A DNA stretch of 64,000 nt from an uncultured Ruminococcus sp. (lineage in GTDB: Bacteria; Bacillota; Clostridia; Oscillospirales; Acutalibacteraceae). The DNA lies in NCBI GenBank assembly GCA_902778175.1, contig CACYWT010000008.1:1-64000 (forward strand). Direction: 5' to 3'. Position 1 is the stretch's first letter, and the number at the start of each line of letters is the position of its first letter. The position numbers were made by a program, and so were the translations under genes. Under the pieces are notes generated by a model. That model was not told where the DNA came from. It worked only from the letters and a program-made list of their open reading frames with translations, and ran no database searches. Shown here in pieces: positions 1 to 64,000 of the stretch.

Positions 1-180
1 TGGACTCTGTTTCACTTCATTGGAGTATTTCTATTCGGAGTTTATTTTACCATGGTTTCTTCAATTCGGCATGGCGCGGGGTTATTGGGCGGATACAATT
101 TATCAATAGATTTTATGACATTATATCGATTAATGATAAGATTGTCAATATTGTTTGTAAGAGTATCAAAATTATGCTAA
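1..180 (+). CDS. C-terminal fragment of an unidentified, possibly membrane, protein (partial)
   Basis: Frame 1 is open from the first base to a TAA at 178-180, giving 59 residues with a hydrophobic stretch near the window edge (WTLFHFIGVFLFGVYF). The 5' part lies outside the window, so no start or family can be judged. A hairpin with T-rich flanks at 206-235 lies just downstream and would suit a convergent terminator shared with the next gene on the opposite strand. The open frame is short enough to have arisen by chance, so the call is weak. Confidence 0.35.
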   Translation, partial: WTLFHFIGVFLFGVYFTMVSSIRHGAGLLGGYNLSIDFMTLYRLMIRLSILFVRVSKLC

Positions 181-205
181 TCAGATTCAGCAAAAAAATG
201 AACAA

Positions 206-235
206 AAAACTCCGAACCATTTGATTCAGAGTTTT
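206..235 (-). terminator. Rho-independent terminator, probably bidirectional
   Basis: Arms AAAACTC (206-212) and GAGTTTT (229-235) enclose a second stem (GAATC/GGTTC). On the minus strand the hairpin runs into TTTTTTG, ending the 252-aa gene; the plus-strand side is also T-rich. Confidence 0.7.
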
Positions 236-241
236 AGTTTA

Positions 242-1000
242 TTATGTTTCAAATGAGTTTTCCTGTTTATCTTTTTCGTCTTGATGAGGTTGTTTAGATT
301 GTACCCATTTTAAAGATAATAAATATGCCGACCCCACAAGGAAAAAGAGTAAAACTGCAAAGGATTCAATAATAGCTTTTTTGTAGAAAAGTGGAGAATC
401 AAATTCTGACCATTGTTTGGCAGTATCAATTTGATCCTTTATTGGATAAATAAAACAAATAATTCCACTGGCAAGCATCAACATTGATGGAATCAAATGA
501 TTTGATATATTCAAGAAAGAAGTAATTATACAGATAATAACCACAATCGAAGCTATGACCTCATTTAACAACAAATATGTACCACGATCTAATTCATAAG
601 GAGTAAAGAATGAATATGAATTGGAGTTAGAATAATCAATATTCTCTCTAAATACAATAAATATAAATGCTATTAAATATAGTACCCAAAATATAGTATT
701 GAATAATATGCGCTGCTTTTCTTTAGATATTTTGTTTTCTATTTTTGATGTAAACTGATTTGAGGATTTCAGAAATAATAATATAATTATAGGAAAAGCA
801 GCAAACAAAGAATTGTTCATCACTTCATCATATCTTTCATTTATTATTGTTAAGATAATCCATAAACCAGCAACTATAATTGAAACCCATGTAGGAATTG
901 CAATTTTGGTTTTTGGGTTTATAGGATAGCCACAGTAAATACATTTCTGTGATTTATCAGAAATCTCATTTTGGCATTCTGGACATTTAATTAAAGACAT
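242..1000 (-). CDS. Zinc-ribbon membrane protein of unknown function
   Basis: A 252-residue protein starting MSLIKCPEC. Two CxxC pairs in the first 25 residues (CPEC and CIYC) form a zinc-ribbon like those of the DUF/zinc_ribbon_2 type, followed by about five or six hydrophobic segments between residues 35 and 230 and a charged, cytoplasmic-looking tail rich in K, E and Q. The ATG at 1000 is preferred to the GTG nine bases upstream because GGTGAT sits five bases before it. A perfect-spacing promoter (1035-1063) precedes it and a terminator follows, so it is a single-gene unit. Function is not recognised; such proteins are common in clostridia. Confidence 0.75.
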   Translation of the reverse strand: MSLIKCPECQNEISDKSQKCIYCGYPINPKTKIAIPTWVSIIVAGLWIILTIINERYDEVMNNSLFAAFPIIILLFLKSSNQFTSKIENKISKEKQRILFNTIFWVLYLIAFIFIVFRENIDYSNSNSYSFFTPYELDRGTYLLLNEVIASIVVIICIITSFLNISNHLIPSMLMLASGIICFIYPIKDQIDTAKQWSEFDSPLFYKKAIIESFAVLLFFLVGSAYLLSLKWVQSKQPHQDEKDKQENSFET

Positions 1001-1034
1001 GCTAATCACCGTGTTTTATGAAATAATTTATCTA

Positions 1035-1063
1035 ATTTTATCACATTAAATAATTCATGTCAA
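1035..1063 (-). promoter_or_regulatory. Sigma-A promoter for the zinc-ribbon membrane gene
   Basis: On the minus strand TTGACA (1058-1063), a 17-base spacer and TAAAAT (1035-1040). Predicted start near 1028 gives a leader of about 28 bases. Confidence 0.7.
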
Positions 1064-1122
1064 TACTTAACAAAAGATTTTACTATTATAATAATATTTA
1101 TACTTTTTGTGCAGTTGACAAC

Positions 1123-1155
1123 AAAAAATCCGGGTAATCATTTAAGACTACCCGG
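1123..1155 (-). terminator. Terminator of hpf
   Basis: Minus-strand stem CCGGGTA/TACCCGG (1149-1155 and 1130-1136) with a 12-base loop, followed by ATTTTTTG. It lies 28 bases beyond the hpf stop codon. Confidence 0.85.
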
Positions 1156-1182
1156 AATAATATTATAAATCAGAATATCAGA

Positions 1183-1716
1183 TCAGTTTTCAGGCTCTAA
1201 AAGACCATAATCACCGTTTTTGCGTTTATAAACAACGTTTATCTCACCTGAAACTGCATTGCGGAACATAAAGAACTCATGTCCGATAAGATTCATCTGA
1301 AGAATTGCTTCCTCAACACTGAGCGGCTTTACTGTAAAAGTCTTTGTGCGGACAACAGAATATTCTTCCTCATCTGCGACATCATCGCCGTCTTCCTCAG
1401 CAAAATATCTTTCAAACGAATCGGATTTCAGCTTCTTGCTTAGTTTTGTTTTATTTTTACGGATCTGACCTCCCAATATATCTACTACTTCATCAAGTGC
1501 ATCATTCATTTCAAGCGCTGTACACTCAGCACGATACATCATGCTGTCATCGCGTATAGTTACCTCAACCGTCTGGCGGTTTTTCTCAACAGTTACGGTT
1601 ACGGTAGCTTCAGCAGCATCTGAAAAAATCTTTTCAAATTTACCGAGTTTTTTGTAAACACGCTCCTTGAAGTTGTCCCTAAGGTTTACTTTCCTGCCAA
1701 TAATGTTATACTTCAT
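1183..1716 (-). CDS. hpf: Ribosome hibernation-promoting factor, long form
   Basis: 177 residues beginning MKYNIIGRKVNLRDNF. The N-terminal part (about 1-100) is the S30AE/YfiA domain that binds the 30S decoding site; the C-terminal part (about 120-177, with VEEAILQMNLIGHEFFMF) is the dimerisation domain of long HPF, which lets one protein join two 70S ribosomes into 100S particles in stationary phase. Length matches the long form of Gram-positive bacteria. AAGGAGG lies eight bases before the ATG. A TATAAT at 1768-1773 with a poor -35 may be its promoter; a terminator follows at once, so it is monocistronic. Confidence 0.95.
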   Translation of the reverse strand: MKYNIIGRKVNLRDNFKERVYKKLGKFEKIFSDAAEATVTVTVEKNRQTVEVTIRDDSMMYRAECTALEMNDALDEVVDILGGQIRKNKTKLSKKLKSDSFERYFAEEDGDDVADEEEYSVVRTKTFTVKPLSVEEAILQMNLIGHEFFMFRNAVSGEINVVYKRKNGDYGLLEPEN

Positions 1717-1767
1717 AAGACAAGCCTCCTTGTATAAGGAAATTCTCTCATACCTGAGATTGTAATT

Positions 1768-1773
1768 ATTATA
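1768..1773 (-). promoter_or_regulatory. Possible -10 element for hpf
   Basis: TATAAT on the minus strand 52 bases upstream of the hpf ATG. No good -35 hexamer stands 16-18 bases upstream, so either an activator or another sigma factor may be involved, or the match is chance in AT-rich DNA. Confidence 0.35.
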
Positions 1774-1872
1774 ACACTTATTAACAAAAAATAAAAGAGT
1801 ATTTTGAAAAAATATGGTAAAATTTTATGAAAAGTTTTTATTAAAAAGTCACAAATAATAGTTTATGTTTAT

Positions 1873-3030
1873 TCAAATGAAATCGCCGTTTATAATTACA
1901 TCAGCAGGCTTGCACATTATATCGAGCGGATCTCCGTCATATATGACGATATCGGCATCCTTGCCGGGTTCCAGCGATCCGACACGATCGAATATCCCAC
2001 AGATACGGGCAGGTTCGCTTGTAATAGCTTTAATTGCTTCGGTTCTGTCCATTCCCTCTCTTACGGCAACAGCAGCGCACATCGTCAGGTATTGTACAGG
2101 GATTTCAGGATGATCGGTAATAATTGCTGTGGGTCTGGACCTGCATATGATCCCCGGCGAAGCAGGCGTCAGATTTCTCAGCTCTGGTTTACTGCGGTCA
2201 GTAAGAAATGGACCGGACAGTATTCCAAGACAAAGATCGTCAATTTCATCACAAATAAGATGAGCATCAGTACCATGAACAATGACATAGCGTATTCCGA
2301 ATTCCCGGCATATTCTCCCTGCTGTAATTATATCATCAGAACGGTGAGTATGGAAATGTATCGGAATCTCATTTTTGAATACGGGAATAAATGCCTCATA
2401 GCGTATATCATAATCGGGTTCATCATAATTATCACGGTCAGTGATCCAGTTAAGCTTGTCCTTATAATATTTTTTTGCTTTATACAGGGTTTCACGAATA
2501 AGTGAAGCTACTGCCATTCTTGTAACCGGGGTCTGCTCCTTATCATTATATACTGATTTAGGATTTTCACCCAAAGCGCATTTTATCCCGACAGGCTCAC
2601 GAATTATCATTTTATCAATTACCCTGCCTTTGGTCTTTACAGCTGCGATCTGACCGGCAATAGGATTAGTACTTCCGGGACTGATCAATACAGTTGTAAC
2701 GCCGGATTCAAGAGCCTGAGAAAAATATCTGTCTGTCGGATTTGATCCGTCTATAGCCCTGAGCTGAGGTGTCACCGGATCGGTATCTTCATTTCCGTCA
2801 TCTCCCTCGAATGTCAGTGAATCCTCAAACATACCAAGATGAGTATGAGCATCTATAAAGCCCGGATACAAAGCCATACCCTTTGCATCGAAGAGCTCAT
2901 CATCTGTTTCAGCAAAATCCTTCATTTCGCCCAAAGATTCTATTTTACCGTCTTTTATCTCCAGATAGCCGTTTTTGATCACACGGCATTCGGAATTCAT
3001 CGTATGTATCTCTGTATTAATGATAATCAT
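1873..3030 (-). CDS. Amidohydrolase family protein (imidazolonepropionase-like)
   Basis: 385 residues of the metal-dependent amidohydrolase superfamily (TIM barrel plus small beta domain). Visible landmarks are the HxH motif in FIDAHTHLGMF near residue 60, a second His pair in IHFHTH, and Asp in IITDHPEIP, the usual metal and catalytic positions. It looks closest to the COG1228 group; substrate cannot be told. The ATG at 3030 is chosen over an upstream start because GAAAGGA lies seven bases before it and the upstream extension would fall inside the hairpin that ends the previous gene. It has no clear promoter of its own and may depend on read-through of that terminator. Confidence 0.85.
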   Translation of the reverse strand: MIIINTEIHTMNSECRVIKNGYLEIKDGKIESLGEMKDFAETDDELFDAKGMALYPGFIDAHTHLGMFEDSLTFEGDDGNEDTDPVTPQLRAIDGSNPTDRYFSQALESGVTTVLISPGSTNPIAGQIAAVKTKGRVIDKMIIREPVGIKCALGENPKSVYNDKEQTPVTRMAVASLIRETLYKAKKYYKDKLNWITDRDNYDEPDYDIRYEAFIPVFKNEIPIHFHTHRSDDIITAGRICREFGIRYVIVHGTDAHLICDEIDDLCLGILSGPFLTDRSKPELRNLTPASPGIICRSRPTAIITDHPEIPVQYLTMCAAVAVREGMDRTEAIKAITSEPARICGIFDRVGSLEPGKDADIVIYDGDPLDIMCKPADVIINGDFI

Positions 3031-3043
3031 ATTTTTTCCTTTC

Positions 3044-3072
3044 AAAAAAATCGGAGAGTACATACTCTCCGA
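3044..3072 (-). terminator. Terminator of the yabP-yabR run, abutting the amidohydrolase ribosome site
   Basis: Minus-strand perfect stem TCGGAGAGTA/TACTCTCCGA with a two-base centre (3051-3072) followed by TTTTTTT (3044-3050). The next gene's Shine-Dalgarno begins immediately after the T run. Confidence 0.85.
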
Positions 3073-3085
3073 TCATTTATCTGTT

Positions 3086-3556
3086 TTACGGTTTCTGTGA
3101 ATTGCCTCTTCTGGAATATCCGCCTCTTTTGTTTTCCATACGTTTAAGGTCGGACATCTTTTCATCGCTGGTCTGTTTGAATTTTGACAGCATATCCTCA
3201 AAGCTGGAAGGTTCTGTCTTGCGCGGAGGCTGCCATTCAAAATTGCCGGGACGCGGCGGAGCAGGCTGCCTTGGTGTTCCGGCTGAGCCTCTTCCCTGCT
3301 GCGGTGCAGATTTACGCTGCTGCGGAACAGCTTTTTTGATCGAAAGACTGATCTTGCCGTCTTCCCCGATAGAAATCACTTTCACCTTTACGGTCTGACC
3401 CTCTGTCAGAAAATCCTTGATATCGCTTACATAAGTCGGGGCTACCTCCGAAATATGTACCATACCGGTCTTACCGCCCTCAAGATCCACAAAAGCACCG
3501 AATTTAGTAATTCCGGTAACCTTACCTTCAACAATCATTCCTACTTCAAGATTCAT
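3086..3556 (-). CDS. yabR: S1 RNA-binding domain protein (YabR-like)
   Basis: 156 residues. Residues 1-72 are a single S1/OB-fold domain (VEGKVTGITKFGAFVDLEGG and later VKVKVISIGEDGKISLS), typical of an RNA-binding surface. The rest is low-complexity, Pro/Gln/Arg/Gly-rich and basic, ending RRGNSQKP, as in general-stress-protein-13-like S1 proteins. It is the last gene of the conserved hup-yabO-yabP-yabQ-divIC-yabR order, 20 bases after divIC. GAGGAGA lies upstream of the ATG at a slightly long distance. A strong terminator follows. The exact RNA target is unknown. Confidence 0.88.
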   Translation of the reverse strand: MNLEVGMIVEGKVTGITKFGAFVDLEGGKTGMVHISEVAPTYVSDIKDFLTEGQTVKVKVISIGEDGKISLSIKKAVPQQRKSAPQQGRGSAGTPRQPAPPRPGNFEWQPPRKTEPSSFEDMLSKFKQTSDEKMSDLKRMENKRGGYSRRGNSQKP

Positions 3557-3576
3557 ACTTAAACTGTTTTCTCCTC

Positions 3577-3915
3577 TCAGTCTCCGGCAATGTTAATAAA
3601 TACGACCTCACCGTTTTTTACATAGTCGAGCTCTTCCCTTGCGATTCTTTCCACATATCCGGCAAATGCTTTTTCATCATTATTTTTCACTGCATCGGAT
3701 ACTTTCTTCAGCTCTGCATTTTTCTGCTCCTGAGTGAAAATGATTTCATCTACCTGTGCGAGTTCGGTTTTTGCATCCCTGATTTTGATCTGCTGATCAA
3801 CGATCATATAAAGAACATACAATGTAACAATAACCAGCAATATATAAAGCAGAAAGTTTTTACTTTTTTTTGCTTTACGGGTACGCTTAGAACGCCCCAT
3901 TGTCTTTTCTTTCAT
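3577..3915 (-). CDS. divIC: Septum formation initiator DivIC/FtsB family
   Basis: 112 residues: a basic cytoplasmic N-terminus (GRSKRTRKAKKSKN), one membrane helix (about 20-40), and an extracellular heptad-like coiled coil (about 42-75), the classic FtsB/DivIC layout. The partner family (FtsL, FtsQ/DivIB) forms a complex that activates septal wall synthesis. Its position next to yabQ and yabR is that of divIC in Bacillus and clostridia. The ATG at 3915 is chosen because GGGTGAT precedes it and a sigma-A promoter at 3958-3987 overlaps the longer open frame, ruling out the upstream start. Confidence 0.9.
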   Translation of the reverse strand: MKEKTMGRSKRTRKAKKSKNFLLYILLVIVTLYVLYMIVDQQIKIRDAKTELAQVDEIIFTQEQKNAELKKVSDAVKNNDEKAFAGYVERIAREELDYVKNGEVVFINIAGD

Positions 3916-3957
3916 ACGATCACCCGCCTGCACCTGAATAAACTGACTAACGTAATT

Positions 3958-3987
3958 ATTATACAACATATTACTGTCATAATGCAA
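3958..3987 (-). promoter_or_regulatory. Sigma-A promoter for divIC
   Basis: Minus-strand TTGCAT (3982-3987), 18-base spacer, TATAAT (3958-3963). It lies between yabQ and divIC, so divIC can be expressed in growth independently of the sporulation genes yabP and yabQ. Confidence 0.6.
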
Positions 3988-4006
3988 GAAAAATCGACAT
4001 ACTTTT

Positions 4007-4426
4007 TTAATTTTTTTGCTTAGAAATACATTTTTTCATTATTCCAGCAAAAAATGAGCGTAATCTTTTTATTTGTTCTGTTATTTTACGCAAAAGCCTT
4101 TGTTTTATTTTTATTATTACAGAAGAAATATACCTTACAAAGCGTATTACCGGTTTTCCGCCAATAAAATATACAGCAGAAAAAGAAATCAATTCGGCAG
4201 CGATCACATAAAGCCTGACTTTTCCTTCCGTTTGCGAAATTGCATAAACCGAATTTATAAGACCTGCTGCAAGCATAAATAATATATCGCCAATGAATAT
4301 CTGCCATGCCGCAGGAGGCGACATAATCCTTATAATATTGAGTAATAAATACAGCAGTCCGATCAAAGCTCCGGGAACAAATGCCCAAAGAAACGCTGCT
4401 GTCTGCTGAGCAGTAGTAAGCTGCAA
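4007..4426 (-). CDS. yabQ: Spore cortex biosynthesis protein YabQ
   Basis: 139 residues with about four hydrophobic segments in the first 100 residues and a basic tail (KIKQRLLRKITEQIKRLRSF). The family is a mother-cell membrane protein needed for spore cortex formation. The start is taken as TTG at 4426, preceded by AGGAAG, because the protein then begins LTTAQQTAAFLWAF, matching the family's short N-terminus (a LTTQ-like opening followed directly by a membrane helix); the longer open frame overlaps yabP. It lies 13 bases after yabP, with which it is normally co-expressed under sigma-E. Confidence 0.85.
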   Translation of the reverse strand: MQLTTAQQTAAFLWAFVPGALIGLLYLLLNIIRIMSPPAAWQIFIGDILFMLAAGLINSVYAISQTEGKVRLYVIAAELISFSAVYFIGGKPVIRFVRYISSVIIKIKQRLLRKITEQIKRLRSFFAGIMKKCISKQKN

Positions 4427-4439
4427 TACAACACACTTC

Positions 4440-4724
4440 CTATCTGAATAAACGGCTGAAAAAACTGCCCTCCGGCTTTTTTTCTGCGGTATATACAAGA
4501 GAACAGATATCTCCGCTCATACTGAGATCACCTGTATCCTGACTGAATCCGTTGATATGCAGTTCATATCCGCCTATAGTAAGCTCTCCGATTTGTGTTA
4601 TAAGCGTTATTTTTTCTTCATTAAAACCGCTGACTTCTACTATCCCGGACATATTTAGTACAGACCTGTTTTCAAGGATAAGATTATGTTTTTCTTTTAT
4701 TGTATTACTCTCACCCGAAGCCAA
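4440..4724 (-). CDS. yabP: Sporulation protein YabP
   Basis: 94 residues, standard size for YabP/YqfC proteins, with the family pattern HNLILENRSVLNMSGIVEV and a later GELTIGGYELHI. YabP is a mother-cell protein involved in spore morphogenesis. The start is TTG at 4724, supported by GGGGAG six bases upstream; there is no in-frame ATG at the N-terminus. Both yabP and yabQ thus seem to use TTG starts. The spacer before it (4725-4834) holds two perfect hairpins and a weak sigma-E-like promoter. Confidence 0.9.
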   Translation of the reverse strand: MASGESNTIKEKHNLILENRSVLNMSGIVEVSGFNEEKITLITQIGELTIGGYELHINGFSQDTGDLSMSGDICSLVYTAEKKPEGSFFSRLFR

Positions 4725-4752
4725 AAATATCTCCCCTCTTCATCTGTATTAC

Positions 4753-4779
4753 TGAAATACTTATTACATAAGTATTTCA
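4753..4779. repeat. Perfect 11-bp inverted repeat in the yabO-yabP spacer
   Basis: TGAAATACTTA and its complement flank a five-base loop. On the transcribed strand it is not followed by a T tract, so it is not an obvious terminator; on the plus strand it is followed by TTTTATT. Confidence 0.8.
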
Positions 4780-4783
4780 TTTT

Positions 4784-4806
4784 ATTCTCTGTCTTATGCA
4801 GAGAAT
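4784..4806. repeat. Perfect 8-bp inverted repeat in the yabO-yabP spacer
   Basis: ATTCTCTG/CAGAGAAT around a seven-base loop, four bases from the 11-bp repeat. It would be the first structure met by a transcript leaving yabO. Confidence 0.75.
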
Positions 4807-4821
4807 ACTATACTATATGAA
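4791..4821 (-). promoter_or_regulatory. Possible sigma-E-type promoter for yabP-yabQ
   Basis: Minus-strand TTCATATA (4814-4821), 15 bases, CATAAGAC (4791-4798). The -35 fits the known sigma-E pattern well and the -10 matches five of eight positions. Known sigma-E control of yabP supports the idea, but the sequence match alone is weak. Confidence 0.35.
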
Positions 4822-4834
4822 GGGAAATATACAA

Positions 4835-5080
4835 TTATTCCTCAATAAGCTTATACATAAGCGTAGCCTCATCTTTTTTTGCATATTCGTTTATGCTTAT
4901 GACCTCAGCTTTTATGGGATGATTGCCAAGAGCTATTTCTATGATATCACCCACCTTGACTTCATATGAAGCTCTTGCAGGTTTTCCGTTAACGCTTACA
5001 CGTCCTGCATCACAAGCCTCGTTTGCAACTGTACGGCGCTTGATTATTCTTGAAACCTTTAAATATTTATCAAGTCTCAT
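4835..5080 (-). CDS. yabO: S4-domain RNA-binding protein YabO/RqcP
   Basis: 81 residues, almost all one S4 domain (MRLDKYLKVSRIIKRRTVA and GRVSVNGKPARASYEVKVGD). In Bacillus this protein, renamed RqcP, binds the stalled 50S subunit and helps RqcH add Ala tails during ribosome quality control; related proteins include Hsp15. The ATG at 5080 is chosen over the longer frame since GGAGGAG precedes it. It follows hup after a terminator hairpin and lies in the conserved hup-yabO-yabP order. Confidence 0.9.
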   Translation of the reverse strand: MRLDKYLKVSRIIKRRTVANEACDAGRVSVNGKPARASYEVKVGDIIEIALGNHPIKAEVISINEYAKKDEATLMYKLIEE

Positions 5081-5091
5081 ATTCTCCTCCG

Positions 5092-5119
5092 AAAACAAAA
5101 ACCGGTCAGCACGACCGGT
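5092..5119 (-). terminator. Terminator of hup
   Basis: Minus-strand stem ACCGGTC/GACCGGT (5101-5107 and 5113-5119), five-base loop, then TTTTTGTTTTC. It stands just ahead of yabO and its stem lies within 25 bases of the yabO start. Confidence 0.8.
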
Positions 5120-5146
5120 TTTGTATTATATTATAATTCAAAAGAA

Positions 5147-5425
5147 TTACTTATTTGCTACAGCATCTTTGAATGCCTTGCCTGCCTTGAAAGCAGGAAC
5201 CTTTGATGCAGGAATAGTAATCTTCTCGTTGGAACGGGGATTGCTGCCCATTCTCTCTTTTCTCTCACGGCGCTCAAAGGTACCAAAACCAACAATGCGA
5301 ATCTCCTGACCGTCTGCAACCTGCTCAACTATTGTATCGAGCAGAGCTGTTACTGCCTTTTCAGCGTCCTTGTTTGTAATTTCTGCCTTTGCGGCAACTG
5401 CCTTAATGAGATCAGATTTGTTCAT
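5147..5425 (-). CDS. hup: DNA-binding protein HU
   Basis: 92 residues, the usual HU length, with the signature GFGTFERRERKERMGSNPR of the DNA-embracing beta arm and an alpha-helical dimer body at the N-terminus (MNKSDLIKAVAAKAEITNKDA). HU bends and compacts DNA without strict sequence preference. GGAGG lies eight bases before the ATG. It follows mazG by 16 bases and is ended by a strong hairpin, consistent with high expression. Confidence 0.97.
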   Translation of the reverse strand: MNKSDLIKAVAAKAEITNKDAEKAVTALLDTIVEQVADGQEIRIVGFGTFERRERKERMGSNPRSNEKITIPASKVPAFKAGKAFKDAVANK

Positions 5426-5441
5426 TTGAATTTCCTCCAAT

Positions 5442-6230
5442 TTAGTTATTAATATTTTCCCATAATTGACTCGCCTGTTGTTCAGACAAGTCCTGTATAT
5501 TAACGCCTTCTTCTGACGAACATGCCTCAAAAGAAGCAAAATGTCCGATAAAATCATCGCAGGCATTATACAGCGATTGTTCTCCGTCAACATCGAATGA
5601 TGATGACAAGCCGCTTACAGAAAACAGCAGTTCTCCGATAAGCTTTTCTTTTTCCTCATGATCTGCACCATCAGGAAGATTGTGCAATTTTTCAAGTACC
5701 GATTGTACCTGAGCAAACATTCTGTCCTTATCGCTACGGAATAAAGCACATTTGCCGGCTTTTTTATGCAGCTTCTGAGCGCGCATAAGCGAAGGCATGG
5801 TTTTGGAAACGCTTTCCATTGTTTCTGCCACCGTTGTCTGATCATGGGTTTTCATTTTTATTGTATCCCAGTTTTTCAGAACCTGCTCGGTTGTATCAGC
5901 ATTGACATCGCCAAAGACATGAGGATGACGAATGATCATTTTTTTGCAAATATCATCAACAACATCATCATAGACAAAACTGTTTTCTTCTTCGGCAAGA
6001 ACAGAATGAAATACAACCTGAAGAAGAACATCACCGAGTTCTTCTCTGAGATGTTCGCTGTCCTCAGAGTCTATGGCATCAACAGCCTCATATACTTCCT
6101 CAATGAAGTCCTTGCGTATAGACTGATGAGTCTGCACCTTATCCCACGGACAACCGTCCGGTGAACGAAGTATCCTTACGATCCCGATAAGATCGTTTGT
6201 ATCATATTTTTCTTTGAACTTAAAATTCAC
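5442..6230 (-). CDS. mazG: Nucleoside triphosphate pyrophosphohydrolase MazG
   Basis: 262 residues, matching the two-repeat MazG of E. coli. The first repeat carries GCPWDKVQTHQSI, the metal-binding EEVYEAVDAI, and LREELGDVLLQVVFHS; the second repeat (about 125-260) is more degenerate. The enzyme hydrolyses non-canonical or excess NTPs to NMP and pyrophosphate, and can lower ppGpp-linked stress signals. It uses a GTG start at 6230 with a weak GGAAG site. It sits between the spoVB-type gene and hup, as in other clostridia. Confidence 0.93.
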   Translation of the reverse strand: MNFKFKEKYDTNDLIGIVRILRSPDGCPWDKVQTHQSIRKDFIEEVYEAVDAIDSEDSEHLREELGDVLLQVVFHSVLAEEENSFVYDDVVDDICKKMIIRHPHVFGDVNADTTEQVLKNWDTIKMKTHDQTTVAETMESVSKTMPSLMRAQKLHKKAGKCALFRSDKDRMFAQVQSVLEKLHNLPDGADHEEKEKLIGELLFSVSGLSSSFDVDGEQSLYNACDDFIGHFASFEACSSEEGVNIQDLSEQQASQLWENINN

Positions 6231-6349
6231 TGTTATTCTTCCGTTTCTGCCCTTACGGGGTAAATAGGCAAATGAAAAACTTCAATGTCCGTATGGAAAT
6301 AATCATACACAAAACAAGTTTTCATATGCATAATAGAACATATATTATT

Positions 6350-8110
6350 TTACCTTATCAGCCTGCGTTTTTCAAGTACTTTTACAATTTTATTTCCTTT
6401 CGGCATTTGGAGCAGATCCTCGCGCTTGATTGCCCTGATAAGAAGCAATACAATGAAATAAACCACAATAGCTGTAAGAATTGCCAGAATGGTAGCAACG
6501 CGCTGAACAAAAACAAAATCGAAAAGAATCTCTGAAAAATATGCTGCCACACCGCATATTATCGCAGCAATAAGGGGCTTTATCAGTATAGATACAAAAT
6601 TCGGCGTGATTCTGGTTTCACGGCAAAGAATAAACATTGCAGTTACGGTCACGAAACCATAGCACACGATCGAACCTACATTTGCGCCCTGGATATTTAT
6701 TTCCGGTATACCGACAAGAACATAGTTTACAACTATTTTCATTATCATACCTGCAATAAACAGTTTAAGCGGAACATCTACCCTGCCAATTGCCTGAAGC
6801 ATACTGCAAAGCGGTGTACTCGTTGCAATGAATATAACCGAAATGCCCATTACAGCAAGAACCTTTGAACCTATCTCAACTTCATTTGCAACATTAGGAC
6901 TGCTGTAGATCAATGAAAGAAGAGGCTCAGCCAGAACAGACATTCCGATTCCCGATGGTATCGTTACAAGAACTGTGACCCTGAGAACGGTTTCCATGCT
7001 CTCCTTGAGCTTTGTCCTGTCGCCGCCCGTCCATGCGGCGGTTACCGACGGAAGAGCAGTTGTACCAAATACCTGCGTTACAGCAGTAACAAGCATCATA
7101 AGCGTAAGAGCTATACCGTAACAACCGTAAAGATAGGTATGCGTGTTATTGGACATAAGCACATCATCAGGAATAAGCGAACCGTATACGTTGAGAAGTG
7201 CATCGGGATTTGTTTCCATGATATTGTATATCCGCTGCATTACAAGCGTTGAATCGATCATATCGGCAAGGCTCATTACTATTGAACCGAGTCCGATCGG
7301 AATTGCTGTCCTGACTAATGTACGGATTATAACATTATTCTTACGAGGCGGCGGCGAGGAACGCAGCTCTGCAACAGAAATACCGTCCCCTCCGCGTTTG
7401 TAGCGTACAAACAGAAATATAAAACCGAAAAACGAGCCGAGAGAAATACCCGTTATAGCAGCACCGATCGCTATCGGTATTGCAGCGCCGTTAGCTTCCG
7501 CCTCACTTGCGCATTTTATGCCGAGGACATATCCGCTGCTGTAATACGAATTCATGCACAGCTTCATGGTTACAAATGAAGCCGTGAAACCAAGAAACAG
7601 CTTGCAGGCAGCTTCAATTATTTCCGACACGGCTGTCGGAGTCATATTTCTCATGCCCTCAAAATAGCCGCGGTATATCGACATCAGACAGCCGAAGAAG
7701 ATCGTCGGAGAAAGACAAAGAAGGGCAAAAATCGCATTTGGGGCATTTATTACCCTTACATATATGAAGCTGCCGATAACCATGGCTAAAAAGCAGATCA
7801 GTCCGGCAATAACAAAGATCGGAACAGACAGCTTATGTATCTGTCTGACATCTCTGTATCTCTTTTTGGCAATGCTCTCGGATACGGTTCTGGAAATAGC
7901 GATAGGAAAACCTGCCGTGGAAAGCATAAACAGCGGATTATAAAGAGCGTAGGCTGAATTGAACAGTCCGGTTCCCACTCCGCCGTACATTCCCGAGAGA
8001 AGGATCTTATAGACCATTCCCATCAGTCGGACAATTACCATACTGGAACCGAGTATAGCTGCGCCTTTCAGAAAGGACTGAGATTTTTCCTGCTTATTCT
8101 TTTTTTTCAC
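6350..8110 (-). CDS. spoVB: Polysaccharide biosynthesis/SpoVB-type flippase (MOP superfamily)
   Basis: 586 residues with about 14 membrane helices in the MATE/MurJ-like (MOP) fold; the N-terminus (FLKGAAILGSSMVIVRLMGMVYKILLSGMYG) is typical of SpoVB and Wzx-like exporters. The placement directly upstream of mazG and hup favours SpoVB, a mother-cell protein needed for spore cortex peptidoglycan, rather than a capsule flippase. It starts with GTG at 8110 after AAAGGATG. A 119-base gap before mazG shows no convincing terminator. Paralogues are common in clostridia, so the spore-specific role is inferred from context. Confidence 0.85.
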   Translation of the reverse strand: MKKKNKQEKSQSFLKGAAILGSSMVIVRLMGMVYKILLSGMYGGVGTGLFNSAYALYNPLFMLSTAGFPIAISRTVSESIAKKRYRDVRQIHKLSVPIFVIAGLICFLAMVIGSFIYVRVINAPNAIFALLCLSPTIFFGCLMSIYRGYFEGMRNMTPTAVSEIIEAACKLFLGFTASFVTMKLCMNSYYSSGYVLGIKCASEAEANGAAIPIAIGAAITGISLGSFFGFIFLFVRYKRGGDGISVAELRSSPPPRKNNVIIRTLVRTAIPIGLGSIVMSLADMIDSTLVMQRIYNIMETNPDALLNVYGSLIPDDVLMSNNTHTYLYGCYGIALTLMMLVTAVTQVFGTTALPSVTAAWTGGDRTKLKESMETVLRVTVLVTIPSGIGMSVLAEPLLSLIYSSPNVANEVEIGSKVLAVMGISVIFIATSTPLCSMLQAIGRVDVPLKLFIAGMIMKIVVNYVLVGIPEINIQGANVGSIVCYGFVTVTAMFILCRETRITPNFVSILIKPLIAAIICGVAAYFSEILFDFVFVQRVATILAILTAIVVYFIVLLLIRAIKREDLLQMPKGNKIVKVLEKRRLIR

Positions 8111-8145
8111 TCAAGCACATCCTTTCGGATCAGCTAAGCCTGAAC

Positions 8146-8583
8146 TTAAAGCAGATCGTCATCTTCAAAATTATCTTCCGTGAAATCGATCATGTCATCA
8201 GTAGGCATATGCTCATCCTCAGATGTATCAAGCTTTTCTCCGCATTTATTGCAGAAAACTGCTTTCTTGGAATTATACGCTCCGCAGGCTGTACATTTGA
8301 TCTTATTGCCGCTGGAAGCGATAAGCTCCATTACGGATTCAAGCTCGCCTTTAAGCTCTCCGATTTTTTCGATCAGCTCAGCCTTGTTTGCGGAATAATC
8401 CTTTCCGGTAATTGCTTCTTCATAAGCAACTCTGCCAAGGATCTGGTATTTTCTGGAAATATCGGATTTCAGATCAGCAGCAGCGATCCTAAGCTTTGAT
8501 ACATCAATGACCTGTCCTGCCTTTTTACCGACTGTATCAACTGCAGTCCTTGCATTAAGAAGTACGTCTTCAAGAATACTCAT
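8146..8583 (-). CDS. Coiled-coil zinc-ribbon protein of unknown function
   Basis: 145 residues. Residues 1-90 are helical and heptad-like (LKSDISRKYQILGRVAYEEA and AELIEKIGELKGELESVMEL); residues 97-117 form a zinc ribbon (CTACGAYNSKKAVFCNKCG); the tail is strongly acidic (DFTEDNFEDDDLL). No enzyme motif is visible. AAGGAGA precedes the ATG and a well-spaced promoter lies at 8682-8710. Similar small zinc-ribbon proteins occur beside transport or envelope genes in Firmicutes, with no assigned role. Confidence 0.8.
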   Translation of the reverse strand: MSILEDVLLNARTAVDTVGKKAGQVIDVSKLRIAAADLKSDISRKYQILGRVAYEEAITGKDYSANKAELIEKIGELKGELESVMELIASSGNKIKCTACGAYNSKKAVFCNKCGEKLDTSEDEHMPTDDMIDFTEDNFEDDDLL

Positions 8584-8681
8584 AGCTTTATTTCTCCTTT
8601 ACAATTAGTTTTGCCAATTACACGATCATGAAAAACGATCACTCAAATGCAATATGGCAATATTTATTTAAGAATGTAACA

Positions 8682-8710
8682 ATTATAGCACCTTTTGTGC
8701 CGTTCTTCAA
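8682..8710 (-). promoter_or_regulatory. Sigma-A promoter for the coiled-coil zinc-ribbon gene
   Basis: Minus-strand TTGAAG (8705-8710), 17 bases, TATAAT (8682-8687), giving a leader of about 90 bases that contains a short direct repeat of TGATCG. Confidence 0.7.
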
Positions 8711-8758
8711 GGATTTTTGCTTATTTTTCGCTTTATCAAGCGGTTTTTTGTTATTTTA

Positions 8759-9721
8759 TCAATAAGTGTAGCATCCTCCGCCTATAAATTCACGAATAAG
8801 TGAATTATCAGGAATAAGTGCGGGATCAACATCGGCAAATTTTTCAAGCGACTGAGCGATATGTGCGGCGTATTCGTAATTCACGCAATCGGGATCAAGC
8901 TTCCTGAAAAGAGGAGCGGCGATCTTCTTATATATACACGGCTCATATATATGAATTGAATTTACCGTGAAATCACTTGTATAACGGAAGGGTCTTATAT
9001 ATTTCTTTTCACCGTCAACAATACTGTCCCACATAGAAAGAAGATATTCAGGCTCAGTTTTGCGAAAACTGAAATCCCTTATCATTCTTCTTATAAAACG
9101 AAGCTCACGGTTCGTAAGGACATAATCTTCATTATTCTTTACGCCCTGTTTGACGCTGACGTATATTTTCTTAACAGCATCTTTCGGCATTCCTTCACTG
9201 ATGACCGGATTCAGAGCATGGATACCTTCCATTATTATTACCGAAAAATCCTTTGCACTGATAAGCTCTGTTTCTTTTTTACGGGCGCTGATCTTAAAAT
9301 TATAAAGCGGTTTAACAGCTTCTCCCTTTGAAGCAAGATCATACAGGGTTTTCTTTATAAGCGGAACATCAAGCGCTTCGACGGATTCAAAATCAGGTTT
9401 TCCGTTCGGAAGCTTACGGACAAAATCCTTTCCAAGATAAAAATCATCAAGGGAAATACGCTTGACAGCAATACCATTTTTTCGGAATTCATCTGAAAGC
9501 TTCAGAGCTGTTGTTGTTTTTCCGCTGCTCGACGGTCCTGACAGCAGCACAACATGATATTTTCCCGGCAAAGCACAAATCTGATCTGCTATAAGCTTGA
9601 GGTCATACTGATAAATGCTCTCGGTCATTTCTATAAAGCCTGCCGGATCTTCATTCGCTTCCTTATTGATACGGTTGATATCGCAGGCGTATCTGCGGTA
9701 AGTATTAAGATAATTCATCAT
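8759..9721 (-). CDS. Uridine kinase-like nucleoside kinase (P-loop)
   Basis: 320 residues of the phosphoribulokinase/uridine kinase family. The Walker A loop is GPSSSGKTT near residue 60, followed by ISLDDFYLG (substrate-binding Asp) and an MEGIHAL Walker B-type segment near 167. Clostridial relatives often carry an extra N-terminal TGS/threonyl-tRNA-synthetase-like part making about 550 residues; this copy lacks it and starts about 55 residues before the P-loop. The ATG at 9721 overlaps the hemZ stop by 17 bases, implying translational coupling. The phosphate acceptor (uridine, cytidine or another) cannot be told. Confidence 0.82.
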   Translation of the reverse strand: MMNYLNTYRRYACDINRINKEANEDPAGFIEMTESIYQYDLKLIADQICALPGKYHVVLLSGPSSSGKTTTALKLSDEFRKNGIAVKRISLDDFYLGKDFVRKLPNGKPDFESVEALDVPLIKKTLYDLASKGEAVKPLYNFKISARKKETELISAKDFSVIIMEGIHALNPVISEGMPKDAVKKIYVSVKQGVKNNEDYVLTNRELRFIRRMIRDFSFRKTEPEYLLSMWDSIVDGEKKYIRPFRYTSDFTVNSIHIYEPCIYKKIAAPLFRKLDPDCVNYEYAAHIAQSLEKFADVDPALIPDNSLIREFIGGGCYTY

Positions 9722-11177
9722 AGAACTTTCTGATCTGCTCCTTTCTTTTCAGTATTTCTTCAAATCCTTCGATATATTCATATGGATATTTGTAATTAAA
9801 TATTCTTGAAAGAGATTCTCCTCCGGGCTGCTTTAATTTTGTTACCGCACCGGCACCGCAGCCGATAATTGTATGGGTTTCGTCCATAACGAAAACATTA
9901 TATATACCCTCAAAGTTCTTTTTTGACCAGCCCACATTTTCGAGATTACCTTCCATTCTTGACTGACGGTAAAGATAATACGGGATATAATTTTTTTCAC
10001 TGAGCTGCTTTTCACAATAATCAAGCATTTGCGCGGCAGGACTGCTGCTTCCCATTACTGATCTCCCCTCCATGTTCAGTCTGGAGGATCGTTTCAAGGC
10101 AAGGGTATGTACAGTGATGCTTTCCGGATCAAGTCCGGTTATCCGGTCAAGAGTATCTGCAAAGCTTTCCGGCGTATCAGTCGGAAGTCCTGCTATCAGA
10201 TCCATATTGATATGACGGAAGCCAAGCTTTCTTGCAAGCTCATATGCTTCTAAAGTCTGCGCGCTCGTATGCTTTCTTCCGATCACTTCAAGTACGCTGT
10301 CATTAAGCGTCTGAGGATTAATGCTTATCCGGTCAACTCCTCCTCCGAGTATTGCGAGAAGCTTTTCTTCATCAATAGTATCGGGTCTGCCTGCCTCGAC
10401 CGTAAATTCTCTGCAGCCTGACATATCAAAGCTTTTTCTAAGCACTCCGATCAGTTCAGACATCTGCCGGGCGCTGAGTGTAGTCGGAGTCCCTCCGCCT
10501 ATATAAACGCTTTCAAGTCTGAGACCTTTATCTCTTGCGATTTCAGCTGTATATTCGATCTCGCGGCAAAGCTTGTCAAAATACGGATCTATAAGTTTTT
10601 TCGCCTTTTCTATCGTCTGTGAAACAAAAGAACAGTATGAACATCTTGTCGGACAAAACGGAACGGAAACATAAAGACTGAATGAATCCGGTCTGCTGAG
10701 TGACAGTATCTTACGCTCATATCCTTCAGTTACAGCACAAAGCTCTGTTTTTGCATTAGAGACCATAAGCCTGCCGGTGAAGTATTCCTTTGCGGCAGAT
10801 GTACCGTATTCAGATGCAAGACAGCGGAAAAGCTTTACGGGACGGACTCCGGTAAGTATTCCCCAAGGCTGTGTCACTCCTGTATGCTCACAAAGAATTT
10901 TATACAAAGCCCTCGCCATCGTCTGCTCAGAACATTTTTCCTCGCCCTCATCATTAACGGAAACAAGCATATCCGAACAGCGTTTATCCCCGTCGATATC
11001 AAGCTTTGCGAAAACCGTAATACAATTATACTGTTTCTCAAGCGAAGTGTAAATATACGGCTCCTCCAAGGAATCGGGTATATCGCTTATTACATTCAGT
11101 TTTTCATTTGGATAGAAAAGCCTGACAAGATTTTCTGTTTCATAGTGAAACGGATGGTTATCAATATAGATGTTCAT
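9705..11177 (-). CDS. hemZ: Radical SAM coproporphyrinogen III dehydrogenase-like protein HemZ
   Basis: 490 residues. The radical SAM cluster is C175, C179 and C182 in CPTRCSYCSF, followed by the family segments YIGGGTPTTLS and HINMDLIAGLP. HemZ belongs to the HemN-type group; it is named as an oxygen-independent coproporphyrinogen oxidase but many members are of uncertain activity, and no other heme gene is in the window. The N-terminal 165 residues are the extra domain that marks HemZ against HemN. It overlaps the genes on both sides by 17 bases, so it belongs to one coupled operon. Confidence 0.88.
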   Translation of the reverse strand: MNIYIDNHPFHYETENLVRLFYPNEKLNVISDIPDSLEEPYIYTSLEKQYNCITVFAKLDIDGDKRCSDMLVSVNDEGEEKCSEQTMARALYKILCEHTGVTQPWGILTGVRPVKLFRCLASEYGTSAAKEYFTGRLMVSNAKTELCAVTEGYERKILSLSRPDSFSLYVSVPFCPTRCSYCSFVSQTIEKAKKLIDPYFDKLCREIEYTAEIARDKGLRLESVYIGGGTPTTLSARQMSELIGVLRKSFDMSGCREFTVEAGRPDTIDEEKLLAILGGGVDRISINPQTLNDSVLEVIGRKHTSAQTLEAYELARKLGFRHINMDLIAGLPTDTPESFADTLDRITGLDPESITVHTLALKRSSRLNMEGRSVMGSSSPAAQMLDYCEKQLSEKNYIPYYLYRQSRMEGNLENVGWSKKNFEGIYNVFVMDETHTIIGCGAGAVTKLKQPGGESLSRIFNYKYPYEYIEGFEEILKRKEQIRKFYDELS

Positions 11178-11811
11178 TCAAAGCTGCCCTCATAACAGGA
11201 TTGTTCTTTCTTTCATATTCAAGACGGCTGTCTTCGCCGTGTCCGCAGTATACATACGGATTGCCTTCCATATCATATATCTTTTTCAGAGAGGCGATCA
11301 TATCATCACGGCTCCCTGTCGGAAAATCCGTTCTTCCGCAGGACATACTCATAAGCGTATCTCCGGTGAAAAGATGCTCTCCCAGAAGAAAACAAACACT
11401 TCCTTCCGTATGACCGGGTGTTGATAATACCTTTATGTAATCATTTCCGAAAGGAATACTTTCTTCGTCATTTACAGTCATATCAGCATCGAAGTGTTCA
11501 CATCCTATCCCGAAGTATACAGCAAGGTTCAGACTGTCATTTTTCGTAAAGGGACTGTCCTTTGTACCTATTACAAGCTTTGAATCCGGATATTTGCTTT
11601 TAAGTCCGGCTGCAAATCCGATATGATCAAAATGTCCGTGAGTAAGCAATATATATTTCAGTTTTTCTGCGCCAAAGCTGTCTATCGTTTCAGTAAGCCT
11701 GTCGCTTCGTGAACCGGGATCAATCACAAAAGAGCAGTCATTTTCTTTATCCGTTACAAAAAAGCAGTTTGCCTCCAGCTCACCAAGAGGGAATTTATGT
11801 ACTTCTATCAA
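11161..11811 (-). CDS. MBL-fold metallo-hydrolase (glyoxalase II-like)
   Basis: 216 residues of the metallo-beta-lactamase fold. The metal site THGHFDH lies near residue 56, with further ligands in STPGHTEGSVCF (near 134), FTGDTL (near 150) and YCGHGEDS (near 190). The length and spacing suit the small GloB-like group of Firmicutes, which lacks the glutathione-binding C-terminal domain, so a true hydroxyacylglutathione hydrolase role is doubtful. It lies 14 bases after dtd and overlaps hemZ by 17. Confidence 0.88.
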   Translation of the reverse strand: MIEVHKFPLGELEANCFFVTDKENDCSFVIDPGSRSDRLTETIDSFGAEKLKYILLTHGHFDHIGFAAGLKSKYPDSKLVIGTKDSPFTKNDSLNLAVYFGIGCEHFDADMTVNDEESIPFGNDYIKVLSTPGHTEGSVCFLLGEHLFTGDTLMSMSCGRTDFPTGSRDDMIASLKKIYDMEGNPYVYCGHGEDSRLEYERKNNPVMRAALNEHLY

Positions 11812-11825
11812 TTAAAACACCTCCG

Positions 11826-12281
11826 TTATCCGGCAAGATCATGGGAATCAATTATAATCGTAACCGGTCCGTCATTCAGAAGGGATACCTTCATATCTGC
11901 GCCGAATATACCTTTCTCAGTTTTTCTGACGCCGTTTTCTGTCATACAGTCACAGAAAAATTCATAAAGCGGCTGAGCCTGCTCAGGACGTGCCGCAGAC
12001 ATGAAATCAGGACGTCTGCCGCGGCGGCAATCAGCGCACAGCGTAAAATTGGATACAACAAGAACTTCTCCGTCAATATCTTTAAGTGAAAGGTTCATCT
12101 TGTTATTTTCATCTGTAAAAACACGGAGAACCGATATCTTTGACGCAAGCTTTTTTGCATCGTTCTCATTATCTTCCTTCTCGATCCCCAGAAGTATCAG
12201 AAAACCCTGCCCGATCTCACCAACTGTCTTTCCGTCAACCTTAACGGAACATTCCGATACTCTTTGTATTACTGCTTTCAT
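11826..12281 (-). CDS. dtd: D-aminoacyl-tRNA deacylase
   Basis: 151 residues, normal for DTD. It opens MKAVIQRVSECSVKVDG and carries the two signature loops: SNFTLCAD (near 78, the SQxTL-type motif, here with Asn in place of Gln) and NDGPVTIIID (near 136, the cross-subunit Gly-cisPro motif that blocks L-amino acids). The enzyme frees tRNA from D-amino acids and glycine mischarged on tRNA-Ala. It is placed just after relA, an arrangement common across Firmicutes. Confidence 0.96.
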   Translation of the reverse strand: MKAVIQRVSECSVKVDGKTVGEIGQGFLILLGIEKEDNENDAKKLASKISVLRVFTDENNKMNLSLKDIDGEVLVVSNFTLCADCRRGRRPDFMSAARPEQAQPLYEFFCDCMTENGVRKTEKGIFGADMKVSLLNDGPVTIIIDSHDLAG

Positions 12282-12302
12282 TTTCTTCTCCTTGAAATAA
12301 TA

Positions 12303-14486
12303 TCAGTTTCTGCCTATGGATATAATACCGTTTATACCGCTCAGGCGGCTGATAAGCATTTTAAGATGATTTATTCCGTTCACGGTAACGCTTACCTCTA
12401 CCATAGCTATGCCGTTCTTTCCCTCACGGGAATTAAGAGAATGAATAAAAATATGCATTACGGATAATTGATTGGTAATATCGGCAAGCAGACCTGTTCT
12501 GTCTGTAGCAGAAATACGAAGAGTAGCCTTGAAGGTTTCATTTGCTATATTATCCGCCCATTCCGCTTTGACCCATCGTTCAGGCTCAAAAGCCTTTGAC
12601 AGATCTTTTGGAACATTCGTGCAGTTTCTCTTATGGATCGAAACTCCGTAGCCCCTTGTGATAAAGCCGATTATCTCATCACCGGGAAGAGGATTACAGC
12701 AGCGTGAATATTTTATCAGGCAATCATCAAGTCCTTCGATATTTACACCGCTGCTGACTTTCTTCTTAGGCACAGGCTCCTTCAGCACTACAACCGACGG
12801 CTGTTCAGTTACGGTATATTTCTTGAAATATTCTTCCTTGAGCTTTGGCAGTATTCTCCAGAGCTGTATTCCTCCGTATCCGATCGATGCGTAGAAATCG
12901 TCAAGCGTATTGCAGTTCTGACGGTGCATGACATCGGTAAGAAACTCAGGAAGATCCTTATCGGGAATATTGATATTGAGCCTTCTGAATTCGGCATCAA
13001 GCTGAGCTTTGCCCTCTATGATGTTTTCATCACGCTTCTCACGCTTGAACCACAAACGTATCTTGCTCCTCGCCTCACTTGTACGGACTATATTGAGCCA
13101 GTCACGCTTAGGTCCGCCGCTTTCCTTTGTCGTCATTATCTCGACGATCTCACCGGTCTTGACCTTGTAATCTATCGGGACGATACGTCTGTCGACCTTT
13201 GCTCCGATCATACGGTTGCCTACTTCACTATGTATGGCATAAGCAACGTCGATTACTGTTGCACCGTTCGGCAGACTGAGAACGTCACCCTTCGGAGTAA
13301 ATACAAATACTTCCTCCGGGATAAGATCCATCTTTATTGTGCGGACGATATCAGTGGAATCATTGTCGCTCTGATTTTCAAGCATTTTTCTTATCCATGC
13401 AAGTCTGTCATCAAGCGAATTTTTCTTTGTTATACCCTCTTTATATTTCCAGTGGGCGGCAATACCGTATTCGGCAGTATAATGCATCTCCCACGTTCTT
13501 ATCTGTATTTCAAACGGAATACCTTCCTTGCCGATAACAGTCGTATGCAAGGACTGATACATATTCGGCTTTGGTGTTGAAATATAATCCTTGAATCTGT
13601 TGGGCAACGGTTTGAAAAGATCATGTACTACACCGAGAACATTATAGCAGTCAGCGACACTTTCTACTATTACACGGACGGCGAATATATCATAGATCTG
13701 ATCCATCGTCCTGCCCTTCATATAGGTTTTTTTGTAAATGCCGTGAATACTCTTTACACGGCCCTCAATATAGACATTGGATATCTCATCCTTTAATCTG
13801 TCATAAAGCTGCTGCTTGATATCCGATACGAAATTGAGCCTATCCCTGCTTTTTAGAGCAAGCTGTTTTTCTATCTCACCATAGCCTACCGGGTCAAGAT
13901 AACGGATAGAAAGATCCTCAAGCTCCTCCTTTATTGCCCGGATACCAAGACGATGTGCGATCGGAGCATAGACCTCCATTACCTCAAGAGCCTTGTCGCG
14001 GCGGTGCTGCTCCTTCATACATTCTATTGTACGCATATTGTGCAGTCTGTCTGCGAGCTTGATAATGATGACCCGTATATCATTTGACATAGCTATGAGC
14101 ATTTTTCTGATATTTTCCGCCTGCTGCTCCTCTCGTGATGAATACGGTATCTTACCGAGTTTTGTAACACCGTCGATAAGAATAGCGATCTCGGAACCGA
14201 ATTTCTTTGTTACTTCTTCAAGCGTAACAGGTGTATCCTCGACCACATCATGAAGAAGGGCTGCAGCTATGGATTCGGAATCCATTCCAAGCTCGACAAG
14301 AATACACGCAACGGTTGTAGGATGAAGGATATAAGGGATCCCCGATGCCCTGCGCTGGTCGCCGTGCATTTCATTAGCAAACTGATATGCCTTGTCTATC
14401 AGCTCTAAATTATAATTATGATCGCTTTCTTTCATAAGCTGAACAAGCTCATTATAGTCCTGATAGTATTTCGTTTTTTCAGGCAT
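12303..14486 (-). CDS. relA: Bifunctional (p)ppGpp synthetase/hydrolase
   Basis: 727 residues with the full long-RSH order: HD hydrolase domain (about 25-200, with H55 and HDVVEDTP at 79-86), synthetase domain (about 235-350, with RFKDYISTPKPNMYQSLHT), TGS domain (about 390-455, VFVFTPKGDVLSLPNG), a zinc-finger-like CCNPLPGDEI, and a C-terminal ACT domain (about 650-727). Both catalytic halves look intact, so it should make and remove the alarmone that slows growth on starvation. Its ATG overlaps the last eight bases of recJ, and dtd follows 21 bases later. Confidence 0.97.
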   Translation of the reverse strand: MPEKTKYYQDYNELVQLMKESDHNYNLELIDKAYQFANEMHGDQRRASGIPYILHPTTVACILVELGMDSESIAAALLHDVVEDTPVTLEEVTKKFGSEIAILIDGVTKLGKIPYSSREEQQAENIRKMLIAMSNDIRVIIIKLADRLHNMRTIECMKEQHRRDKALEVMEVYAPIAHRLGIRAIKEELEDLSIRYLDPVGYGEIEKQLALKSRDRLNFVSDIKQQLYDRLKDEISNVYIEGRVKSIHGIYKKTYMKGRTMDQIYDIFAVRVIVESVADCYNVLGVVHDLFKPLPNRFKDYISTPKPNMYQSLHTTVIGKEGIPFEIQIRTWEMHYTAEYGIAAHWKYKEGITKKNSLDDRLAWIRKMLENQSDNDSTDIVRTIKMDLIPEEVFVFTPKGDVLSLPNGATVIDVAYAIHSEVGNRMIGAKVDRRIVPIDYKVKTGEIVEIMTTKESGGPKRDWLNIVRTSEARSKIRLWFKREKRDENIIEGKAQLDAEFRRLNINIPDKDLPEFLTDVMHRQNCNTLDDFYASIGYGGIQLWRILPKLKEEYFKKYTVTEQPSVVVLKEPVPKKKVSSGVNIEGLDDCLIKYSRCCNPLPGDEIIGFITRGYGVSIHKRNCTNVPKDLSKAFEPERWVKAEWADNIANETFKATLRISATDRTGLLADITNQLSVMHIFIHSLNSREGKNGIAMVEVSVTVNGINHLKMLISRLSGINGIISIGRN

Positions 14487-16545
14487 TTTTTATATCCTCC
14501 CCTAATTTTCTCAGTATTCCCGACGCTCTGATATCGACCTTTCCTATTACATCTCTCAGCTCAACGTAAAGTATATCGGACGATCTTTTATAATTTATCA
14601 GATATAATTCTTTCATTATATCAAGAATTATCAGTATTTTGAAAATACTGACTGATTCGACCGCACTCTGAATCCTGCGGCTGAAAGCCGAAATATCATA
14701 CACAAGTGCATCAATACTGTACTGTCTGCGGATATTCTTCTTGAAATAAACGTACAAAAGCTTAAAATCCTCTCTTGTAGGCATCTGATCCATAAGCCGC
14801 TTTTTTAGTATACCGCACTTGTACAGCTCATAATCCTGAACATCAAGCATTGCCTTTTCCGTATCAAAATACTGCATACTCAGTCTTATATCCTTTATGA
14901 TAAAGGACAGACTGTTTTTTCCCTGATATGTATTCTGTTCCAGTATGACCGCGAAATCAAGAAGCGTTCCCTCTTTATACGGAAATTCTTCAGGAGTGGT
15001 AAAGAATTTCATCATATTCAGTCTTGCCTGACCTCTTGATATTGAAAGCTTCAGGTGCTTTCCGTTACCGACAGTGGTTATCTTTTCAAGCGTTGCTCCC
15101 TTTATTCCGAATACCGGAGTAGGATTGCCGCAGCCGAAAGGCTCAAATTCCTTGAGCTGATTTACCATATCCAGAACTATACTTTCGGGATTAAGCATGG
15201 CATCAAGCTTCAATGAAACCGGAGGCATATATTCGAGCATATTTGCCTGCCTGTTTATTGCATCGGAAAATGCTTCTATGTTCTCTTTCTTTATACTGAA
15301 TCCGACAGCCATCGGATGACCGCCGAATTTTTCAAGCAGTTCGCTGCACTCAAATACAGCATCGACGAGGGAAAAACCATCTACACTTCTGCCGGAAGCC
15401 TTGCAGATATCATCATCCTCGGCAATAAGGATCGACGGTTTTCCGTATTTTTCAGTGACCCGGGAGGATACTATACCTATTACCCCCGGATTCCAGCCCG
15501 CGCTCGACAGAACAAGAACTCTGCGGTTTGCGATCTCCGGATTTTCTTCAAGTATTCTTTCGGCATCATTGAAAATATCTCCCTCTATCGTCTGCCTTTT
15601 TGAATTAAGCTGACTAAGAAGCTCCGCCTTCTGAACGGCAGCATCCGGGTCCTCTGTTAGAAGTAACGAAAGAGCATCATACGGAGAACCAAGACGTCCT
15701 GCTGCATTTATCCTCGGACCTATCTTGAAACCCAATGCTCCTGCAGTAATATCTCCTATCGACGCCTGTGATATCAGTTCATTAATACCGACCCTTTCGG
15801 TATTTTCAAGGTTCATCAGTCCTGCCTTGACAATATTGCGGTTCTCGCTTTTAAGCGGCACAATATCTGCTACTGTACCGATAGCGGCAAGGTCTGCATA
15901 ATTCTCCATAATAAAGACTTCATTGCCCTCCATTGCCGTAATCAGCTTCAAAGCCAGACCTGCTCCGCAATAATCATGAAATCGGCAGGTTTCATCTGTT
16001 CTGTGCGGATTAACCACTGCAACAGCTTTCGGCAGGATATCAAGAGGTTTATGGTGATCGGTAACGACCACTTCCATGCCTAACTCGCCGGCATAATTTA
16101 TTTCGTCAATTGCCGAAATACCGTTATCAACGGTTATTATCAGCTTTACATTATCGTTTTTCAGCTTTCTTACGGCTTCCATATTCATTCCGTAGCCTTC
16201 GGTATTTCTGTCAGGTATGTAATAACATACATTGGCAAAGACCGATTCAAGATATGAATAAAGAATTGCCGTCGAAGTTACTCCATCACAATCATAATCG
16301 CCGTAAATACATATTTTTTCATATGATACAACAGCCTTCTTTATACGTTTTACCGCCTTATCCATATCCTTTATCAGAAAGGGATCGTCAAGACCTAAAT
16401 CGTATGAAAAAAATCGTTCTATATCTTCTTCTTCCGTTATTCCCCTTATGGTCAGCAGCATTGATGTAAAAGCAGGAAAACCGTATCGTGTACTAAGTTC
16501 CCTGACCTTATTTTTATCTAAATCCGGTATTATCCATTTCTTCAT
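14479..16545 (-). CDS. recJ: Single-stranded-DNA-specific exonuclease RecJ
   Basis: 688 residues. The DHH core has YGDYDCDGVT (84-89 for the metal-binding DYDCDG) and VTDHHKP (DHH at 164-166); the DHHA1 part contains GGHPMAVGFSI near 400, and an OB-fold plus a helical extension fill the C-terminus. RecJ degrades 5' ends in recombination and mismatch repair. The ATG at 16545 follows GGAGGCGG; a longer frame is possible but has no better site. The C-terminal 150 residues are longer than in E. coli RecJ, as usual for Firmicutes. Confidence 0.95.
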   Translation of the reverse strand: MKKWIIPDLDKNKVRELSTRYGFPAFTSMLLTIRGITEEEDIERFFSYDLGLDDPFLIKDMDKAVKRIKKAVVSYEKICIYGDYDCDGVTSTAILYSYLESVFANVCYYIPDRNTEGYGMNMEAVRKLKNDNVKLIITVDNGISAIDEINYAGELGMEVVVTDHHKPLDILPKAVAVVNPHRTDETCRFHDYCGAGLALKLITAMEGNEVFIMENYADLAAIGTVADIVPLKSENRNIVKAGLMNLENTERVGINELISQASIGDITAGALGFKIGPRINAAGRLGSPYDALSLLLTEDPDAAVQKAELLSQLNSKRQTIEGDIFNDAERILEENPEIANRRVLVLSSAGWNPGVIGIVSSRVTEKYGKPSILIAEDDDICKASGRSVDGFSLVDAVFECSELLEKFGGHPMAVGFSIKKENIEAFSDAINRQANMLEYMPPVSLKLDAMLNPESIVLDMVNQLKEFEPFGCGNPTPVFGIKGATLEKITTVGNGKHLKLSISRGQARLNMMKFFTTPEEFPYKEGTLLDFAVILEQNTYQGKNSLSFIIKDIRLSMQYFDTEKAMLDVQDYELYKCGILKKRLMDQMPTREDFKLLYVYFKKNIRRQYSIDALVYDISAFSRRIQSAVESVSIFKILIILDIMKELYLINYKRSSDILYVELRDVIGKVDIRASGILRKLGEDIKNA

Positions 16546-16627
16546 CAATAAACCGCCTCCGTATTTATTTATCATATCATTTTTTCCTGATAAATTCAAT
16601 ATAATTACACGATAAACACAAGATTTT

Positions 16628-16927
16628 TCAATATCTTCCGCTCAGAAAGGGTATACGAAAGCTTCGTTTTGTTCTGTGCGAACTCGGAGGGCAGCAGTTC
16701 ACCAGAATGGTGTCTTCTCCTATAAGCTCTATACATTCCCATTTTATAACCAGATCTTCATATCTGCCGAATAATCCGAAGAATCTCGGCCTACCGAATA
16801 TTATTATCGAAACAAGCTTTGCACTGATCGTATCTACTTCGACATCATCAACACATCCGAGCCTGCATCCGCTGCGGCTGTTGATCACTTCCTTGTGTCT
16901 GAGATCTGTTACCTTGCAGCAACTCAT
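16628..16927 (-). CDS. ymxH: YlmC/YmxH family sporulation protein (PRC-barrel)
   Basis: 99 residues with the family opening MSCCKVTDLRHKEVINSR and the segment GRPRFFGLFGRYEDLVIKW. The fold is a PRC-type beta barrel; YmxH is expressed in sporulating cells and its molecular job is unknown. The ATG at 16927 is chosen because a run of six G bases seven positions upstream can serve as ribosome site. That G run is also one arm of a hairpin (16935-16977), so the start is at the foot of a terminator-like structure. Confidence 0.88.
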   Translation of the reverse strand: MSCCKVTDLRHKEVINSRSGCRLGCVDDVEVDTISAKLVSIIIFGRPRFFGLFGRYEDLVIKWECIELIGEDTILVNCCPPSSHRTKRSFRIPFLSGRY

Positions 16928-16977
16928 AAAAAAGCCCCCCGATAAACATAGTTTCAATACATACTATGTCACGGGGG
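16928..16977 (-). terminator. Terminator of the P-type ATPase gene that also contains the ymxH ribosome site
   Basis: Minus-strand outer stem CCCCC/GGGGG (16973-16977 and 16936-16940), inner stem ACATAGT/ACTATGT, then CTTTTTT directly joined to the ymxH ATG. It works as an intrinsic terminator and hides the ymxH Shine-Dalgarno in its descending arm. Confidence 0.75.
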
Positions 16978-16994
16978 ACAAAAATGTTACCGGA

Positions 16995-19490
16995 TTATAC
17001 AACAGTTTTCATTCTTTTTTCTCTGCGTTTCTGTTCCAGTCTGCGTTCTGCCTCAGGAGCATTTTTTTCTACTATAAAGGTCAGAAGCAGGAATATAGCA
17101 AGAGAGATCACAAACAAAACAGCGATAATCAAAACAAGCTGTATACTGAAATCCGAAATGCCGAATAGATTGATATTTTCAAAACTCATAAAGCTGAAAT
17201 TCCTGAAACAAAGAAGTCCAATGAGCATTCCTCCGTTCATAACAATGAACAGTGCAACACGGAGAGGATTGAACGGGAGCGATATCCTGAACAGCAGCAT
17301 CATTGAAACTGCCGTAAGTATACATACGCTCAGCGTTGAATACTCCGCTTCGGAAAGTGAAAACATACGCATACATATTACCGACATTATTATACTCAGG
17401 ACGATTGTGATACCCGCAGGAATTGCGTTTTTCAGAATATTGAACAGGAATATTCCCTTGATCCTGTCCCTATTCGGTTCAAGAGCAAGGATAAGTGAGG
17501 GTATTCCTATGGTAAAGGCATTTATGAGAGTATACTGTATCGGCATAAACGGGTATGGAGCTGTAATTGAAATGAACAGCAGTGCAAGCAAAATCGAGAA
17601 AATAGTTTTGGATATGAACAAGGTCGCTGAACGCTGTATATTGTTTATCGAGCGTCTGCCCTCTGCAACGACCTTAGGCATTGATGCAAAATTGGAATCA
17701 AGAAGAACGAGCTGGGAAACACTTCTCGCCGCATCACTTCCCGCTGCCATTGCAATACTGCAGTCGGCTTCCTTGAGCGCAAGTACATCATTTACCCCGT
17801 CGCCTGTCATCGCAACAGTATGGCCTCTGTCTTTCAGGGCAATAACAAATTTCTTCTTCTGCGCAGGAGTTACTCTTCCGAATACCGTATAGTTTTCTAT
17901 TGCGTCTGCGATCTCTTCGTCCGTTTTAAGCGTAGTGGCGTCAATATAACGGTCATAATTCAGGACCTCTGCCCTTCTTGCGACATCGGATACGGTTATC
18001 GGATTATCACCGGAAATGATCTTTACCTCAACATTCTGGTCGGCAAAATATCTAAGCGTATCCGGAGCTTCCTTGCGTATCTTATCGTTCAGGAGCGCAA
18101 GACCGATCACACGAATATCGTCGGGCAGATCCTTATCATGAAAATCATTGTCCGAATGGGCGATCACTATGCATCGGTAATTACGCGAATAGCTTTCAAG
18201 AAGCTGTTTAAGTTCGGCAGGAACCTCACTGAGTATGAATTCGGCTGCGCCCATTATAAACGATCCGCTTTCGGGGAAATGAGCGCCGGACCATTTTTTC
18301 TCCGAGGCAAAGGGAATTGTCCTGTCCGCCTTCATGCTGCTGTTTGAACCGTATTTATTATGAAGTGCGGTAAAAGTGGCATTTGTATCATCGAGCGCAC
18401 CTGTCAGGGCACGAAGTGCATCTTCGACATTTTCCTTTTCGCAGTCTCCGTAAGGAACGATATCAGCTACTTCCATGCAGCCCTCGGTTATTGTGCCGGT
18501 CTTGTCAAGGCAAAGAACATCTACACGGGCAAGTGTTTCGATACAATACAATTCCTGAACAAGGACCTTATGCTGTGCGAGCCGGATAACGCTGACCGCA
18601 AGAACTGTACTTGTAAGGAGCATAAGTCCTTCGGGAATTATACTTGTGACTGATGCAACACATGATACGACTACTGACTGGAAATGATGCGACATAGTAC
18701 CAAATAAACTGGTTATGGTATCAGAAGAGTCAAAATCAACAAAATACTGACGCAGGAAAAGCAAAGCCGTAAGAGGGATTATGACAAATGCAAGCACCCT
18801 GATAATCGTCTGCAGTGTTATCATGATCTCCGAATTGATCTTCTTGATATATTTTGCTTCGGCAGAGATCTTTGCGGCATAATTATCCGCACCGACGTGT
18901 TCTGCCCTTGCAAGACATCTGCCGCTGACGAGAAAGCTGCCCGAAAGGATCATATCTCCGGGTTTTTTATGTATGGCATCAGATTCTCCGGTAAGGAGGG
19001 ATTCGTTGACGTCGCATTCACCTGAAATCAGAATACTGTCAACGGGTATCTGATTTCCCTGACTGAATTCAATCACATCATCGAGAACTATATCCTCCGT
19101 ACCGATTTTTTGTTTTTTCCCGTCGCGGATAACGTCAGCCTTTGATGCCGAAACGATCGAAAGCTTATCTATTGCCTTTTTTGCCCGTATTTCCTGAACA
19201 ATACCTATCGTGGTATTAAAAAACATTACTCCGAGAAAGAGCATATTCTTATACGAACCGACAATGAATACCGATATGCCGAGAATAATATTCATAATAT
19301 TAAAAAGCGTTACTATATTGTCATAGAATATACGTTTTACGCTTTTCCCCTTCGGCTGGGTGTTTTTATTGAACAATCCTTGCTGCATTCGCTGTTTTGC
19401 CTGAGCTTCGGTCAGTCCGGTTTCCGGAGGAGCGGTAATACGCTGACATGAAGAAGCAGTAATATTTTCAGCGGCTGTTTTTTTCGCCAT
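16995..19490 (-). CDS. Cation-translocating P-type ATPase
   Basis: 831 residues with the full P-type core: TGES (167-170, actuator), IPEGL near 285 in membrane helix 4, the phosphorylated Asp in DKTGT (329-333), and TGDGVND (562-568). About four helices precede and six follow the catalytic domain. No N-terminal heavy-metal domain or CPC motif is seen, so it is a P2-like pump rather than a copper exporter. It recalls the CtpE/Exp7-like group of Gram-positive bacteria, some of which move calcium, but the ion is not determined here. It has its own promoter (19535-19563) and terminator. Confidence 0.88.
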   Translation of the reverse strand: MAKKTAAENITASSCQRITAPPETGLTEAQAKQRMQQGLFNKNTQPKGKSVKRIFYDNIVTLFNIMNIILGISVFIVGSYKNMLFLGVMFFNTTIGIVQEIRAKKAIDKLSIVSASKADVIRDGKKQKIGTEDIVLDDVIEFSQGNQIPVDSILISGECDVNESLLTGESDAIHKKPGDMILSGSFLVSGRCLARAEHVGADNYAAKISAEAKYIKKINSEIMITLQTIIRVLAFVIIPLTALLFLRQYFVDFDSSDTITSLFGTMSHHFQSVVVSCVASVTSIIPEGLMLLTSTVLAVSVIRLAQHKVLVQELYCIETLARVDVLCLDKTGTITEGCMEVADIVPYGDCEKENVEDALRALTGALDDTNATFTALHNKYGSNSSMKADRTIPFASEKKWSGAHFPESGSFIMGAAEFILSEVPAELKQLLESYSRNYRCIVIAHSDNDFHDKDLPDDIRVIGLALLNDKIRKEAPDTLRYFADQNVEVKIISGDNPITVSDVARRAEVLNYDRYIDATTLKTDEEIADAIENYTVFGRVTPAQKKKFVIALKDRGHTVAMTGDGVNDVLALKEADCSIAMAAGSDAARSVSQLVLLDSNFASMPKVVAEGRRSINNIQRSATLFISKTIFSILLALLFISITAPYPFMPIQYTLINAFTIGIPSLILALEPNRDRIKGIFLFNILKNAIPAGITIVLSIIMSVICMRMFSLSEAEYSTLSVCILTAVSMMLLFRISLPFNPLRVALFIVMNGGMLIGLLCFRNFSFMSFENINLFGISDFSIQLVLIIAVLFVISLAIFLLLTFIVEKNAPEAERRLEQKRREKRMKTVV

Positions 19491-19534
19491 AGTTTCACCT
19501 CATGTTCTCAGAAAAAATCTGAGATTATAACAAT

Positions 19535-19563
19535 ATTATATATTTTTCTTCAAAAACTGTCAA
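19535..19563 (-). promoter_or_regulatory. Sigma-A promoter of the P-type ATPase gene
   Basis: Minus-strand TTGACA (19558-19563), 17 bases, TATAAT (19535-19540). A 7-bp hairpin TCTCAGA/TCTGAGA (19506-19524) starts close to the expected transcript 5' end, before the gene at 19490. The promoter diverges from that of the tRNA. Confidence 0.8.
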
Positions 19564-19594
19564 TAAGAACTATGATAATCAGGAATAATAAAGG

Positions 19595-19623
19595 TTGACA
19601 AGAAACTTCAAATAGGATATAAT
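19595..19623 (+). promoter_or_regulatory. Consensus promoter of tRNA-Leu
   Basis: TTGACA (19595-19600), 17 bases, TATAAT (19618-19623): both hexamers perfect. The tRNA begins 21 bases downstream. Confidence 0.9.
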
Positions 19624-19643
19624 ATCATTCGTAAGAAGAATAT

Positions 19644-19727
19644 GCCGGTGTGTTGGAATTGGCAGACGAGACAGACTCAAAATCTGTTGTCCGCAAGGGC
19701 GTGTGGGTTCGAGTCCCACCACCGGCA
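19644..19727 (+). tRNA. tRNA-Leu(CAA)
   Basis: 84 bases forming a class II tRNA. The acceptor stem pairs GCCGGTG with CACCGGC, the discriminator is A, and the anticodon stem ACAGA/TCTGT holds the loop CTCAAAA, giving anticodon CAA that reads UUG. A long variable arm (about TGTCCGCAAGGGCGT) and the T arm GTGGGTTCGAGTCCCAC are clear. The 3' CCA is not encoded and must be added after transcription. Confidence 0.95.
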
Positions 19728-19733
19728 CTCATT

Positions 19734-19762
19734 CCCCGAAGATCAGCTTCGGGGATTTTTTT
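19734..19762 (+). terminator. Terminator of tRNA-Leu
   Basis: CCCCGAAG/CTTCGGGG (19734-19741 and 19747-19754) with a five-base loop, then ATTTTTTT. Confidence 0.92.
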
Positions 19763-19945
19763 GTCCAGATACTTCATCAATAAAATTGCTTTACATATCA
19801 CGAAGATATTATCATATCATTTTTTCTCAGAACATCGGTATTTCTGTCGTTTTCTTCGGAATCAGGCTTTACAGCATAAATATACCCAGGATAATATACA
19901 ATAACAGATATTCAACCGTAAAGTTGGCAACTTGCCATGCAAACA

Positions 19946-21070
19946 TCAGTTTCTGCGAAATGATCTCCTTCCGTGGAAGCTCAAGACAAACAGAATACAA
20001 AGAATCAGCAATGCTACGCTTCCTGCCGGACCCGTCGAGGTCAGCCGGGCAGTTTCTCCTCCCATAGTAAGAAATACTTCTTCCGTCGGATTATAGAAAA
20101 TACAGAATATCATTACAATTATTCCGCTGAGTATCGAATTGATTATCCTGAATAGAAGATATAATGGTGTCATTATTTTATTATCTCCTGAAACAGACAG
20201 TATCTGCAAATGAACGCAAAGTCCACCGAAACCTGCAGCAAATGCAAACCACCAAAGCGGCAGACCTGAATCATTAACAGAACAACAGCCGCCTGTTACT
20301 TCAAGTATTATCGGAAAAATAACCTCTGATTCCCGTTTCCCTGCTCCGAAATATACGAGCGTTTCACAGAATAACCGCACAATACCCGAAGAATGAAGTA
20401 CTCTTGTAAAAACCGCAAAGACCGTTACCAATGCAGTCATTGTTATTACTGTTGAGGAAGAATCCCTTGCTGCGTTTATAAATGCTGATGACAGGATTAC
20501 TTTGTTTTTTTGTATTTTCCTGATATCAGCACTGTTTTTTTCCGTTGGCCGCATACGGCTTATTATTCCGAGAAAAATTCCTATAACAAGGCTTGATATA
20601 ACCTGTGAACAATACAGGATAATTCCGGCAGTATTATTTCTCAGCATAACGGCTCCTATTGCCGTAATCATGAAAGCAGGTCCCGGACATACACAAAAAT
20701 ACATCATCCTTCTCGCCTGCTCAAGAGTTATTTTTCCGTCAGAATATAATGCTCTGACACAGCCTGCTCCGACCGGATATCCTCCCGTAAGGCTGAGTAT
20801 TATCGGCGCAGCACATATCGGAGGAAGATCGAACAGTATCCTTACTACTGGCGAAAAAAATCTCCCTATTTTTTCATCAGTCCCGGTGTACATAACAAAC
20901 AAAGACAGCAGCATATAGGGAAACAGTGACGGGATCAGTATAAGTGCGCAGTTTTTCAGCCCCGTCAAGGCTCCTTCGGCGCAGTCGGACGGAAAAAATA
21001 TAAGTAACGCAAATAATAACAGTGAACATACAACCGCCGTATTCTTTTTTATCTCAGACCTTGATATCAT
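19946..21070 (-). CDS. ylbJ: Sporulation integral membrane protein YlbJ
   Basis: 374 residues with eight or nine hydrophobic segments and nucleoside-recognition (Gate) domain features such as SLTGGYPVGA and FCVCPGPAFMI. YlbJ is a mother-cell membrane protein required for late spore development. The ATG at 21070 is chosen because GGGTGGT lies four bases upstream. It is divergent from yqfC-yqfD, with 82 bases between the starts, where sigma-E-type promoters would be expected but none matches well. The 218 bases between its stop and the tRNA hold only the tRNA terminator and a short palindrome (AAGTTGGCAACTT at 19921). Confidence 0.9.
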   Translation of the reverse strand: MISRSEIKKNTAVVCSLLLFALLIFFPSDCAEGALTGLKNCALILIPSLFPYMLLSLFVMYTGTDEKIGRFFSPVVRILFDLPPICAAPIILSLTGGYPVGAGCVRALYSDGKITLEQARRMMYFCVCPGPAFMITAIGAVMLRNNTAGIILYCSQVISSLVIGIFLGIISRMRPTEKNSADIRKIQKNKVILSSAFINAARDSSSTVITMTALVTVFAVFTRVLHSSGIVRLFCETLVYFGAGKRESEVIFPIILEVTGGCCSVNDSGLPLWWFAFAAGFGGLCVHLQILSVSGDNKIMTPLYLLFRIINSILSGIIVMIFCIFYNPTEEVFLTMGGETARLTSTGPAGSVALLILCILFVLSFHGRRSFRRN

Positions 21071-21152
21071 ATTACCACCCACAAAATAATATGTGATCGG
21101 GTCTTTTTTTATTATTCAGCGCATAAGTTTTACCGTTACGGAGTGTGATATC

Positions 21153-21416
21153 ATGAGAAACTTTCAAAAAAAGCTGACTCAGACACGGCAAAATATCAGC
21201 GGAGGACTGCGCTGCTTTCAAATGAATGTTTCCGATAACCGCGAGGTATTATTGGAAGGAAGCCGCGGAGTAATTGAATATAACGAAAACTCCGTAAAGA
21301 TCAATACCGGCAAATATATTGTAGCCTTTTCAGGCAGAGGTCTGAAATTAAGCTGCATGAACGAATATAACCTGACAATCAGCGGATTCATTACTTCGAT
21401 AGAATACATTATGTGA
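21153..21416 (+). CDS. yqfC: Sporulation protein YqfC (YabP family)
   Basis: 87 residues related to YabP, with VLLEGSRGVIEYNENSVKI and the closing LTISGFITSIEYI. Members are small mother-cell sporulation proteins. The ATG at 21153 follows GGAGTG by eight bases. Its stop codon overlaps the GTG that opens the yqfD frame, and yqfD follows at once, so the two are one transcript. Confidence 0.9.
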   Translation: MRNFQKKLTQTRQNISGGLRCFQMNVSDNREVLLEGSRGVIEYNENSVKINTGKYIVAFSGRGLKLSCMNEYNLTISGFITSIEYIM

Positions 21417-21424
21417 GGTTTTAT

Positions 21425-22624
21425 ATGCTTATAGTCAGATTTTTACGATGGATCTTCGGATATAGCGAAATATGTGTCAACGGGAGATTTCCGGAAAGAT
21501 TTCTGAATCTTGCTTCAAGAAACGGTATTATTCTATGGGACCTACGTTCCGAAAAAGAAAACCTGTTTGCAAGTATCAAACGAAAAGAAACCAAAACTGC
21601 CCTGATATTCGCTAAGAAAACCGAATGTCAGCTTATCATAGTCAAGGAACACGGTCTTCCGTATTTTTGTCTGAAATACAGACACCGAAGCGGACTGCTT
21701 ATTGGAGCTATCCTTTCTTCTGCATTATGCTGCTTTATTTCATGCTGCATATGGAATATAGATATCCATGCTCCGGCAGGCATAAATGAATATGAAATAC
21801 GGCAGGAGCTTGCACAGCTCGGATTTCATGAGGGGATCATTTACTGTCAGGATCAGGTAAGAGATATTGAAACTAAGCTTTCCATGAATGATAAAAGAAT
21901 CAGCTGGGTCAGCATAAATGTAGCAGGAACAAATGCTTCGGTTGAGCTGAGCGCAGGTATTCCGGCTGTTCAAAGGGAAAACAATAATGAAAAAACCGTC
22001 AGCAATCTTAAATCGACTGCAGACGGTACTGTTACACGGATAAGTGTGCGTAAAGGAAGCAGTATTGTAAAAACCGGCGAGGGTGTACACAAGGGTCAGC
22101 TTCTTGTCAGCGGAATCGCCGAACTTCCCGACGGAAGCAGCCGTTTCTATGACAGTGATGGAGAGATTTATGCATCAACCTACAGAATTCTGGAACTATC
22201 GGTTCCGAAAAATATTGATAAAACTATTATTGACGATAATTATAGTGAAAAACTGAATATCACTTTTTTCGGGATAACAATTCCTGCTGTTTTTAATGGT
22301 TCGCCGTATGACAAGCGAATAATCCGAACCGAAAAATACAGAAGCAATATACTTGATCAGGATATTCCGCTGAAAAGTCAAAGAGAATTATTTTTTTCTT
22401 ACGAAGAAACTAAATACAATTATAATAAAACAGAAGCGGAAAAACTTCTCAGAAATCGGTTTCAGCTATATAAGCTTTTTGTGACCGGAAGCAGCGATAC
22501 AAGAATCCTCAGTGAAAATATCAGGCTGATCGAAGACAGTAACAGCTACAGATTAAGAATACAACTTACCACCGAAGAAAACATATGCGAAAAGTCATAT
22601 ATCAGCGTTAAAGAAATATCATAA
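21425..22624 (+). CDS. yqfD: Sporulation protein YqfD
   Basis: 399 residues. It begins with a short cytoplasmic part (SEICVNGRFPERFLNLASRNGI), has one membrane helix at about 90-112, and a large external part with VTRISVRKGSSIVKTGEGVHKGQLLVSG, a lipoyl-like hairpin also seen in secretion adaptor proteins. The YqfD family is needed for sporulation and grouped with stage IV. The ATG at 21425 has GAGG six bases upstream; the GTG at 21413 is less likely. It converges with the next gene, sharing six bases at the 3' ends. Confidence 0.9.
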   Translation: MLIVRFLRWIFGYSEICVNGRFPERFLNLASRNGIILWDLRSEKENLFASIKRKETKTALIFAKKTECQLIIVKEHGLPYFCLKYRHRSGLLIGAILSSALCCFISCCIWNIDIHAPAGINEYEIRQELAQLGFHEGIIYCQDQVRDIETKLSMNDKRISWVSINVAGTNASVELSAGIPAVQRENNNEKTVSNLKSTADGTVTRISVRKGSSIVKTGEGVHKGQLLVSGIAELPDGSSRFYDSDGEIYASTYRILELSVPKNIDKTIIDDNYSEKLNITFFGITIPAVFNGSPYDKRIIRTEKYRSNILDQDIPLKSQRELFFSYEETKYNYNKTEAEKLLRNRFQLYKLFVTGSSDTRILSENIRLIEDSNSYRLRIQLTTEENICEKSYISVKEIS

Positions 22625-23506
22625 AACGGAAATATCAAAATCAGGAACGTATTTTTCCGTTGCACTGTCAAGCTCCTGCGCAAAACCGTCAAGCGACATA
22701 TCGTCCAGCGCAGATAACACCTTATCGTATTCACGTTTGGTAATCGTTCGGTTTATTTCCGTATATTTTTTTGCATTACCGGCAGGAAAATACTGTCCCA
22801 TCAGGCTTATAAGGATATCACTTCCGAAATTCCTGTCAAGATAATCAAGAACCGCAATGGAATTTTTTGTATTTGACGGAAGTATCAGGTGACGGACAAT
22901 AGTTCCTCTCTGCATTATACCGTTATCATCAAAAATCGGCTTTCCTGTCTGTCTGACCATTTCAGCTATGGCAGGACCTGCATATTCGGCATAGTCCCCA
23001 GCACGGGAATACTTTGCCGAAAGCTCCGACGATATGTATTTCATATCCGGAAGATAGATATCAACTATACCCTCCAGCCTTTTAATAGTTTCTGCTTTTT
23101 CATATCCGCCGGTATTATAAACTACCGGGATATGGGGCTTATACTGTGTAAATGCATCAATTATCGCCTCAATATAAGGCGTCGGACTGACAAGATTAAT
23201 ATTATGTACTCCCAATTGTTCGAGACTCCTGATATGATCTACCAATTGTCCGACCGTAACGGTTTTACCCTTTCCGCCTGCGCTTATTTCGTAATTCTGG
23301 CAAAAAACGCATGACAGCACACAGCCCGAGAAAAAAATCGTCCCTGAGCCATTTGTACCGCTTATACACGGCTCCTCCCACATATGAGGAGCAGCGCGGG
23401 CTATTCTGGGAAGTGTTCCCATTTTACAGTAGCCCCTGCCGTATTCTTCATATCTTTCGGCATTACAGCTGCGCGGACAAAGATTACAGATATAGGTTTT
23501 CGTCAT
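22619..23506 (-). CDS. PflA-like radical SAM protein (COG1313)
   Basis: 295 residues. A first Cys group (CNLCPRSC, residues 7-14) precedes the radical SAM cluster C62, C66 and C69 (CVLSCVFCQN). Later segments (LVSPTPYIEAI, YLPDMKYIS, RHLILP) match the group annotated as pyruvate-formate-lyase-activating-like, PflX. No pyruvate formate-lyase or other glycyl radical enzyme lies nearby, so the target is unknown. AGGAGAT precedes the ATG at 23506. The 3' end overlaps yqfD on the other strand by six bases. Confidence 0.85.
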   Translation of the reverse strand: MTKTYICNLCPRSCNAERYEEYGRGYCKMGTLPRIARAAPHMWEEPCISGTNGSGTIFFSGCVLSCVFCQNYEISAGGKGKTVTVGQLVDHIRSLEQLGVHNINLVSPTPYIEAIIDAFTQYKPHIPVVYNTGGYEKAETIKRLEGIVDIYLPDMKYISSELSAKYSRAGDYAEYAGPAIAEMVRQTGKPIFDDNGIMQRGTIVRHLILPSNTKNSIAVLDYLDRNFGSDILISLMGQYFPAGNAKKYTEINRTITKREYDKVLSALDDMSLDGFAQELDSATEKYVPDFDISVL

Positions 23507-23550
23507 GTTGATCTCCTTATCAGAATATCGGAAACATAGTTCTTTATTCC

Positions 23551-23578
23551 AAAAAGAACGCTGCATATAACAGCGTTC
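23551..23578 (-). terminator. Terminator of the AdhE-like pseudoenzyme gene
   Basis: Minus-strand stem GAACGCTG/CAGCGTTC (23571-23578 and 23556-23563), seven-base loop, then TTTTT. Confidence 0.85.
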
Positions 23579-23592
23579 CTTTGCATTATTTA

Positions 23593-24606
23593 TTATTCAC
23601 ATTTCTTATTATCAAGACCGCAAAGAGATACAAGCTCCCCGATCTTATTTATAAATGATGTGACCCTTTCATCTTCACTGTCGCCCGGAAGTCCCAGTGC
23701 ATCAGCGAGAGCGGCATATCGTGCGGTGGATACTTCATTGTCGGCAGCGCTCAGACGGACAACATCTGCAAGATACGGAGCAGAACCGTCAACGGAAATT
23801 ATGCTTTCGGTATTCGCATAGGCGATTCCAGCCATTGCAGAAGCCTCACCAAGCTTTTCACAGCCACGGGGATCATTTGCCCCATTCTCAATAACAGAAG
23901 GAAGATATTCAAATACTCCCTTTATAGCTTCAATAGCAAAACCGTCCGTATATTCTGTTGCAGAAACTGAATCATAAGCATTGACTGCGCGGACAAGAGT
24001 ATTAAGACCGGCATCAGCAGATAAAGACTTGTTTTCAGGAAGCATAAGATCGCCGTCAACAACTGCCATATCCGGCATAAGCTCATAATCAGCAAATATC
24101 AGCTCGTCTTCCCCATCGGCGATTACTGCATACGGAGATACCTCCGATGCATTTCCGCTTATATCAGGAATAGTTACCAGTATCGACTTTGATCCGAGTT
24201 TAGGGAATTTTCCTTCTCTGCTCATAATATCATTGAATTTTCCTGAAAGCTCACTGAGAGAAACATCGGGATACTCATACATAAGACGGATCAGTTTTGA
24301 AGAATCAATAGCAGCATTGTTTCCGAATCCGATAATAACATCAGGCTCAAATAATGACGCCTGCTTTGCTCCTGATGTCACAGCTTTAATATCAGCATTG
24401 TCTTCAACAGCATAAAAGCATATATGCTGAATCCCCATCAAATTGAGATTATCTTCAAGCGTGGAAAGCTTTCCGTATTTATATAAATTCTTATCAGTGA
24501 CAATAAAGGCTTTCTTTTTTCCGTAAACAGCCCTCAGCTCATCAAGAGCAACGGATAAACAGCCTTTTTTTATATATAGCTTTTGTGGTGTTCTGAGCCA
24601 AAACAT
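23593..24606 (-). CDS. Degenerate iron-type alcohol dehydrogenase, paralogue of the AdhE C-terminal domain
   Basis: 337 residues that align from the first residue with residues 462 onward of the adjacent AdhE (MFWLRTPQKLYIKKGC against MLWFRAPEKVYFKKGC). The NAD-binding GGGSAMD of AdhE is here GNNAAID, TSSGTGSE is DISGNASE, and the iron ligands are gone: D665 and H669 of AdhE correspond to N202 and R206, and the stretch holding H735 and H749 is replaced by sequence with no His. About 55 C-terminal residues are missing. The frame is intact over 338 codons, so the gene seems kept. Oxidoreductase activity is very unlikely; a structural or regulatory role with AdhE is inferred. Confidence 0.88.
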   Translation of the reverse strand: MFWLRTPQKLYIKKGCLSVALDELRAVYGKKKAFIVTDKNLYKYGKLSTLEDNLNLMGIQHICFYAVEDNADIKAVTSGAKQASLFEPDVIIGFGNNAAIDSSKLIRLMYEYPDVSLSELSGKFNDIMSREGKFPKLGSKSILVTIPDISGNASEVSPYAVIADGEDELIFADYELMPDMAVVDGDLMLPENKSLSADAGLNTLVRAVNAYDSVSATEYTDGFAIEAIKGVFEYLPSVIENGANDPRGCEKLGEASAMAGIAYANTESIISVDGSAPYLADVVRLSAADNEVSTARYAALADALGLPGDSEDERVTSFINKIGELVSLCGLDNKKCE

Positions 24607-24645
24607 TGTATTCGCACCCTTTTATCAGAAATTGTTTTTTATGGA

Positions 24646-24674
24646 ATACGGCTCCGCAAAAAGCGAAGCCGCAT
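24646..24674 (-). other. Hairpin between adhE and its degenerate paralogue
   Basis: A 12-bp stem with two G-T type pairs (ATGCGGCTTCGC against GCGGAGCCGTAT) around five bases. On the minus strand it is not followed by a T run, so it could be a weak terminator or an RNA-processing or stability element between the two genes. Confidence 0.6.
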
Positions 24675-24687
24675 ATTATATGTGTAA

Positions 24688-27336
24688 TTATTCAAGACCC
24701 TCGGGAATATTATCACCGTAATAACCAAGCAGGAACATATGCTTGATCTCGCTGAACAGCGGATAACGCGGATTTGCGCCTGTGCACTGATCATCAAATG
24801 CATTTTCAACCATTTCATCAAGACTTGCAAGGAAGTCCTCTTCCTTTACGCCGTAATCGGCTATGGTCTTTTTGACGCCGCAAGTTTCCTTGAGAGCCTC
24901 GATCTTTTCGATAAAGAGTTCAAGAGTTTCGTTGTCGTCCTTTCCCTGAACGCCGCAGAAACGAGCACATTCGCAGTATCTTTCAAGAGTATGCGGATAA
25001 GCATACTGTGAGAAGGTACCCATCTTAGGCGGTACAGGAACAGCGTTGAAACGCATTACATGGCAGATGAGCAGCGCATTTGCAATACCGTGAGGAATAT
25101 GATGATATGCGCCGAGCTTGTGTGCCATAGAGTGGCAGACGCCAAGGAACGCATTTGCAAATGCCATACCAGCCATTGTGGAAGCGTTTGCCATCTTCTC
25201 TCTTGCGATCGGATCGTTTGCTCCGTTTTCGTATGCAGACGGCAGATATTCAAAAATGATCTTCATTGCCTGAAGTGCAAGACCGTCCGTATAGGGAGTT
25301 GCCATGATTGAAGCATAAGCCTCAAGCGCATGAGTAAGTGCGTCGATACCTGATGCACTTGTAAGTCCCTTAGGCTGATTCATCATATTGTCGGCATCAA
25401 TGATAGCCATATCCGGGAGAAGCTCATAATCAGCAAGCGGATATTTGATGTGTGTCTTTTCATCGGTAATAACAGCAAATGGAGTAACCTCGGAGCCTGT
25501 ACCTGATGACGTCGGGATAGCTATGAAATAAGCCTTCTCGCCCATCTTCGGGAATGTGTAAATACGCTTGCGGATATCCATGAAACGCATAGCCATATCC
25601 ATGAAATCAGCCTCGGGATGCTCATAAAGAACCCACATGATCTTGCCTGCATCCATTGCAGAACCGCCGCCGAGCGCAATGATAACATCAGGCTCGAACA
25701 GACGCATAGCCTCGGCACCTTCAAGAGCAGATGCAAGTGTCGGATCAGGCTGAACGTCAAAGAATGCGGTGTGCTGGATTCCAAGCTCATCAAGCTTGTC
25801 TTCGATCGGCTTAACGTAGCCGTTTTTGTAAAGGAAGGAATCTGTTACGATAAATGCCTTCTTTTTACCCATTACAGAACCAAGCTCGTCAAGAGCAACC
25901 GGCATACAGCCCTTCTTGAAATATACCTTTTCGGGAGCGCGGAACCAGAGCATATTCTCTCTGCGCTCTGCAACTCTCTTGATATTGAGGAGATGCTTTA
26001 CACCGACGTTTTCTGAAACTGAGTTTCCGCCCCATGAGCCGCAGCCAAGCGTGAGCGACGGTGTAAGTGCAAAGTTATAAAGATCACCGATACCGCCGTG
26101 TGATGACGGAGTGTTGATGAGAATACGGCAGGTCTTCATTGCATTATAGTGTTTCTCGATCTTTTCTGCCTGTGCAGGGTGGATATAGAGTGAAGATGTA
26201 TGACCGTAACCGCCGTCTGCGACAAGCTGTGCTGCCTTTGCAAGAGCCTCGTCAAATGTATCCGCCTTATACATTGCAAGAACCGGAGAAAGCTTCTCAT
26301 GTGCAAACTCTTCGCTTATATCAACAGATTCGACCTCACCGATAAGTATCTTTGTTGACTCGGGAACCTCAACACCTGCAAGCGCTGCAATTGTATGAGC
26401 CTTCTGACCAACGATCTTTGCATTAAGAGAACCGTTTATAATAATTGTCTTTCTTACCTTATCAAGCTCCTCTCCCTTGAGGAAGTAGCAGCCTCTGTAT
26501 TCAAATTCCTTCTTGACCTCATCATAGATGTCGCTGAGTACAGTCACACTCTGTTCGGAAGCACAGATCATACCGTTATCGAAAGTCTTTGAATGGATAA
26601 TCGAGTTTACAGCAACCTTTATATCAGCAGTGCTGTCGATTATAACGGGAGTATTGCCTGCGCCTACGCCGAGCGCCGGCTTTCCCGAAGAATATGCAGC
26701 CTTTACCATTCCGGGACCGCCTGTTGCAAGAATTGTATCGGAATTTCTCATAAGCTCGTTTGTAAGCTCAAGTGAAGGAACATCGATCCAACCGATAATA
26801 TCTTCGGGCGCACCTGCAGCAACTGCAGCGTCAAGTACGATCTTAGCAGCGGCAATTGTTGATTTCTTTGCACGGGGATGAGGGCTGATGATGATACCGT
26901 TTCTTGTCTTGAGGCATATGAGAGCCTTGAATATAGCGGTAGATGTCGGATTTGTTGTAGGAATAACCGCGCCTATAATACCTATAGGCTCAGCGATCTT
27001 CTTCAGACCGAACGCGCTGTCGTATTCAATAACGCCGCAGGTCTTTGTATCCTTATATTTATTGTAGATATATTCTGAGGCATAATGATTCTTGATAACC
27101 TTATCCTCAACAACGCCCATTCCTGTTTCCTCTACTGCCATTTTCGCAAGCGGAATACGAGCCTTGTTTGCAGCTATGGAAGCTGCCTTAAAGATCTTAT
27201 CTACCTGCTCCTGTGTAAAAGAGGCAAACACCTTCTGAGCCTGTCTTACCTGTTCAAGTTTTGCATTAAAGCTGTCAAGATCCTGTACAAGTGTAGTTTC
27301 TGCTGCCTTCGCTTCAACTTCATTTGTGTTAGCCAT
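24688..27336 (-). CDS. adhE: Bifunctional acetaldehyde-CoA/alcohol dehydrogenase
   Basis: 882 residues: aldehyde dehydrogenase domain (1-450) with catalytic C258 in GMICASEQS, then iron-dependent alcohol dehydrogenase domain (462-882) with GGGSAMDAGK (556-565) and metal ligands D665, H669, H735 and H749. It reduces acetyl-CoA through acetaldehyde to ethanol, reoxidising two NADH, and the family assembles into spirosome filaments. The ATG at 27336 follows GGAGG by nine bases. A consensus promoter (27470-27498) gives a leader of about 127 bases with no known riboswitch recognised. A degenerate copy of its second half follows 81 bases downstream. Confidence 0.97.
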   Translation of the reverse strand: MANTNEVEAKAAETTLVQDLDSFNAKLEQVRQAQKVFASFTQEQVDKIFKAASIAANKARIPLAKMAVEETGMGVVEDKVIKNHYASEYIYNKYKDTKTCGVIEYDSAFGLKKIAEPIGIIGAVIPTTNPTSTAIFKALICLKTRNGIIISPHPRAKKSTIAAAKIVLDAAVAAGAPEDIIGWIDVPSLELTNELMRNSDTILATGGPGMVKAAYSSGKPALGVGAGNTPVIIDSTADIKVAVNSIIHSKTFDNGMICASEQSVTVLSDIYDEVKKEFEYRGCYFLKGEELDKVRKTIIINGSLNAKIVGQKAHTIAALAGVEVPESTKILIGEVESVDISEEFAHEKLSPVLAMYKADTFDEALAKAAQLVADGGYGHTSSLYIHPAQAEKIEKHYNAMKTCRILINTPSSHGGIGDLYNFALTPSLTLGCGSWGGNSVSENVGVKHLLNIKRVAERRENMLWFRAPEKVYFKKGCMPVALDELGSVMGKKKAFIVTDSFLYKNGYVKPIEDKLDELGIQHTAFFDVQPDPTLASALEGAEAMRLFEPDVIIALGGGSAMDAGKIMWVLYEHPEADFMDMAMRFMDIRKRIYTFPKMGEKAYFIAIPTSSGTGSEVTPFAVITDEKTHIKYPLADYELLPDMAIIDADNMMNQPKGLTSASGIDALTHALEAYASIMATPYTDGLALQAMKIIFEYLPSAYENGANDPIAREKMANASTMAGMAFANAFLGVCHSMAHKLGAYHHIPHGIANALLICHVMRFNAVPVPPKMGTFSQYAYPHTLERYCECARFCGVQGKDDNETLELFIEKIEALKETCGVKKTIADYGVKEEDFLASLDEMVENAFDDQCTGANPRYPLFSEIKHMFLLGYYGDNIPEGLE

Positions 27337-27469
27337 AGTATTATCCTCCAATTAGTTATTATCAAAGCTGCTCCGGGTTTTCAGAGTGATAATTTTATCC
27401 CTGTTCCGTATCCGACGCCATATTCATGCATCAGACAGCAAGACGCAGCCTTCTACTTTGCCATACATT

Positions 27470-27498
27470 ATTATATATAATTGTAAAAAAGTTGTCAA
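27470..27498 (-). promoter_or_regulatory. Consensus promoter of adhE
   Basis: Minus-strand TTGACA (27493-27498), 17 bases, TATAAT (27470-27475), both perfect. A lone TTGTTAA half-site resembling Rex sites lies upstream at about 27523 but lacks its second half. Confidence 0.85.
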
Positions 27499-27592
27499 TA
27501 TCATTTTCCCCTTTTTTACTGCTTGTTAATCATATTCGGAAAAATAACCTGTTTAATGAATAAATATCATTTTTTCTTGTCATTTTCACAGT

Positions 27593-28510
27593 TCATTCAA
27601 CATCACTATGATTCTCTATAAGCCTGCGTATGGTACTGCGCCTGAGCATCCTTCCGCGAAACGAAACATATTCATCATCAGGACCTTTTGTAAGTACTCT
27701 CAGCTCTTTGATTTCTGCCGGGGTTATCTCTGAAAAATTATTGCTTTTCTTTACGGCGGCGTTTTCTGTTTCTTCCTGATACGGAAGTACTATCTGTTTT
27801 TCTATCGCCTGATAGGTATTGAAAACGATAATATATGTACAAAGAACAGGCAGAAGAAACAAGGTCGATATTACGCCGACTATCAGGATAACTATTGCAT
27901 TTCCGGCTACAACATTCATCGTATAAAGTATAATTGCGATAAGCGATATCGAAAGTATTGTCTTGAAATGACCGAATAAACCTGTTACGACCAGAACAAC
28001 TGAGTTTTTTATTATTTCTGAAAATTTCAGCTTTACTGATACAGACATTGTAAGGATATTATTCTGAAAGCAGATAAAAAACAGTAATCCGATAAGGCTC
28101 AGGATAAAAGAGATAAACATTGCAGCTCCTTCAATGCCCGTCCGATAATAAGAAAATGTTATGAACATTCCTATCCCTACAAAGTAAAATATCAGAGAAT
28201 CAAGGAAAAAATAAAGTGCATTTTCCTTGATACCCTTGATATAATCCTTGAACAAAGAAAGCTTTTGTCCCCTTACAACTTTAAGGCAGACATAAAACAA
28301 GCCTCCGACAAAGGGTGATATAAGCGGGATAAACAGAAAAAGCGAAAATATATTCAGCAGCCCGAAAAGGCTAAGGATATATATTATTCCCCCGAAAAAT
28401 GCCATCGGAACACATATCATCAGATTAGCAAGGGTGAGCTTGCCGACATTTTCAAAATAGCCGACAAAAAAATCTGTCAGCGAATATTTTTTACCTTTGT
28501 TTTTTGTCAT
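27593..28510 (-). CDS. Six-helix membrane protein of unknown function
   Basis: 305 residues with about six hydrophobic segments (for example MICVPMAFFGGIIYILSLFG and AIVILIVGVISTLFLLPVL) and a cytoplasmic C-terminal tail of some 65 residues ending in a basic helix (RGRMLRRSTIRRLIENH). The layout is that of YesL/DUF624-like or related membrane proteins but I cannot fix a family. The ATG at 28510 follows GGGAAG at a longish distance. It lies 28 bases after the spoIIM-like gene and is probably co-transcribed with it, which may hint at a sporulation link. Confidence 0.7.
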   Translation of the reverse strand: MTKNKGKKYSLTDFFVGYFENVGKLTLANLMICVPMAFFGGIIYILSLFGLLNIFSLFLFIPLISPFVGGLFYVCLKVVRGQKLSLFKDYIKGIKENALYFFLDSLIFYFVGIGMFITFSYYRTGIEGAAMFISFILSLIGLLFFICFQNNILTMSVSVKLKFSEIIKNSVVLVVTGLFGHFKTILSISLIAIILYTMNVVAGNAIVILIVGVISTLFLLPVLCTYIIVFNTYQAIEKQIVLPYQEETENAAVKKSNNFSEITPAEIKELRVLTKGPDDEYVSFRGRMLRRSTIRRLIENHSDVE

Positions 28511-28538
28511 TATTATTTTACACTTCCCAATTATTCGG

Positions 28539-29180
28539 TTAAAAATCAAAAAGCCGCGAAAAAAGAACCGAAAACAATACATCAGCTGCAGATGATATCA
28601 GCGACAGGAACAAAAGCCAGAGCATAGCAAGCAAAAAATGCTTTATCCTGATATGAGGATCATCAGATACCGGAGTTCGCCTATATGAAGAAAGCATTCT
28701 CATTGAATGATTCAATGATTCGCAGCAAGCCGCACAGATCACCGCGCAGCAGATAAAAGCACCGGGGAGAATTATAAGCAGATTATAAAGTATTCCCCGG
28801 AATGAATATGCACTGTAAAGATAGCCCACGGAAAGACCATATCCATAACCTTTTATGAACGGGATCATGGCATCTGCAATGAATCCCCACAATGCCAGTC
28901 CGCACAGAAAAATTATCAGAAGAAATATAAAGGAGCAGCCCATTGATGCAATAAAAACGTCAACCGCGCTCTGCTTGCATCTGAAATGAAAGTCTGTCAG
29001 AAAAATAACATTCAGTTTTTTCATAAGACCTTCATCAGCTGATGCTCCGCATATAGAACCGGTTATTATTCCGCCGAAAAGCGTTATCAGCATAACCAGA
29101 AACAATGTACTTTTAAAAGGAGCATACAGACGGCTCCGGTTACTTCCCTGTAATCCTGCTGACCATATTATTTTCTTCAT
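28539..29180 (-). CDS. spoIIM: SpoIIM-like membrane protein
   Basis: 213 residues with five or so hydrophobic segments and family features such as LFGGIITGS near residue 35 and a central GLALWG and PFIKGYGYGLSVGYL. In sporulation SpoIIM joins SpoIID and SpoIIP in the engulfment peptidoglycan machine; the DUF95 superfamily is broader, so the spore role is likely but not proven. ATG at 29180 (nine bases after GGAGAG) or the ATG six bases upstream may be the start. Both lie in one arm of an inverted repeat with the metH-spoIIM gap. Confidence 0.75.
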   Translation of the reverse strand: MKKIIWSAGLQGSNRSRLYAPFKSTLFLVMLITLFGGIITGSICGASADEGLMKKLNVIFLTDFHFRCKQSAVDVFIASMGCSFIFLLIIFLCGLALWGFIADAMIPFIKGYGYGLSVGYLYSAYSFRGILYNLLIILPGAFICCAVICAACCESLNHSMRMLSSYRRTPVSDDPHIRIKHFLLAMLWLLFLSLISSAADVLFSVLFSRLFDF

Positions 29181-29235
29181 AAGCATTGACTCTCCCTGAC
29201 GGTTTTATTTTTGCTGTCTTTTGTTAATGCTTATG
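29178..29235. repeat. Inverted repeat bracketing the metH-spoIIM gap
   Basis: CATAAGCATT at 29178-29187 and its exact complement AATGCTTATG at 29226-29235; with flanks the match is 15 of 17. In the minus-strand RNA the downstream arm contains the spoIIM start codons and the ribosome site lies in the loop. Confidence 0.75.
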
Positions 29236-29250
29236 AAAAGGAGAGATTTA

Positions 29251-31614
29251 TTATTCTTTTCCGTAGAATTTTTCGGCGTACCTGACGCTGTCCATTGCGT
29301 CAGCACCATAAAAATCAGCACCGATCATATCGGCGTATTCCTGATTGAGTACTGCTCCGCCGACCATGATCTTTATATTACTGTCAGTTTTATTCAGAAG
29401 CTGAATAGTTTCCGCCATAGAAGGTACAGTTGTCGTCATCAGCGCGCTCAGCCCGACAAGTCTGCATTTATGTTCTACTGCACAATCCCTTATAGTTTCG
29501 GGAGGAACATCTCTTCCGAGATCATATACCGTAAAGCCATAGCTTTCAAGAAGAACCTTTACGATATTTTTTCCGATATCATGAATATCTCCCTTTACTG
29601 TCGCAAGGACAACAGCCTTGCTGCTGTCATTCTGCTCCGCAGGGATCCTTTTTTTCACGGATTCAAATGCTGCGGACGCTGCATCAGCGCTCATCAGAAG
29701 CTGCGGCAGATATGCTTTTTTCTGTTCAAAAGCGCTGCCTATCTCATTAAGTGCAGGTATGATATGATCGTTGATTATTTCAAGCGGAGAAATGCTGTCC
29801 AGAAGCTTTTCCGTATGGATAACAGCATTATCCTTCAACCCTTTTACAATACAGGTATGAAGTGTTTCTTCGGTTTGAGCCGCAGATTTGGTTTCCGCGG
29901 CAGGCTCTGCCGACGCATAATTGATATAATCCATACAGCCGGTATCATAGCCGTTAAGAGCACGGAATGCATAATAGACATTCATCATTGCTTTTGAAAA
30001 CGGATTCATTATCGCGCAGTTCAGACCGCTTAACAAAGCATTTGAATAGAATGTTGATGTAATGATATCACGCTGAGGAAGTCCGAAGGATATATTAGAT
30101 ACACCAAGACTTGTTTTTACTCCGAGCGCACGGATAAGCTTTATAGCCTCAAGGGTGACGACTGCGCTTTCGGGATTTGATGAGATCGTAAGAGCCAGAG
30201 GATCAACGATTATTTCCTTTTTATCTATACCGTATTCAGCCGCACGACTGATGATCCTTTCGGCAATTGCCGCTCTTCCCTGAGCAGTTTCAGGTATACC
30301 GTCCTCTCCTATGGTCAGCGCGATCAGACCGCCTCCGTATTTCTGTACAAGCGGAAGCACATGATCCATGCTTTCCTGAGTGCCGTTTACGGAATTGACA
30401 AGCGGCTTGCCGTTATATATGCGCATTGCATTTTCAAGAGTATCAAAATTCGTTGTATCTATCTGCAAAGGAAGATCGGTTACTGCCTGCAGGGACTTTA
30501 TGCATTTAAGCATCATTTCTGTTTCATTGATCTCCGGCAGACCAACATTTACATCAAGTATATGAACACCTGCATCTGACTGACGTATTCCTTCACCGAG
30601 TATATAATTCAGGTCACCGCTGCGCAAAGCTTCCTTAAGCTTTTTCTTACCTGTAGGATTGATACGTTCTCCGATAAGCACCGGATCGTCATCTATGAAT
30701 ACAGCATGGGTATAAGATGATACACAGGTAAAGTTTTTCTTTTCGGGGATGGTATATTCCAGAACAGAAGTTTTTTCCACGGTTTTACGGATAAATTCGG
30801 GAGTTGTTCCGCAGCAGCCGCCGAGTATGGTCGCTCCTCCCTCGGCAAGACTTACCATATAATCGGAAAACTCATCTGCACCAATCGTAAATACCGTTTT
30901 ACCGTCTACGACCTCCGGCAAGCCTGCATTGGGATTTACAATAACAGGAACAGATGAATATTTTTTAAATTCTCCGATTATTTTCAGCATCATATCGGGA
31001 CCGAGCGAGCAGTTCATTCCGAGAGCATCAACCCTCAGCCCCTCAAGCATTGCGATCATAGCGGCAGGATCAGCCCCTGTCATTAGTTTTCCGCTTCCGT
31101 CATATACATTAGTTACAAAAACCGGAAGGTCGCTGTTTTCCTTAGCCGCAAGCACCGCGGCTTTAGTTTCGTAGCTGTCATTCATGGTTTCTATCAGTAT
31201 CAGATCAGCACCGCAGCCTGCCGCCGCCTTTACATTATCAGCATAAAGTGATACTGCGTCCTCGAAGGAAAGCTGTCCGAGAGGCTCAAGAAGCTGACCC
31301 GTAGGTCCCATATCAAATGCAACATATGCATCTTCTCTGCCGTCAGCAGCTGTACGGGCGCATTTTATTCCGGCCTGTATAAGCTCCCTATAATTTTCAA
31401 ATTTTGCCCTGTTGATACCGAAGGTATTTGTCTTGACTATATTTGCCCCTGCATCAAAATACATTTTGTGGAGCGATATTATTTTTTCGGGATCAGTCAG
31501 ATTCCACAGCTCCGGAGACTGTCCTGCCGGAAGTCCCATCGACTGCAGTACCGTTCCTGTGCCTCCGTCAAAGAAAACACGTTTTTCTTTTATAAGTTCA
31601 GTTATTTTTTTCAT
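29251..31614 (-). CDS. metH: Cobalamin-dependent methionine synthase, core subunit without activation domain
   Basis: 787 residues. Homocysteine domain at 1-290, with zinc Cys residues in GMNCSLGPD and GGCCGTTPEF; pterin (methyltetrahydrofolate) domain about 315-560; helical B12 cap about 600-690; B12-binding domain with the DIHDIGKN base-off motif. The enzyme moves a methyl group from folate through cobalamin to homocysteine. Full-length MetH ends with an S-adenosylmethionine activation domain; here that part is encoded by the preceding gene, whose 3' end overlaps this one by 17 bases. No cobalamin or SAM riboswitch is visible upstream. Confidence 0.93.
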   Translation of the reverse strand: MKKITELIKEKRVFFDGGTGTVLQSMGLPAGQSPELWNLTDPEKIISLHKMYFDAGANIVKTNTFGINRAKFENYRELIQAGIKCARTAADGREDAYVAFDMGPTGQLLEPLGQLSFEDAVSLYADNVKAAAGCGADLILIETMNDSYETKAAVLAAKENSDLPVFVTNVYDGSGKLMTGADPAAMIAMLEGLRVDALGMNCSLGPDMMLKIIGEFKKYSSVPVIVNPNAGLPEVVDGKTVFTIGADEFSDYMVSLAEGGATILGGCCGTTPEFIRKTVEKTSVLEYTIPEKKNFTCVSSYTHAVFIDDDPVLIGERINPTGKKKLKEALRSGDLNYILGEGIRQSDAGVHILDVNVGLPEINETEMMLKCIKSLQAVTDLPLQIDTTNFDTLENAMRIYNGKPLVNSVNGTQESMDHVLPLVQKYGGGLIALTIGEDGIPETAQGRAAIAERIISRAAEYGIDKKEIIVDPLALTISSNPESAVVTLEAIKLIRALGVKTSLGVSNISFGLPQRDIITSTFYSNALLSGLNCAIMNPFSKAMMNVYYAFRALNGYDTGCMDYINYASAEPAAETKSAAQTEETLHTCIVKGLKDNAVIHTEKLLDSISPLEIINDHIIPALNEIGSAFEQKKAYLPQLLMSADAASAAFESVKKRIPAEQNDSSKAVVLATVKGDIHDIGKNIVKVLLESYGFTVYDLGRDVPPETIRDCAVEHKCRLVGLSALMTTTVPSMAETIQLLNKTDSNIKIMVGGAVLNQEYADMIGADFYGADAMDSVRYAEKFYGKE

Positions 31615-32203
31615 TTCTTATCCCCATTATTGCAGTAATTGATTTTACCGGCGTCATCAGATATGCGCTGTCGAGCGTTATTCCGAGAAGTCCCTGAGCA
31701 TCAAGACGTCTTAGCAGCGGAACCTGAAAATGAAGTGAAAAATCCGCATATCCCGGACTGAATCTGGCAGGACATGACAGCCCCTCCTTCATCTTTCCGG
31801 CAGCATATCCGCAGAATGAATCCGCAGCTGCGGAAGCGATCGCATCAGTCACAAAATGTTCTGCCGACGACAAAATACTGAGCTTTGCAAGCAGCCTGTC
31901 TACAGCTATTCCTGTCGTTACGGCAAAAACAAACGCTTCTCTGCATCCGTAAAGGTTTTTATACAGCGCACTGCTGTCAACATTCATGAAACCGAAATCA
32001 CAGATATTATCTTTTGACAGATCAATATCCGTGCGGATATATGAGCATTTATAATCTATTACTTCAAGCAGCCGGCTGCGGCATTTTCTGATAAGCTCAT
32101 CGTCATACTCACGTCCGACACCGAGTCTCTGCGAAAGCTCTCCGCGGTTTATTTCAACCTCATCTGCTTTTGCACTAATCATAAATATATCGGAGCTTTT
32201 CAT
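31598..32203 (-). CDS. Methionine synthase reactivation domain as a separate protein
   Basis: 201 residues resembling the C-terminal activation domain of MetH: the SAM-contact motif ARFSPGYADFSLHFQ near residue 150 corresponds to the RxxPGY signature, and LLGITLDSAYLMTPVKS follows as in the family. It should help re-methylate the oxidised cobalamin of the partner MetH using SAM and reduced flavodoxin or ferredoxin. AGGAGG lies nine bases before the ATG. It precedes metH with a 17-base overlap, so the two are made together. Confidence 0.88.
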   Translation of the reverse strand: MKSSDIFMISAKADEVEINRGELSQRLGVGREYDDELIRKCRSRLLEVIDYKCSYIRTDIDLSKDNICDFGFMNVDSSALYKNLYGCREAFVFAVTTGIAVDRLLAKLSILSSAEHFVTDAIASAAADSFCGYAAGKMKEGLSCPARFSPGYADFSLHFQVPLLRRLDAQGLLGITLDSAYLMTPVKSITAIMGIRNEKNN

Positions 32204-32227
32204 ATGCTTTATCCTCCTGTGGTGCGG

Positions 32228-34342
32228 TCATTCCTCTGATGCAAGAATAAAATCTATCTTGCCCAGAGCAACCTCCGCCGAAGACGCTTCCGCATAAACC
32301 TCGTCGCCTATCGTAAAACTTTTTCCGGTAAGTCTGTCGGTTGTAGTAGTCATACCGTCAAATATGAAATCACTCCCGGGAATATTCATAAGATCAATAA
32401 AGCCTTCAATACCCTCCGGTATCATCACAAAAATGCCTTTATTTGTAACACCTGATACAACAGCATGATAACGCTCTCCAAGATGAGCTCTCATATATTC
32501 GGCAGCATAACATTTTTCGGCATCACGCTCAGCCTTTACTGCGCGAAGCTCAAACTCCGAAGAAAGCTTTGCTGATTCAACAGCAAAATCACTGTATTTC
32601 CTTTTGATAGTATCGAGCGGAACACCTGATACAAGATCAGTCAGAATACGGTGTATCGAAGTATCGGGATATCGTCTTATCGGAGAGGTGAAATGACAAT
32701 AATCGTCGAGTGAAAGACCGAAATGTCCTAATGGTCGGCTGTCATAGCGCGCCTTCGCCATTGAACGAAGGACCTGTGTTGAAATCAGCTTTGAATATCT
32801 GGTTTCCTTTGCTTTTTCTATAAGTGCCGCAAGATCAGTCTGACGGACGCCCTCTTTTATCCTTCTGGTCTGGAATCCGCAGGCAGCAGCAAGCTCGGAA
32901 AGCGAGGCAAGCTTTTCTTCATCTGGAGCTTCATGCACACGGTAAACAAATGGCATTCCGACACTTTTTGCATATAATGCAGCAGCACTGTTTGCTAGTA
33001 TCATAAACTGCTCGATCAATTCTTCCGCTTCTCCACGTTCACGCTCTGCAACACCTGTGCAGACACCGTTTTCATCCAGTACAAAACGCAGCTCGGTAGT
33101 GTCTATTTCCATTCCGCCGCGTTTCTTTGCTTTTTCCTTGAGAAGATCCGCGAGTATCCTGCCTTCGCTCAGAGTTTCGGAAACAGGCGCATATTTTTCC
33201 TTCAAGGCGTCATCAGCAGTATCGTCAAACAAGGCGTTCACCTCACTGTATACTCCTCTGACTTTTGATACGATCACACTTTTTTCAAAGCGGTAATCAA
33301 TAAGATCGGCTTTATCATTCAATCTGAGAATTGCTGAAAACGTAAGCTTTTTTGTTCCTGCATTAAGTGAGCAGCAGCCGTTTGATATTTCAACCGGCAG
33401 CATCGGGATAACTCTGTCGGCAAAATATACAGATGTGCCTCGCTGACGTGCTTCTTCGTCAAGACGGCTCCCGCTTGTGACATAATGCGAAACATCTGCG
33501 ATATGGACGCCAAGCTCCCAGCCGTTTTCAAGTTTCTTTACACTTATAGCATCATCAAGATCCTTTGCATCAGCGCCGTCTATTGTAAGTATAGGCTCGT
33601 CCGTCAGGTCAAGACGGCGCGAAACCTCTTCCTCCGTTATCGGCTCGGCAGCCTTCTTTGCAGCCTCATGCTTTACCGGTACGGGGAATTTAACAGGTAT
33701 ACCGTAGCTGTCGATTATGGCATCTGCGCATATCTTTGCGGAATTGCCTCTGCCGTATACCTTTATTACCCTTGCATATACCCGTTTTTCTTTCTGATCA
33801 TAATATATTGTTGCCTTTACTTTATCGCCGGCTTTGCTTTTAAGCTCTCCCCCTTGTACGATTCTGAGATGATTGGCAAAAAATGAATCCGGGATAATAT
33901 AAGAGCGTCCGAATTTGCTTTCCGGTTTTTCAATTGTTCCGGTTATGATCCTTGTCCCTTTTTCAAGTATCTTATCGACCTGCGCGGACAGACCCTTTTC
34001 TCCTGCTTCGATATTTTTGAGCATAACAAGATCACCGGGCATAGCTCCCTTTGATGATGCCGCTCTGACAAAAAGATCCTCCGTTGACCCGTCTATAGGT
34101 TCCGCAAAGGAATATCCTCTTGCCTGACGGACGATCCTTGCGGCAAGATAACCCATTGTTGAGGGAAGACCGACCTTCTTGCGGTTAATAATTATTTTTC
34201 CCTTTTGTTCAAGATAAGATAATGCATTATTGAATTCCTCTGTTTCCGGAGCGCCGCATAGAATATGCAGCTGCCTTCTCTCGACAGGCTCATCAAGACC
34301 CGAAAGTACAGACAGTACCGATTCATTTACTTCCTTGTTCAT
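32228..34342 (-). CDS. rnr: Ribonuclease R
   Basis: 704 residues. Two N-terminal cold-shock-type OB folds (about 60-230), the RNB catalytic domain (about 235-570) with the acidic site TIDGADAKDLDDAISV, and a C-terminal S1 domain (about 620-704). It is a processive 3'-5' exoribonuclease able to digest structured RNA and takes part in tmRNA quality control. The basic tail found in many RNase R proteins is absent: it ends shortly after the S1 fold. AGGAGG precedes the ATG. It is transcribed ahead of the metH pair with a 24-base gap. Confidence 0.95.
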   Translation of the reverse strand: MNKEVNESVLSVLSGLDEPVERRQLHILCGAPETEEFNNALSYLEQKGKIIINRKKVGLPSTMGYLAARIVRQARGYSFAEPIDGSTEDLFVRAASSKGAMPGDLVMLKNIEAGEKGLSAQVDKILEKGTRIITGTIEKPESKFGRSYIIPDSFFANHLRIVQGGELKSKAGDKVKATIYYDQKEKRVYARVIKVYGRGNSAKICADAIIDSYGIPVKFPVPVKHEAAKKAAEPITEEEVSRRLDLTDEPILTIDGADAKDLDDAISVKKLENGWELGVHIADVSHYVTSGSRLDEEARQRGTSVYFADRVIPMLPVEISNGCCSLNAGTKKLTFSAILRLNDKADLIDYRFEKSVIVSKVRGVYSEVNALFDDTADDALKEKYAPVSETLSEGRILADLLKEKAKKRGGMEIDTTELRFVLDENGVCTGVAERERGEAEELIEQFMILANSAAALYAKSVGMPFVYRVHEAPDEEKLASLSELAAACGFQTRRIKEGVRQTDLAALIEKAKETRYSKLISTQVLRSMAKARYDSRPLGHFGLSLDDYCHFTSPIRRYPDTSIHRILTDLVSGVPLDTIKRKYSDFAVESAKLSSEFELRAVKAERDAEKCYAAEYMRAHLGERYHAVVSGVTNKGIFVMIPEGIEGFIDLMNIPGSDFIFDGMTTTTDRLTGKSFTIGDEVYAEASSAEVALGKIDFILASEE

Positions 34343-34548
34343 ATTTCCTCCTGTAAATCTTTTACGTCAGTCAATACTGTTTCACAGTATCACTTACTTT
34401 TCTGATCACTGCATATTACATCTGGATTCTTTTTATCACGCAATGACAATATTATCCGATAACAGTATAAACCTGCATCTGCCATTATACTTTTGTTTAT
34501 TAATACCGTTATTTTAATATTAACAGATAGCAGTGCGATATTCAAGCT

Positions 34549-35436
34549 TTAAGCTTTATTTTTTACAAGATGACGGCGTGAAAGTATTTTTACGATTTTA
34601 TCATGATAAACATAATTTATCTCCGCTCCGTACATAAGGATCTCAAAACAAATATACAGCCATACCATTATCACCGCAAGTCTTGTTAGTCCGCCGTATA
34701 TTGAAAAGCCCCCGAAATCATCAACATAAATTGAAATCCCGACAGATAATACGAACCATGCAGTTGCACTTATTATCGCTCCGGGCAGTTGGGTCATGAA
34801 ACCGTATTCCTTTCGCACGCTTTTTTCAAGATTAGGTACGCTCCGGTACATCAATGCGAAAATAATTATCAGATAAATATAAATGAACAGATATCTGAGC
34901 GAATAAAGAAAAGCGACAAATTCAGGAAGATGTTTGATATAAGGCGTCATAAATTCATTCAAAGTAGATCCCAGCACAAAAACCGCAAGCGTCAGTATAA
35001 ATATCATAACCAGAGCGAAAGTAATAATCATTGCTCTGATCCTCAGTAAAAACCAATTGCGGCTTTCGTAGGTATTATGCACACGGTTTAGTCCGTTGAT
35101 TATCGCGTGAATACCCTTTGCGGACGACCAGAGTGTTATTATAAGAGTTATTATTGAGATCGAAGCTGTATCACTGTACATATTACAGATAAAATCAGAC
35201 ATATACTGTGTTGCTTTCTCATTCAGTACGGTACCGAGAAAGCTTTGCAGTGTTTCGACAGGTATATTTATATTTTGTAAGACCGAAACAGCAAACATAA
35301 CAAGCGGTACAAAGGCAAGTATGAAATAAAATGCACTTTGTCCGGCTATTGCATAAACATTGTCATACTTTGCTTTATCGGTCAGCGGTTTGACATATAA
35401 ATAGATCTTTTTTATTAAACTTATGATTTTTTTCAT
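34549..35436 (-). CDS. YihY/BrkB family inner-membrane protein
   Basis: 295 residues with about six hydrophobic segments and the family features AGQSAFYFILAFVPLVMF, LWSSAKGIHAIINGLNRV and VWLYICFEILMYGAEIN. The family was once annotated as ribonuclease BN, which is not supported; its function is still unsettled. The ATG at 35436 is taken as start; the longer frame opens with TTG. It lies 25 bases after the histidine kinase and may be part of the same transcript, though the role in that system is unknown. Confidence 0.88.
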   Translation of the reverse strand: MKKIISLIKKIYLYVKPLTDKAKYDNVYAIAGQSAFYFILAFVPLVMFAVSVLQNINIPVETLQSFLGTVLNEKATQYMSDFICNMYSDTASISIITLIITLWSSAKGIHAIINGLNRVHNTYESRNWFLLRIRAMIITFALVMIFILTLAVFVLGSTLNEFMTPYIKHLPEFVAFLYSLRYLFIYIYLIIIFALMYRSVPNLEKSVRKEYGFMTQLPGAIISATAWFVLSVGISIYVDDFGGFSIYGGLTRLAVIMVWLYICFEILMYGAEINYVYHDKIVKILSRRHLVKNKA

Positions 35437-35461
35437 GATATTATTTATCACCAACTGATTA

Positions 35462-36694
35462 TTAGTTTCCGTATGTATTATCCATTTTATTACGAAAGAA
35501 ACGGATTATAAATTCACTGCCGACGCCCGGCTCCGAAGAAACACTGATATAACCTCCCTGACGTTCGATTATAGCCTTGCTCAGCGCCAAGCCTATTCCT
35601 ATACTTTCCTTGTCTGAATTGCCGGAGGTATAGAAACGCTCAAATATATGCCTGATATCTTCTTTGGATATTCCGCAGCCTGTATCACGGATAACTATTT
35701 TTGTATATAGCTTGTTATCCGATACACTCAGACTGACTGTCCCTCCCTCTCCGGTATGTTCGATGCAATTCTTCACTATATTGATAAGTGCCTCTTCTGT
35801 CCATTTTCTGTCGCATAAAATCTCACAATCGTCGCTGTCATCGATCTTTACTGATACACCCATCAGCTCAGCCATTATCTCAGTGGCATTGACACATGAA
35901 CCAAACAACAATGATACGGGGGTCTTTTCGTTATGAAAATCGATCGCATCAGCATCAAGTCTTGAAAGTGCAAGCAAGGATCTGATCAGAAAACTGATAT
36001 GTCCGGTCTGAATCCTGATATCCCTTATGAATTTTTTACGAAGTTCCGGCGGCATATCTTCATCAGCAATACTGTCCAGCATCAGCGTGATCGAAGTCAA
36101 CGGAGTCTTGAGCTGATGTGAAATATCAGAAATTGAATCCTTGAGCATAATCCCGGATTTTTTTGCATTTTCACTTTGTTCTCTCAGAACAACAGTAGTT
36201 TTATATATTTCATTCTGAAGTGACGATGATTCGTCCTCAGTATTCTGTTCCGGAAAAAGACTGTATTTTCCTTCATTTATTCTTGATACATATTTCGTAA
36301 GACCTCTGAGCTTGCGGCGCATCATGATATTATACAGTAAAAACAGCATCGTCAGAAATAATCCCGATAATAAACAAACAAAACCTGCCGATACTCCGAT
36401 CTGAAGACTTTTGCTTTTATTGCTGAATACTGTCCAGTCTTCCTTTGTAATGCCATAGCTGCGCAAAAGCTGAACTGATTCTTCATCGGTTTCGTTTGTA
36501 TTGAGTATTTCAATTATTTCCTGACCGGAAATATCATCATTTTTCTCCCTGACAGCAGAAATAATACGGCAAAAGGTATCGTATTCTTCATTTTTCACAC
36601 TGTCAAGCATGACGGTCGTTATAATACCTGCCGCAAAAGAAATAACGACAGTAAAGATCAGACAGATCAGAATAAGTTTATTTGAACGCTTCAT
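35462..36694 (-). CDS. Sensor histidine kinase
   Basis: 410 residues. Membrane helices at about 7-29 and 99-124 enclose a 70-residue extracytoplasmic sensor; a HAMP-like linker follows; the HisKA dimer helix carries H193 (DISHQLKTPLTSI); the ATP-binding domain has the N box INIVKNCIEH, GCGISKEDIRHIF and GIGLALSKAI. The short extracellular loop is larger than that of BceS-type kinases, which have almost none. The ATG overlaps the stop of the response-regulator gene (ATGA), so the pair is translated together. Its location beside an ABC exporter suggests that it governs that transporter. Confidence 0.93.
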   Translation of the reverse strand: MKRSNKLILICLIFTVVISFAAGIITTVMLDSVKNEEYDTFCRIISAVREKNDDISGQEIIEILNTNETDEESVQLLRSYGITKEDWTVFSNKSKSLQIGVSAGFVCLLSGLFLTMLFLLYNIMMRRKLRGLTKYVSRINEGKYSLFPEQNTEDESSSLQNEIYKTTVVLREQSENAKKSGIMLKDSISDISHQLKTPLTSITLMLDSIADEDMPPELRKKFIRDIRIQTGHISFLIRSLLALSRLDADAIDFHNEKTPVSLLFGSCVNATEIMAELMGVSVKIDDSDDCEILCDRKWTEEALINIVKNCIEHTGEGGTVSLSVSDNKLYTKIVIRDTGCGISKEDIRHIFERFYTSGNSDKESIGIGLALSKAIIERQGGYISVSSEPGVGSEFIIRFFRNKMDNTYGN

Positions 36695-37344
36695 GCTTCC
36701 TCCATACGATATCCGATCCCCTTTACGGTTTTCAGCAGATCGGTATCCAGCTTCTGTCTTATTCTTTTGATATATACCGTCAGGGTATTATCATTTACAT
36801 AATTGCCGGATATATCCCATATTCTCTCAAGAATAATATCTCTCGTTACGGTTTTGCCGAGATTCTGCATGAGCATCGAAAAGATCCTGTATTCAAGTGC
36901 AGTAAGCTCGACGGGAACACCTTTCCTGAATACTATATTCTTTTCGGTATCAAGTACAATATCCCCTGCGCGCAGAAGATTATTATCCGTAAGTTTTTTT
37001 CTCAGGGTGCGCTTTATTCTGGCAAGCAGTTCCCTTGTCGAGAAAGGCTTGGTTATATAATCCTCACAACCCATTTCAAATCCGTCTATAATACTGTTTT
37101 CGTCATCTATCGCTGTCAGAAAGATAACCGGAGCCTCATTGAATCGTCTGACATCTTTATATAGCTCAAAGCCGTTTCCGTCAGGCAGGGTAACATCAAA
37201 TATCATAAGATCATATTCTCCGCCGGACTGACTGAGAGCTTTCTCATATGTATCGCAATGTATTACACTATAGCCCTCATGTTCAAGCATATATACAAGA
37301 CTCATTGCAATCGTTTTATTATCCTCAACCAAAAAGATCTTCAT
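36691..37344 (-). CDS. OmpR-family response regulator
   Basis: 217 residues: receiver domain (1-115) with phosphoacceptor D50 (MIFDVTLPDGNGF) and Lys in TKPFSTRE near 100, then a winged-helix DNA-binding domain (about 125-217, ending TVYIKRIRQKLDTDLLKTVKGIGYRM). It should bind tandem repeated sites as a head-to-tail dimer. AAGGTGAT precedes the ATG at 37344. It has its own promoter (37415-37444) after the ABC permease gene. The exact tandem 11-bp repeat in the ABC promoter is its most likely target. Confidence 0.95.
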   Translation of the reverse strand: MKIFLVEDNKTIAMSLVYMLEHEGYSVIHCDTYEKALSQSGGEYDLMIFDVTLPDGNGFELYKDVRRFNEAPVIFLTAIDDENSIIDGFEMGCEDYITKPFSTRELLARIKRTLRKKLTDNNLLRAGDIVLDTEKNIVFRKGVPVELTALEYRIFSMLMQNLGKTVTRDIILERIWDISGNYVNDNTLTVYIKRIRQKLDTDLLKTVKGIGYRMEEA

Positions 37345-37370
37345 TCGGCGATCACCTTGTTTAAACAGCA

Positions 37371-37412
37371 AAATAAAAAGGAAAAGTATCCCAACCGGAA
37401 GTCGGGATACTT
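37371..37412 (-). terminator. Terminator of the ABC operon, placed at the start of the regulator transcript
   Basis: Minus-strand stem AAGTATCCC/GGGATACTT (37404-37412 and 37384-37392) with an 11-base loop, then TTTTCCTTTTTATTTT. The predicted start from the regulator promoter coincides with its first arm. Confidence 0.75.
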
Positions 37413-37414
37413 AT

Positions 37415-37444
37415 ATTATATAACAAAATGATATTTTCAGTCAA
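37415..37444 (-). promoter_or_regulatory. Promoter of the regulator-kinase pair
   Basis: Minus-strand TTGACT (37439-37444), 18 bases, TATAAT (37415-37420), lying directly after the permease stop codon and before the hairpin. Confidence 0.7.
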
Positions 37445-40297
37445 TTAAATATTATCATTCCTTATGGTTTCAATTATATTCTGGCGGCGAACCTTGCGGA
37501 TCGAGAACATCATGATCGTCCATACTATAATCAGTACTACAGCAAAGCTGATGAGCAATGCCTGCCACGGGAATAAATATGATATCATAGCATTCGGCTG
37601 AATATTTCTAAACAACAGGTAAATCAGCAGGCTTCCGAGTAATCCCAACGGTACTCCTATGATAAGGGATTTGAATGTATAGAATATACTTTCAAGTGCG
37701 ATCATTCTGTCAAATTCTTTCCCCGTCATACCAACAGAACGTAGCATTGCAAATTCCTTACTGCGGAGTTTCATGTTTGCGGTAATGGTATTGAAAATAT
37801 TGGTAATGCCGATAAGCGAGATCACCGCAATAAATCCGTATACGAATATCTGAATCACAAGCGCAAGCGAATCCATCTGATTCTTCATCTTGACATAGTT
37901 GGTAATAATATATGAATCAGGAGATGGTTCCTTATTATCAAAGTATTCACGGGCTTTTTCTTCAACCCCATATGAATCAGAGGTTCTCAGATAAAGATCC
38001 GATATATTGACATAAGTATCACCGAAGGTATCAAAAAGCCATTCCTTACTAACGGCAAGTATTCCCGAAGGCTTAAAATTCATGTTTTTTTCAAAACTGA
38101 TCAAGAAACTCATATCCGAAACTTCCGCACCGATAATAACGGGAGTATTATTTATTTTATTCATTATCGCCTTTTCTTTTTCATAAATTTCTTTTTCATA
38201 ATCGTCAGCTTCGTCACTGATATAAGGATAGTTTTCTTCTGAAACCGTCATTTTCAGTTTCATTCCGACAGGTTCCTTTATCAAACGACACAGACGGGAT
38301 TCTGTCTGATTGCCTTTTTCATCATAAATATAACCCGTATTGCAGTTTAACAGAACAGCCTGATTTTTCATTTTTTCAGGAGTTGTTCCTGCCTTTTCAC
38401 AGATCATTCTGTAAGTATCATCATCAAAAGCGAATATTGACATATCTGCATATATCTTTTCTTCGTTAAAACCTGTATCATAAATATCGGTTCTTTTATA
38501 ATTTTTTATCTCATCTGTTAATACAGACGGATCAAGTTCAATTGTTTGACCTGTATATCCGCTGAAATAATATATTTTGTTTTCAACATTGTCAAAGTTC
38601 GCTATTGCTTTATAATCTTTGATACATTCTCCGAAATGATCGTCTTTTTCAATTGTATAATAAAAATCAGATATGACAATATCACTCTTTTCTCCGGTAA
38701 AATATGTGCTTGTATATGAGAATACATATCCGACAAATGAAGATACCGTCAGGAAAACTGCAATACTGACCACTATTGAAACTACTGTAGCACGGTATTT
38801 CTTTTTGCTTCTCTTAAGATTTTTCCATGCTATGCTTCCGCCCATACCGAAAAGCTTTGTGATAAGCTTAGGAGTTTTATAGCTTTTCTCTTTATTTCTT
38901 TTGCCGATCTTTATATCCTTATTACTTCTGATAGCTTCAATCGGAGAAATATGTGAAGCACGATTTGCAGGAGACATGACTGAAAGGAAGATCGTTCCCG
39001 CACCGAGAAGTACCGCAATAACAATCGCAAGAAATGAAACAGAGAATGCGATATTCACACCGTTAAGTAATGAATACAGAAGGTTTCCACAGATTTTTGT
39101 CAGGAAAAACGTAGTGCCGACGCCTATAAGCACCCCAAGAGGAATACCGAATATACCTAACATAAAACCTTCAAAATAAACATTTCTTCTTATCTGCCTT
39201 GGTGTAGCTCCGACCGATGAAAGCATACCGTAGAGCTTTGTTTTCTCCGTTATTGAAATTGCAAAGCTGTTGCGTATGATAAACATACTTGAAACCATAA
39301 CTATCAGAAAAAGAACGGAAACAATACTTGTATAGAGAGCTATTTCTTTAGGATCTGACGTTATGAGCTTTGCATTGAGCAAATAATAATTCGGATTAAT
39401 ATATAAAATGTTCTGATCGTATTTCGGAAGATTATCATCCATATTGCTTTCTGAGAGCATTCTCATGAATGACTGCTCATCCTTCCAGATACTCTTTGCT
39501 TCGCTGTAATCCATGCCTGATATTTCGGCAATGACATTGCAAAAGCTGCTTTCGCTTTCAGGCTTCAGTCTGACATAAAGACTTCTGTAGGGTTCTCCGA
39601 TTTCTCTGAGCTTTTCCGAAAAAAAGGAATAATCAGCAATAGTATATACCATCTGGTAATCTGAATGATCTGTGACCTCTCCTGCAAGATAATCATAAAT
39701 ACCTACGATCTTAAAGCTTTTCTTTTCATAAACTTCATAAGTAATGTCAACGTCATCACTTTCAATGTACTGAAAAAAACGGAAATCTGTGCCGTCCGGA
39801 TTCTTGATATGACTTGCACCGATATCAAGCTCCATCATATCGCCTATCTTATATTCTTCCTTGCAAAGTTTATTCAAATGCGAAGATATCAGGATTTCAT
39901 CTTTATTATCCGGAAAACGACCTTCTTTAAGCTTTCCCCCGAAGCAATCGGTAAATCCTTCTTTCTGGATCCCGAAAATCTCATAATTACTATAATAAGC
40001 GGATTTTGCATTATTGTTATGCGCATAACCATATGTCAGAGTTTTATATGCTGCTTCAATATCACGGTGCGAAGTGATCTTTTCAACATCTTCATCGGTA
40101 AAATAACCTCTGAATGCAATATCATAATTACCGGTAGACTGAATCGAGTGATTGATTATAGTCTGATAAGTACTTGAGATCATACAGGCAATTACCGTTA
40201 TGAGCGCTACGGAAAGAGCTATTCCGATTATTGTTACGATAGTACGGCTCCTGTTCATTTTCAGACTTTTTAGTGTAAGCTTTTTCATTGTGCTCAT
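37445..40297 (-). CDS. ABC transporter permease, double FtsX/MacB type
   Basis: 950 residues. One membrane helix near 20-42, then a large extracytoplasmic part of about 280 residues, a first FtsX core with three helices near 330-450, a further helix near 505-530, a second external part, and a second FtsX core of three helices near 840-945. This ten-helix plan is shared by exporters or sensors for peptides and lipids (VraG, YtrF, SalY-like). The ATG at 40297 follows GGAGG and lies five bases after the ATPase stop. The substrate is unknown; antimicrobial-peptide defence is inferred from the linked two-component system. Confidence 0.88.
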   Translation of the reverse strand: MSTMKKLTLKSLKMNRSRTIVTIIGIALSVALITVIACMISSTYQTIINHSIQSTGNYDIAFRGYFTDEDVEKITSHRDIEAAYKTLTYGYAHNNNAKSAYYSNYEIFGIQKEGFTDCFGGKLKEGRFPDNKDEILISSHLNKLCKEEYKIGDMMELDIGASHIKNPDGTDFRFFQYIESDDVDITYEVYEKKSFKIVGIYDYLAGEVTDHSDYQMVYTIADYSFFSEKLREIGEPYRSLYVRLKPESESSFCNVIAEISGMDYSEAKSIWKDEQSFMRMLSESNMDDNLPKYDQNILYINPNYYLLNAKLITSDPKEIALYTSIVSVLFLIVMVSSMFIIRNSFAISITEKTKLYGMLSSVGATPRQIRRNVYFEGFMLGIFGIPLGVLIGVGTTFFLTKICGNLLYSLLNGVNIAFSVSFLAIVIAVLLGAGTIFLSVMSPANRASHISPIEAIRSNKDIKIGKRNKEKSYKTPKLITKLFGMGGSIAWKNLKRSKKKYRATVVSIVVSIAVFLTVSSFVGYVFSYTSTYFTGEKSDIVISDFYYTIEKDDHFGECIKDYKAIANFDNVENKIYYFSGYTGQTIELDPSVLTDEIKNYKRTDIYDTGFNEEKIYADMSIFAFDDDTYRMICEKAGTTPEKMKNQAVLLNCNTGYIYDEKGNQTESRLCRLIKEPVGMKLKMTVSEENYPYISDEADDYEKEIYEKEKAIMNKINNTPVIIGAEVSDMSFLISFEKNMNFKPSGILAVSKEWLFDTFGDTYVNISDLYLRTSDSYGVEEKAREYFDNKEPSPDSYIITNYVKMKNQMDSLALVIQIFVYGFIAVISLIGITNIFNTITANMKLRSKEFAMLRSVGMTGKEFDRMIALESIFYTFKSLIIGVPLGLLGSLLIYLLFRNIQPNAMISYLFPWQALLISFAVVLIIVWTIMMFSIRKVRRQNIIETIRNDNI

Positions 40298-40301
40298 ACT
40301 A

Positions 40302-40973
40302 TCAGACCTCCTCAACGATCTTTCCGTCACTGATCCTTATAATACGGTCAGCATCTTTTGCTATTTCCAGATCATGAGTGATCATGACTATTGTCTGATT
40401 ATATTCCTTGTTCATCATCTTGAAGAGGCTCATAATATCTTCGGTCGCTTTTGAATCCAGATTACCTGTCGGCTCGTCAGCAAGAAGAAGCGACGGTCTG
40501 TTTATCAGGGCACGTCCTATGGAAACCCGCTGCTGCTGTCCGCCGGAAAGCTGATTCGGAAGATTGTTCCGTCTATCCATAATACCAAGATCAGTCATGA
40601 TCTTGTCAAGTCTTTCTTTATCAACAGACGCACCGTCAAGATTTACAGGAAGGGTGATATTTTCCTCTGCGGTAAGAATGGGTATAAGATTATAGAACTG
40701 ATATACTATGCCGATCTGTCTTCTGCGGAAAACTGCAAGCTTATCGTTATTCATTTGTGTAATATCATTTCCGTCAATTAATATCTTTCCCGATGTTGCT
40801 CTGTCAACACCGCCGATAAGATGCATCAGAGTGCTTTTTCCGCTGCCGCTTGCTCCGACAATTGCAACAAATTCGCCCTGCTCTACGGAGAATGATACTC
40901 CGTCAACAGCATTGAAGCTGCCTGTACCTGTTTCATAGGTTTTTACAAGATTTTCGGTTCTCAAGATTTCCAT
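40302..40973 (-). CDS. ABC transporter ATP-binding protein (LolD/MacB type)
   Basis: 223 residues with Walker [10 protein letters not shown] (40-48), Q-loop in [10 protein letters not shown], signature [15 protein letters not shown], Walker [13 protein letters not shown] and the switch His in MITHD. The family powers FtsX-type permeases. The start at 40973 (GGAGG seven bases upstream) is preferred because the longer frame begins inside the promoter. Permease, response regulator and kinase follow in order. Confidence 0.95.
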
Positions 40974-41045
40974 GTTTTTTCCTCCCTGATCTGCTTTCGG
41001 TTTTATTCTGTTGAACATTTTTCCCTGTTTGCTTTCATGATTGTC

Positions 41046-41079
41046 ATTATAGCCTTCCAAAGTGACTGCAAAGTGACTG
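41046..41079 (-). promoter_or_regulatory. Promoter with tandem 11-bp operator for the ABC operon
   Basis: Minus-strand TATAAT at 41046-41051. Directly upstream are two exact head-to-tail copies of CAGTCACTTTG (41058-41068 and 41069-41079) that cover the -35 region, where no good -35 hexamer exists. Head-to-tail repeats with one helical turn spacing are the usual binding site of OmpR-type activators. Confidence 0.75.
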
Positions 41080-41083
41080 AAAG

Positions 41084-41116
41084 AAAAATCCGGAAATACA
41101 ATACAGTATCTCCGGA
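41084..41116 (-). terminator. Terminator of the beta-helix gene
   Basis: Minus-strand stem TCCGGA...TCCGGA with inner ATAC/GTAT pairing, then TTTTTCTTT. It ends five bases before the ABC operator repeats. Confidence 0.8.
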
Positions 41117-41126
41117 CATTAATTTT

Positions 41127-43355
41127 TTATCTGATGACAGTAACCTTGCAGGCTGATTCCTTTCCGTTATAGGTACGCACTGTAATATATGCGATACCGG
41201 GCTTGAGTGCTTTGAACTGACCTGTCCAATCTGTCTTTGTCATTTTCAGAATATTGCTGTTGCTTGTGCGGTAAGTCCTTGATGCGCAGCCTGCATCGGC
41301 AGGTATTGATGCGCTGAGTGTTGCTGACTGACCAACTCTGAGCGTCATGCTCTTCTTACTTATCGTGACCGATCTCGGAGCTGCCTTTACCGTTACCTTA
41401 CAGGTGCTTTCCTTGCCGTTGTACGTTCTGACGGTGACGTATGCAATACCGGGCTTTACACCGACAAATTCACCCTGCCAGTCTGTTCTTGTCATTCTGA
41501 CAATACTGCTGTTACTGGTGCGGTATGTACGCTTTGCACAGGCTGCTCCGTCATTTACACCTGATCCGATAGTGTATTTTTCACCCACACCTATTGTAAG
41601 TATACCCTTAGTGAGCGTGATTTTTGTCGGTGCGTTTTTTACTGTTATCTTACAGGTCGTTTCCATACCATTGCTCAGGCTTGCAGTAACCCATGCTGTA
41701 CCTGCACCCTTAGCAGTAACAGCTCCGTTCTGTGTAACTGTTACTATCCTTGAATTTGATGTGCGCCACTTTACAGTCTTGTCCTTAATGGAAGAAGGAA
41801 TTACAGTTGCCTTTATTGAAGAAGATTCGCCGCTTCCGAGAGATAAGGCTGTTTTATCGAGAACCAGCGCCATATTGACCGTTCCGCTGATCCTTATTCC
41901 GGAACATTCGCTGTTGAAATTGATTCCCGTTCCTCCTGCACTCTTGGTACCGCCAACCATATTATCGGAAATTGCAATATTTTTGGCAGCAATACAGTAT
42001 ACTCCGTAATCCTTGCAGTTTGTTACGATGTTCTTGTCTATCTTAGTCTGCACAGTCTTGGCAAGATCTATACCGAATGAACCGCATTTCGTGATTTTTG
42101 TATTTTTCACTAAGGAATTAAGACACTGCTGTTTTTCAATAGGAACCTTAGGATCGGGACCAGGAATAAAGAATATACCGATCTCCTTACAATTTGTAAA
42201 TCCGCAGTCCTTTATGGTCGTTCCGGAAGAAGCAGTATTATGTATTCCGTTTGTGCCTATATCGTTAAAATAAGTCTGCTCAACATTTATACCGTCTGAA
42301 AGGTTTATTACCATACCGTAGTTTTCGGTATTTTTGACGGAATTGCCGATATAGGTCTTTCCGCCGCAGTCAACTGCCTTTCCGACATTGACATTATAGC
42401 TTTCCATTATCATTATACCGACGCCGGAACGGGCTTCACCCTTCAGCTCATCGTAATCAAGATCCTTATTGAGCTTTACGTTACATACGTTATTGCCGGA
42501 AATATTACATTCATATTCTCCTCGTTGTTTCTTTAAATCGGAGTCAAAGTTTTTATATAATTCATTCCAATACGGATCATAAGTATTGCTGTATTGTACA
42601 CACTTTATTCCGTCTCCGCAAACATTTGTAATATTGTTTCCGACAATAGTACAGCCCCTGCTGTACTGAGGATCGTAAAGACCGGTATTACTATTGACAT
42701 ATCCGCCATACAGACAGATCGCATGACCTTTTATATTATTGAATGTATTGTCAGCAACGACAACTTTTTCCGAATGATGAATATATATTGCCTGACTCTT
42801 TACATTGTTGAATTTACAATTCCTGATCTCGGAATATTTAGCTCCATAAAAGAAAACAACACCGTATTTATCAGAACTTCCTCCGTTTACAGTCATATTT
42901 TCAATAATATTTTTTTCATATGAATTTGATAATTTGATCAAACGGGATTTATCAGAAAGATTCCATGTTCCTCCTCTGATTATCTGACCTCCGTAGCCCC
43001 AGCAATCGAGCAAAAGATCAGCAGTACCAGTAATGACCGCATCTGTGGCATCAATTGTAAAATAATCGCCCGGAATCGATACTGTTTTATCAATCTTAAA
43101 ATTACCATGAAGCTTCAGGGTAATTCTCTTATCCGTCATATAATTTTTGTATTTTACCAGAATATCAGATACATCATTAATTGTTGCACCCATATTTGAA
43201 TAAAAGTCAATTGTTGCTTTATTTGTCCTGATATCAAATGATTCTTCGACCGCCTTTCGCCCATCTACAGCCGAAACACTGACAGGCACGGACAAGGCAA
43301 CACCTGCGGCGATCGCTGCGGACAGGAACAGTGAAATAATTTTTTTGATTTTCAT
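41127..43355 (-). CDS. Secreted right-handed beta-helix protein with three Ig-like (Big_2) domains
   Basis: 742 residues. A signal peptide (MKIKKIISLFLSAAIAAG, probable cut after VSVSA at 29) is followed by a beta-helix region (about 50-480) rich in short N/G repeats such as NNIKGHAICLYGG and GIMIMESYNVNV, as in polysaccharide lyases and related enzymes. Three Big_2-type domains follow (about 495-575, 578-660, 661-742); the last two are near copies sharing KPGIAYVTVRTYNGKES with one change. No catalytic residue can be assigned and no sortase or dockerin signal is visible at the end. GGGAGG precedes the ATG. A role at the cell surface or on glycans is inferred. Confidence 0.85.
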   Translation of the reverse strand: MKIKKIISLFLSAAIAAGVALSVPVSVSAVDGRKAVEESFDIRTNKATIDFYSNMGATINDVSDILVKYKNYMTDKRITLKLHGNFKIDKTVSIPGDYFTIDATDAVITGTADLLLDCWGYGGQIIRGGTWNLSDKSRLIKLSNSYEKNIIENMTVNGGSSDKYGVVFFYGAKYSEIRNCKFNNVKSQAIYIHHSEKVVVADNTFNNIKGHAICLYGGYVNSNTGLYDPQYSRGCTIVGNNITNVCGDGIKCVQYSNTYDPYWNELYKNFDSDLKKQRGEYECNISGNNVCNVKLNKDLDYDELKGEARSGVGIMIMESYNVNVGKAVDCGGKTYIGNSVKNTENYGMVINLSDGINVEQTYFNDIGTNGIHNTASSGTTIKDCGFTNCKEIGIFFIPGPDPKVPIEKQQCLNSLVKNTKITKCGSFGIDLAKTVQTKIDKNIVTNCKDYGVYCIAAKNIAISDNMVGGTKSAGGTGINFNSECSGIRISGTVNMALVLDKTALSLGSGESSSIKATVIPSSIKDKTVKWRTSNSRIVTVTQNGAVTAKGAGTAWVTASLSNGMETTCKITVKNAPTKITLTKGILTIGVGEKYTIGSGVNDGAACAKRTYRTSNSSIVRMTRTDWQGEFVGVKPGIAYVTVRTYNGKESTCKVTVKAAPRSVTISKKSMTLRVGQSATLSASIPADAGCASRTYRTSNSNILKMTKTDWTGQFKALKPGIAYITVRTYNGKESACKVTVIR

Positions 43356-43460
43356 TATTAACCCCTCCCACAAAAACTTTAAATCAATCATAAATTATAA
43401 TTCCTGTTTTGAAAATAATAATATCTATTCATTATTTTCAATTGCTGAATCAATGGTATT

Positions 43461-43487
43461 AAAAAAGCGGTCGGCAATACCAACCGC
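43461..43487 (-). terminator. Terminator of mgsA
   Basis: Minus-strand stem GCGGTTGG/CCGACCGC with a short loop, followed by TTTTTT (43461-43466). It separates mgsA from the beta-helix gene. Confidence 0.85.
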
Positions 43488-43508
43488 CAATTATGTACTT
43501 TTGTTTTA

Positions 43509-43907
43509 TCATGATCTGACAATATTACGCCAATCAAGATCACCGCGCTCAAGACCGTGAATAAGAACCTCACCTGTTGCAATATTGGTAGCAACAGGAA
43601 TATTATGCATATCGCAAAGTCTCAGAAGATTCATATCATTCGGCTCATGAGGCTTCGGATCAAGCGGATCACGAAGGAAAATCAGCATATCTATTTCATT
43701 GAAAGCAACACGGGCAGCTATCTGTTGATCTCCTCCCTGCGAACCGGCGAGAAAACGCTGTATTTCCAGACCGGTCGCTTCCGAAACCATTTTACCGGTT
43801 GTACCGGTTGCGCATAAATTATGTCTGCTCAGTATTCCGCAATAAGCTATGCAGAACTGTACCATTAGTTCTTTTTTTGCATCGTGTGCGATCAAAGCAA
43901 TATTCAT
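43509..43907 (-). CDS. mgsA: Methylglyoxal synthase
   Basis: 132 residues, a typical MgsA length. The family signatures are ATGTTGKMV (phosphate-binding loop), [15 protein letters not shown] (catalytic Asp) and [14 protein letters not shown]. The enzyme turns dihydroxyacetone phosphate into methylglyoxal and phosphate, a bypass used when phosphate is low or sugar is in excess. TAAGGAGG precedes the ATG. It is the last gene of the mre-pbp2-minD cluster, as in other clostridia. Confidence 0.97.
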
Positions 43908-44003
43908 CTCAGATTCCTCCTAATGTAAATAACATAATAAAACTCCTGTTTTTCCGACAGAATATTAAAGGATTAATGCCTTAACGGTGAAATTATATCC
44001 GGA

Positions 44004-44738
44004 TCAATCCTCAAGCGGAACATGAACACCGTCGAGTCTTGCAGCGATCCGGTCAAAAGCATAAACAGCCTTTAACCTTCCCTCAACAGGTTCGCCCCTC
44101 TGGGTAAGAGAAGCCACGGCGTTATCTTCCGGAACAATACCAAGAAGTCTTACACCTGACCTGTCTATTACTGCGTCAAGATCAGGAAAAACATTCATTT
44201 TTCTGAATTTTCGTTCGTTAAAGCGGTTAATAACAAGCAGTATCGAGGGAATATTCATTTCTTTCAGCCTGCTCCGAACCTTATCACAGCTGCGAACCGA
44301 AAGCGGCTCCGCATTGGCAACGATTATCGCCCTATGAGCCGATACCGCAGCCGACTGAAATCCTGTGCCTATTCCGGCAGGACAGTCGATAAGGATATGG
44401 TCGTAATATTTTTCAAGCACCCTTACGAGCTGCTTCATTATATACGGGCTTACCTTATCCCTGACATTCTGCGGCGCCGGAAGAATGTAAAGCTCCGGTA
44501 CAGTTTTACACGGATATATGGCACTGTCAGGCGGACAATTTCCGATGACTATATCGGCAATATCAAATACAAGCTCGCCGCTGACGCCAAGCATCAGATC
44601 AATACCTCTCATTCCTGCATCGCAGTCAATGATAAGTACTCTGCTGCCCCTCCTGACAAGGGCTGCGCCAAGACCGGCTGCAAGTGTGGATTTGCCTGTT
44701 CCGCCCTTTCCCGATGTAATAACTGTCACTTTTCCCAT
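44004..44738 (-). CDS. minD: MinD-like ParA ATPase lacking the membrane-targeting tail
   Basis: 244 residues. It opens with the deviant Walker A GKGGTGKST (10-18), followed by IIDCDAGMRGIDLMLG, typical of MinD rather than ParA or Soj, and LIDCPAGIGTGF (Walker B). MinD places the division site by recruiting MinC. The protein ends AARLDGVHVPLED, just where other MinD proteins continue into a basic amphipathic helix that binds the membrane, so that helix is absent. No minC or minE is in the window: pbp2 lies upstream and mgsA downstream. It may work as a soluble ATPase or with another partner. Confidence 0.85.
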   Translation of the reverse strand: MGKVTVITSGKGGTGKSTLAAGLGAALVRRGSRVLIIDCDAGMRGIDLMLGVSGELVFDIADIVIGNCPPDSAIYPCKTVPELYILPAPQNVRDKVSPYIMKQLVRVLEKYYDHILIDCPAGIGTGFQSAAVSAHRAIIVANAEPLSVRSCDKVRSRLKEMNIPSILLVINRFNERKFRKMNVFPDLDAVIDRSGVRLLGIVPEDNAVASLTQRGEPVEGRLKAVYAFDRIAARLDGVHVPLED

Positions 44739-44858
44739 TTTCAGATACCTCTCTATTTACATTAGCACAATTTTTACATAAAGTCAAGAGCAAATAGATA
44801 ATTTTCATACACATTAAACATATTGCTGTACTTTCGCATTTTATAACCGCAAAGTATG

Positions 44859-44932
44859 TCCCCCGAGTCTCGCCTGCCGGCTCGGTCGGTGCTTCTGCTT
44901 CGCAGAGGTGTCCACTGGACACCCGCACCCTC
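44859..44932. repeat. GC-rich multi-palindrome intergenic element between pbp2 and minD
   Basis: Within 44739-45065 there is no convincing gene. Its centre is unusually GC-rich and contains three nested dyads: CCGAG/CTCGG (44863-44885), TCTGC/GCAGA around a three-base loop (44894-44906) and the near-perfect GGTGTCCA-C-TGGACACC (44907-44923). This recalls dispersed intergenic repeats seen in gut clostridia, whose spurious reading frames encode peptides such as APTEPAGETR. Only one copy occurs in the window. Confidence 0.65.
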
Positions 44933-45035
44933 TAAGGAAGCAAAGCTTTTAATGCTTTTTCCCGGACAGAAATTTCCGCTTTTATAAGGAATACTCCATA
45001 TATATGACATTCTAAGCGTAAAACTATCATAACAT

Positions 45036-45057
45036 AAAGCAATGCCCGAAAACGGGC
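45036..45057 (-). terminator. Weak terminator after pbp2
   Basis: Minus-strand GCCCG/CGGGC with a TTTT loop (45044-45057), then ATTGCTTT. The following T content is modest. Confidence 0.45.
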
Positions 45058-45065
45058 GAAAAAAA

Positions 45066-47069
45066 TCATTCGCTTGCTTCGGGCTTTTTGTTATCAAGAT
45101 GAAAATATTCTGTCATTACTTTTTTTGCAGCATTGATCGCAACCGCACTTTTTGCACCATGTTCAACCATGACGCCGATTGCGATTCTGGGATTTTCATA
45201 TGGGGCAAAACAGATAAAGTTCGCATGGTCGGAACCTGAGTTTTCTGCTGTACCTGTTTTGCCGGCTATCTGCATCGGGAAACCGTCAAGCGGATAGTAA
45301 CTGTTTGTTGCCATATTCATTGCTTTTTTGACTTCATTGAGATTCTGGGTACTGACGCCCATCTTATCCATAACCTCCGGCTCTGTCTTATAAATCACTT
45401 CAGAACCGTAATAGGATTCCACTCTGTCAACAACGTGCGAACGCAGACGAGTACCGCCGTTTGCGAGAGTCGCTGCGTATGTTGCAAGCTGCAGCGGTGT
45501 GAACTGGTTATCCGACTGACCGATTCCCGCCGGAGAAACAAAGCTTTCATACCACTGAGATCCCATTTCCCGGCTGTATTCAGGTCCTGCAAGAGTACCG
45601 CGGCTTTCGGCTATCTCTACTCCTGTACGCACACCAAGACCGCAGCGCTTAGCATACATATCAATATTATCAATTCCGAGCAATCTTGCAGTTTCCGCAA
45701 AGAATACGTTGCACGAATCACGGATACCCTGATACATATCTATTTCACCGTGATAACCCATACACCAAAGATGCAGACCGTTCTTTGTATATTCTCCCTG
45801 ACAGTTTATATGCGTTTTTGTGGTGATAGCTTTTTCCTGCAAAGCAGCAGACGCCACCATCGGCTTGAACGTCGAACCGGGTGCAAGCGCGCCCATGAAT
45901 GCTCTGTCAAACAGAGGAACATTTTTATCAGAAGCGAGCTTTTCATAGTCGCTGTAATATTTTGAAAGGTCATACGAAGGATAGCTTGCTGCGCACAAAA
46001 CAGAAAAATCACTGATATTCAGTACTACCATTGCGGCGCCCTTACAATCTGCGCCCATGTTTTTATCTCCGATATCCTTTGCATAGTCGTTTGCTTCCTT
46101 GACTGCTTCCTTGAGAGCCTTCTGGGCTGTCTTTTGCAGTCCTGAATCAAGCGTCAGATATACCGAATTTCCAGGGTGGGATTTTACGGTGCTCTTGATC
46201 GAGATCTTATCATCGGCGCTGACCTCATATGTTATGCTTCCGCTGCTGCCGCGAAGTTCCTTTTCAAGCGCGCTTTCAACACCGCTTTTTCCAAGTCTGT
46301 CAGTATATGAATAGCCTTTGTTTTTCAGCTCGGTATATTCATCAGCAGAAATAAGACCTGTAACTCCTACCATATGCGGAGCAACAGTACCGTTTTCATA
46401 AACGCGCACAGCAGTCGATTCTGTTGTAACCCCCTGAACAGACTGCATATTTTCCGAGATCACATTCATTGCACGTTCGCTTATCTCATCGGCAAAAACA
46501 TACGGATTGCTCCTGCTGTAGCCAAGCCGGTTCATATTGTAGCGAACACTGATTATATCTCTTTGCTGTTTTTTGGAATAATCCTCGCAACCGTATTTTT
46601 CAACAAGCTTTGCCATACATTCCGCCGCTGTGGAATACGGGTTCATGTTGAGGTTATCCTTGCTTTTCAGTTCATCTATTTCGCTGGTTTTCTTTTCATC
46701 AAACGAATAGTTCCCGTCTGCATCAACCTTTATCGGAAGCTCGTCCTTCCATTTTCCGCCGCAGCTTTCGATAAGAGCAGTCAGCTTGACAATGTTATCA
46801 TTCAGTTCTTCATCGGGCATGAATATCTTGTTTATAACTACACGGTAACCTGTTTTATTCACAGCAAGCGGAACCCCGTTCACATCAAATATCTCACCGC
46901 GGATAGCATCGGTTTCCACAGTATATTCCGTGGACGTCAGGGCTATTTCATTATAATAATCTTTCTGGAATACCTGCCACTGAACAAGACGGGCGGACAA
47001 AGCGGCAAATGCAACAAGCATTATTATTATTACAAGTACCGAACGCCATTTTCTGACTTTTACTTCCAT
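45066..47069 (-). CDS. mrdA: Penicillin-binding protein 2 (elongation transpeptidase)
   Basis: 667 residues. One membrane helix at about 9-28, a PBP dimerisation domain (about 50-300) and the transpeptidase domain with catalytic S399 in STFK (399-402), SCN (452-454) and KTG (605-607). It cross-links side-wall peptidoglycan together with MreBCD and a RodA glycosyltransferase. An insertion-like region at about 95-200 is larger than in E. coli PBP2, as in other clostridia. It follows mreD by 15 bases. rodA, often next to it, is not in this window. Confidence 0.95.
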   Translation of the reverse strand: MEVKVRKWRSVLVIIIMLVAFAALSARLVQWQVFQKDYYNEIALTSTEYTVETDAIRGEIFDVNGVPLAVNKTGYRVVINKIFMPDEELNDNIVKLTALIESCGGKWKDELPIKVDADGNYSFDEKKTSEIDELKSKDNLNMNPYSTAAECMAKLVEKYGCEDYSKKQQRDIISVRYNMNRLGYSRSNPYVFADEISERAMNVISENMQSVQGVTTESTAVRVYENGTVAPHMVGVTGLISADEYTELKNKGYSYTDRLGKSGVESALEKELRGSSGSITYEVSADDKISIKSTVKSHPGNSVYLTLDSGLQKTAQKALKEAVKEANDYAKDIGDKNMGADCKGAAMVVLNISDFSVLCAASYPSYDLSKYYSDYEKLASDKNVPLFDRAFMGALAPGSTFKPMVASAALQEKAITTKTHINCQGEYTKNGLHLWCMGYHGEIDMYQGIRDSCNVFFAETARLLGIDNIDMYAKRCGLGVRTGVEIAESRGTLAGPEYSREMGSQWYESFVSPAGIGQSDNQFTPLQLATYAATLANGGTRLRSHVVDRVESYYGSEVIYKTEPEVMDKMGVSTQNLNEVKKAMNMATNSYYPLDGFPMQIAGKTGTAENSGSDHANFICFAPYENPRIAIGVMVEHGAKSAVAINAAKKVMTEYFHLDNKKPEASE

Positions 47070-47084
47070 GTATTTCCGCCTCCC

Positions 47085-47591
47085 TTAGTCCTGACTTGTT
47101 CTTGAAGCGATAAAACGGTTTATACCGTAAAATACGGGTATAAATGCAAAAGTATATATTATTTTTGACACATAATGGGTCAGAAAATAATTCAGTTCAT
47201 TTCCGTAACCCATCAGCACATAGAATAATAAAAACTGTCCTGTTATTATTACGGGTACGCTTATTGCGCCGATGATAACTGCTGTCAGAAGATTTGTACG
47301 GATATAGTTTTCCATAAGTATGCTGATAATATAACACGCTATGGCAAGCATTATCGCATAATAGCCGACAGGACCGCTGTATCCGGAATCTGCAAGCAGT
47401 CCTGCCGCAACTCCGAATGCTATAGAAGGTATTTCCCCTTCAAAAATAGCTATTGTCAGCGCTATCGGCAGCATAAGCACCGGACGTCCGCCGAATACCT
47501 CAAGAGTGAGCGCAGGTATGCTTTGAATGACAAAGCACAGCAGAAGCTCCAGCGAAAATGCTGTATATTTTACAAAATTAATTCTTTTCAT
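47085..47591 (-). CDS. mreD: Rod shape-determining protein MreD
   Basis: 168 residues, nearly all membrane helices (about five), with the typical GVAAGLLADSGYSGPVGYYA. MreD is the membrane partner of MreC in the elongasome. It starts 14 bases after mreC and precedes pbp2 in the usual order. Confidence 0.9.
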   Translation of the reverse strand: MKRINFVKYTAFSLELLLCFVIQSIPALTLEVFGGRPVLMLPIALTIAIFEGEIPSIAFGVAAGLLADSGYSGPVGYYAIMLAIACYIISILMENYIRTNLLTAVIIGAISVPVIITGQFLLFYVLMGYGNELNYFLTHYVSKIIYTFAFIPVFYGINRFIASRTSQD

Positions 47592-47605
47592 AAGCTTTCG
47601 CTCTC

Positions 47606-48490
47606 TCAGGATTTTTTCTTTTCGGAGGCTTTGCTGCTTTCCTCCCTGAATTCGTCTATTTCGCCCTTGCCGCTGAAATTGGTAATTATCGCAGCACCGG
47701 TAATCGTCCTGACATCTTCAAACGGCTTGATAAGAGCAACAGGCATTCCCGAATATCCGTCATAATCGACCTTGCTGACCGTGCCTATCCTGATATTTTT
47801 CGGATAAAGACCGCCATAACCCGAAGTAACGATTATATCGCCTGTTTTTACGGTATTCTGGGCAGAAATATTCTTCATCACTGCAATACCGTCATCACTG
47901 TATTCTGACTTTCCCGAAACAACACCCTCGTCCCCTGTACGCTTATCAACGGAGCCTACCTGTGACGCAGGAGATATTATCGAGGTCACCTTGCAGCTTT
48001 TCAGATTAACCTCGCATACATATCCTACAAGCCCGTTATCAGTCATAACAGGATCGTTTACCTTAACTCCGTCCGTGCTGCCTTTGTCAAGAATAAAACC
48101 GTAGAAATTTTCATTCGGGTCGCGTGAGATAACGGTAGACGGCATTACAGAAAAATCTTCATTGTTTTTCTTTATATTATAAAACTTATACAGTTCGTCA
48201 TTTTCTTTTTTCAGATCATAGTATTCAACGAGCATTTCATTAAGACGGCGGTTTTCCTCCGCAAGCTCGCTGTTCTCCTTTTCGAGCTCTTCATTACTTC
48301 TCGGAGGAGTGATCTTTTCTCCTGCGGAATTTGTTGCGTCTGTCGCAACACGCTGAAGAGGCACAATGATGAATCCGTTTACAATGCCTCCCACAGCCGG
48401 ATTGCCTGCAGTGATAAGAGCTACCACCAGCAATATGCAAATTGTTGTAATGAGAACCTTAAATCCTTTTCCAGAAGTCACTCTGTTCAT
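47606..48490 (-). CDS. mreC: Rod shape-determining protein MreC
   Basis: 294 residues: an N-terminal membrane helix (about 10-30), a periplasmic coiled coil (about 60-100, NEELEKENSELAEENRRLNE), then the beta-rich core with STVISRDPNENFYGFILDKG and VKTGDIIVTSGYGG, which is how MreC contacts PBP2. The tail (about 275-294) is charged. It uses GGAGG eight bases before the ATG at 48490. It is preceded by a 122-base spacer with two hairpins after mreB. Confidence 0.95.
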   Translation of the reverse strand: MNRVTSGKGFKVLITTICILLVVALITAGNPAVGGIVNGFIIVPLQRVATDATNSAGEKITPPRSNEELEKENSELAEENRRLNEMLVEYYDLKKENDELYKFYNIKKNNEDFSVMPSTVISRDPNENFYGFILDKGSTDGVKVNDPVMTDNGLVGYVCEVNLKSCKVTSIISPASQVGSVDKRTGDEGVVSGKSEYSDDGIAVMKNISAQNTVKTGDIIVTSGYGGLYPKNIRIGTVSKVDYDGYSGMPVALIKPFEDVRTITGAAIITNFSGKGEIDEFREESSKASEKKKS

Positions 48491-48516
48491 TTATTTCCTC
48501 CGGATCATAACAAATA

Positions 48517-48594
48517 CGGGATACCCTTTTAACTGAGCATCCCGAAACACTTTAGGAAGCACTGATCAAATAACGCGATCCATTCAGTGTTTCC
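48517..48594 (-). repeat. Two hairpins in the mreB-mreC spacer
   Basis: CGGGAT/ATCCCG (48517-48522 and 48539-48544) and a longer stem GGAAGCACTGA/TCAGTGTTTCC (48555-48565 and 48584-48594). Neither is followed by a T tract on the minus strand, so they are more like processing or REP-type structures than terminators. Confidence 0.65.
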
Positions 48595-48612
48595 TTTACA
48601 ATAATCCCTGTA

Positions 48613-49611
48613 TTATCTTCTGCGGGATCTTCCTTTTCCAAGACGATCCAGACGTTTGCCTGTTCCGTCTACAACACAGTCAAGGGGACGTTCAGCAACA
48701 TGAACAGGCATACTCGTTTCCTGAGCTACAAGAAGTTCAAGTCCTCTGAGCAATGCTCCTCCTCCTGTGAGCATAATTCCGTTGTCTATGATATCTGCGC
48801 TGAGTTCCGGAGGCGTCTGCTCCAGAGTGGTCTTGATCGCCTCGATGATGACCGAGAGCGGATCTGCAAGCGCATCTCTGACCTCTGCAGCGGAAATAAT
48901 AACGTCCTTAGGAAGACCGTCCATAAGATTTCTTCCCTTGATCTGCATACTGCCCTCACCCTCGTAAGGATATGCTGAACCTATACCTATTTTGATCTCC
49001 TCAGCGGTTCTTTCACCGATAAGGAGGTTATATTTCTTCTTGACATACTGGATTATGGATTCGTCGAATTTATCTCCCGCAACTCTTACGGAACAAGCCG
49101 TAACGATATCATCAAGAGAAATAATTGCGACCTCAGATGTACCTCCGCCGATATCAACGACCATGCTTCCCTCAGGACGGGTCACGGGAAGACCTGCTCC
49201 AATAGCGGCAGCCATAGGCTCTTCGATAAGCTCTACCTGCTTTACTCCTGCTCTGCGCACTGCATCATCAACGGCTCTGCGTTCAACATCAGTAACACCG
49301 GACGGTATGCATACAATAACACGCGGCTTGCTGAATGCAGATGTCTTGACGACCATCCTTATGAAACGGTTGAGCATTGTTGCGGTAATATCAAAATCAG
49401 CGATAACGCCGTCTTTAAGAGGACGGACTGCTACGATCGAACCGGGAGTCCTGCCGATCATATCCTTTGCCTTTGAACCGACAGCAACAACGCAGTCAGT
49501 ACGGACATCAACTGCAACTACGGAAGGCTCGCGCATTACTATGCCCTTGCCCTTCATGTATACCAGAGTATTGGCTGTTCCGAGATCAATACCTATATCC
49601 TTTGAAAACAT
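48613..49611 (-). CDS. mreB: Rod shape-determining protein MreB
   Basis: 332 residues of the actin fold: phosphate-1 [10 protein letters not shown], phosphate-2 [11 protein letters not shown] near 157, and the adenosine motif [12 protein letters not shown] near 288. MreB filaments organise lateral wall synthesis. It has two stacked promoters (49704-49732 and 49635-49662) and leads the mreBCD-pbp2 run. The sequence is close to full family length, with the short [13 protein letters not shown] tail. Confidence 0.97.
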
Positions 49612-49634
49612 ATGATTCCTTCTCCCTTTTCCCT

Positions 49635-49662
49635 ATTATACGATTACTGTTCATTTTGTAAA
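49635..49662 (-). promoter_or_regulatory. Proximal mreB promoter
   Basis: Minus-strand TTTACA (49657-49662), 16 bases, TATAAT (49635-49640). Transcript start expected about 17 bases before the ATG. Confidence 0.6.
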
Positions 49663-49703
49663 GCCATTTCAAAGGCATATGCTTATGACATACCTCAGAG
49701 TAT

Positions 49704-49732
49704 ATTATACGCTCAAAATATGCCAATCTCAA
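49704..49732 (-). promoter_or_regulatory. Distal mreB promoter
   Basis: Minus-strand TTGAGA (49727-49732), 17 bases, TATAAT (49704-49709). The 237 bases between dut and mreB hold these two promoters and nothing else recognised. Confidence 0.7.
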
Positions 49733-49848
49733 CTAAAAAATCAGCTTTGAGAAAACTTCTGCTTTAATATGAAAAATGATAGGTACTGCCAATTATTTTT
49801 TGTATATTTCAATGAAAAACCAATGGCTTTTTTATGCGATACGACAAA

Positions 49849-50295
49849 TCATAATCTTCCGCTGGAGCCGAATCCCCCTTCTCCGCGCTCTGTACTTCCA
49901 AGCTCGTCAATTTCTGTAAACAGCGTACAGCACACGGGCATTATTACCATCTGGGCTATTCTTTCATCGGGATCAATGGTATACTCCTTATCGGAAACAT
50001 TACACAGACCGACGCATATTTCTCCGCGGTAATCGCTGTCAACAACACCGACGCCATTGGAAAGACATATGCCGTGCTTTACTCCGAGTCCGCTGCGCGC
50101 AAAAAGAAACGCAGCAAAATCGGGAGAAGATAACTCTATTGCGATACCGGTCGGTATTTTTACAAGATCACCCGGTTTTATGGTTACTGGTTCGTCTATA
50201 CAGGCATAAAGATCTGCTCCTGCCGAGCCCTCTGTTGCCCGGCACGGAAGCTTGGCTTTAGTGTTGAGCTTTTTCACTTTTACTGTCTTATCCAT
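49849..50295 (-). CDS. dut: dUTP diphosphatase
   Basis: 148 residues with the five trimeric dUTPase motifs, including GSAGADLYA (1), ARSGLGVKHG (3), GVVDSDYRGEI (3-4) and the C-terminal arm GEGGFGSSGR (5). It splits dUTP to dUMP and pyrophosphate, keeping uracil out of DNA and feeding dTMP synthesis. The ATG at 50295 follows GAGGAAA. It lies 26 bases after the U32 peptidase gene. Confidence 0.97.
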   Translation of the reverse strand: MDKTVKVKKLNTKAKLPCRATEGSAGADLYACIDEPVTIKPGDLVKIPTGIAIELSSPDFAAFLFARSGLGVKHGICLSNGVGVVDSDYRGEICVGLCNVSDKEYTIDPDERIAQMVIMPVCCTLFTEIDELGSTERGEGGFGSSGRL

Positions 50296-50321
50296 AAGAT
50301 TTCCTCTTTTCATATTTCCTT

Positions 50322-52394
50322 TTATTCGGTTCCCCTGTAGTACAGACCACGGGTATATACGGTTTTCGGCACTGTATGATTCCTGTACATTTCAAGCATT
50401 TGCAAACGCTGCTCCGGCGTTTCGGTACTGAAACGGAGAACCTCGAAGCTGATCCCTTTTAGCTCATGATATCTGTCTGACATTATCAGCGGAACACTGT
50501 TCAGTATTTCCGTACACGCGCCAAAACACTGCATCGGGAAGGTTATTCCCTTGCGGTCGCGTATGGTCGGCGCAGTATCACAGCGCTTGCAGCCTCGTCC
50601 GTCATTCTGCGCAGGACAGTTTCTTGTCAGCATCAGCGGCAGCCTGCCCATGGATATTATTCCTATCGGTATCTTTCCGCCCAGACGGGTTATCTGCTCA
50701 AGCGTAAGCTCAAAGGAAACTTCCGTATCAAGCATTCCCTGTCTTTCAGCCCAGAGCAGCGACTCTGTATTTGATATATTAAGACCGAAGCCTCCGTGAA
50801 CGTCCATATCAAGCCGTCTGGCGATCTCCACAGCGCCGACATTTCCGGCAAGGACCTCATTTATACCGAGTTCCCTGACTCTTTCAAGCTCCCTGATGAT
50901 CTTTTTTTCCAGACCGAACATTCCCCTCGGTATTTCGACAGCAACGGCAAAGCCTCTGTCAAGCAGATCATCAATCTGACTGCTGGCAATTGTGAGAGGA
51001 ACATAAATAAGCTCACTGTCAAGAAAATCATCAGGTATATTCCCGTCGGGAAAACGTGCGCGGTAGTTCGACGGAAGCGATCTTCCGCGTGATACGACCG
51101 GTTCTCTTTCCAAAGACGTAAAAGGAACAGACCGCAATTCACTTCGCTCAGAGGAAAGAATATCAAGACACTGCGTTCTCATCAGGTTAAGCGCAGAAGC
51201 AGGAAGCATCAAACCTTCTTCTATTTCGGCGGACAGTGAATTCATTATAAACGGAGTTCCGCCAGTCTTGGATATGCTTTTTTCGGCACGTTCTTTGTCA
51301 AGAGGAAGCTTTATTGCTTTTTCCGGAGCAGCTCCTTCAGCAGAGGAAAAAAAACCGTCACCGTCACGGGCGGTAAGAACAGAAGGCTTTCCCTGCTGAA
51401 CCTTCAAACTGAAATCCACCGGTATATGCTGACGCTCTTTTTTATATATTTCATGAATGGAAGCAAGCATTTTGCTGTCCGCAGCCTGAACATTTTCTTT
51501 TGAACGGATACCGAACATAGACAGTCCCCGTTTGCCGCTGTAATATCCCTCCGTAAATCCGGAACGCGAAAAAACCGCCTCAAGCTTGTCGTACAGTTCA
51601 GCAGAAACAGTTCCGCTGTCAAGACTCTGACGACACGCCGCGACTGCAGCGGCAACATATTCCGGACGTTTCATCCTGCCTTCGATTTTTGCTGACGCTA
51701 TTCCCATCTGCTCAAGCTCACGCAGATGCTCTATTATCGAAAGATCCTTCAGACTCAGATCATGACCTGTTCCGCCCTTTACGGAAAAAGGAAGGCGGCA
51801 TGGCTGAGCGCAGGCTCCCCTGTTTCCGCTGCGTGAACCGAGCATTGCGCTGAAATAGCACTGACCGGAAACACTCATACATAATGCTCCGTGAACAAAT
51901 ACCTCCAGCTCAACAGGACAATCCCTGGCTATCTCCTCTATTTCCGCAGCGGAAAGCTCACGGGAAAGCACAACACGGGTAAGTCCCATTTTCCAGAGAT
52001 TTTCCACACCGGCACGGGTATGTACAGAAAGCTGAGTCGAACCGTGTACCGGCATTTCGGGAGCAAAGCTCCTGACAAGGGAGATCAGTCCCGTATCCTG
52101 CATTATAAGCGCGTCAACACCTGTGTTGCAGGCAAATTCTATAAGTGAAAGCGCGTCGTCGATTTCATCATCATGAACAAGAATATTACAGGCAAGATGA
52201 ACCGCAACTCCGTTAAGATGACAAAGCCTGACAGTTTCGGCAAGCTGTTCACGGCTGAAATTATGCGCCGAAGCACGCGCACTGAAAGATGACGCCCCGA
52301 GGTATATCGCATCGGCTCCGGCTCTTACGGCAGGCAGCACCGAATCTGTTCCTCCTGCAGGAGCCAATATCTCAAGCTTTCCCAAATATATCAC
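50322..52394 (-). CDS. U32 family peptidase (collagenase-like/RlhA-type)
   Basis: 690 residues. The N-terminal barrel has LEILAPAGGTDSVLPAVRAGADAIYLG and EVFVHGALCMSVSGQCYFSAMLG with SGNRGACAQPCR, the hallmark Cys-rich segment of family U32; a second TIM-like half follows after about 480. The family includes RlhA (23S rRNA C2501 hydroxylation) and TrhP-type tRNA hydroxylation proteins, so a protease role is uncertain. The start is GTG at 52394 or TTG at 52385; ribosome sites are weak for both. It follows zapA by 21 bases. Confidence 0.88.
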   Translation of the reverse strand: MIYLGKLEILAPAGGTDSVLPAVRAGADAIYLGASSFSARASAHNFSREQLAETVRLCHLNGVAVHLACNILVHDDEIDDALSLIEFACNTGVDALIMQDTGLISLVRSFAPEMPVHGSTQLSVHTRAGVENLWKMGLTRVVLSRELSAAEIEEIARDCPVELEVFVHGALCMSVSGQCYFSAMLGSRSGNRGACAQPCRLPFSVKGGTGHDLSLKDLSIIEHLRELEQMGIASAKIEGRMKRPEYVAAAVAACRQSLDSGTVSAELYDKLEAVFSRSGFTEGYYSGKRGLSMFGIRSKENVQAADSKMLASIHEIYKKERQHIPVDFSLKVQQGKPSVLTARDGDGFFSSAEGAAPEKAIKLPLDKERAEKSISKTGGTPFIMNSLSAEIEEGLMLPASALNLMRTQCLDILSSERSELRSVPFTSLEREPVVSRGRSLPSNYRARFPDGNIPDDFLDSELIYVPLTIASSQIDDLLDRGFAVAVEIPRGMFGLEKKIIRELERVRELGINEVLAGNVGAVEIARRLDMDVHGGFGLNISNTESLLWAERQGMLDTEVSFELTLEQITRLGGKIPIGIISMGRLPLMLTRNCPAQNDGRGCKRCDTAPTIRDRKGITFPMQCFGACTEILNSVPLIMSDRYHELKGISFEVLRFSTETPEQRLQMLEMYRNHTVPKTVYTRGLYYRGTE

Positions 52395-52415
52395 TCTTTC
52401 TCAGAAAACGAAAAA

Positions 52416-52892
52416 TCATTTTTTATCATTCAGAAAGGAAAGGTTTTCAAATTCATCATCTTCGGCTTCATTGGCGGAAGATTTTCTGACCGTCTTTACA
52501 GCAGCCGAAACAGGCGCAGGATCATTATTTCTTCCCTTATCACCAAGACGCTTGCGGTATGTTTCAATATCCTTGCGGAGCTTTTCATTTTCTCTTGCTG
52601 CTTCCTCAAAATCAGTACGGTATTTTGTTGCCTCGCTGAGATATTCCTTTACCTGAATGCGAAGTCTGTCGGAATCCTCCTGCGCCTTTGTAAGATTATC
52701 ACAAAGGTTGAGCGCTGCAAGCATTACTGCCGAATTCAGAGAAAGCCCCGGCGCACTGCGGCGGACAGAGCTGATCTCATCATTGAGTCTTGCCGCAACG
52801 GAACGTGTGTATTCCTCGCCTTCTACGCTGAGAACAGTAAATTTTGTTCCTGCAATATCTATTTTTATGCGGTTTTTAGTCTGGTTTTCCAT
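52416..52892 (-). CDS. zapA: Cell division protein ZapA
   Basis: 158 residues. Residues 1-95 are the ZapA domain (KIDIAGTKFTVLSVEGEEYTRSVA and AVMLAALNLCDNL) that stabilises FtsZ bundles; residues 75-125 are a coiled coil and the tail is charged and low-complexity, longer than in Bacillus ZapA (85 residues). GGGGT lies nine bases before the ATG. It is followed by U32 and dut, an arrangement common in clostridia. Confidence 0.9.
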   Translation of the reverse strand: MENQTKNRIKIDIAGTKFTVLSVEGEEYTRSVAARLNDEISSVRRSAPGLSLNSAVMLAALNLCDNLTKAQEDSDRLRIQVKEYLSEATKYRTDFEEAARENEKLRKDIETYRKRLGDKGRNNDPAPVSAAVKTVRKSSANEAEDDEFENLSFLNDKK

Positions 52893-53045
52893 TGAAATAC
52901 CCCTTTGTTCAGATTTTTAAGTCTTTTATGAAACAACTTTACAGTTATTATAATACATTTTTATCTAATAATAAAGTATTTATTAAAAAATAAAAAATAT
53001 CGGTCAGCGATTTTTTAAAATATGGAAATAATATGCGATTTTTTA

Positions 53046-53074
53046 TTGAAAAAAATCATATAATAAGTTATATT
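53046..53074 (+). promoter_or_regulatory. Promoter of the 233-aa orphan gene
   Basis: TTGAAA (53046-53051), 17 bases, TATATT (53069-53074). The surrounding 52921-53142 is very AT-rich and otherwise featureless. Confidence 0.5.
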
Positions 53075-53142
53075 TATTATAACGGTATTATAAATTCAAA
53101 GCATTAAAAAACAGAATTATAACAATAATAAAGGAGCATGAT

Positions 53143-53844
53143 ATGAAAAAACATATTTCTCTTGAAAAAATAGCAATCAAGGCTCTTGAAAAAAAATTTG
53201 TTCTTACCGGACAAAATATCGGTGAAGATGCAAAAATGTCGAAAAAAGGCGTTACATTTGAAACAAAGGTCTATAATATTGATGATATCGGTCAGATATG
53301 TACATTGAAAATGAAAGCCCTGCTCGGATTGCTTAAAATGGAAACAATTGTATTATCTGTTAAAGGAAGAGATATCCCGCTGTTCAATATGGACTGGGTA
53401 TCCGCACTCGGAAAAGAAACACTTATCTGTGAGCTTTATGACGTTCAGCTTTCAACATTCTCAGCTGAGGCGCAGGAAAAATTTGACGCCATACGCAGAC
53501 GCGATGATGATATTCCCGAAACAGAACAGGACGAATACTGGTATAAGGATATCCTATATCCATGCAGCTATCATAAAACAGGAAAAAAGATCACAAACCG
53601 TTTAAATGATGCGTCAATAGATTATTTTAAAACTATTGTTAATGAACTTTCTGCCGCTCAGGAATGCAGCAGCAAAGTCAAATATGATAAGATCAGAAAT
53701 TTTGCAGAAACTCTTTTTAACAACGGCGGTCCTGCCGTCGATATGGTCAAAGAGCTTTTCGGAACAGAAAAAGCGCACAGACTTATTGTCGGTCATATGT
53801 ACGGCTGTTATGACAGCGCGCACCTTTTACAGGACGATCAGTAA
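53143..53844 (+). CDS. Protein of unknown function, possibly a bilin-reductase-like fold
   Basis: 233 residues, soluble, no signal peptide or membrane segment. Most conserved-looking part is METIVLSVKGRDIPLFNMDW near residue 66, then ICELYDVQLS near 93; an acidic Arg/Asp stretch (IRRRDDDIPETEQDEYW) and helices follow. The pattern of a strand, a Pro-x-Phe-x-x-Asp loop and a second Asp-rich strand recalls ferredoxin-dependent bilin reductases and red-chlorophyll-catabolite reductase, but this is a hunch from pattern only. AAGGAG precedes the ATG by eight bases. It stands alone with its own promoter between zapA (opposite strand) and glgP. Confidence 0.75.
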   Translation: MKKHISLEKIAIKALEKKFVLTGQNIGEDAKMSKKGVTFETKVYNIDDIGQICTLKMKALLGLLKMETIVLSVKGRDIPLFNMDWVSALGKETLICELYDVQLSTFSAEAQEKFDAIRRRDDDIPETEQDEYWYKDILYPCSYHKTGKKITNRLNDASIDYFKTIVNELSAAQECSSKVKYDKIRNFAETLFNNGGPAVDMVKELFGTEKAHRLIVGHMYGCYDSAHLLQDDQ

Positions 53845-53928
53845 TAACCAAAAAATGGATTTGTGACTAAAAAAAGGTAATAATATACAAAATCAACTGT
53901 AAAAAATATGTTTTATTACATCTTTTAG

Positions 53929-53957
53929 TTGAAAATTCCGTAAAGATGAGTTATAAT
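53929..53957 (+). promoter_or_regulatory. Promoter of glgP
   Basis: TTGAAA (53929-53934), 17 bases, TATAAT (53952-53957). The -35 lies within the descending arm of an imperfect dyad (CAACTGTAAAA... to ...TTTTAGTTG, 53894-53931). Confidence 0.75.
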
Positions 53958-53961
53958 AGAT

Positions 53962-54002
53962 GGGAATTGTTTATTAACCATAACAATTCCCTTTAAGTTT
54001 TT
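53962..54002 (+). other. Terminator-like hairpin at the 5' end of the glgP transcript
   Basis: Perfect 10-bp stem GGGAATTGTT/AACAATTCCC (53962-53971 and 53982-53991), 10-base loop, then TTTAAGTTTTT. Being four to five bases after the -10, the stem must begin at or beside the first transcribed base. It could end transcription early or protect the 5' end. Confidence 0.75.
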
Positions 54003-54043
54003 GCACTGAATTGCAGAAACTAAATCAAAGAGGGGGTTTTAAA

Positions 54044-56464
54044 ATGTCAAAGTCCAAGCTGACACCAAGCGAGGCAAGAGAGCTGATTATCGCAAAGCTT
54101 TCACACAATTTCGGTGTGACACCTACAGATGCTACAGATGAGCATTATTACAAAGCCGTTGCCCTTGTTCTGAGGGATATTATGCGTCAGAACCACAAGG
54201 AATTTACGGCTGCCGCAGTCAAGCAGAACAGCAAGACTGTCTATTATCTCTGCATGGAGTTCCTTATGGGTCGTTCGCTTAAAAACGATCTTTATAACCT
54301 CGGTCTTGAAGAGACTGTCAAGCAGGCTCTGCAGGGAATGAATATAAAGCTTGAAAACATTTATGAGCAGGAGCCTGATGCAGGTCTTGGAAACGGCGGT
54401 CTCGGAAGACTCGCTGCCTGCTTCCTTGACGGTCTTGCAACACAGAAATACAGCGCAATGGGTTATTCTCTGCGTTATGAGTATGGTATTTTCCGTCAGA
54501 AGCTCGTTGACGGCTGGCAGACAGAACTGCCCGATTTCTGGCTTCCCGGCGGTTCGGTATGGCTCCAGGCACACCCGGAAAAAAGTATCCCCGTATACTT
54601 TGACGGTAAGGTAAAGGAAACATGGCACGAAAGCCATCATTCAATAGAGATCGAGAATCCTACAAAGATCATCGCAACTCCGTATGATATGCTTGTTCCC
54701 GGTGACGGCGGCAAGGGCATCAGCAGACTCAGACTCTGGGCTGCTACTTCGGATAATTTCGATATGAAGCTCTTTAACTCCGGCGACTATATCCGCGCAA
54801 TGGAACAGAAAGCTCTCGCTGAAAGCATCACCCGTGTACTCTATCCTGAGGATAACCATTCCGAAGGCAAGAGCCTGCGTCTGAGCCAGCAGTACTTCCT
54901 TGTTTCCGCTACTATCCAGGATATTATCCAGCGTCACCTCAAAAACAACAACTCACTCGACAATCTCCCCGAGGTAGTCGCTATCCATCTGAACGATACC
55001 CACCCTGTTCTCGCTGTTCCTGAGCTTATGCGAATCATGCTCGACGAATGTGGTTATGAATGGGATAAAGCATGGGATATCGTTACCCGTACAATTGCTT
55101 ATACCAACCACACAGTAATGAGCGAGGCTCTCGAATGCTGGCAGGTAGACCTCTTCCAGAGAAGACTTCCGAGAATCTACCAGATCGTCGAGGAGATCAA
55201 CCGCCGTTTCTGCGAGGATATGCACAAGCAGGGCATCGACGGCTGGAAGATCGGCAGAATGGCTGTTATCAATGACGGTATCGTAAGAATGGCTAATCTT
55301 GCGGTTATTGCTTCACACTCCGTAAACGGCGTATCAAAGCTTCACAGTGAGATACTCAAGGATGACGTATTCAATGATTTCTATACCGTAACTCCTGAGA
55401 AATTCAAAAATGTCACAAACGGTATCGCTCACAGACGCTGGCTCAATCAGTCCAACCCCGGACTTGCTAACCTCATCACAGAGCTTATCGGTGATAAGTA
55501 TAAAAGAGATGCAAACGCCCTTGAAGGTCTTATGGCATATAAGAGCGACGCTGTTGTTCTCGCAAAGCTCGCAGCTATCAAAAAGCAGAATAAGGAGCGT
55601 ATGGCTAAATATATACTTGAAAATAACGGTATCAAGGTTGATCCTACTTCTATCTTCGATGTACAGGTAAAGCGTCTGCATGAGTATAAGCGTCAGCTTC
55701 TGAACGCTCTGCATATCTACAGCACTTATCAGTGGCTCAGAGATAACCCCAATGCCGAATATAAGCCTAAGACATATATCTTCGGCGCCAAGGCTGCTCC
55801 CGGTTATTATTTCGCAAAGCAGATAATTCAGTTCATCGTTGCACTTGCTGACAAGATCAATAATGATCCCAGAGTAAACAAGAAACTCAAGGTTATTTAT
55901 CTTGAGGACTACAGAGTATCTGTTGCAGAAAAGCTTATTCCTGCTGCGGAGATCAGCGAACAGATCTCTCTTGCAGGTACTGAGGCTTCCGGTACTTCAA
56001 ATATGAAGTTCATGATCAACGGTGCTGTCACACTCGGAACGCTTGACGGTGCAAATGTTGAGATCCATGATGTAGTAGGCGACAACAATTCCCTGATCTT
56101 CGGTATGACGACCGCAGAGGTCAATCAGCTCAAAAAGCAGGGCTACAATCCCGCAGTTCCCTATAATAACAATCATATCATCAGAGCTGCTGTTGACGGT
56201 ATCCGCAATGAATTCGGTGATCGTTTCAACGACATCGCAAATTCACTTTCGACTGTTGACCCGTATATGGTCCTTGCTGATTTTGCTGATTATGCAAATA
56301 CCCAGCAGAAGGCTTCACGCCTTTATGTTGAAAAGAACACCTGGAACAAGATGTCGCTTATCAATATCGCAAAGGCTGGTCGTTTTGCTGCTGACCGTTC
56401 GATCAGAGATTATGCGGAAACCATCTGGAATACAAAGCCTGTTATTCTTGATCAGAATATCTGA
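54044..56464 (+). CDS. glgP: Glycogen/alpha-glucan phosphorylase
   Basis: 806 residues. Landmarks: NGGLGRLAACFLDGLA near 120 (substrate and phosphate loop), RIYQIVEEINRRF, and the pyridoxal-phosphate lysine in EASGTSNMKFMINGAVTLGT near 655. The enzyme releases glucose-1-phosphate from glycogen or starch by phosphorolysis. The ATG at 54044 follows GAGGGGG by seven bases; the longer frame has no site. Its codons are visibly richer in C at the third position than those of neighbours, fitting high expression. A strong terminator follows at 56497-56548. Confidence 0.97.
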   Translation: MSKSKLTPSEARELIIAKLSHNFGVTPTDATDEHYYKAVALVLRDIMRQNHKEFTAAAVKQNSKTVYYLCMEFLMGRSLKNDLYNLGLEETVKQALQGMNIKLENIYEQEPDAGLGNGGLGRLAACFLDGLATQKYSAMGYSLRYEYGIFRQKLVDGWQTELPDFWLPGGSVWLQAHPEKSIPVYFDGKVKETWHESHHSIEIENPTKIIATPYDMLVPGDGGKGISRLRLWAATSDNFDMKLFNSGDYIRAMEQKALAESITRVLYPEDNHSEGKSLRLSQQYFLVSATIQDIIQRHLKNNNSLDNLPEVVAIHLNDTHPVLAVPELMRIMLDECGYEWDKAWDIVTRTIAYTNHTVMSEALECWQVDLFQRRLPRIYQIVEEINRRFCEDMHKQGIDGWKIGRMAVINDGIVRMANLAVIASHSVNGVSKLHSEILKDDVFNDFYTVTPEKFKNVTNGIAHRRWLNQSNPGLANLITELIGDKYKRDANALEGLMAYKSDAVVLAKLAAIKKQNKERMAKYILENNGIKVDPTSIFDVQVKRLHEYKRQLLNALHIYSTYQWLRDNPNAEYKPKTYIFGAKAAPGYYFAKQIIQFIVALADKINNDPRVNKKLKVIYLEDYRVSVAEKLIPAAEISEQISLAGTEASGTSNMKFMINGAVTLGTLDGANVEIHDVVGDNNSLIFGMTTAEVNQLKKQGYNPAVPYNNNHIIRAAVDGIRNEFGDRFNDIANSLSTVDPYMVLADFADYANTQQKASRLYVEKNTWNKMSLINIAKAGRFAADRSIRDYAETIWNTKPVILDQNI

Positions 56465-56496
56465 CAGATCATTCTGAACATCTCTGAATAAAATCA

Positions 56497-56548
56497 AACT
56501 CTCCGAAATACTGATCCCTGCATCATATCAGCAACGGAGAGTTTTTTT
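56497..56548 (+). terminator. Terminator of glgP
   Basis: AACTCTCCG/CGGAGAGTT (56497-56505 and 56535-56543), with an inner CTGAT/ATCAG stem, then TTTTTTT. Confidence 0.9.
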
Positions 56549-56609
56549 ATTATCATAATATCACTTGAATTTGCGGTCAAATCAATAATATTTTTGACGA
56601 AAATAATAA

Positions 56610-56638
56610 TTGAAACAACTGTAATGCTGTGTTATAAT
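56610..56638 (+). promoter_or_regulatory. Promoter of the DHHW lipoprotein gene
   Basis: TTGAAA (56610-56615), 17 bases, TATAAT (56633-56638), 53 bases before the ATG. Confidence 0.75.
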
Positions 56639-56690
56639 TGTAATGCATTTTCAGAAGTGCAGTTTATGATAATATGGAGGTATCCACCGC

Positions 56691-58037
56691 ATGAAAATAA
56701 ATAGTATGATCAAATGTTCCGCAGTTCTTCTTTCCATTGCAGCAGCAATTGCAGCAGCAGGCTGTAATAAACAAGAAAGCAGCAGCAAAAAAGAAGAAAC
56801 TTCATCTAAGGTTTCCGCTTCATCAGATGTATCATCGGAATCGGAAAGCAAAACAGAATCAAAGGTTTCCGAAGTTTCCAAAGAAGAATCAAAAAAGAAT
56901 CTTGCAGAAGAAGAAAGCGGTCCTATTCCTGAAATATCAGATCCCGCTCCCGACGATAACGGCGAAACAGTAAACGGCGTTTTTATCTTTGACAATAAAG
57001 CATATGAAATGTTCTATGGCAGCAAGGGTATGGCTGAATACTATGCTGAAACGATTTCTTCAATAAAAAAGGATCTCGGCAGCGAAATCAAGGTTTATAA
57101 TGTTCTTGTACCTACTCATGTTGCTGTTGATCTTCCGTCAAGATTTGATGATATGTGCAACAATCAGGAGGAATATATCAAATATATCACCGACGCATAT
57201 ACAGAGGATATAATCCCTGTAAGCACATATAACAAGATCATGCATCACCGCAATGAATACCTTTATTTCAATACCGACCATCACTGGACAGCTCTCGGCG
57301 CATATTATGCATACCTTGAATTCACACGCGCCGCAGGAATAGAGCCTGTACAGCTTTCAGATCTGAAAGAGGACAAGATCGAAGGCTATCAGGGATCACT
57401 TGCAGCTATTTCCGGCGTGGAAACCCTTAAAGACGATTATGTAACATATTACACAAGCGATGATCCGATCGATACTACTCTCTATGACGGAGATGGTTCT
57501 AATCCTCAGGATTATTCACTGATCCATTCATATGCTGAGGGCGCTAATGCATACGGTGTATTCCTCGGCGGCGATACTCCGATCCTTGTAACAAAAAATG
57601 AAAAGGGCAACGGCAAAAAAATCGCTGTTATCAAGGAATCTTACGGAAATGCCTTCTCACCCTTTATAGCATATACCTACAGCGAGGCTCATTTCATCGA
57701 TTTCCGTTATGTCAATATCAATCTGAAAAGCTATCTGCAGGAACACGGGATCGACGAGGTAATCTTCATAAACAATACAATGGCAAGCGCGACTGAGATA
57801 CGCTGCGACGAAATGAAAGAGCTTATCGGCGGTTCATCTTCCTCTGCAGAGAATAATACGGATTATACCGATGATACTCAAACAGACGACAATACAACAG
57901 ATGACAACTACACCGAAGATAATAACACAGATTATTATAACACCGGCGAAAACTACGATTATGACACCGGTGCAGAAGAGAATTATTCAGAAGATACAAA
58001 TACTGACAATAACAACAATTATACAAACGAAGAATAA
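56691..58037 (+). CDS. DHHW-motif lipoprotein (SGNH/AlgX-like)
   Basis: 448 residues. A signal peptide ends at lipobox C25 (IAAAGC), followed by a Ser/Glu/Lys-rich linker (27-75). The globular part (about 95-375) carries YFNTDHHWTALG (DHHW at 196-199) and KESYGNAF (S317), matching the DHHW family and the catalytic triad plan of AlgJ/AlgX O-acetylation proteins. The tail (384-448) is almost wholly N, D, T, Y and E. The usual MBOAT acetyltransferase partner is not adjacent. It is inferred to modify or bind a surface glycan. It has its own promoter and terminator. Confidence 0.85.
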   Translation: MKINSMIKCSAVLLSIAAAIAAAGCNKQESSSKKEETSSKVSASSDVSSESESKTESKVSEVSKEESKKNLAEEESGPIPEISDPAPDDNGETVNGVFIFDNKAYEMFYGSKGMAEYYAETISSIKKDLGSEIKVYNVLVPTHVAVDLPSRFDDMCNNQEEYIKYITDAYTEDIIPVSTYNKIMHHRNEYLYFNTDHHWTALGAYYAYLEFTRAAGIEPVQLSDLKEDKIEGYQGSLAAISGVETLKDDYVTYYTSDDPIDTTLYDGDGSNPQDYSLIHSYAEGANAYGVFLGGDTPILVTKNEKGNGKKIAVIKESYGNAFSPFIAYTYSEAHFIDFRYVNINLKSYLQEHGIDEVIFINNTMASATEIRCDEMKELIGGSSSSAENNTDYTDDTQTDDNTTDDNYTEDNNTDYYNTGENYDYDTGAEENYSEDTNTDNNNNYTNEE

Positions 58038-58056
58038 TTATTCATACGAACAAAGC

Positions 58057-58091
58057 AAATCCGACGGAACAAAACATTCCATCGGATTTTT
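58057..58091 (+). terminator. Terminator of the DHHW lipoprotein gene
   Basis: AAATCCGA/TCGGATTT (58057-58064 and 58082-58089) with inner GGAA/TTCC pairing, then TT. It also lies just beyond the ywlG stop on the other strand. Confidence 0.8.
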
Positions 58092-58094
58092 GTC

Positions 58095-58646
58095 TTATTT
58101 CAATTCATCATCATAATGCGCGCGTTCGCCGCCTATGAATTTCGGTCTTGTCCTTGCAGCAGTGATATGAGCCTGTCCGATCATATTGTTTTTCAGATTG
58201 AGCGGAACAGCAACCTCTTTCAGATGCATACCGATAAGTACTCCGCCTATATCCATTCCTGCTTTTGCCCTGATATGCTCTACGGCTACAGGATCATCTA
58301 TCGTATTATAGGTAATTGTAGCAAAGGATCCTCCTGCCTTCGGACGGGGAACAACATTTACCGGTTCCTCCCCCGCTGCTTTCGCAGCATCGGCAGAAAT
58401 TATTATTGCCCTGTTCAGATGCTCGCAGCACTGTGACGCAAGATATATCCCCCTGCTTTTCAGCTCTGGGTATATCCCGTCAAAAAGAGCCTGAGCAATA
58501 TCTACGCTTGAAGCCTTTCCGTATCCTTCGCCGCATACTGTACTTGAAGAACAGCCGACAACAAAAATATCCCCGGCACAAAGCTTTGCCTGTTCAAGCA
58601 CCTCCAATACGGCGGCATTTGCCTTTTCTTTTATTTCCTCATACAT
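58095..58646 (-). CDS. ywlG: YwlG family protein (TIGR01440/DUF436)
   Basis: 183 residues with the conserved segments VVGCSSSTVCGEGYGKASS near 31, LASQCCEHLNRAI near 70 and VVPRPKAGGSFAT near 100. The family is widespread in Firmicutes with no proven function. The ATG at 58646 is used since GGAGG lies eight bases upstream; that site is itself inside an upstream in-frame ATGGAGG. A hairpin separates it from ispH-rpsA. Confidence 0.88.
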   Translation of the reverse strand: MYEEIKEKANAAVLEVLEQAKLCAGDIFVVGCSSSTVCGEGYGKASSVDIAQALFDGIYPELKSRGIYLASQCCEHLNRAIIISADAAKAAGEEPVNVVPRPKAGGSFATITYNTIDDPVAVEHIRAKAGMDIGGVLIGMHLKEVAVPLNLKNNMIGQAHITAARTRPKFIGGERAHYDDELK

Positions 58647-58667
58647 TTTCAATGCCTCCATGCAAAT

Positions 58668-58694
58668 ATCAGGCACCTCACAGAGATGCCTGAT
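58668..58694 (-). terminator. Hairpin between ispH-rpsA and ywlG
   Basis: Minus-strand stem ATCAGGCA/TGCCTGAT (58687-58694 and 58668-58675) extended by CTC/GAG. The trailing ATATTTGC is only weakly T-rich, so it may end most but not all transcripts before ywlG. Confidence 0.55.
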
Positions 58695-58703
58695 AATCCT
58701 TTA

Positions 58704-60674
58704 TTATTCTTCAGTTTCCTCAACTGCTTCCTCAGCAGCCTCTTCCGGAGCATTCAGAGCCTTGATAGAAAGGCTGATGCGCTTCTTATCAAAGTCAATA
58801 GCTGTGATCTTTACATTGACCTTCTGACCGATGCTGAGAACATCTTCAGGCTTTTCAATGCGCTCCTCAGAGATCTGAGAAACATGGATAAGTCCGTCAA
58901 TGCCGGGAATGATCCTTGCGAATGCGCCGAACGGTGTAAGACCAACGATCTCAACCTCACACTCTGTTCCTACAGGATACTGATTCTTGAGGATCTCCCA
59001 CGGATTGTCCTCTGCCTTCTTGTAGCCGAGAGAGATCTTGCCTTTCTCGCGGTCGAAGGATTTGATATATACTTCTACTGTATCGCCGACATTGACAACC
59101 TCTGACGGATGCTTGATACGGTTCCATGAAAGCTCGGAAATATGTACCATACCGTCTATGCCGCCGATATCAACAAATGCACCGTAGGAAGTAAGAGATT
59201 TAACAACTCCTGTGTAAACCTTGCCTTCCTCAGCGCCTGCCCAGAATTCTTCTTCCTTCTTCTTGCGCTCGTCATTGAGTACGGAACGAATGGAACCAAC
59301 AGCTCTTCTTCTGTTGTTTCTGCCTGTTGTTTCAATAATGCGGAAATCAACCTCTTTCTTGAGAAGAGCCTCAAGATCGCCACCTCTGTTCGCAGTTGCC
59401 TGTGATGCAGGAATGAATACCTTGATGCCGTTTGTGAGAGCAAGCACGCCGCCCTTTATGACATCAGTAACTACACCGTGAACTATGCTCTGATTCTCAA
59501 AAGCCTCGGCAATGTCGTCCCAGCCCTTCTGAGCGTCGAGTATCTTCTTGGAAAGAAGAATAGTGCCTTCCTGATCATTTGTTTTCATGATGATTAGGTC
59601 AAGCTCATCGCCAACCTTAACGAGATCCTCTGTCTTTGCATTCGGATCACTTGAAAGCTCGCCAAGCGGTATGATACCGGTCTGCTTTCTGCCTACGTCC
59701 ACGCGTACCTCTGTAGGAGTTACGCTCACAACTACACCGTGTACCCTTCCGTTTGTATTATAATTTTTGAAGGACTCCTCAAGGAGCTCCTCAAAGTTTT
59801 CTGCTTTGCTTTCTTCGGGATTTTTGATTTCTTCTGACATGGTAACAAGTACCTCCTTTATTATGCTTGCCGGAGTCGATGCACCGGCGGTAATACCGAT
59901 CCTTTCGGCATTCCTGACTGCACTGACGGGTATTTCGTCTGCTGTTTCGATAAGGTAAGTATTCTTACATTTATTCTGACATATATGAAACAGCTTATTC
60001 GTATTGGAGCTGTGCCTTCCCCCGATGACTATAATCAGGTCAGACTTTGTGGCAAGCTCCTCAGCTTCGGACTGCCTATCAGATGTGGCACTACATATTG
60101 TATCAAATATTTTAGCATTTGTACATAGTTTTTGCAATATTTTTAAAGAATTTTTCCATTCTTTTATGTCAAATGTTGTTTGAGCGACTACACATATAGA
60201 ATTATTTTTCCAATCAGGAAAATTAATCAGTAATTCTTCCAGTTTTTTCTGATTGTTAAAAGTTTTGTACTCTCCGGCGCAATGACCTATTATCCCCTGA
60301 ACCTCCGGATGGTTTTCATCTCCTGCTATGAGGATCATTTCACCCGATGCAGAATGTTCTGCGACTATCTTATGGATCTTCAGAACAAAAGGACAGGTCG
60401 CATTGCGGCAATCTATACCAAGCTCGGATATACGATCTGATATGCTCTGTGAAACGCCGTGCGACCGAATCACGAGAGTGGAACCCTCAGCAGCGTCCTC
60501 GGGCTTTTCAGCTATCCTGACGCCACGCTGCGCAAGACTTTCGACCATCTGTGGATTATGGATTATAGGTCCGAGCGTATAGACAGTCTTTCCTTCATCA
60601 AGGAGCTTTTCCACCATTGCTACAGCCCTGCTTACCCCAAAACAGAAACCGGCAGTTTTTGCTACTTTTATCAT
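58704..60674 (-). CDS. ispH: IspH fused to S1-domain protein (HMBPP reductase/ribosomal protein S1-like)
   Basis: 656 residues. Residues 1-282 are IspH (LytB), with iron-sulfur Cys residues including C11 in GFCFGV and C95 in NATCPFV; the reaction makes IPP and DMAPP from HMBPP, the last step of the non-mevalonate isoprenoid path. A linker (about 283-310) leads to four S1 domains (about 310-380, 395-465, 485-555, 570-640), the RNA-binding S1 protein. The fusion is a known clostridial arrangement. It overlaps plsC by four bases (ATGA), behind cmk. Confidence 0.95.
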   Translation of the reverse strand: MIKVAKTAGFCFGVSRAVAMVEKLLDEGKTVYTLGPIIHNPQMVESLAQRGVRIAEKPEDAAEGSTLVIRSHGVSQSISDRISELGIDCRNATCPFVLKIHKIVAEHSASGEMILIAGDENHPEVQGIIGHCAGEYKTFNNQKKLEELLINFPDWKNNSICVVAQTTFDIKEWKNSLKILQKLCTNAKIFDTICSATSDRQSEAEELATKSDLIIVIGGRHSSNTNKLFHICQNKCKNTYLIETADEIPVSAVRNAERIGITAGASTPASIIKEVLVTMSEEIKNPEESKAENFEELLEESFKNYNTNGRVHGVVVSVTPTEVRVDVGRKQTGIIPLGELSSDPNAKTEDLVKVGDELDLIIMKTNDQEGTILLSKKILDAQKGWDDIAEAFENQSIVHGVVTDVIKGGVLALTNGIKVFIPASQATANRGGDLEALLKKEVDFRIIETTGRNNRRRAVGSIRSVLNDERKKKEEEFWAGAEEGKVYTGVVKSLTSYGAFVDIGGIDGMVHISELSWNRIKHPSEVVNVGDTVEVYIKSFDREKGKISLGYKKAEDNPWEILKNQYPVGTECEVEIVGLTPFGAFARIIPGIDGLIHVSQISEERIEKPEDVLSIGQKVNVKITAIDFDKKRISLSIKALNAPEEAAEEAVEETEE

Positions 60675-61312
60675 TTGCTCTCCTCCGGTTTTTCACCTGT
60701 CACGTCTGCGCGAAGTGACTTTATTTCGTTCATTATCTTTCTTGCGGCACTGCGGTATGCCTCGGGTCCTGCTTCGCTGTCAAGACCAAGCTCCGCCGGA
60801 GTCATGGGCTTGCCTATTGATATTGTAATCCTATGAAATAATTTAACTTTTTTATCCTTTGTTTTCGGAGTGATGCAAAGCGGTAGTACAGGAGCGTTCA
60901 TCTGTGAAGCGATTATTGCAGCGCCGGATTTCGGACGGAGAAATTCACCTGTTTTTGAACGTGTACCCTCTATGAATATTCCGAGCATCTTTTTTTGCTT
61001 GATGATATTTTCCGCTTCGTTTATCGCTTTGCCGTCGCCTGCTCCGCGCTGTACCGGGAAAGCTCCGAGAGCGCGTATGAGTGCGGAAAGTATGGGATTT
61101 TTGAAAAGCTCCGCCTTAGCCATATAATATATCTGGCGGTTCACGCCGAGACCGAGAAATATAGGATCATTATTTGAAAGATGATTTGAGCAGATTATAT
61201 ATCCGCCTTCCTTGGGAAGATTTTCCTTTCCCTTTACCCTATAGAAAAACAAAACTTTATAAAGCGGAACTGCTATCACCTTTAAAACTGTATACAGCGG
61301 ATTGTATCTCAT
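60671..61312 (-). CDS. plsC: 1-acyl-sn-glycerol-3-phosphate acyltransferase
   Basis: 213 residues with the acyltransferase blocks NHLSNNDPIFLG (NHx4D near 40) and FIEGTRSKTGE (EGTR near 115), and a likely single hydrophobic stretch near the N-terminus. It adds the second acyl chain to lysophosphatidic acid to make phosphatidic acid. It is spaced one base after cmk, within the cmk-plsC-ispH operon. Confidence 0.92.
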   Translation of the reverse strand: MRYNPLYTVLKVIAVPLYKVLFFYRVKGKENLPKEGGYIICSNHLSNNDPIFLGLGVNRQIYYMAKAELFKNPILSALIRALGAFPVQRGAGDGKAINEAENIIKQKKMLGIFIEGTRSKTGEFLRPKSGAAIIASQMNAPVLPLCITPKTKDKKVKLFHRITISIGKPMTPAELGLDSEAGPEAYRSAARKIMNEIKSLRADVTGEKPEESK

Positions 61313-61313
61313 A

Positions 61314-61994
61314 TCAAAGTTTCTCCTTTATTATCTGAGAAATTGCAGCTATAGACTGTTCAAGCGTCAGCTCTGTCGTATCAACAAGCACAGCGTCATC
61401 TGCGGCTTTCAGAGGAGCTGTTTCACGGTGGGTATCATTATAGTCACGCTTGATTATATCCTCCAGAACAGCCTTATAATCAGCCTCTATGCCTTTTTCG
61501 GCAAGCTGATCGGTCCTGCGCCTTGCGCGGGATTCAGGTGAAGCAGTAAGAAAAATCTTTACCTGAGCATCAGGCAGAACTACCGTACCGATATCCCTGC
61601 CGTCCATGATAACATTATTCTCCTTTGCAAAGCTGCGCTGCAGCTCAAGCAGGAATGAGCGTACCGCAGGAATAGCCGAAACCGAAGAAGCCGACATAGA
61701 AACCTTCTCCGTTCTGATCTCGTCGGAAACATCTTTGCCGTTGAGCAGAATATGCTGTTCCCCGTCTTTAAATACGATACTTATTTCGGTCTGAGGCAAA
61801 ATGGACTTCACCGCCTCAGCATCATTGACATCTATATTGCTTTTCAGGCAGGCAAGACCTATTGATCTGTACATAGCGCCTGTATCAATATAAATAAAGC
61901 CGAGTTCCTTTGCAGCAATACGGGCTATAGTGCTTTTTCCTGCTCCTGCCGGTCCGTCAATAGCAGCAGCTATAAAATGATTGTTTTCGCTCAT
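61314..61994 (-). CDS. cmk: Cytidylate kinase
   Basis: 226 residues with the P-loop GPAGAGKST (13-21), the DTGAMYR nucleotide motif near 37 and the DGRDIGTVVLPDA region near 155. It phosphorylates CMP and dCMP. It is the first gene of the operon; a possible promoter lies upstream at 62022-62050. The neighbouring plsC and ispH-rpsA are the common clostridial partners. Confidence 0.97.
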   Translation of the reverse strand: MSENNHFIAAAIDGPAGAGKSTIARIAAKELGFIYIDTGAMYRSIGLACLKSNIDVNDAEAVKSILPQTEISIVFKDGEQHILLNGKDVSDEIRTEKVSMSASSVSAIPAVRSFLLELQRSFAKENNVIMDGRDIGTVVLPDAQVKIFLTASPESRARRRTDQLAEKGIEADYKAVLEDIIKRDYNDTHRETAPLKAADDAVLVDTTELTLEQSIAAISQIIKEKL

Positions 61995-62021
61995 AGCATA
62001 ATCTCCTCAATATTTCAGATA

Positions 62022-62050
62022 ATTATAATCTTACCACTTTTTCAAAATAA
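62022..62050 (-). promoter_or_regulatory. Possible cmk promoter
   Basis: Minus-strand TATAAT (62022-62027) with TTATTT (62045-62050) 17 bases upstream. The -35 is poor; an alternative TTGTAT/TAAGAT pair overlaps. Confidence 0.4.
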
Positions 62051-62176
62051 ATACAATAAATTTTTAAACCGGTGTGCTCTGAATACAAGCCAAAGTTTTT
62101 CAGCCGCGGTTCTCAGTCATTTTAAAAGGTATGCTTTAGTCTTGCAGTTCTGGTAATTATTTCACACCAGCTTCGA

Positions 62177-63004
62177 TCAGCTTTTTGTTGCGTCCTTATA
62201 CCCCTCCGGTATCTCAAGCATTTCCTTTACTTCAAGTGAATCGGATATTTTTACGAAATCAAAGGTTATATTTCCGGAATTTGTCTGAACAACCTCGGCA
62301 ACAGGTTTTCCGAGCGAATCAAAATAATATTCAACATATGTATCGCCCTGTATTCCCTGTCCCGTCATATTTTCTGCCGATGAAGCATCAAGCTTGTAAC
62401 GCTCAAAGGTGACGTTTTTTCCTTCATACTGAGTTTTGCCTGTGCTCTGGAAAGTACAGTTATTTACCGTACCAAGACATACTTTGGTTGTAAAGTTTTC
62501 GGCATATTCGGTGGCAGTTCCTTCAAACGGTGTGTGGGTATATGTTTTTGTATTATGATCTATATTATAGATCCTGTTGTCTTTTACAACAGTACACTGG
62601 TTTCCCCTTTCGGAGATCATATTAAGAGCTGCGATCTCATTGACACGGTCAGCCTCTATTATATAACTGTATTTTACCGTTACGATCCCTGAATCATCAG
62701 AACCGGACGATTCCGCAGATGAAGCTGATGTTCCGGCTGACGATTCCGTTTTCATTGAAGCAGGATCATACCTTGTAGTCATAACGACGTCAATATAAAA
62801 ATTATCGCTCATCCAGAGTTCTCCGAAGCTTTTCATAAGAAGAAGTTCGGATTCCTTGACGGAATTTTCCTTTGACGCCTCAGATGAAACAGAGGAAGAA
62901 GCTTTGCTCTCAGAAGATGATTCCTGAGAAGTGCTTTCTCCGCATCCCGTCAGAAGCAATGAGATCAGAATAGCAGAAACAAGAATCAATGGCTTTTTTT
63001 TCAT
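62177..63004 (-). CDS. Lipoprotein of unknown function
   Basis: 275 residues. Signal peptide and lipobox LLLTGC (Cys at 21), a Ser-rich linker (22-50), then a compact domain (about 55-275) with a second Ser-rich insertion (residues 90-105). The pattern of many beta strands and paired aromatic residues recalls LolA/LppX-like lipid-binding lipoproteins, but this is not certain. The start is ATG at 63004 or GTG one codon upstream. Its promoter (63061-63089) overlaps a perfect inverted repeat. The 182 bases beyond its stop show nothing notable. Confidence 0.75.
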   Translation of the reverse strand: MKKKPLILVSAILISLLLTGCGESTSQESSSESKASSSVSSEASKENSVKESELLLMKSFGELWMSDNFYIDVVMTTRYDPASMKTESSAGTSASSAESSGSDDSGIVTVKYSYIIEADRVNEIAALNMISERGNQCTVVKDNRIYNIDHNTKTYTHTPFEGTATEYAENFTTKVCLGTVNNCTFQSTGKTQYEGKNVTFERYKLDASSAENMTGQGIQGDTYVEYYFDSLGKPVAEVVQTNSGNITFDFVKISDSLEVKEMLEIPEGYKDATKS

Positions 63005-63060
63005 CACAGAACCGACCCTTTCCGTATATACAGTATTTTATTACGAAAACATCTTATTAG

Positions 63061-63096
63061 ATTTTAACACAGATGATAATGTTAGTCAACACTAAC
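63061..63096 (-). promoter_or_regulatory. Promoter with overlapping inverted repeat for the lipoprotein gene
   Basis: Minus-strand TTGACT (63084-63089), 17 bases, TAAAAT (63061-63066). The -35 lies inside GTTAGT-CAAC-ACTAAC (63081-63096), an exact 6-bp dyad that could bind a dimeric repressor. Confidence 0.6.
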
Positions 63097-63167
63097 GCAA
63101 ATGACGATATTACAACCGCAAAAAACCGGTCTTTCCTTTCGGATATCACAGCTTAACAAAATATCCT

Positions 63168-63179
63168 ATTTGTACAAAT
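63168..63179. repeat. Perfect 12-bp palindrome upstream of ptsI
   Basis: ATTTGTACAAAT, 17 bases before the ptsI -35 hexamer. A possible operator; short palindromes of this kind arise often in AT-rich DNA. Confidence 0.45.
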
Positions 63180-63195
63180 GGCGGTTTTTATAGTG

Positions 63196-63224
63196 TTGAC
63201 AATTTGGTAGTTTTGGTGTTTAAT
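63196..63224 (+). promoter_or_regulatory. Promoter of ptsI
   Basis: TTGACA (63196-63201), 17 bases, TTTAAT (63219-63224). The ATG follows after 37 bases. Confidence 0.7.
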
Positions 63225-63261
63225 AGTATATAGAAGTATTGTAGGTTGGGAGGTGAAGCTT

Positions 63262-64000
63262 ATGAAGGAGCTTTTCGGCAAAGGCGTTTCAAAAGGCATT
63301 GGTATAGGTAAAATACTCTTTTTCAAGAATACACTGCTTGATATCCCAGATTATGAGATTGATAATGTCGAATCAGAACTCGACAGATATCACAACGGTA
63401 TGGAGCTTGCAAAATCACAGCTCGGTGAAATATACGATAATGCCTGCAAACGAGTTACAAAAGATGAATCCGTTATTTTTAAAACACATATTATGATCCT
63501 TGAGGATTCTAAATTTGTAGGTCTTGTTGAATCGGCTATCAACAAACATAAAAATGCGGAACAGGCTGTCTATGAATCGGCTATCAAGCTTGCAAATATG
63601 TTCAAACAGATCGACGATGAGTATTTCCGCGCAAGATGCAATGATATTATCGACGCTTCACATATTCTTATGCAGATCCTGCAAAAGAAAAATGAACCGA
63701 CTAACGCTATTGATGAAAACGACCCCGTTATCGTGGCTGCGACCGATCTGTTCCCGAGTGATACGATTTCGTTCAAGGAAGATCATCTGCTCGGATTTGT
63801 GACTAACGACGGATCACAGAATTCCCATACTTCTATTCTCGCAAGAACAATGGGTATTCCTTCGGTAATACAGATCCACGAACCGCTTGCGGGTTTCAAC
63901 GGAAGAATGGCGATCATCGACGGTATGCTGGGAAAGATCATTATAGATCCCGATATCAACACCCTTGCTCTTTATCAGGGTAAGCGTGAACGCTATCTTA
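63262..64000 (+). CDS. ptsI: Phosphoenolpyruvate-protein phosphotransferase, enzyme I (partial)
   Basis: 246 codons are present before the window edge. The N-terminal EI domain (about 1-145) contains the HPr-binding helices; the phosphohistidine domain is next, with the active His in SQNSHTSILARTMGIPSV. The C-terminal PEP-binding barrel is beyond the window. The enzyme starts the PTS cascade by taking phosphate from PEP and passing it to HPr. GGGAGG precedes the ATG by ten bases. The usual ptsH is not seen upstream, so HPr must be encoded elsewhere or downstream. Confidence 0.93.
   Translation, partial: MKELFGKGVSKGIGIGKILFFKNTLLDIPDYEIDNVESELDRYHNGMELAKSQLGEIYDNACKRVTKDESVIFKTHIMILEDSKFVGLVESAINKHKNAEQAVYESAIKLANMFKQIDDEYFRARCNDIIDASHILMQILQKKNEPTNAIDENDPVIVAATDLFPSDTISFKEDHLLGFVTNDGSQNSHTSILARTMGIPSVIQIHEPLAGFNGRMAIIDGMLGKIIIDPDINTLALYQGKRERYL

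Follow-up and report, generated by a model that had tools for sequence, protein, structure and literature searches.

The gene downstream of adhE

The window (the whole stretch of DNA that was analysed, 64,000 nucleotides from an uncultured Ruminococcus sp.) carries the gene for the bifunctional aldehyde-alcohol dehydrogenase AdhE and, 81 bp downstream in the same orientation, a second gene whose product resembles the alcohol dehydrogenase (ADH) half of AdhE. Residue positions follow E. coli AdhE numbering unless otherwise stated, and structural roles are taken from the papers cited. The features of the locus are:

24688..27351 (-): adhE, bifunctional aldehyde-alcohol dehydrogenase, parent and presumed partner (NCBIfam PRK13805.1, 1394 bits against a cutoff of 951)
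24646..24674 (-): 12-bp hairpin in the gap between adhE and the pseudoenzyme gene, with no T-run after the stem
23593..24606 (-): AdhE-derived pseudoenzyme gene, 337 aa, ADH-like, metal site absent
24568..24582 (-): codons 9–13 (KLYIK), first beta-strand, equivalent of the I460/F462 pocket by alignment (role from PMC6778083)
24001..24003 (-): codon 202 (Asn), lost iron ligand, equivalent of E. coli D653 by alignment (role from PMC7470043)
23950..23952 (-): codon 219 (Tyr in TEYTDG), equivalent of the F670 knob by alignment (role from PMC6778083)
23824..23826 (-): codon 261 (Ile in AGIAYAN), equivalent of the pocket residue I712 by alignment
23551..23583 (-): A/T-flanked hairpin after the pseudoenzyme gene, AAAGGAACGCTG..CAGCGTTCTTTTT, of the type that follows adhE in genomes without the second gene

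The reading frame at 23593–24606 (-) consists of 337 open codons followed by TAA, so that the stop-free gene of 338 codons described by the sequence-only reading is present as such, together with the shared orientation and the 81-base gap. BLASTP aligns the product with residues 467–826 of the neighbouring AdhE (41% identity over 360 aa, E 5e-92), in keeping with the match at about 462–790 proposed earlier. The protein belongs to the Fe-ADH fold (Pfam Fe-ADH, 97.6 bits against a cutoff of 31.3, E 7.8e-28), with a full N-terminal domain and only the first 72 of the 194 positions of the C-terminal domain, and a solved AdhE chain matches it at 2.5e-80; by these matches the similarity to AdhE is far above chance. 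It does not qualify as a bifunctional AdhE (268 bits against the equivalog cutoff of 951), the aldehyde dehydrogenase (ALDH) half being absent, and Pfam gave no ALDH match across its 337 aa. Searching the same genome returned AdhE and one further, distant match; no second copy of the pseudoenzyme was found there. Descent from a monofunctional Fe-ADH was rejected on account of the AdhE-type loop 2 and of the branching from the AdhE of its own genus. The next gene here, at 22619–23566, encodes a radical-SAM protein weakly similar to PFL-activating enzymes; in most relatives the radical-SAM gene sits after adhE.

Catalytic features and the ADH-ADH contact surface

The iron ligands of AdhE are D653, H657, H723 and H737 (PMC7470043). 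The first two, D665 and H669 in the neighbouring AdhE, are replaced by N202 and R206 in the pseudoenzyme, and the segment of H723 and H737 has become an unrelated, His-free stretch, leaving N, R, a gap and S in place of the Asp-His-His-His site. The NAD loop GGGSAMD reads GNNAAID, with loss of the GGGS motif, and about 61 C-terminal residues of AdhE are unmatched. The earlier claims that the NAD loop and all four iron ligands are lost, and that the last 55 residues of AdhE are missing, therefore hold for the window member. Among its orthologues (ADH-like proteins of 295–403 aa, hereafter long forms) the complete metal site is absent from all 23 that were aligned: D653 is altered in every one, H723 and H737 are essentially gone throughout, and the H657 position is His in 12 and another residue in 11. 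The loss of the NAD loop is not a trait of the whole family, since GGGS persists in the long forms G006, G014 and G054; D487 is retained by some members. Little of loop 3 and the C-tail survives in the long forms, and the segments that are mostly deleted or unalignable in the family comprise 758–772, the loop sealing the ALDH-ADH channel in AdhE (PMC7080775), the inter-helical segment 814–823 and the C-tail. The pseudoenzyme has the AdhE-type loop 2, the loop that touches ALDH in AdhE.

Catalytic residues have thus been lost within a conserved family of intact frames, as in a pseudoenzyme, and the best explanation of these sequences is a product that would be incapable of Fe-dependent alcohol dehydrogenation. 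Persistence as an enzyme with altered or metal-free chemistry is scarcely credible: the Rossmann half is intact and the NAD-related features survive in the members just named, but no long form has the metal site, the window member has lost the NAD loop as well, and the short forms described below are without the catalytic half.

An AF2 model of the pseudoenzyme (39 sequences; pLDDT 91.9, pTM 0.90) shows the C-terminal half as helical even with the deletions, and its best solved match is the ADH domain of E. coli AdhE (6scg; Z 46.2, 1.8 Å over 333 residues). An ADH-type fold is confidently predicted. As a rough docking query, use was made of the natural in-frame read-through, in which the AdhE ADH domain, the 27-codon gap and the pseudoenzyme follow one another; AF2 placed the parts of this fusion unconfidently (pTM 0.50), a result that weighs slightly against docking but was obtained without a positive control and with only four close sequences covering the pseudoenzyme part.

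AdhE dimers are joined through their ALDH halves and polymerise through contacts between ADH halves (PMC7080775, PMC6778083). At the ADH-ADH contact F670 lies inside a pocket formed by I460, F462 and I712, and F670 mutants are devoid of spirosomes (PMC6778083); in C. thermocellum position 670 is Tyr (PMC12204686). All 23 long forms have Tyr at 670 and Ile at 712, position 460 is V, I or L in 22 of them, and position 462 is Phe in 19 and Ile in four. The corresponding statistics are modest, resting on four residues with p-values of 0.03–0.05: among the AdhE-invariant columns present in the family, similarity is 0.95 at the four contact sites vs 0.69 elsewhere (p=0.029) and 0.50 at the NAD-contact sites vs 0.70 elsewhere (p=0.039), and 952 of 20000 random placements equalled or bettered the three interface windows jointly. 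Similarity to AdhE peaks in the family at window 457–467, the pocket strand. Retained ADH-ADH contact residues combined with an absent ALDH half are the anatomy that a spirosome cap would have, and the retained surface could in part stem from homodimerisation or plain fold constraints. Dimers of the related FucO reportedly swap the first beta-strand, a lead rather than evidence.

Distribution, origin and selection

The adhE regions of 64 genomes of the genus were compared, and the 3' flank of adhE was readable in 54. A long form follows in 24 (two cut by a contig end), a remnant of 116–130 aa in nine, and neither in 21; in these non-carriers a radical-SAM or other non-ADH gene lies 3' of adhE, usually past a hairpin. 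Members of the family always stand directly after adhE. Two relatives, 84% and 59%, come from MAGs of uncultured Ruminococcus sp. In wider searches, with cutoffs that could overlook strongly diverged forms, no free-standing form was found in about 280 genomes of the order and family (strict cutoff 1e-60), nor in about 390 family genomes searched with a short-form query, whose matches outside the genus all lay in frames of AdhE size or of at least 550 aa. A contig scan gave three clear long forms among its best 80 matches, the others spanning an AdhE-like ADH half.

This invariable position directly after adhE weighs against an independent function, in which a homodimer would act apart from AdhE, for instance as an ErcA-like regulator, and adjacency would reflect descent and shared expression. 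Homodimers could use the ADH-ADH surface equally well, and an Fe-ADH-like regulatory protein, ErcA, does exist in NCBIfam, but the pseudoenzyme scores 107 bits against the 550 of the ErcA cutoff and the short remnants could hardly keep an ADH-like independent role, so that we regard this explanation as improbable.

The 23 long forms make up one clade inside the AdhE of this genus (SH-aLRT 99, ADH-half tree). One host clade of the full AdhE tree (support 80) contains 27 classified species, every one of which is a carrier, 20 of a long and seven of a short form. Since the whole clade carries a form and G054 is the single outlier, two changes suffice to account for presence and absence, and as judged from these sequences the family traces to a single origin event. 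In G054 (L171), alone among the carriers, AdhE lies outside the carrier clade. The pseudoenzyme of G054 branches basally and retains GGGS; a second duplication, transfer or gene conversion are suggested alternatives.

Frames are intact in 22 of 22 complete long orthologues; a TGA flagged in G025 and G040 is apparently the terminal stop, both ORFs being complete (327 and 328 aa, respectively). Pairwise Nei-Gojobori estimates, many of them close to saturation, give dN/dS of 0.11–0.27 for the closest long-form pairs and 0.08–0.29 for the short forms (about 0.15–0.2 overall for the family), and about 0.01–0.07 for the ADH half of AdhE. These values indicate that the pseudoenzyme is maintained by selection, yet evolves faster than its parent. 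The rate, some ten times that of AdhE, and the strong divergence of G057 and G010 are what a functionless duplicate in decay would display, but dN/dS lies well below 1, every complete frame is open, the gene is retained throughout the clade and the short forms are conserved among themselves; a pseudogene was rejected on these grounds, and we consider decay very improbable. Orthologues missing from relatives, frames broken by stops or a Ka/Ks near 1 had been named in advance by the sequence-only reading as observations that would tell against it, and none of them occurred (24 long and nine short forms in 54 flanks; frames and dN/dS as given above). Its proposal of a pseudoenzyme is well supported by the intact frames, the dN/dS values, the single origin and the loss of the metal site in all long forms.

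The nine remnants (L118, L124, L129, L132, L139, L142, L149, L150 and L155; one sequence begins MSCISLPKKIYFKEGSLPVALDELKGMKRAF...) lie directly after adhE and retain the segments 451–475, 478–488, 497–517 and 526–553 together with small pieces. They comprise the pocket strand and part of the Rossmann half; loop 2 and the whole catalytic half are missing. The 712 helix and the knob at 670 are absent too, which would leave one usable side of the contact. Pfam found no family for the one short form tested. In a 116-column tree the short forms are one clade that groups with 18 long forms (97/96); the branches are long, and descent from a long form is accordingly likely, not certain. Most short genes begin 3–15 bp past the stop codon of adhE, in gaps too short for a hairpin; a GAGG-like site is common there. 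L139 (G045) is separated from adhE by about 100 bp of alternating CAATGTG/CAATGTA repeats, compared with 3–15 bp in its relatives.

Expression context and proposed role

A stem-loop is present in all 24 long-form gaps (z -2.3 to -6.6), and in none of the 24 is it followed by a 3' run of at least four T. The sequence of the stem-loop varies between species (24646–24674 and 23 other genomes), and no Rfam match was found in 23400–28000. Genomes without the second gene usually have an A/T-flanked hairpin of the type AAAAGAACGCTGTAC..GTACAGCGTTCTTTT immediately behind adhE, whereas carriers generally have this type of hairpin behind the pseudoenzyme or short gene instead. As the terminator of adhE type stands after the second gene and the gap hairpin is free of a T-run, we infer that both genes are probably co-transcribed as one transcript. 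The gap stem-loop is possibly an RNA processing or stability element, and our guess is that it reduces the yield of the second protein.

The simplest reading of the pseudoenzyme is that of a filament cap, because a free ADH-like subunit without an ALDH half can occupy, but not extend, an end. The ADH half at the 3' end of adhE would have been duplicated in tandem within the adhE transcription unit; the product would pair with the ADH domain left free on the outermost AdhE and, having no ALDH half with which to continue the chain, would terminate the filament. The ratio of pseudoenzyme to AdhE would then set spirosome length, and hence activity or direction, and in one branch the protein would have shrunk to 116–130 residues that keep one side of the ADH-ADH interface. 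AdhE of this genus is assumed, from homology, to form spirosomes. That the pseudoenzyme binds AdhE through the ADH-ADH surface and so ends spirosomes seems to us a little short of an even chance. The sequence-only reading had guessed at a capping or regulatory subunit, and that guess is indirectly supported (contact residues kept; ALDH half, loop 3 and C-tail absent; co-transcription likely; interface strand kept by the remnants), whereas the contact with AdhE, like capping and any effect on flux, is something that we only infer.

A regulator that binds AdhE without capping it, as a chaperone, a gate of the ALDH-ADH channel or a switch by which NAD would shift spirosomes between their compact and extended states, is unlikely, though to be taken seriously. 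Such a protein might bind through the ADH surface or perhaps loop 2, which is present; linkage to adhE and likely co-transcription apply to it equally, some members retain the GGGS loop and D487, and the extension of spirosomes has been connected with NAD binding by ADH domains (PMC7286902). Against it, the NAD site is not conserved family-wide, loop 3 is lost and the short forms are without loop 2.

Three known systems bear comparison. The ADH domain of AdhE (group III Fe-alcohol dehydrogenase; PDB 6scg, 3zdr, 8uhw) shares the fold, loop 2 and the contact residues and is the source of the pseudoenzyme, which in contrast is a separate gene without the ALDH half, metal site, loop 3 and C-tail, and with an altered NAD loop. 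ErcA (NCBIfam NF041833), an alcohol dehydrogenase-like regulatory protein whose name implies regulation, has the Fe-ADH fold in common with it; the pseudoenzyme differs in deriving from AdhE and in its score against the model. Regulatory pseudoenzymes beside active paralogues, such as pseudopeptidases (PMC11266112), are likewise dead paralogues under selection and linked to an active relative, but here the partner is a filament-forming bifunctional enzyme and the dead copy is one half of it, further cut to 116–130 aa. Dead paralogues that regulate their parents are thus already known; one linked to spirosomes, whose family shrinks stepwise to a remnant of 116 residues, is new as far as the literature search reached. 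In agreement with the earlier remark that no description of such a partner was known, a literature search, with most subscription papers outside its scope, found no pseudoenzyme, cap, length regulator or inactive paralogue of AdhE.

Variation in AdhE polymer length and its possible active regulation have been stated as an open question (PMC6778083, PMC12173503). In E. coli, spirosome length reportedly alters the reverse and not the forward reaction, and short spirosomes reportedly favour ethanol oxidation (PMC12173503); given the reported effect of length, a cap could tune ethanol use versus production. The full proposal of an operon-encoded, dedicated filament cap, in which, in a clade of gut Ruminococcus, a dead tandem copy of the adhE ADH half sets spirosome length and in one lineage has been pared to an interface module of about 116 residues, is put forward tentatively, with the balance against it. 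If true, the literature searched would hold no earlier example of a regulator dedicated to AdhE filament length. A co-encoded dead paralogue with its interface retained makes regulation of spirosome length directly testable, and the pseudoenzyme may serve as a natural tool for shortening spirosomes in ethanol-producing strains. From the full pseudoenzyme to the 116-aa remnant, the family would also offer a stepwise series from enzyme copy to binding module.

Elsewhere in the window, a tRNA-Leu (CAA) gene lies at 19644–19728, and the ORFs at 19642–20067 and 19650–19904 that overlap it are probably spurious.
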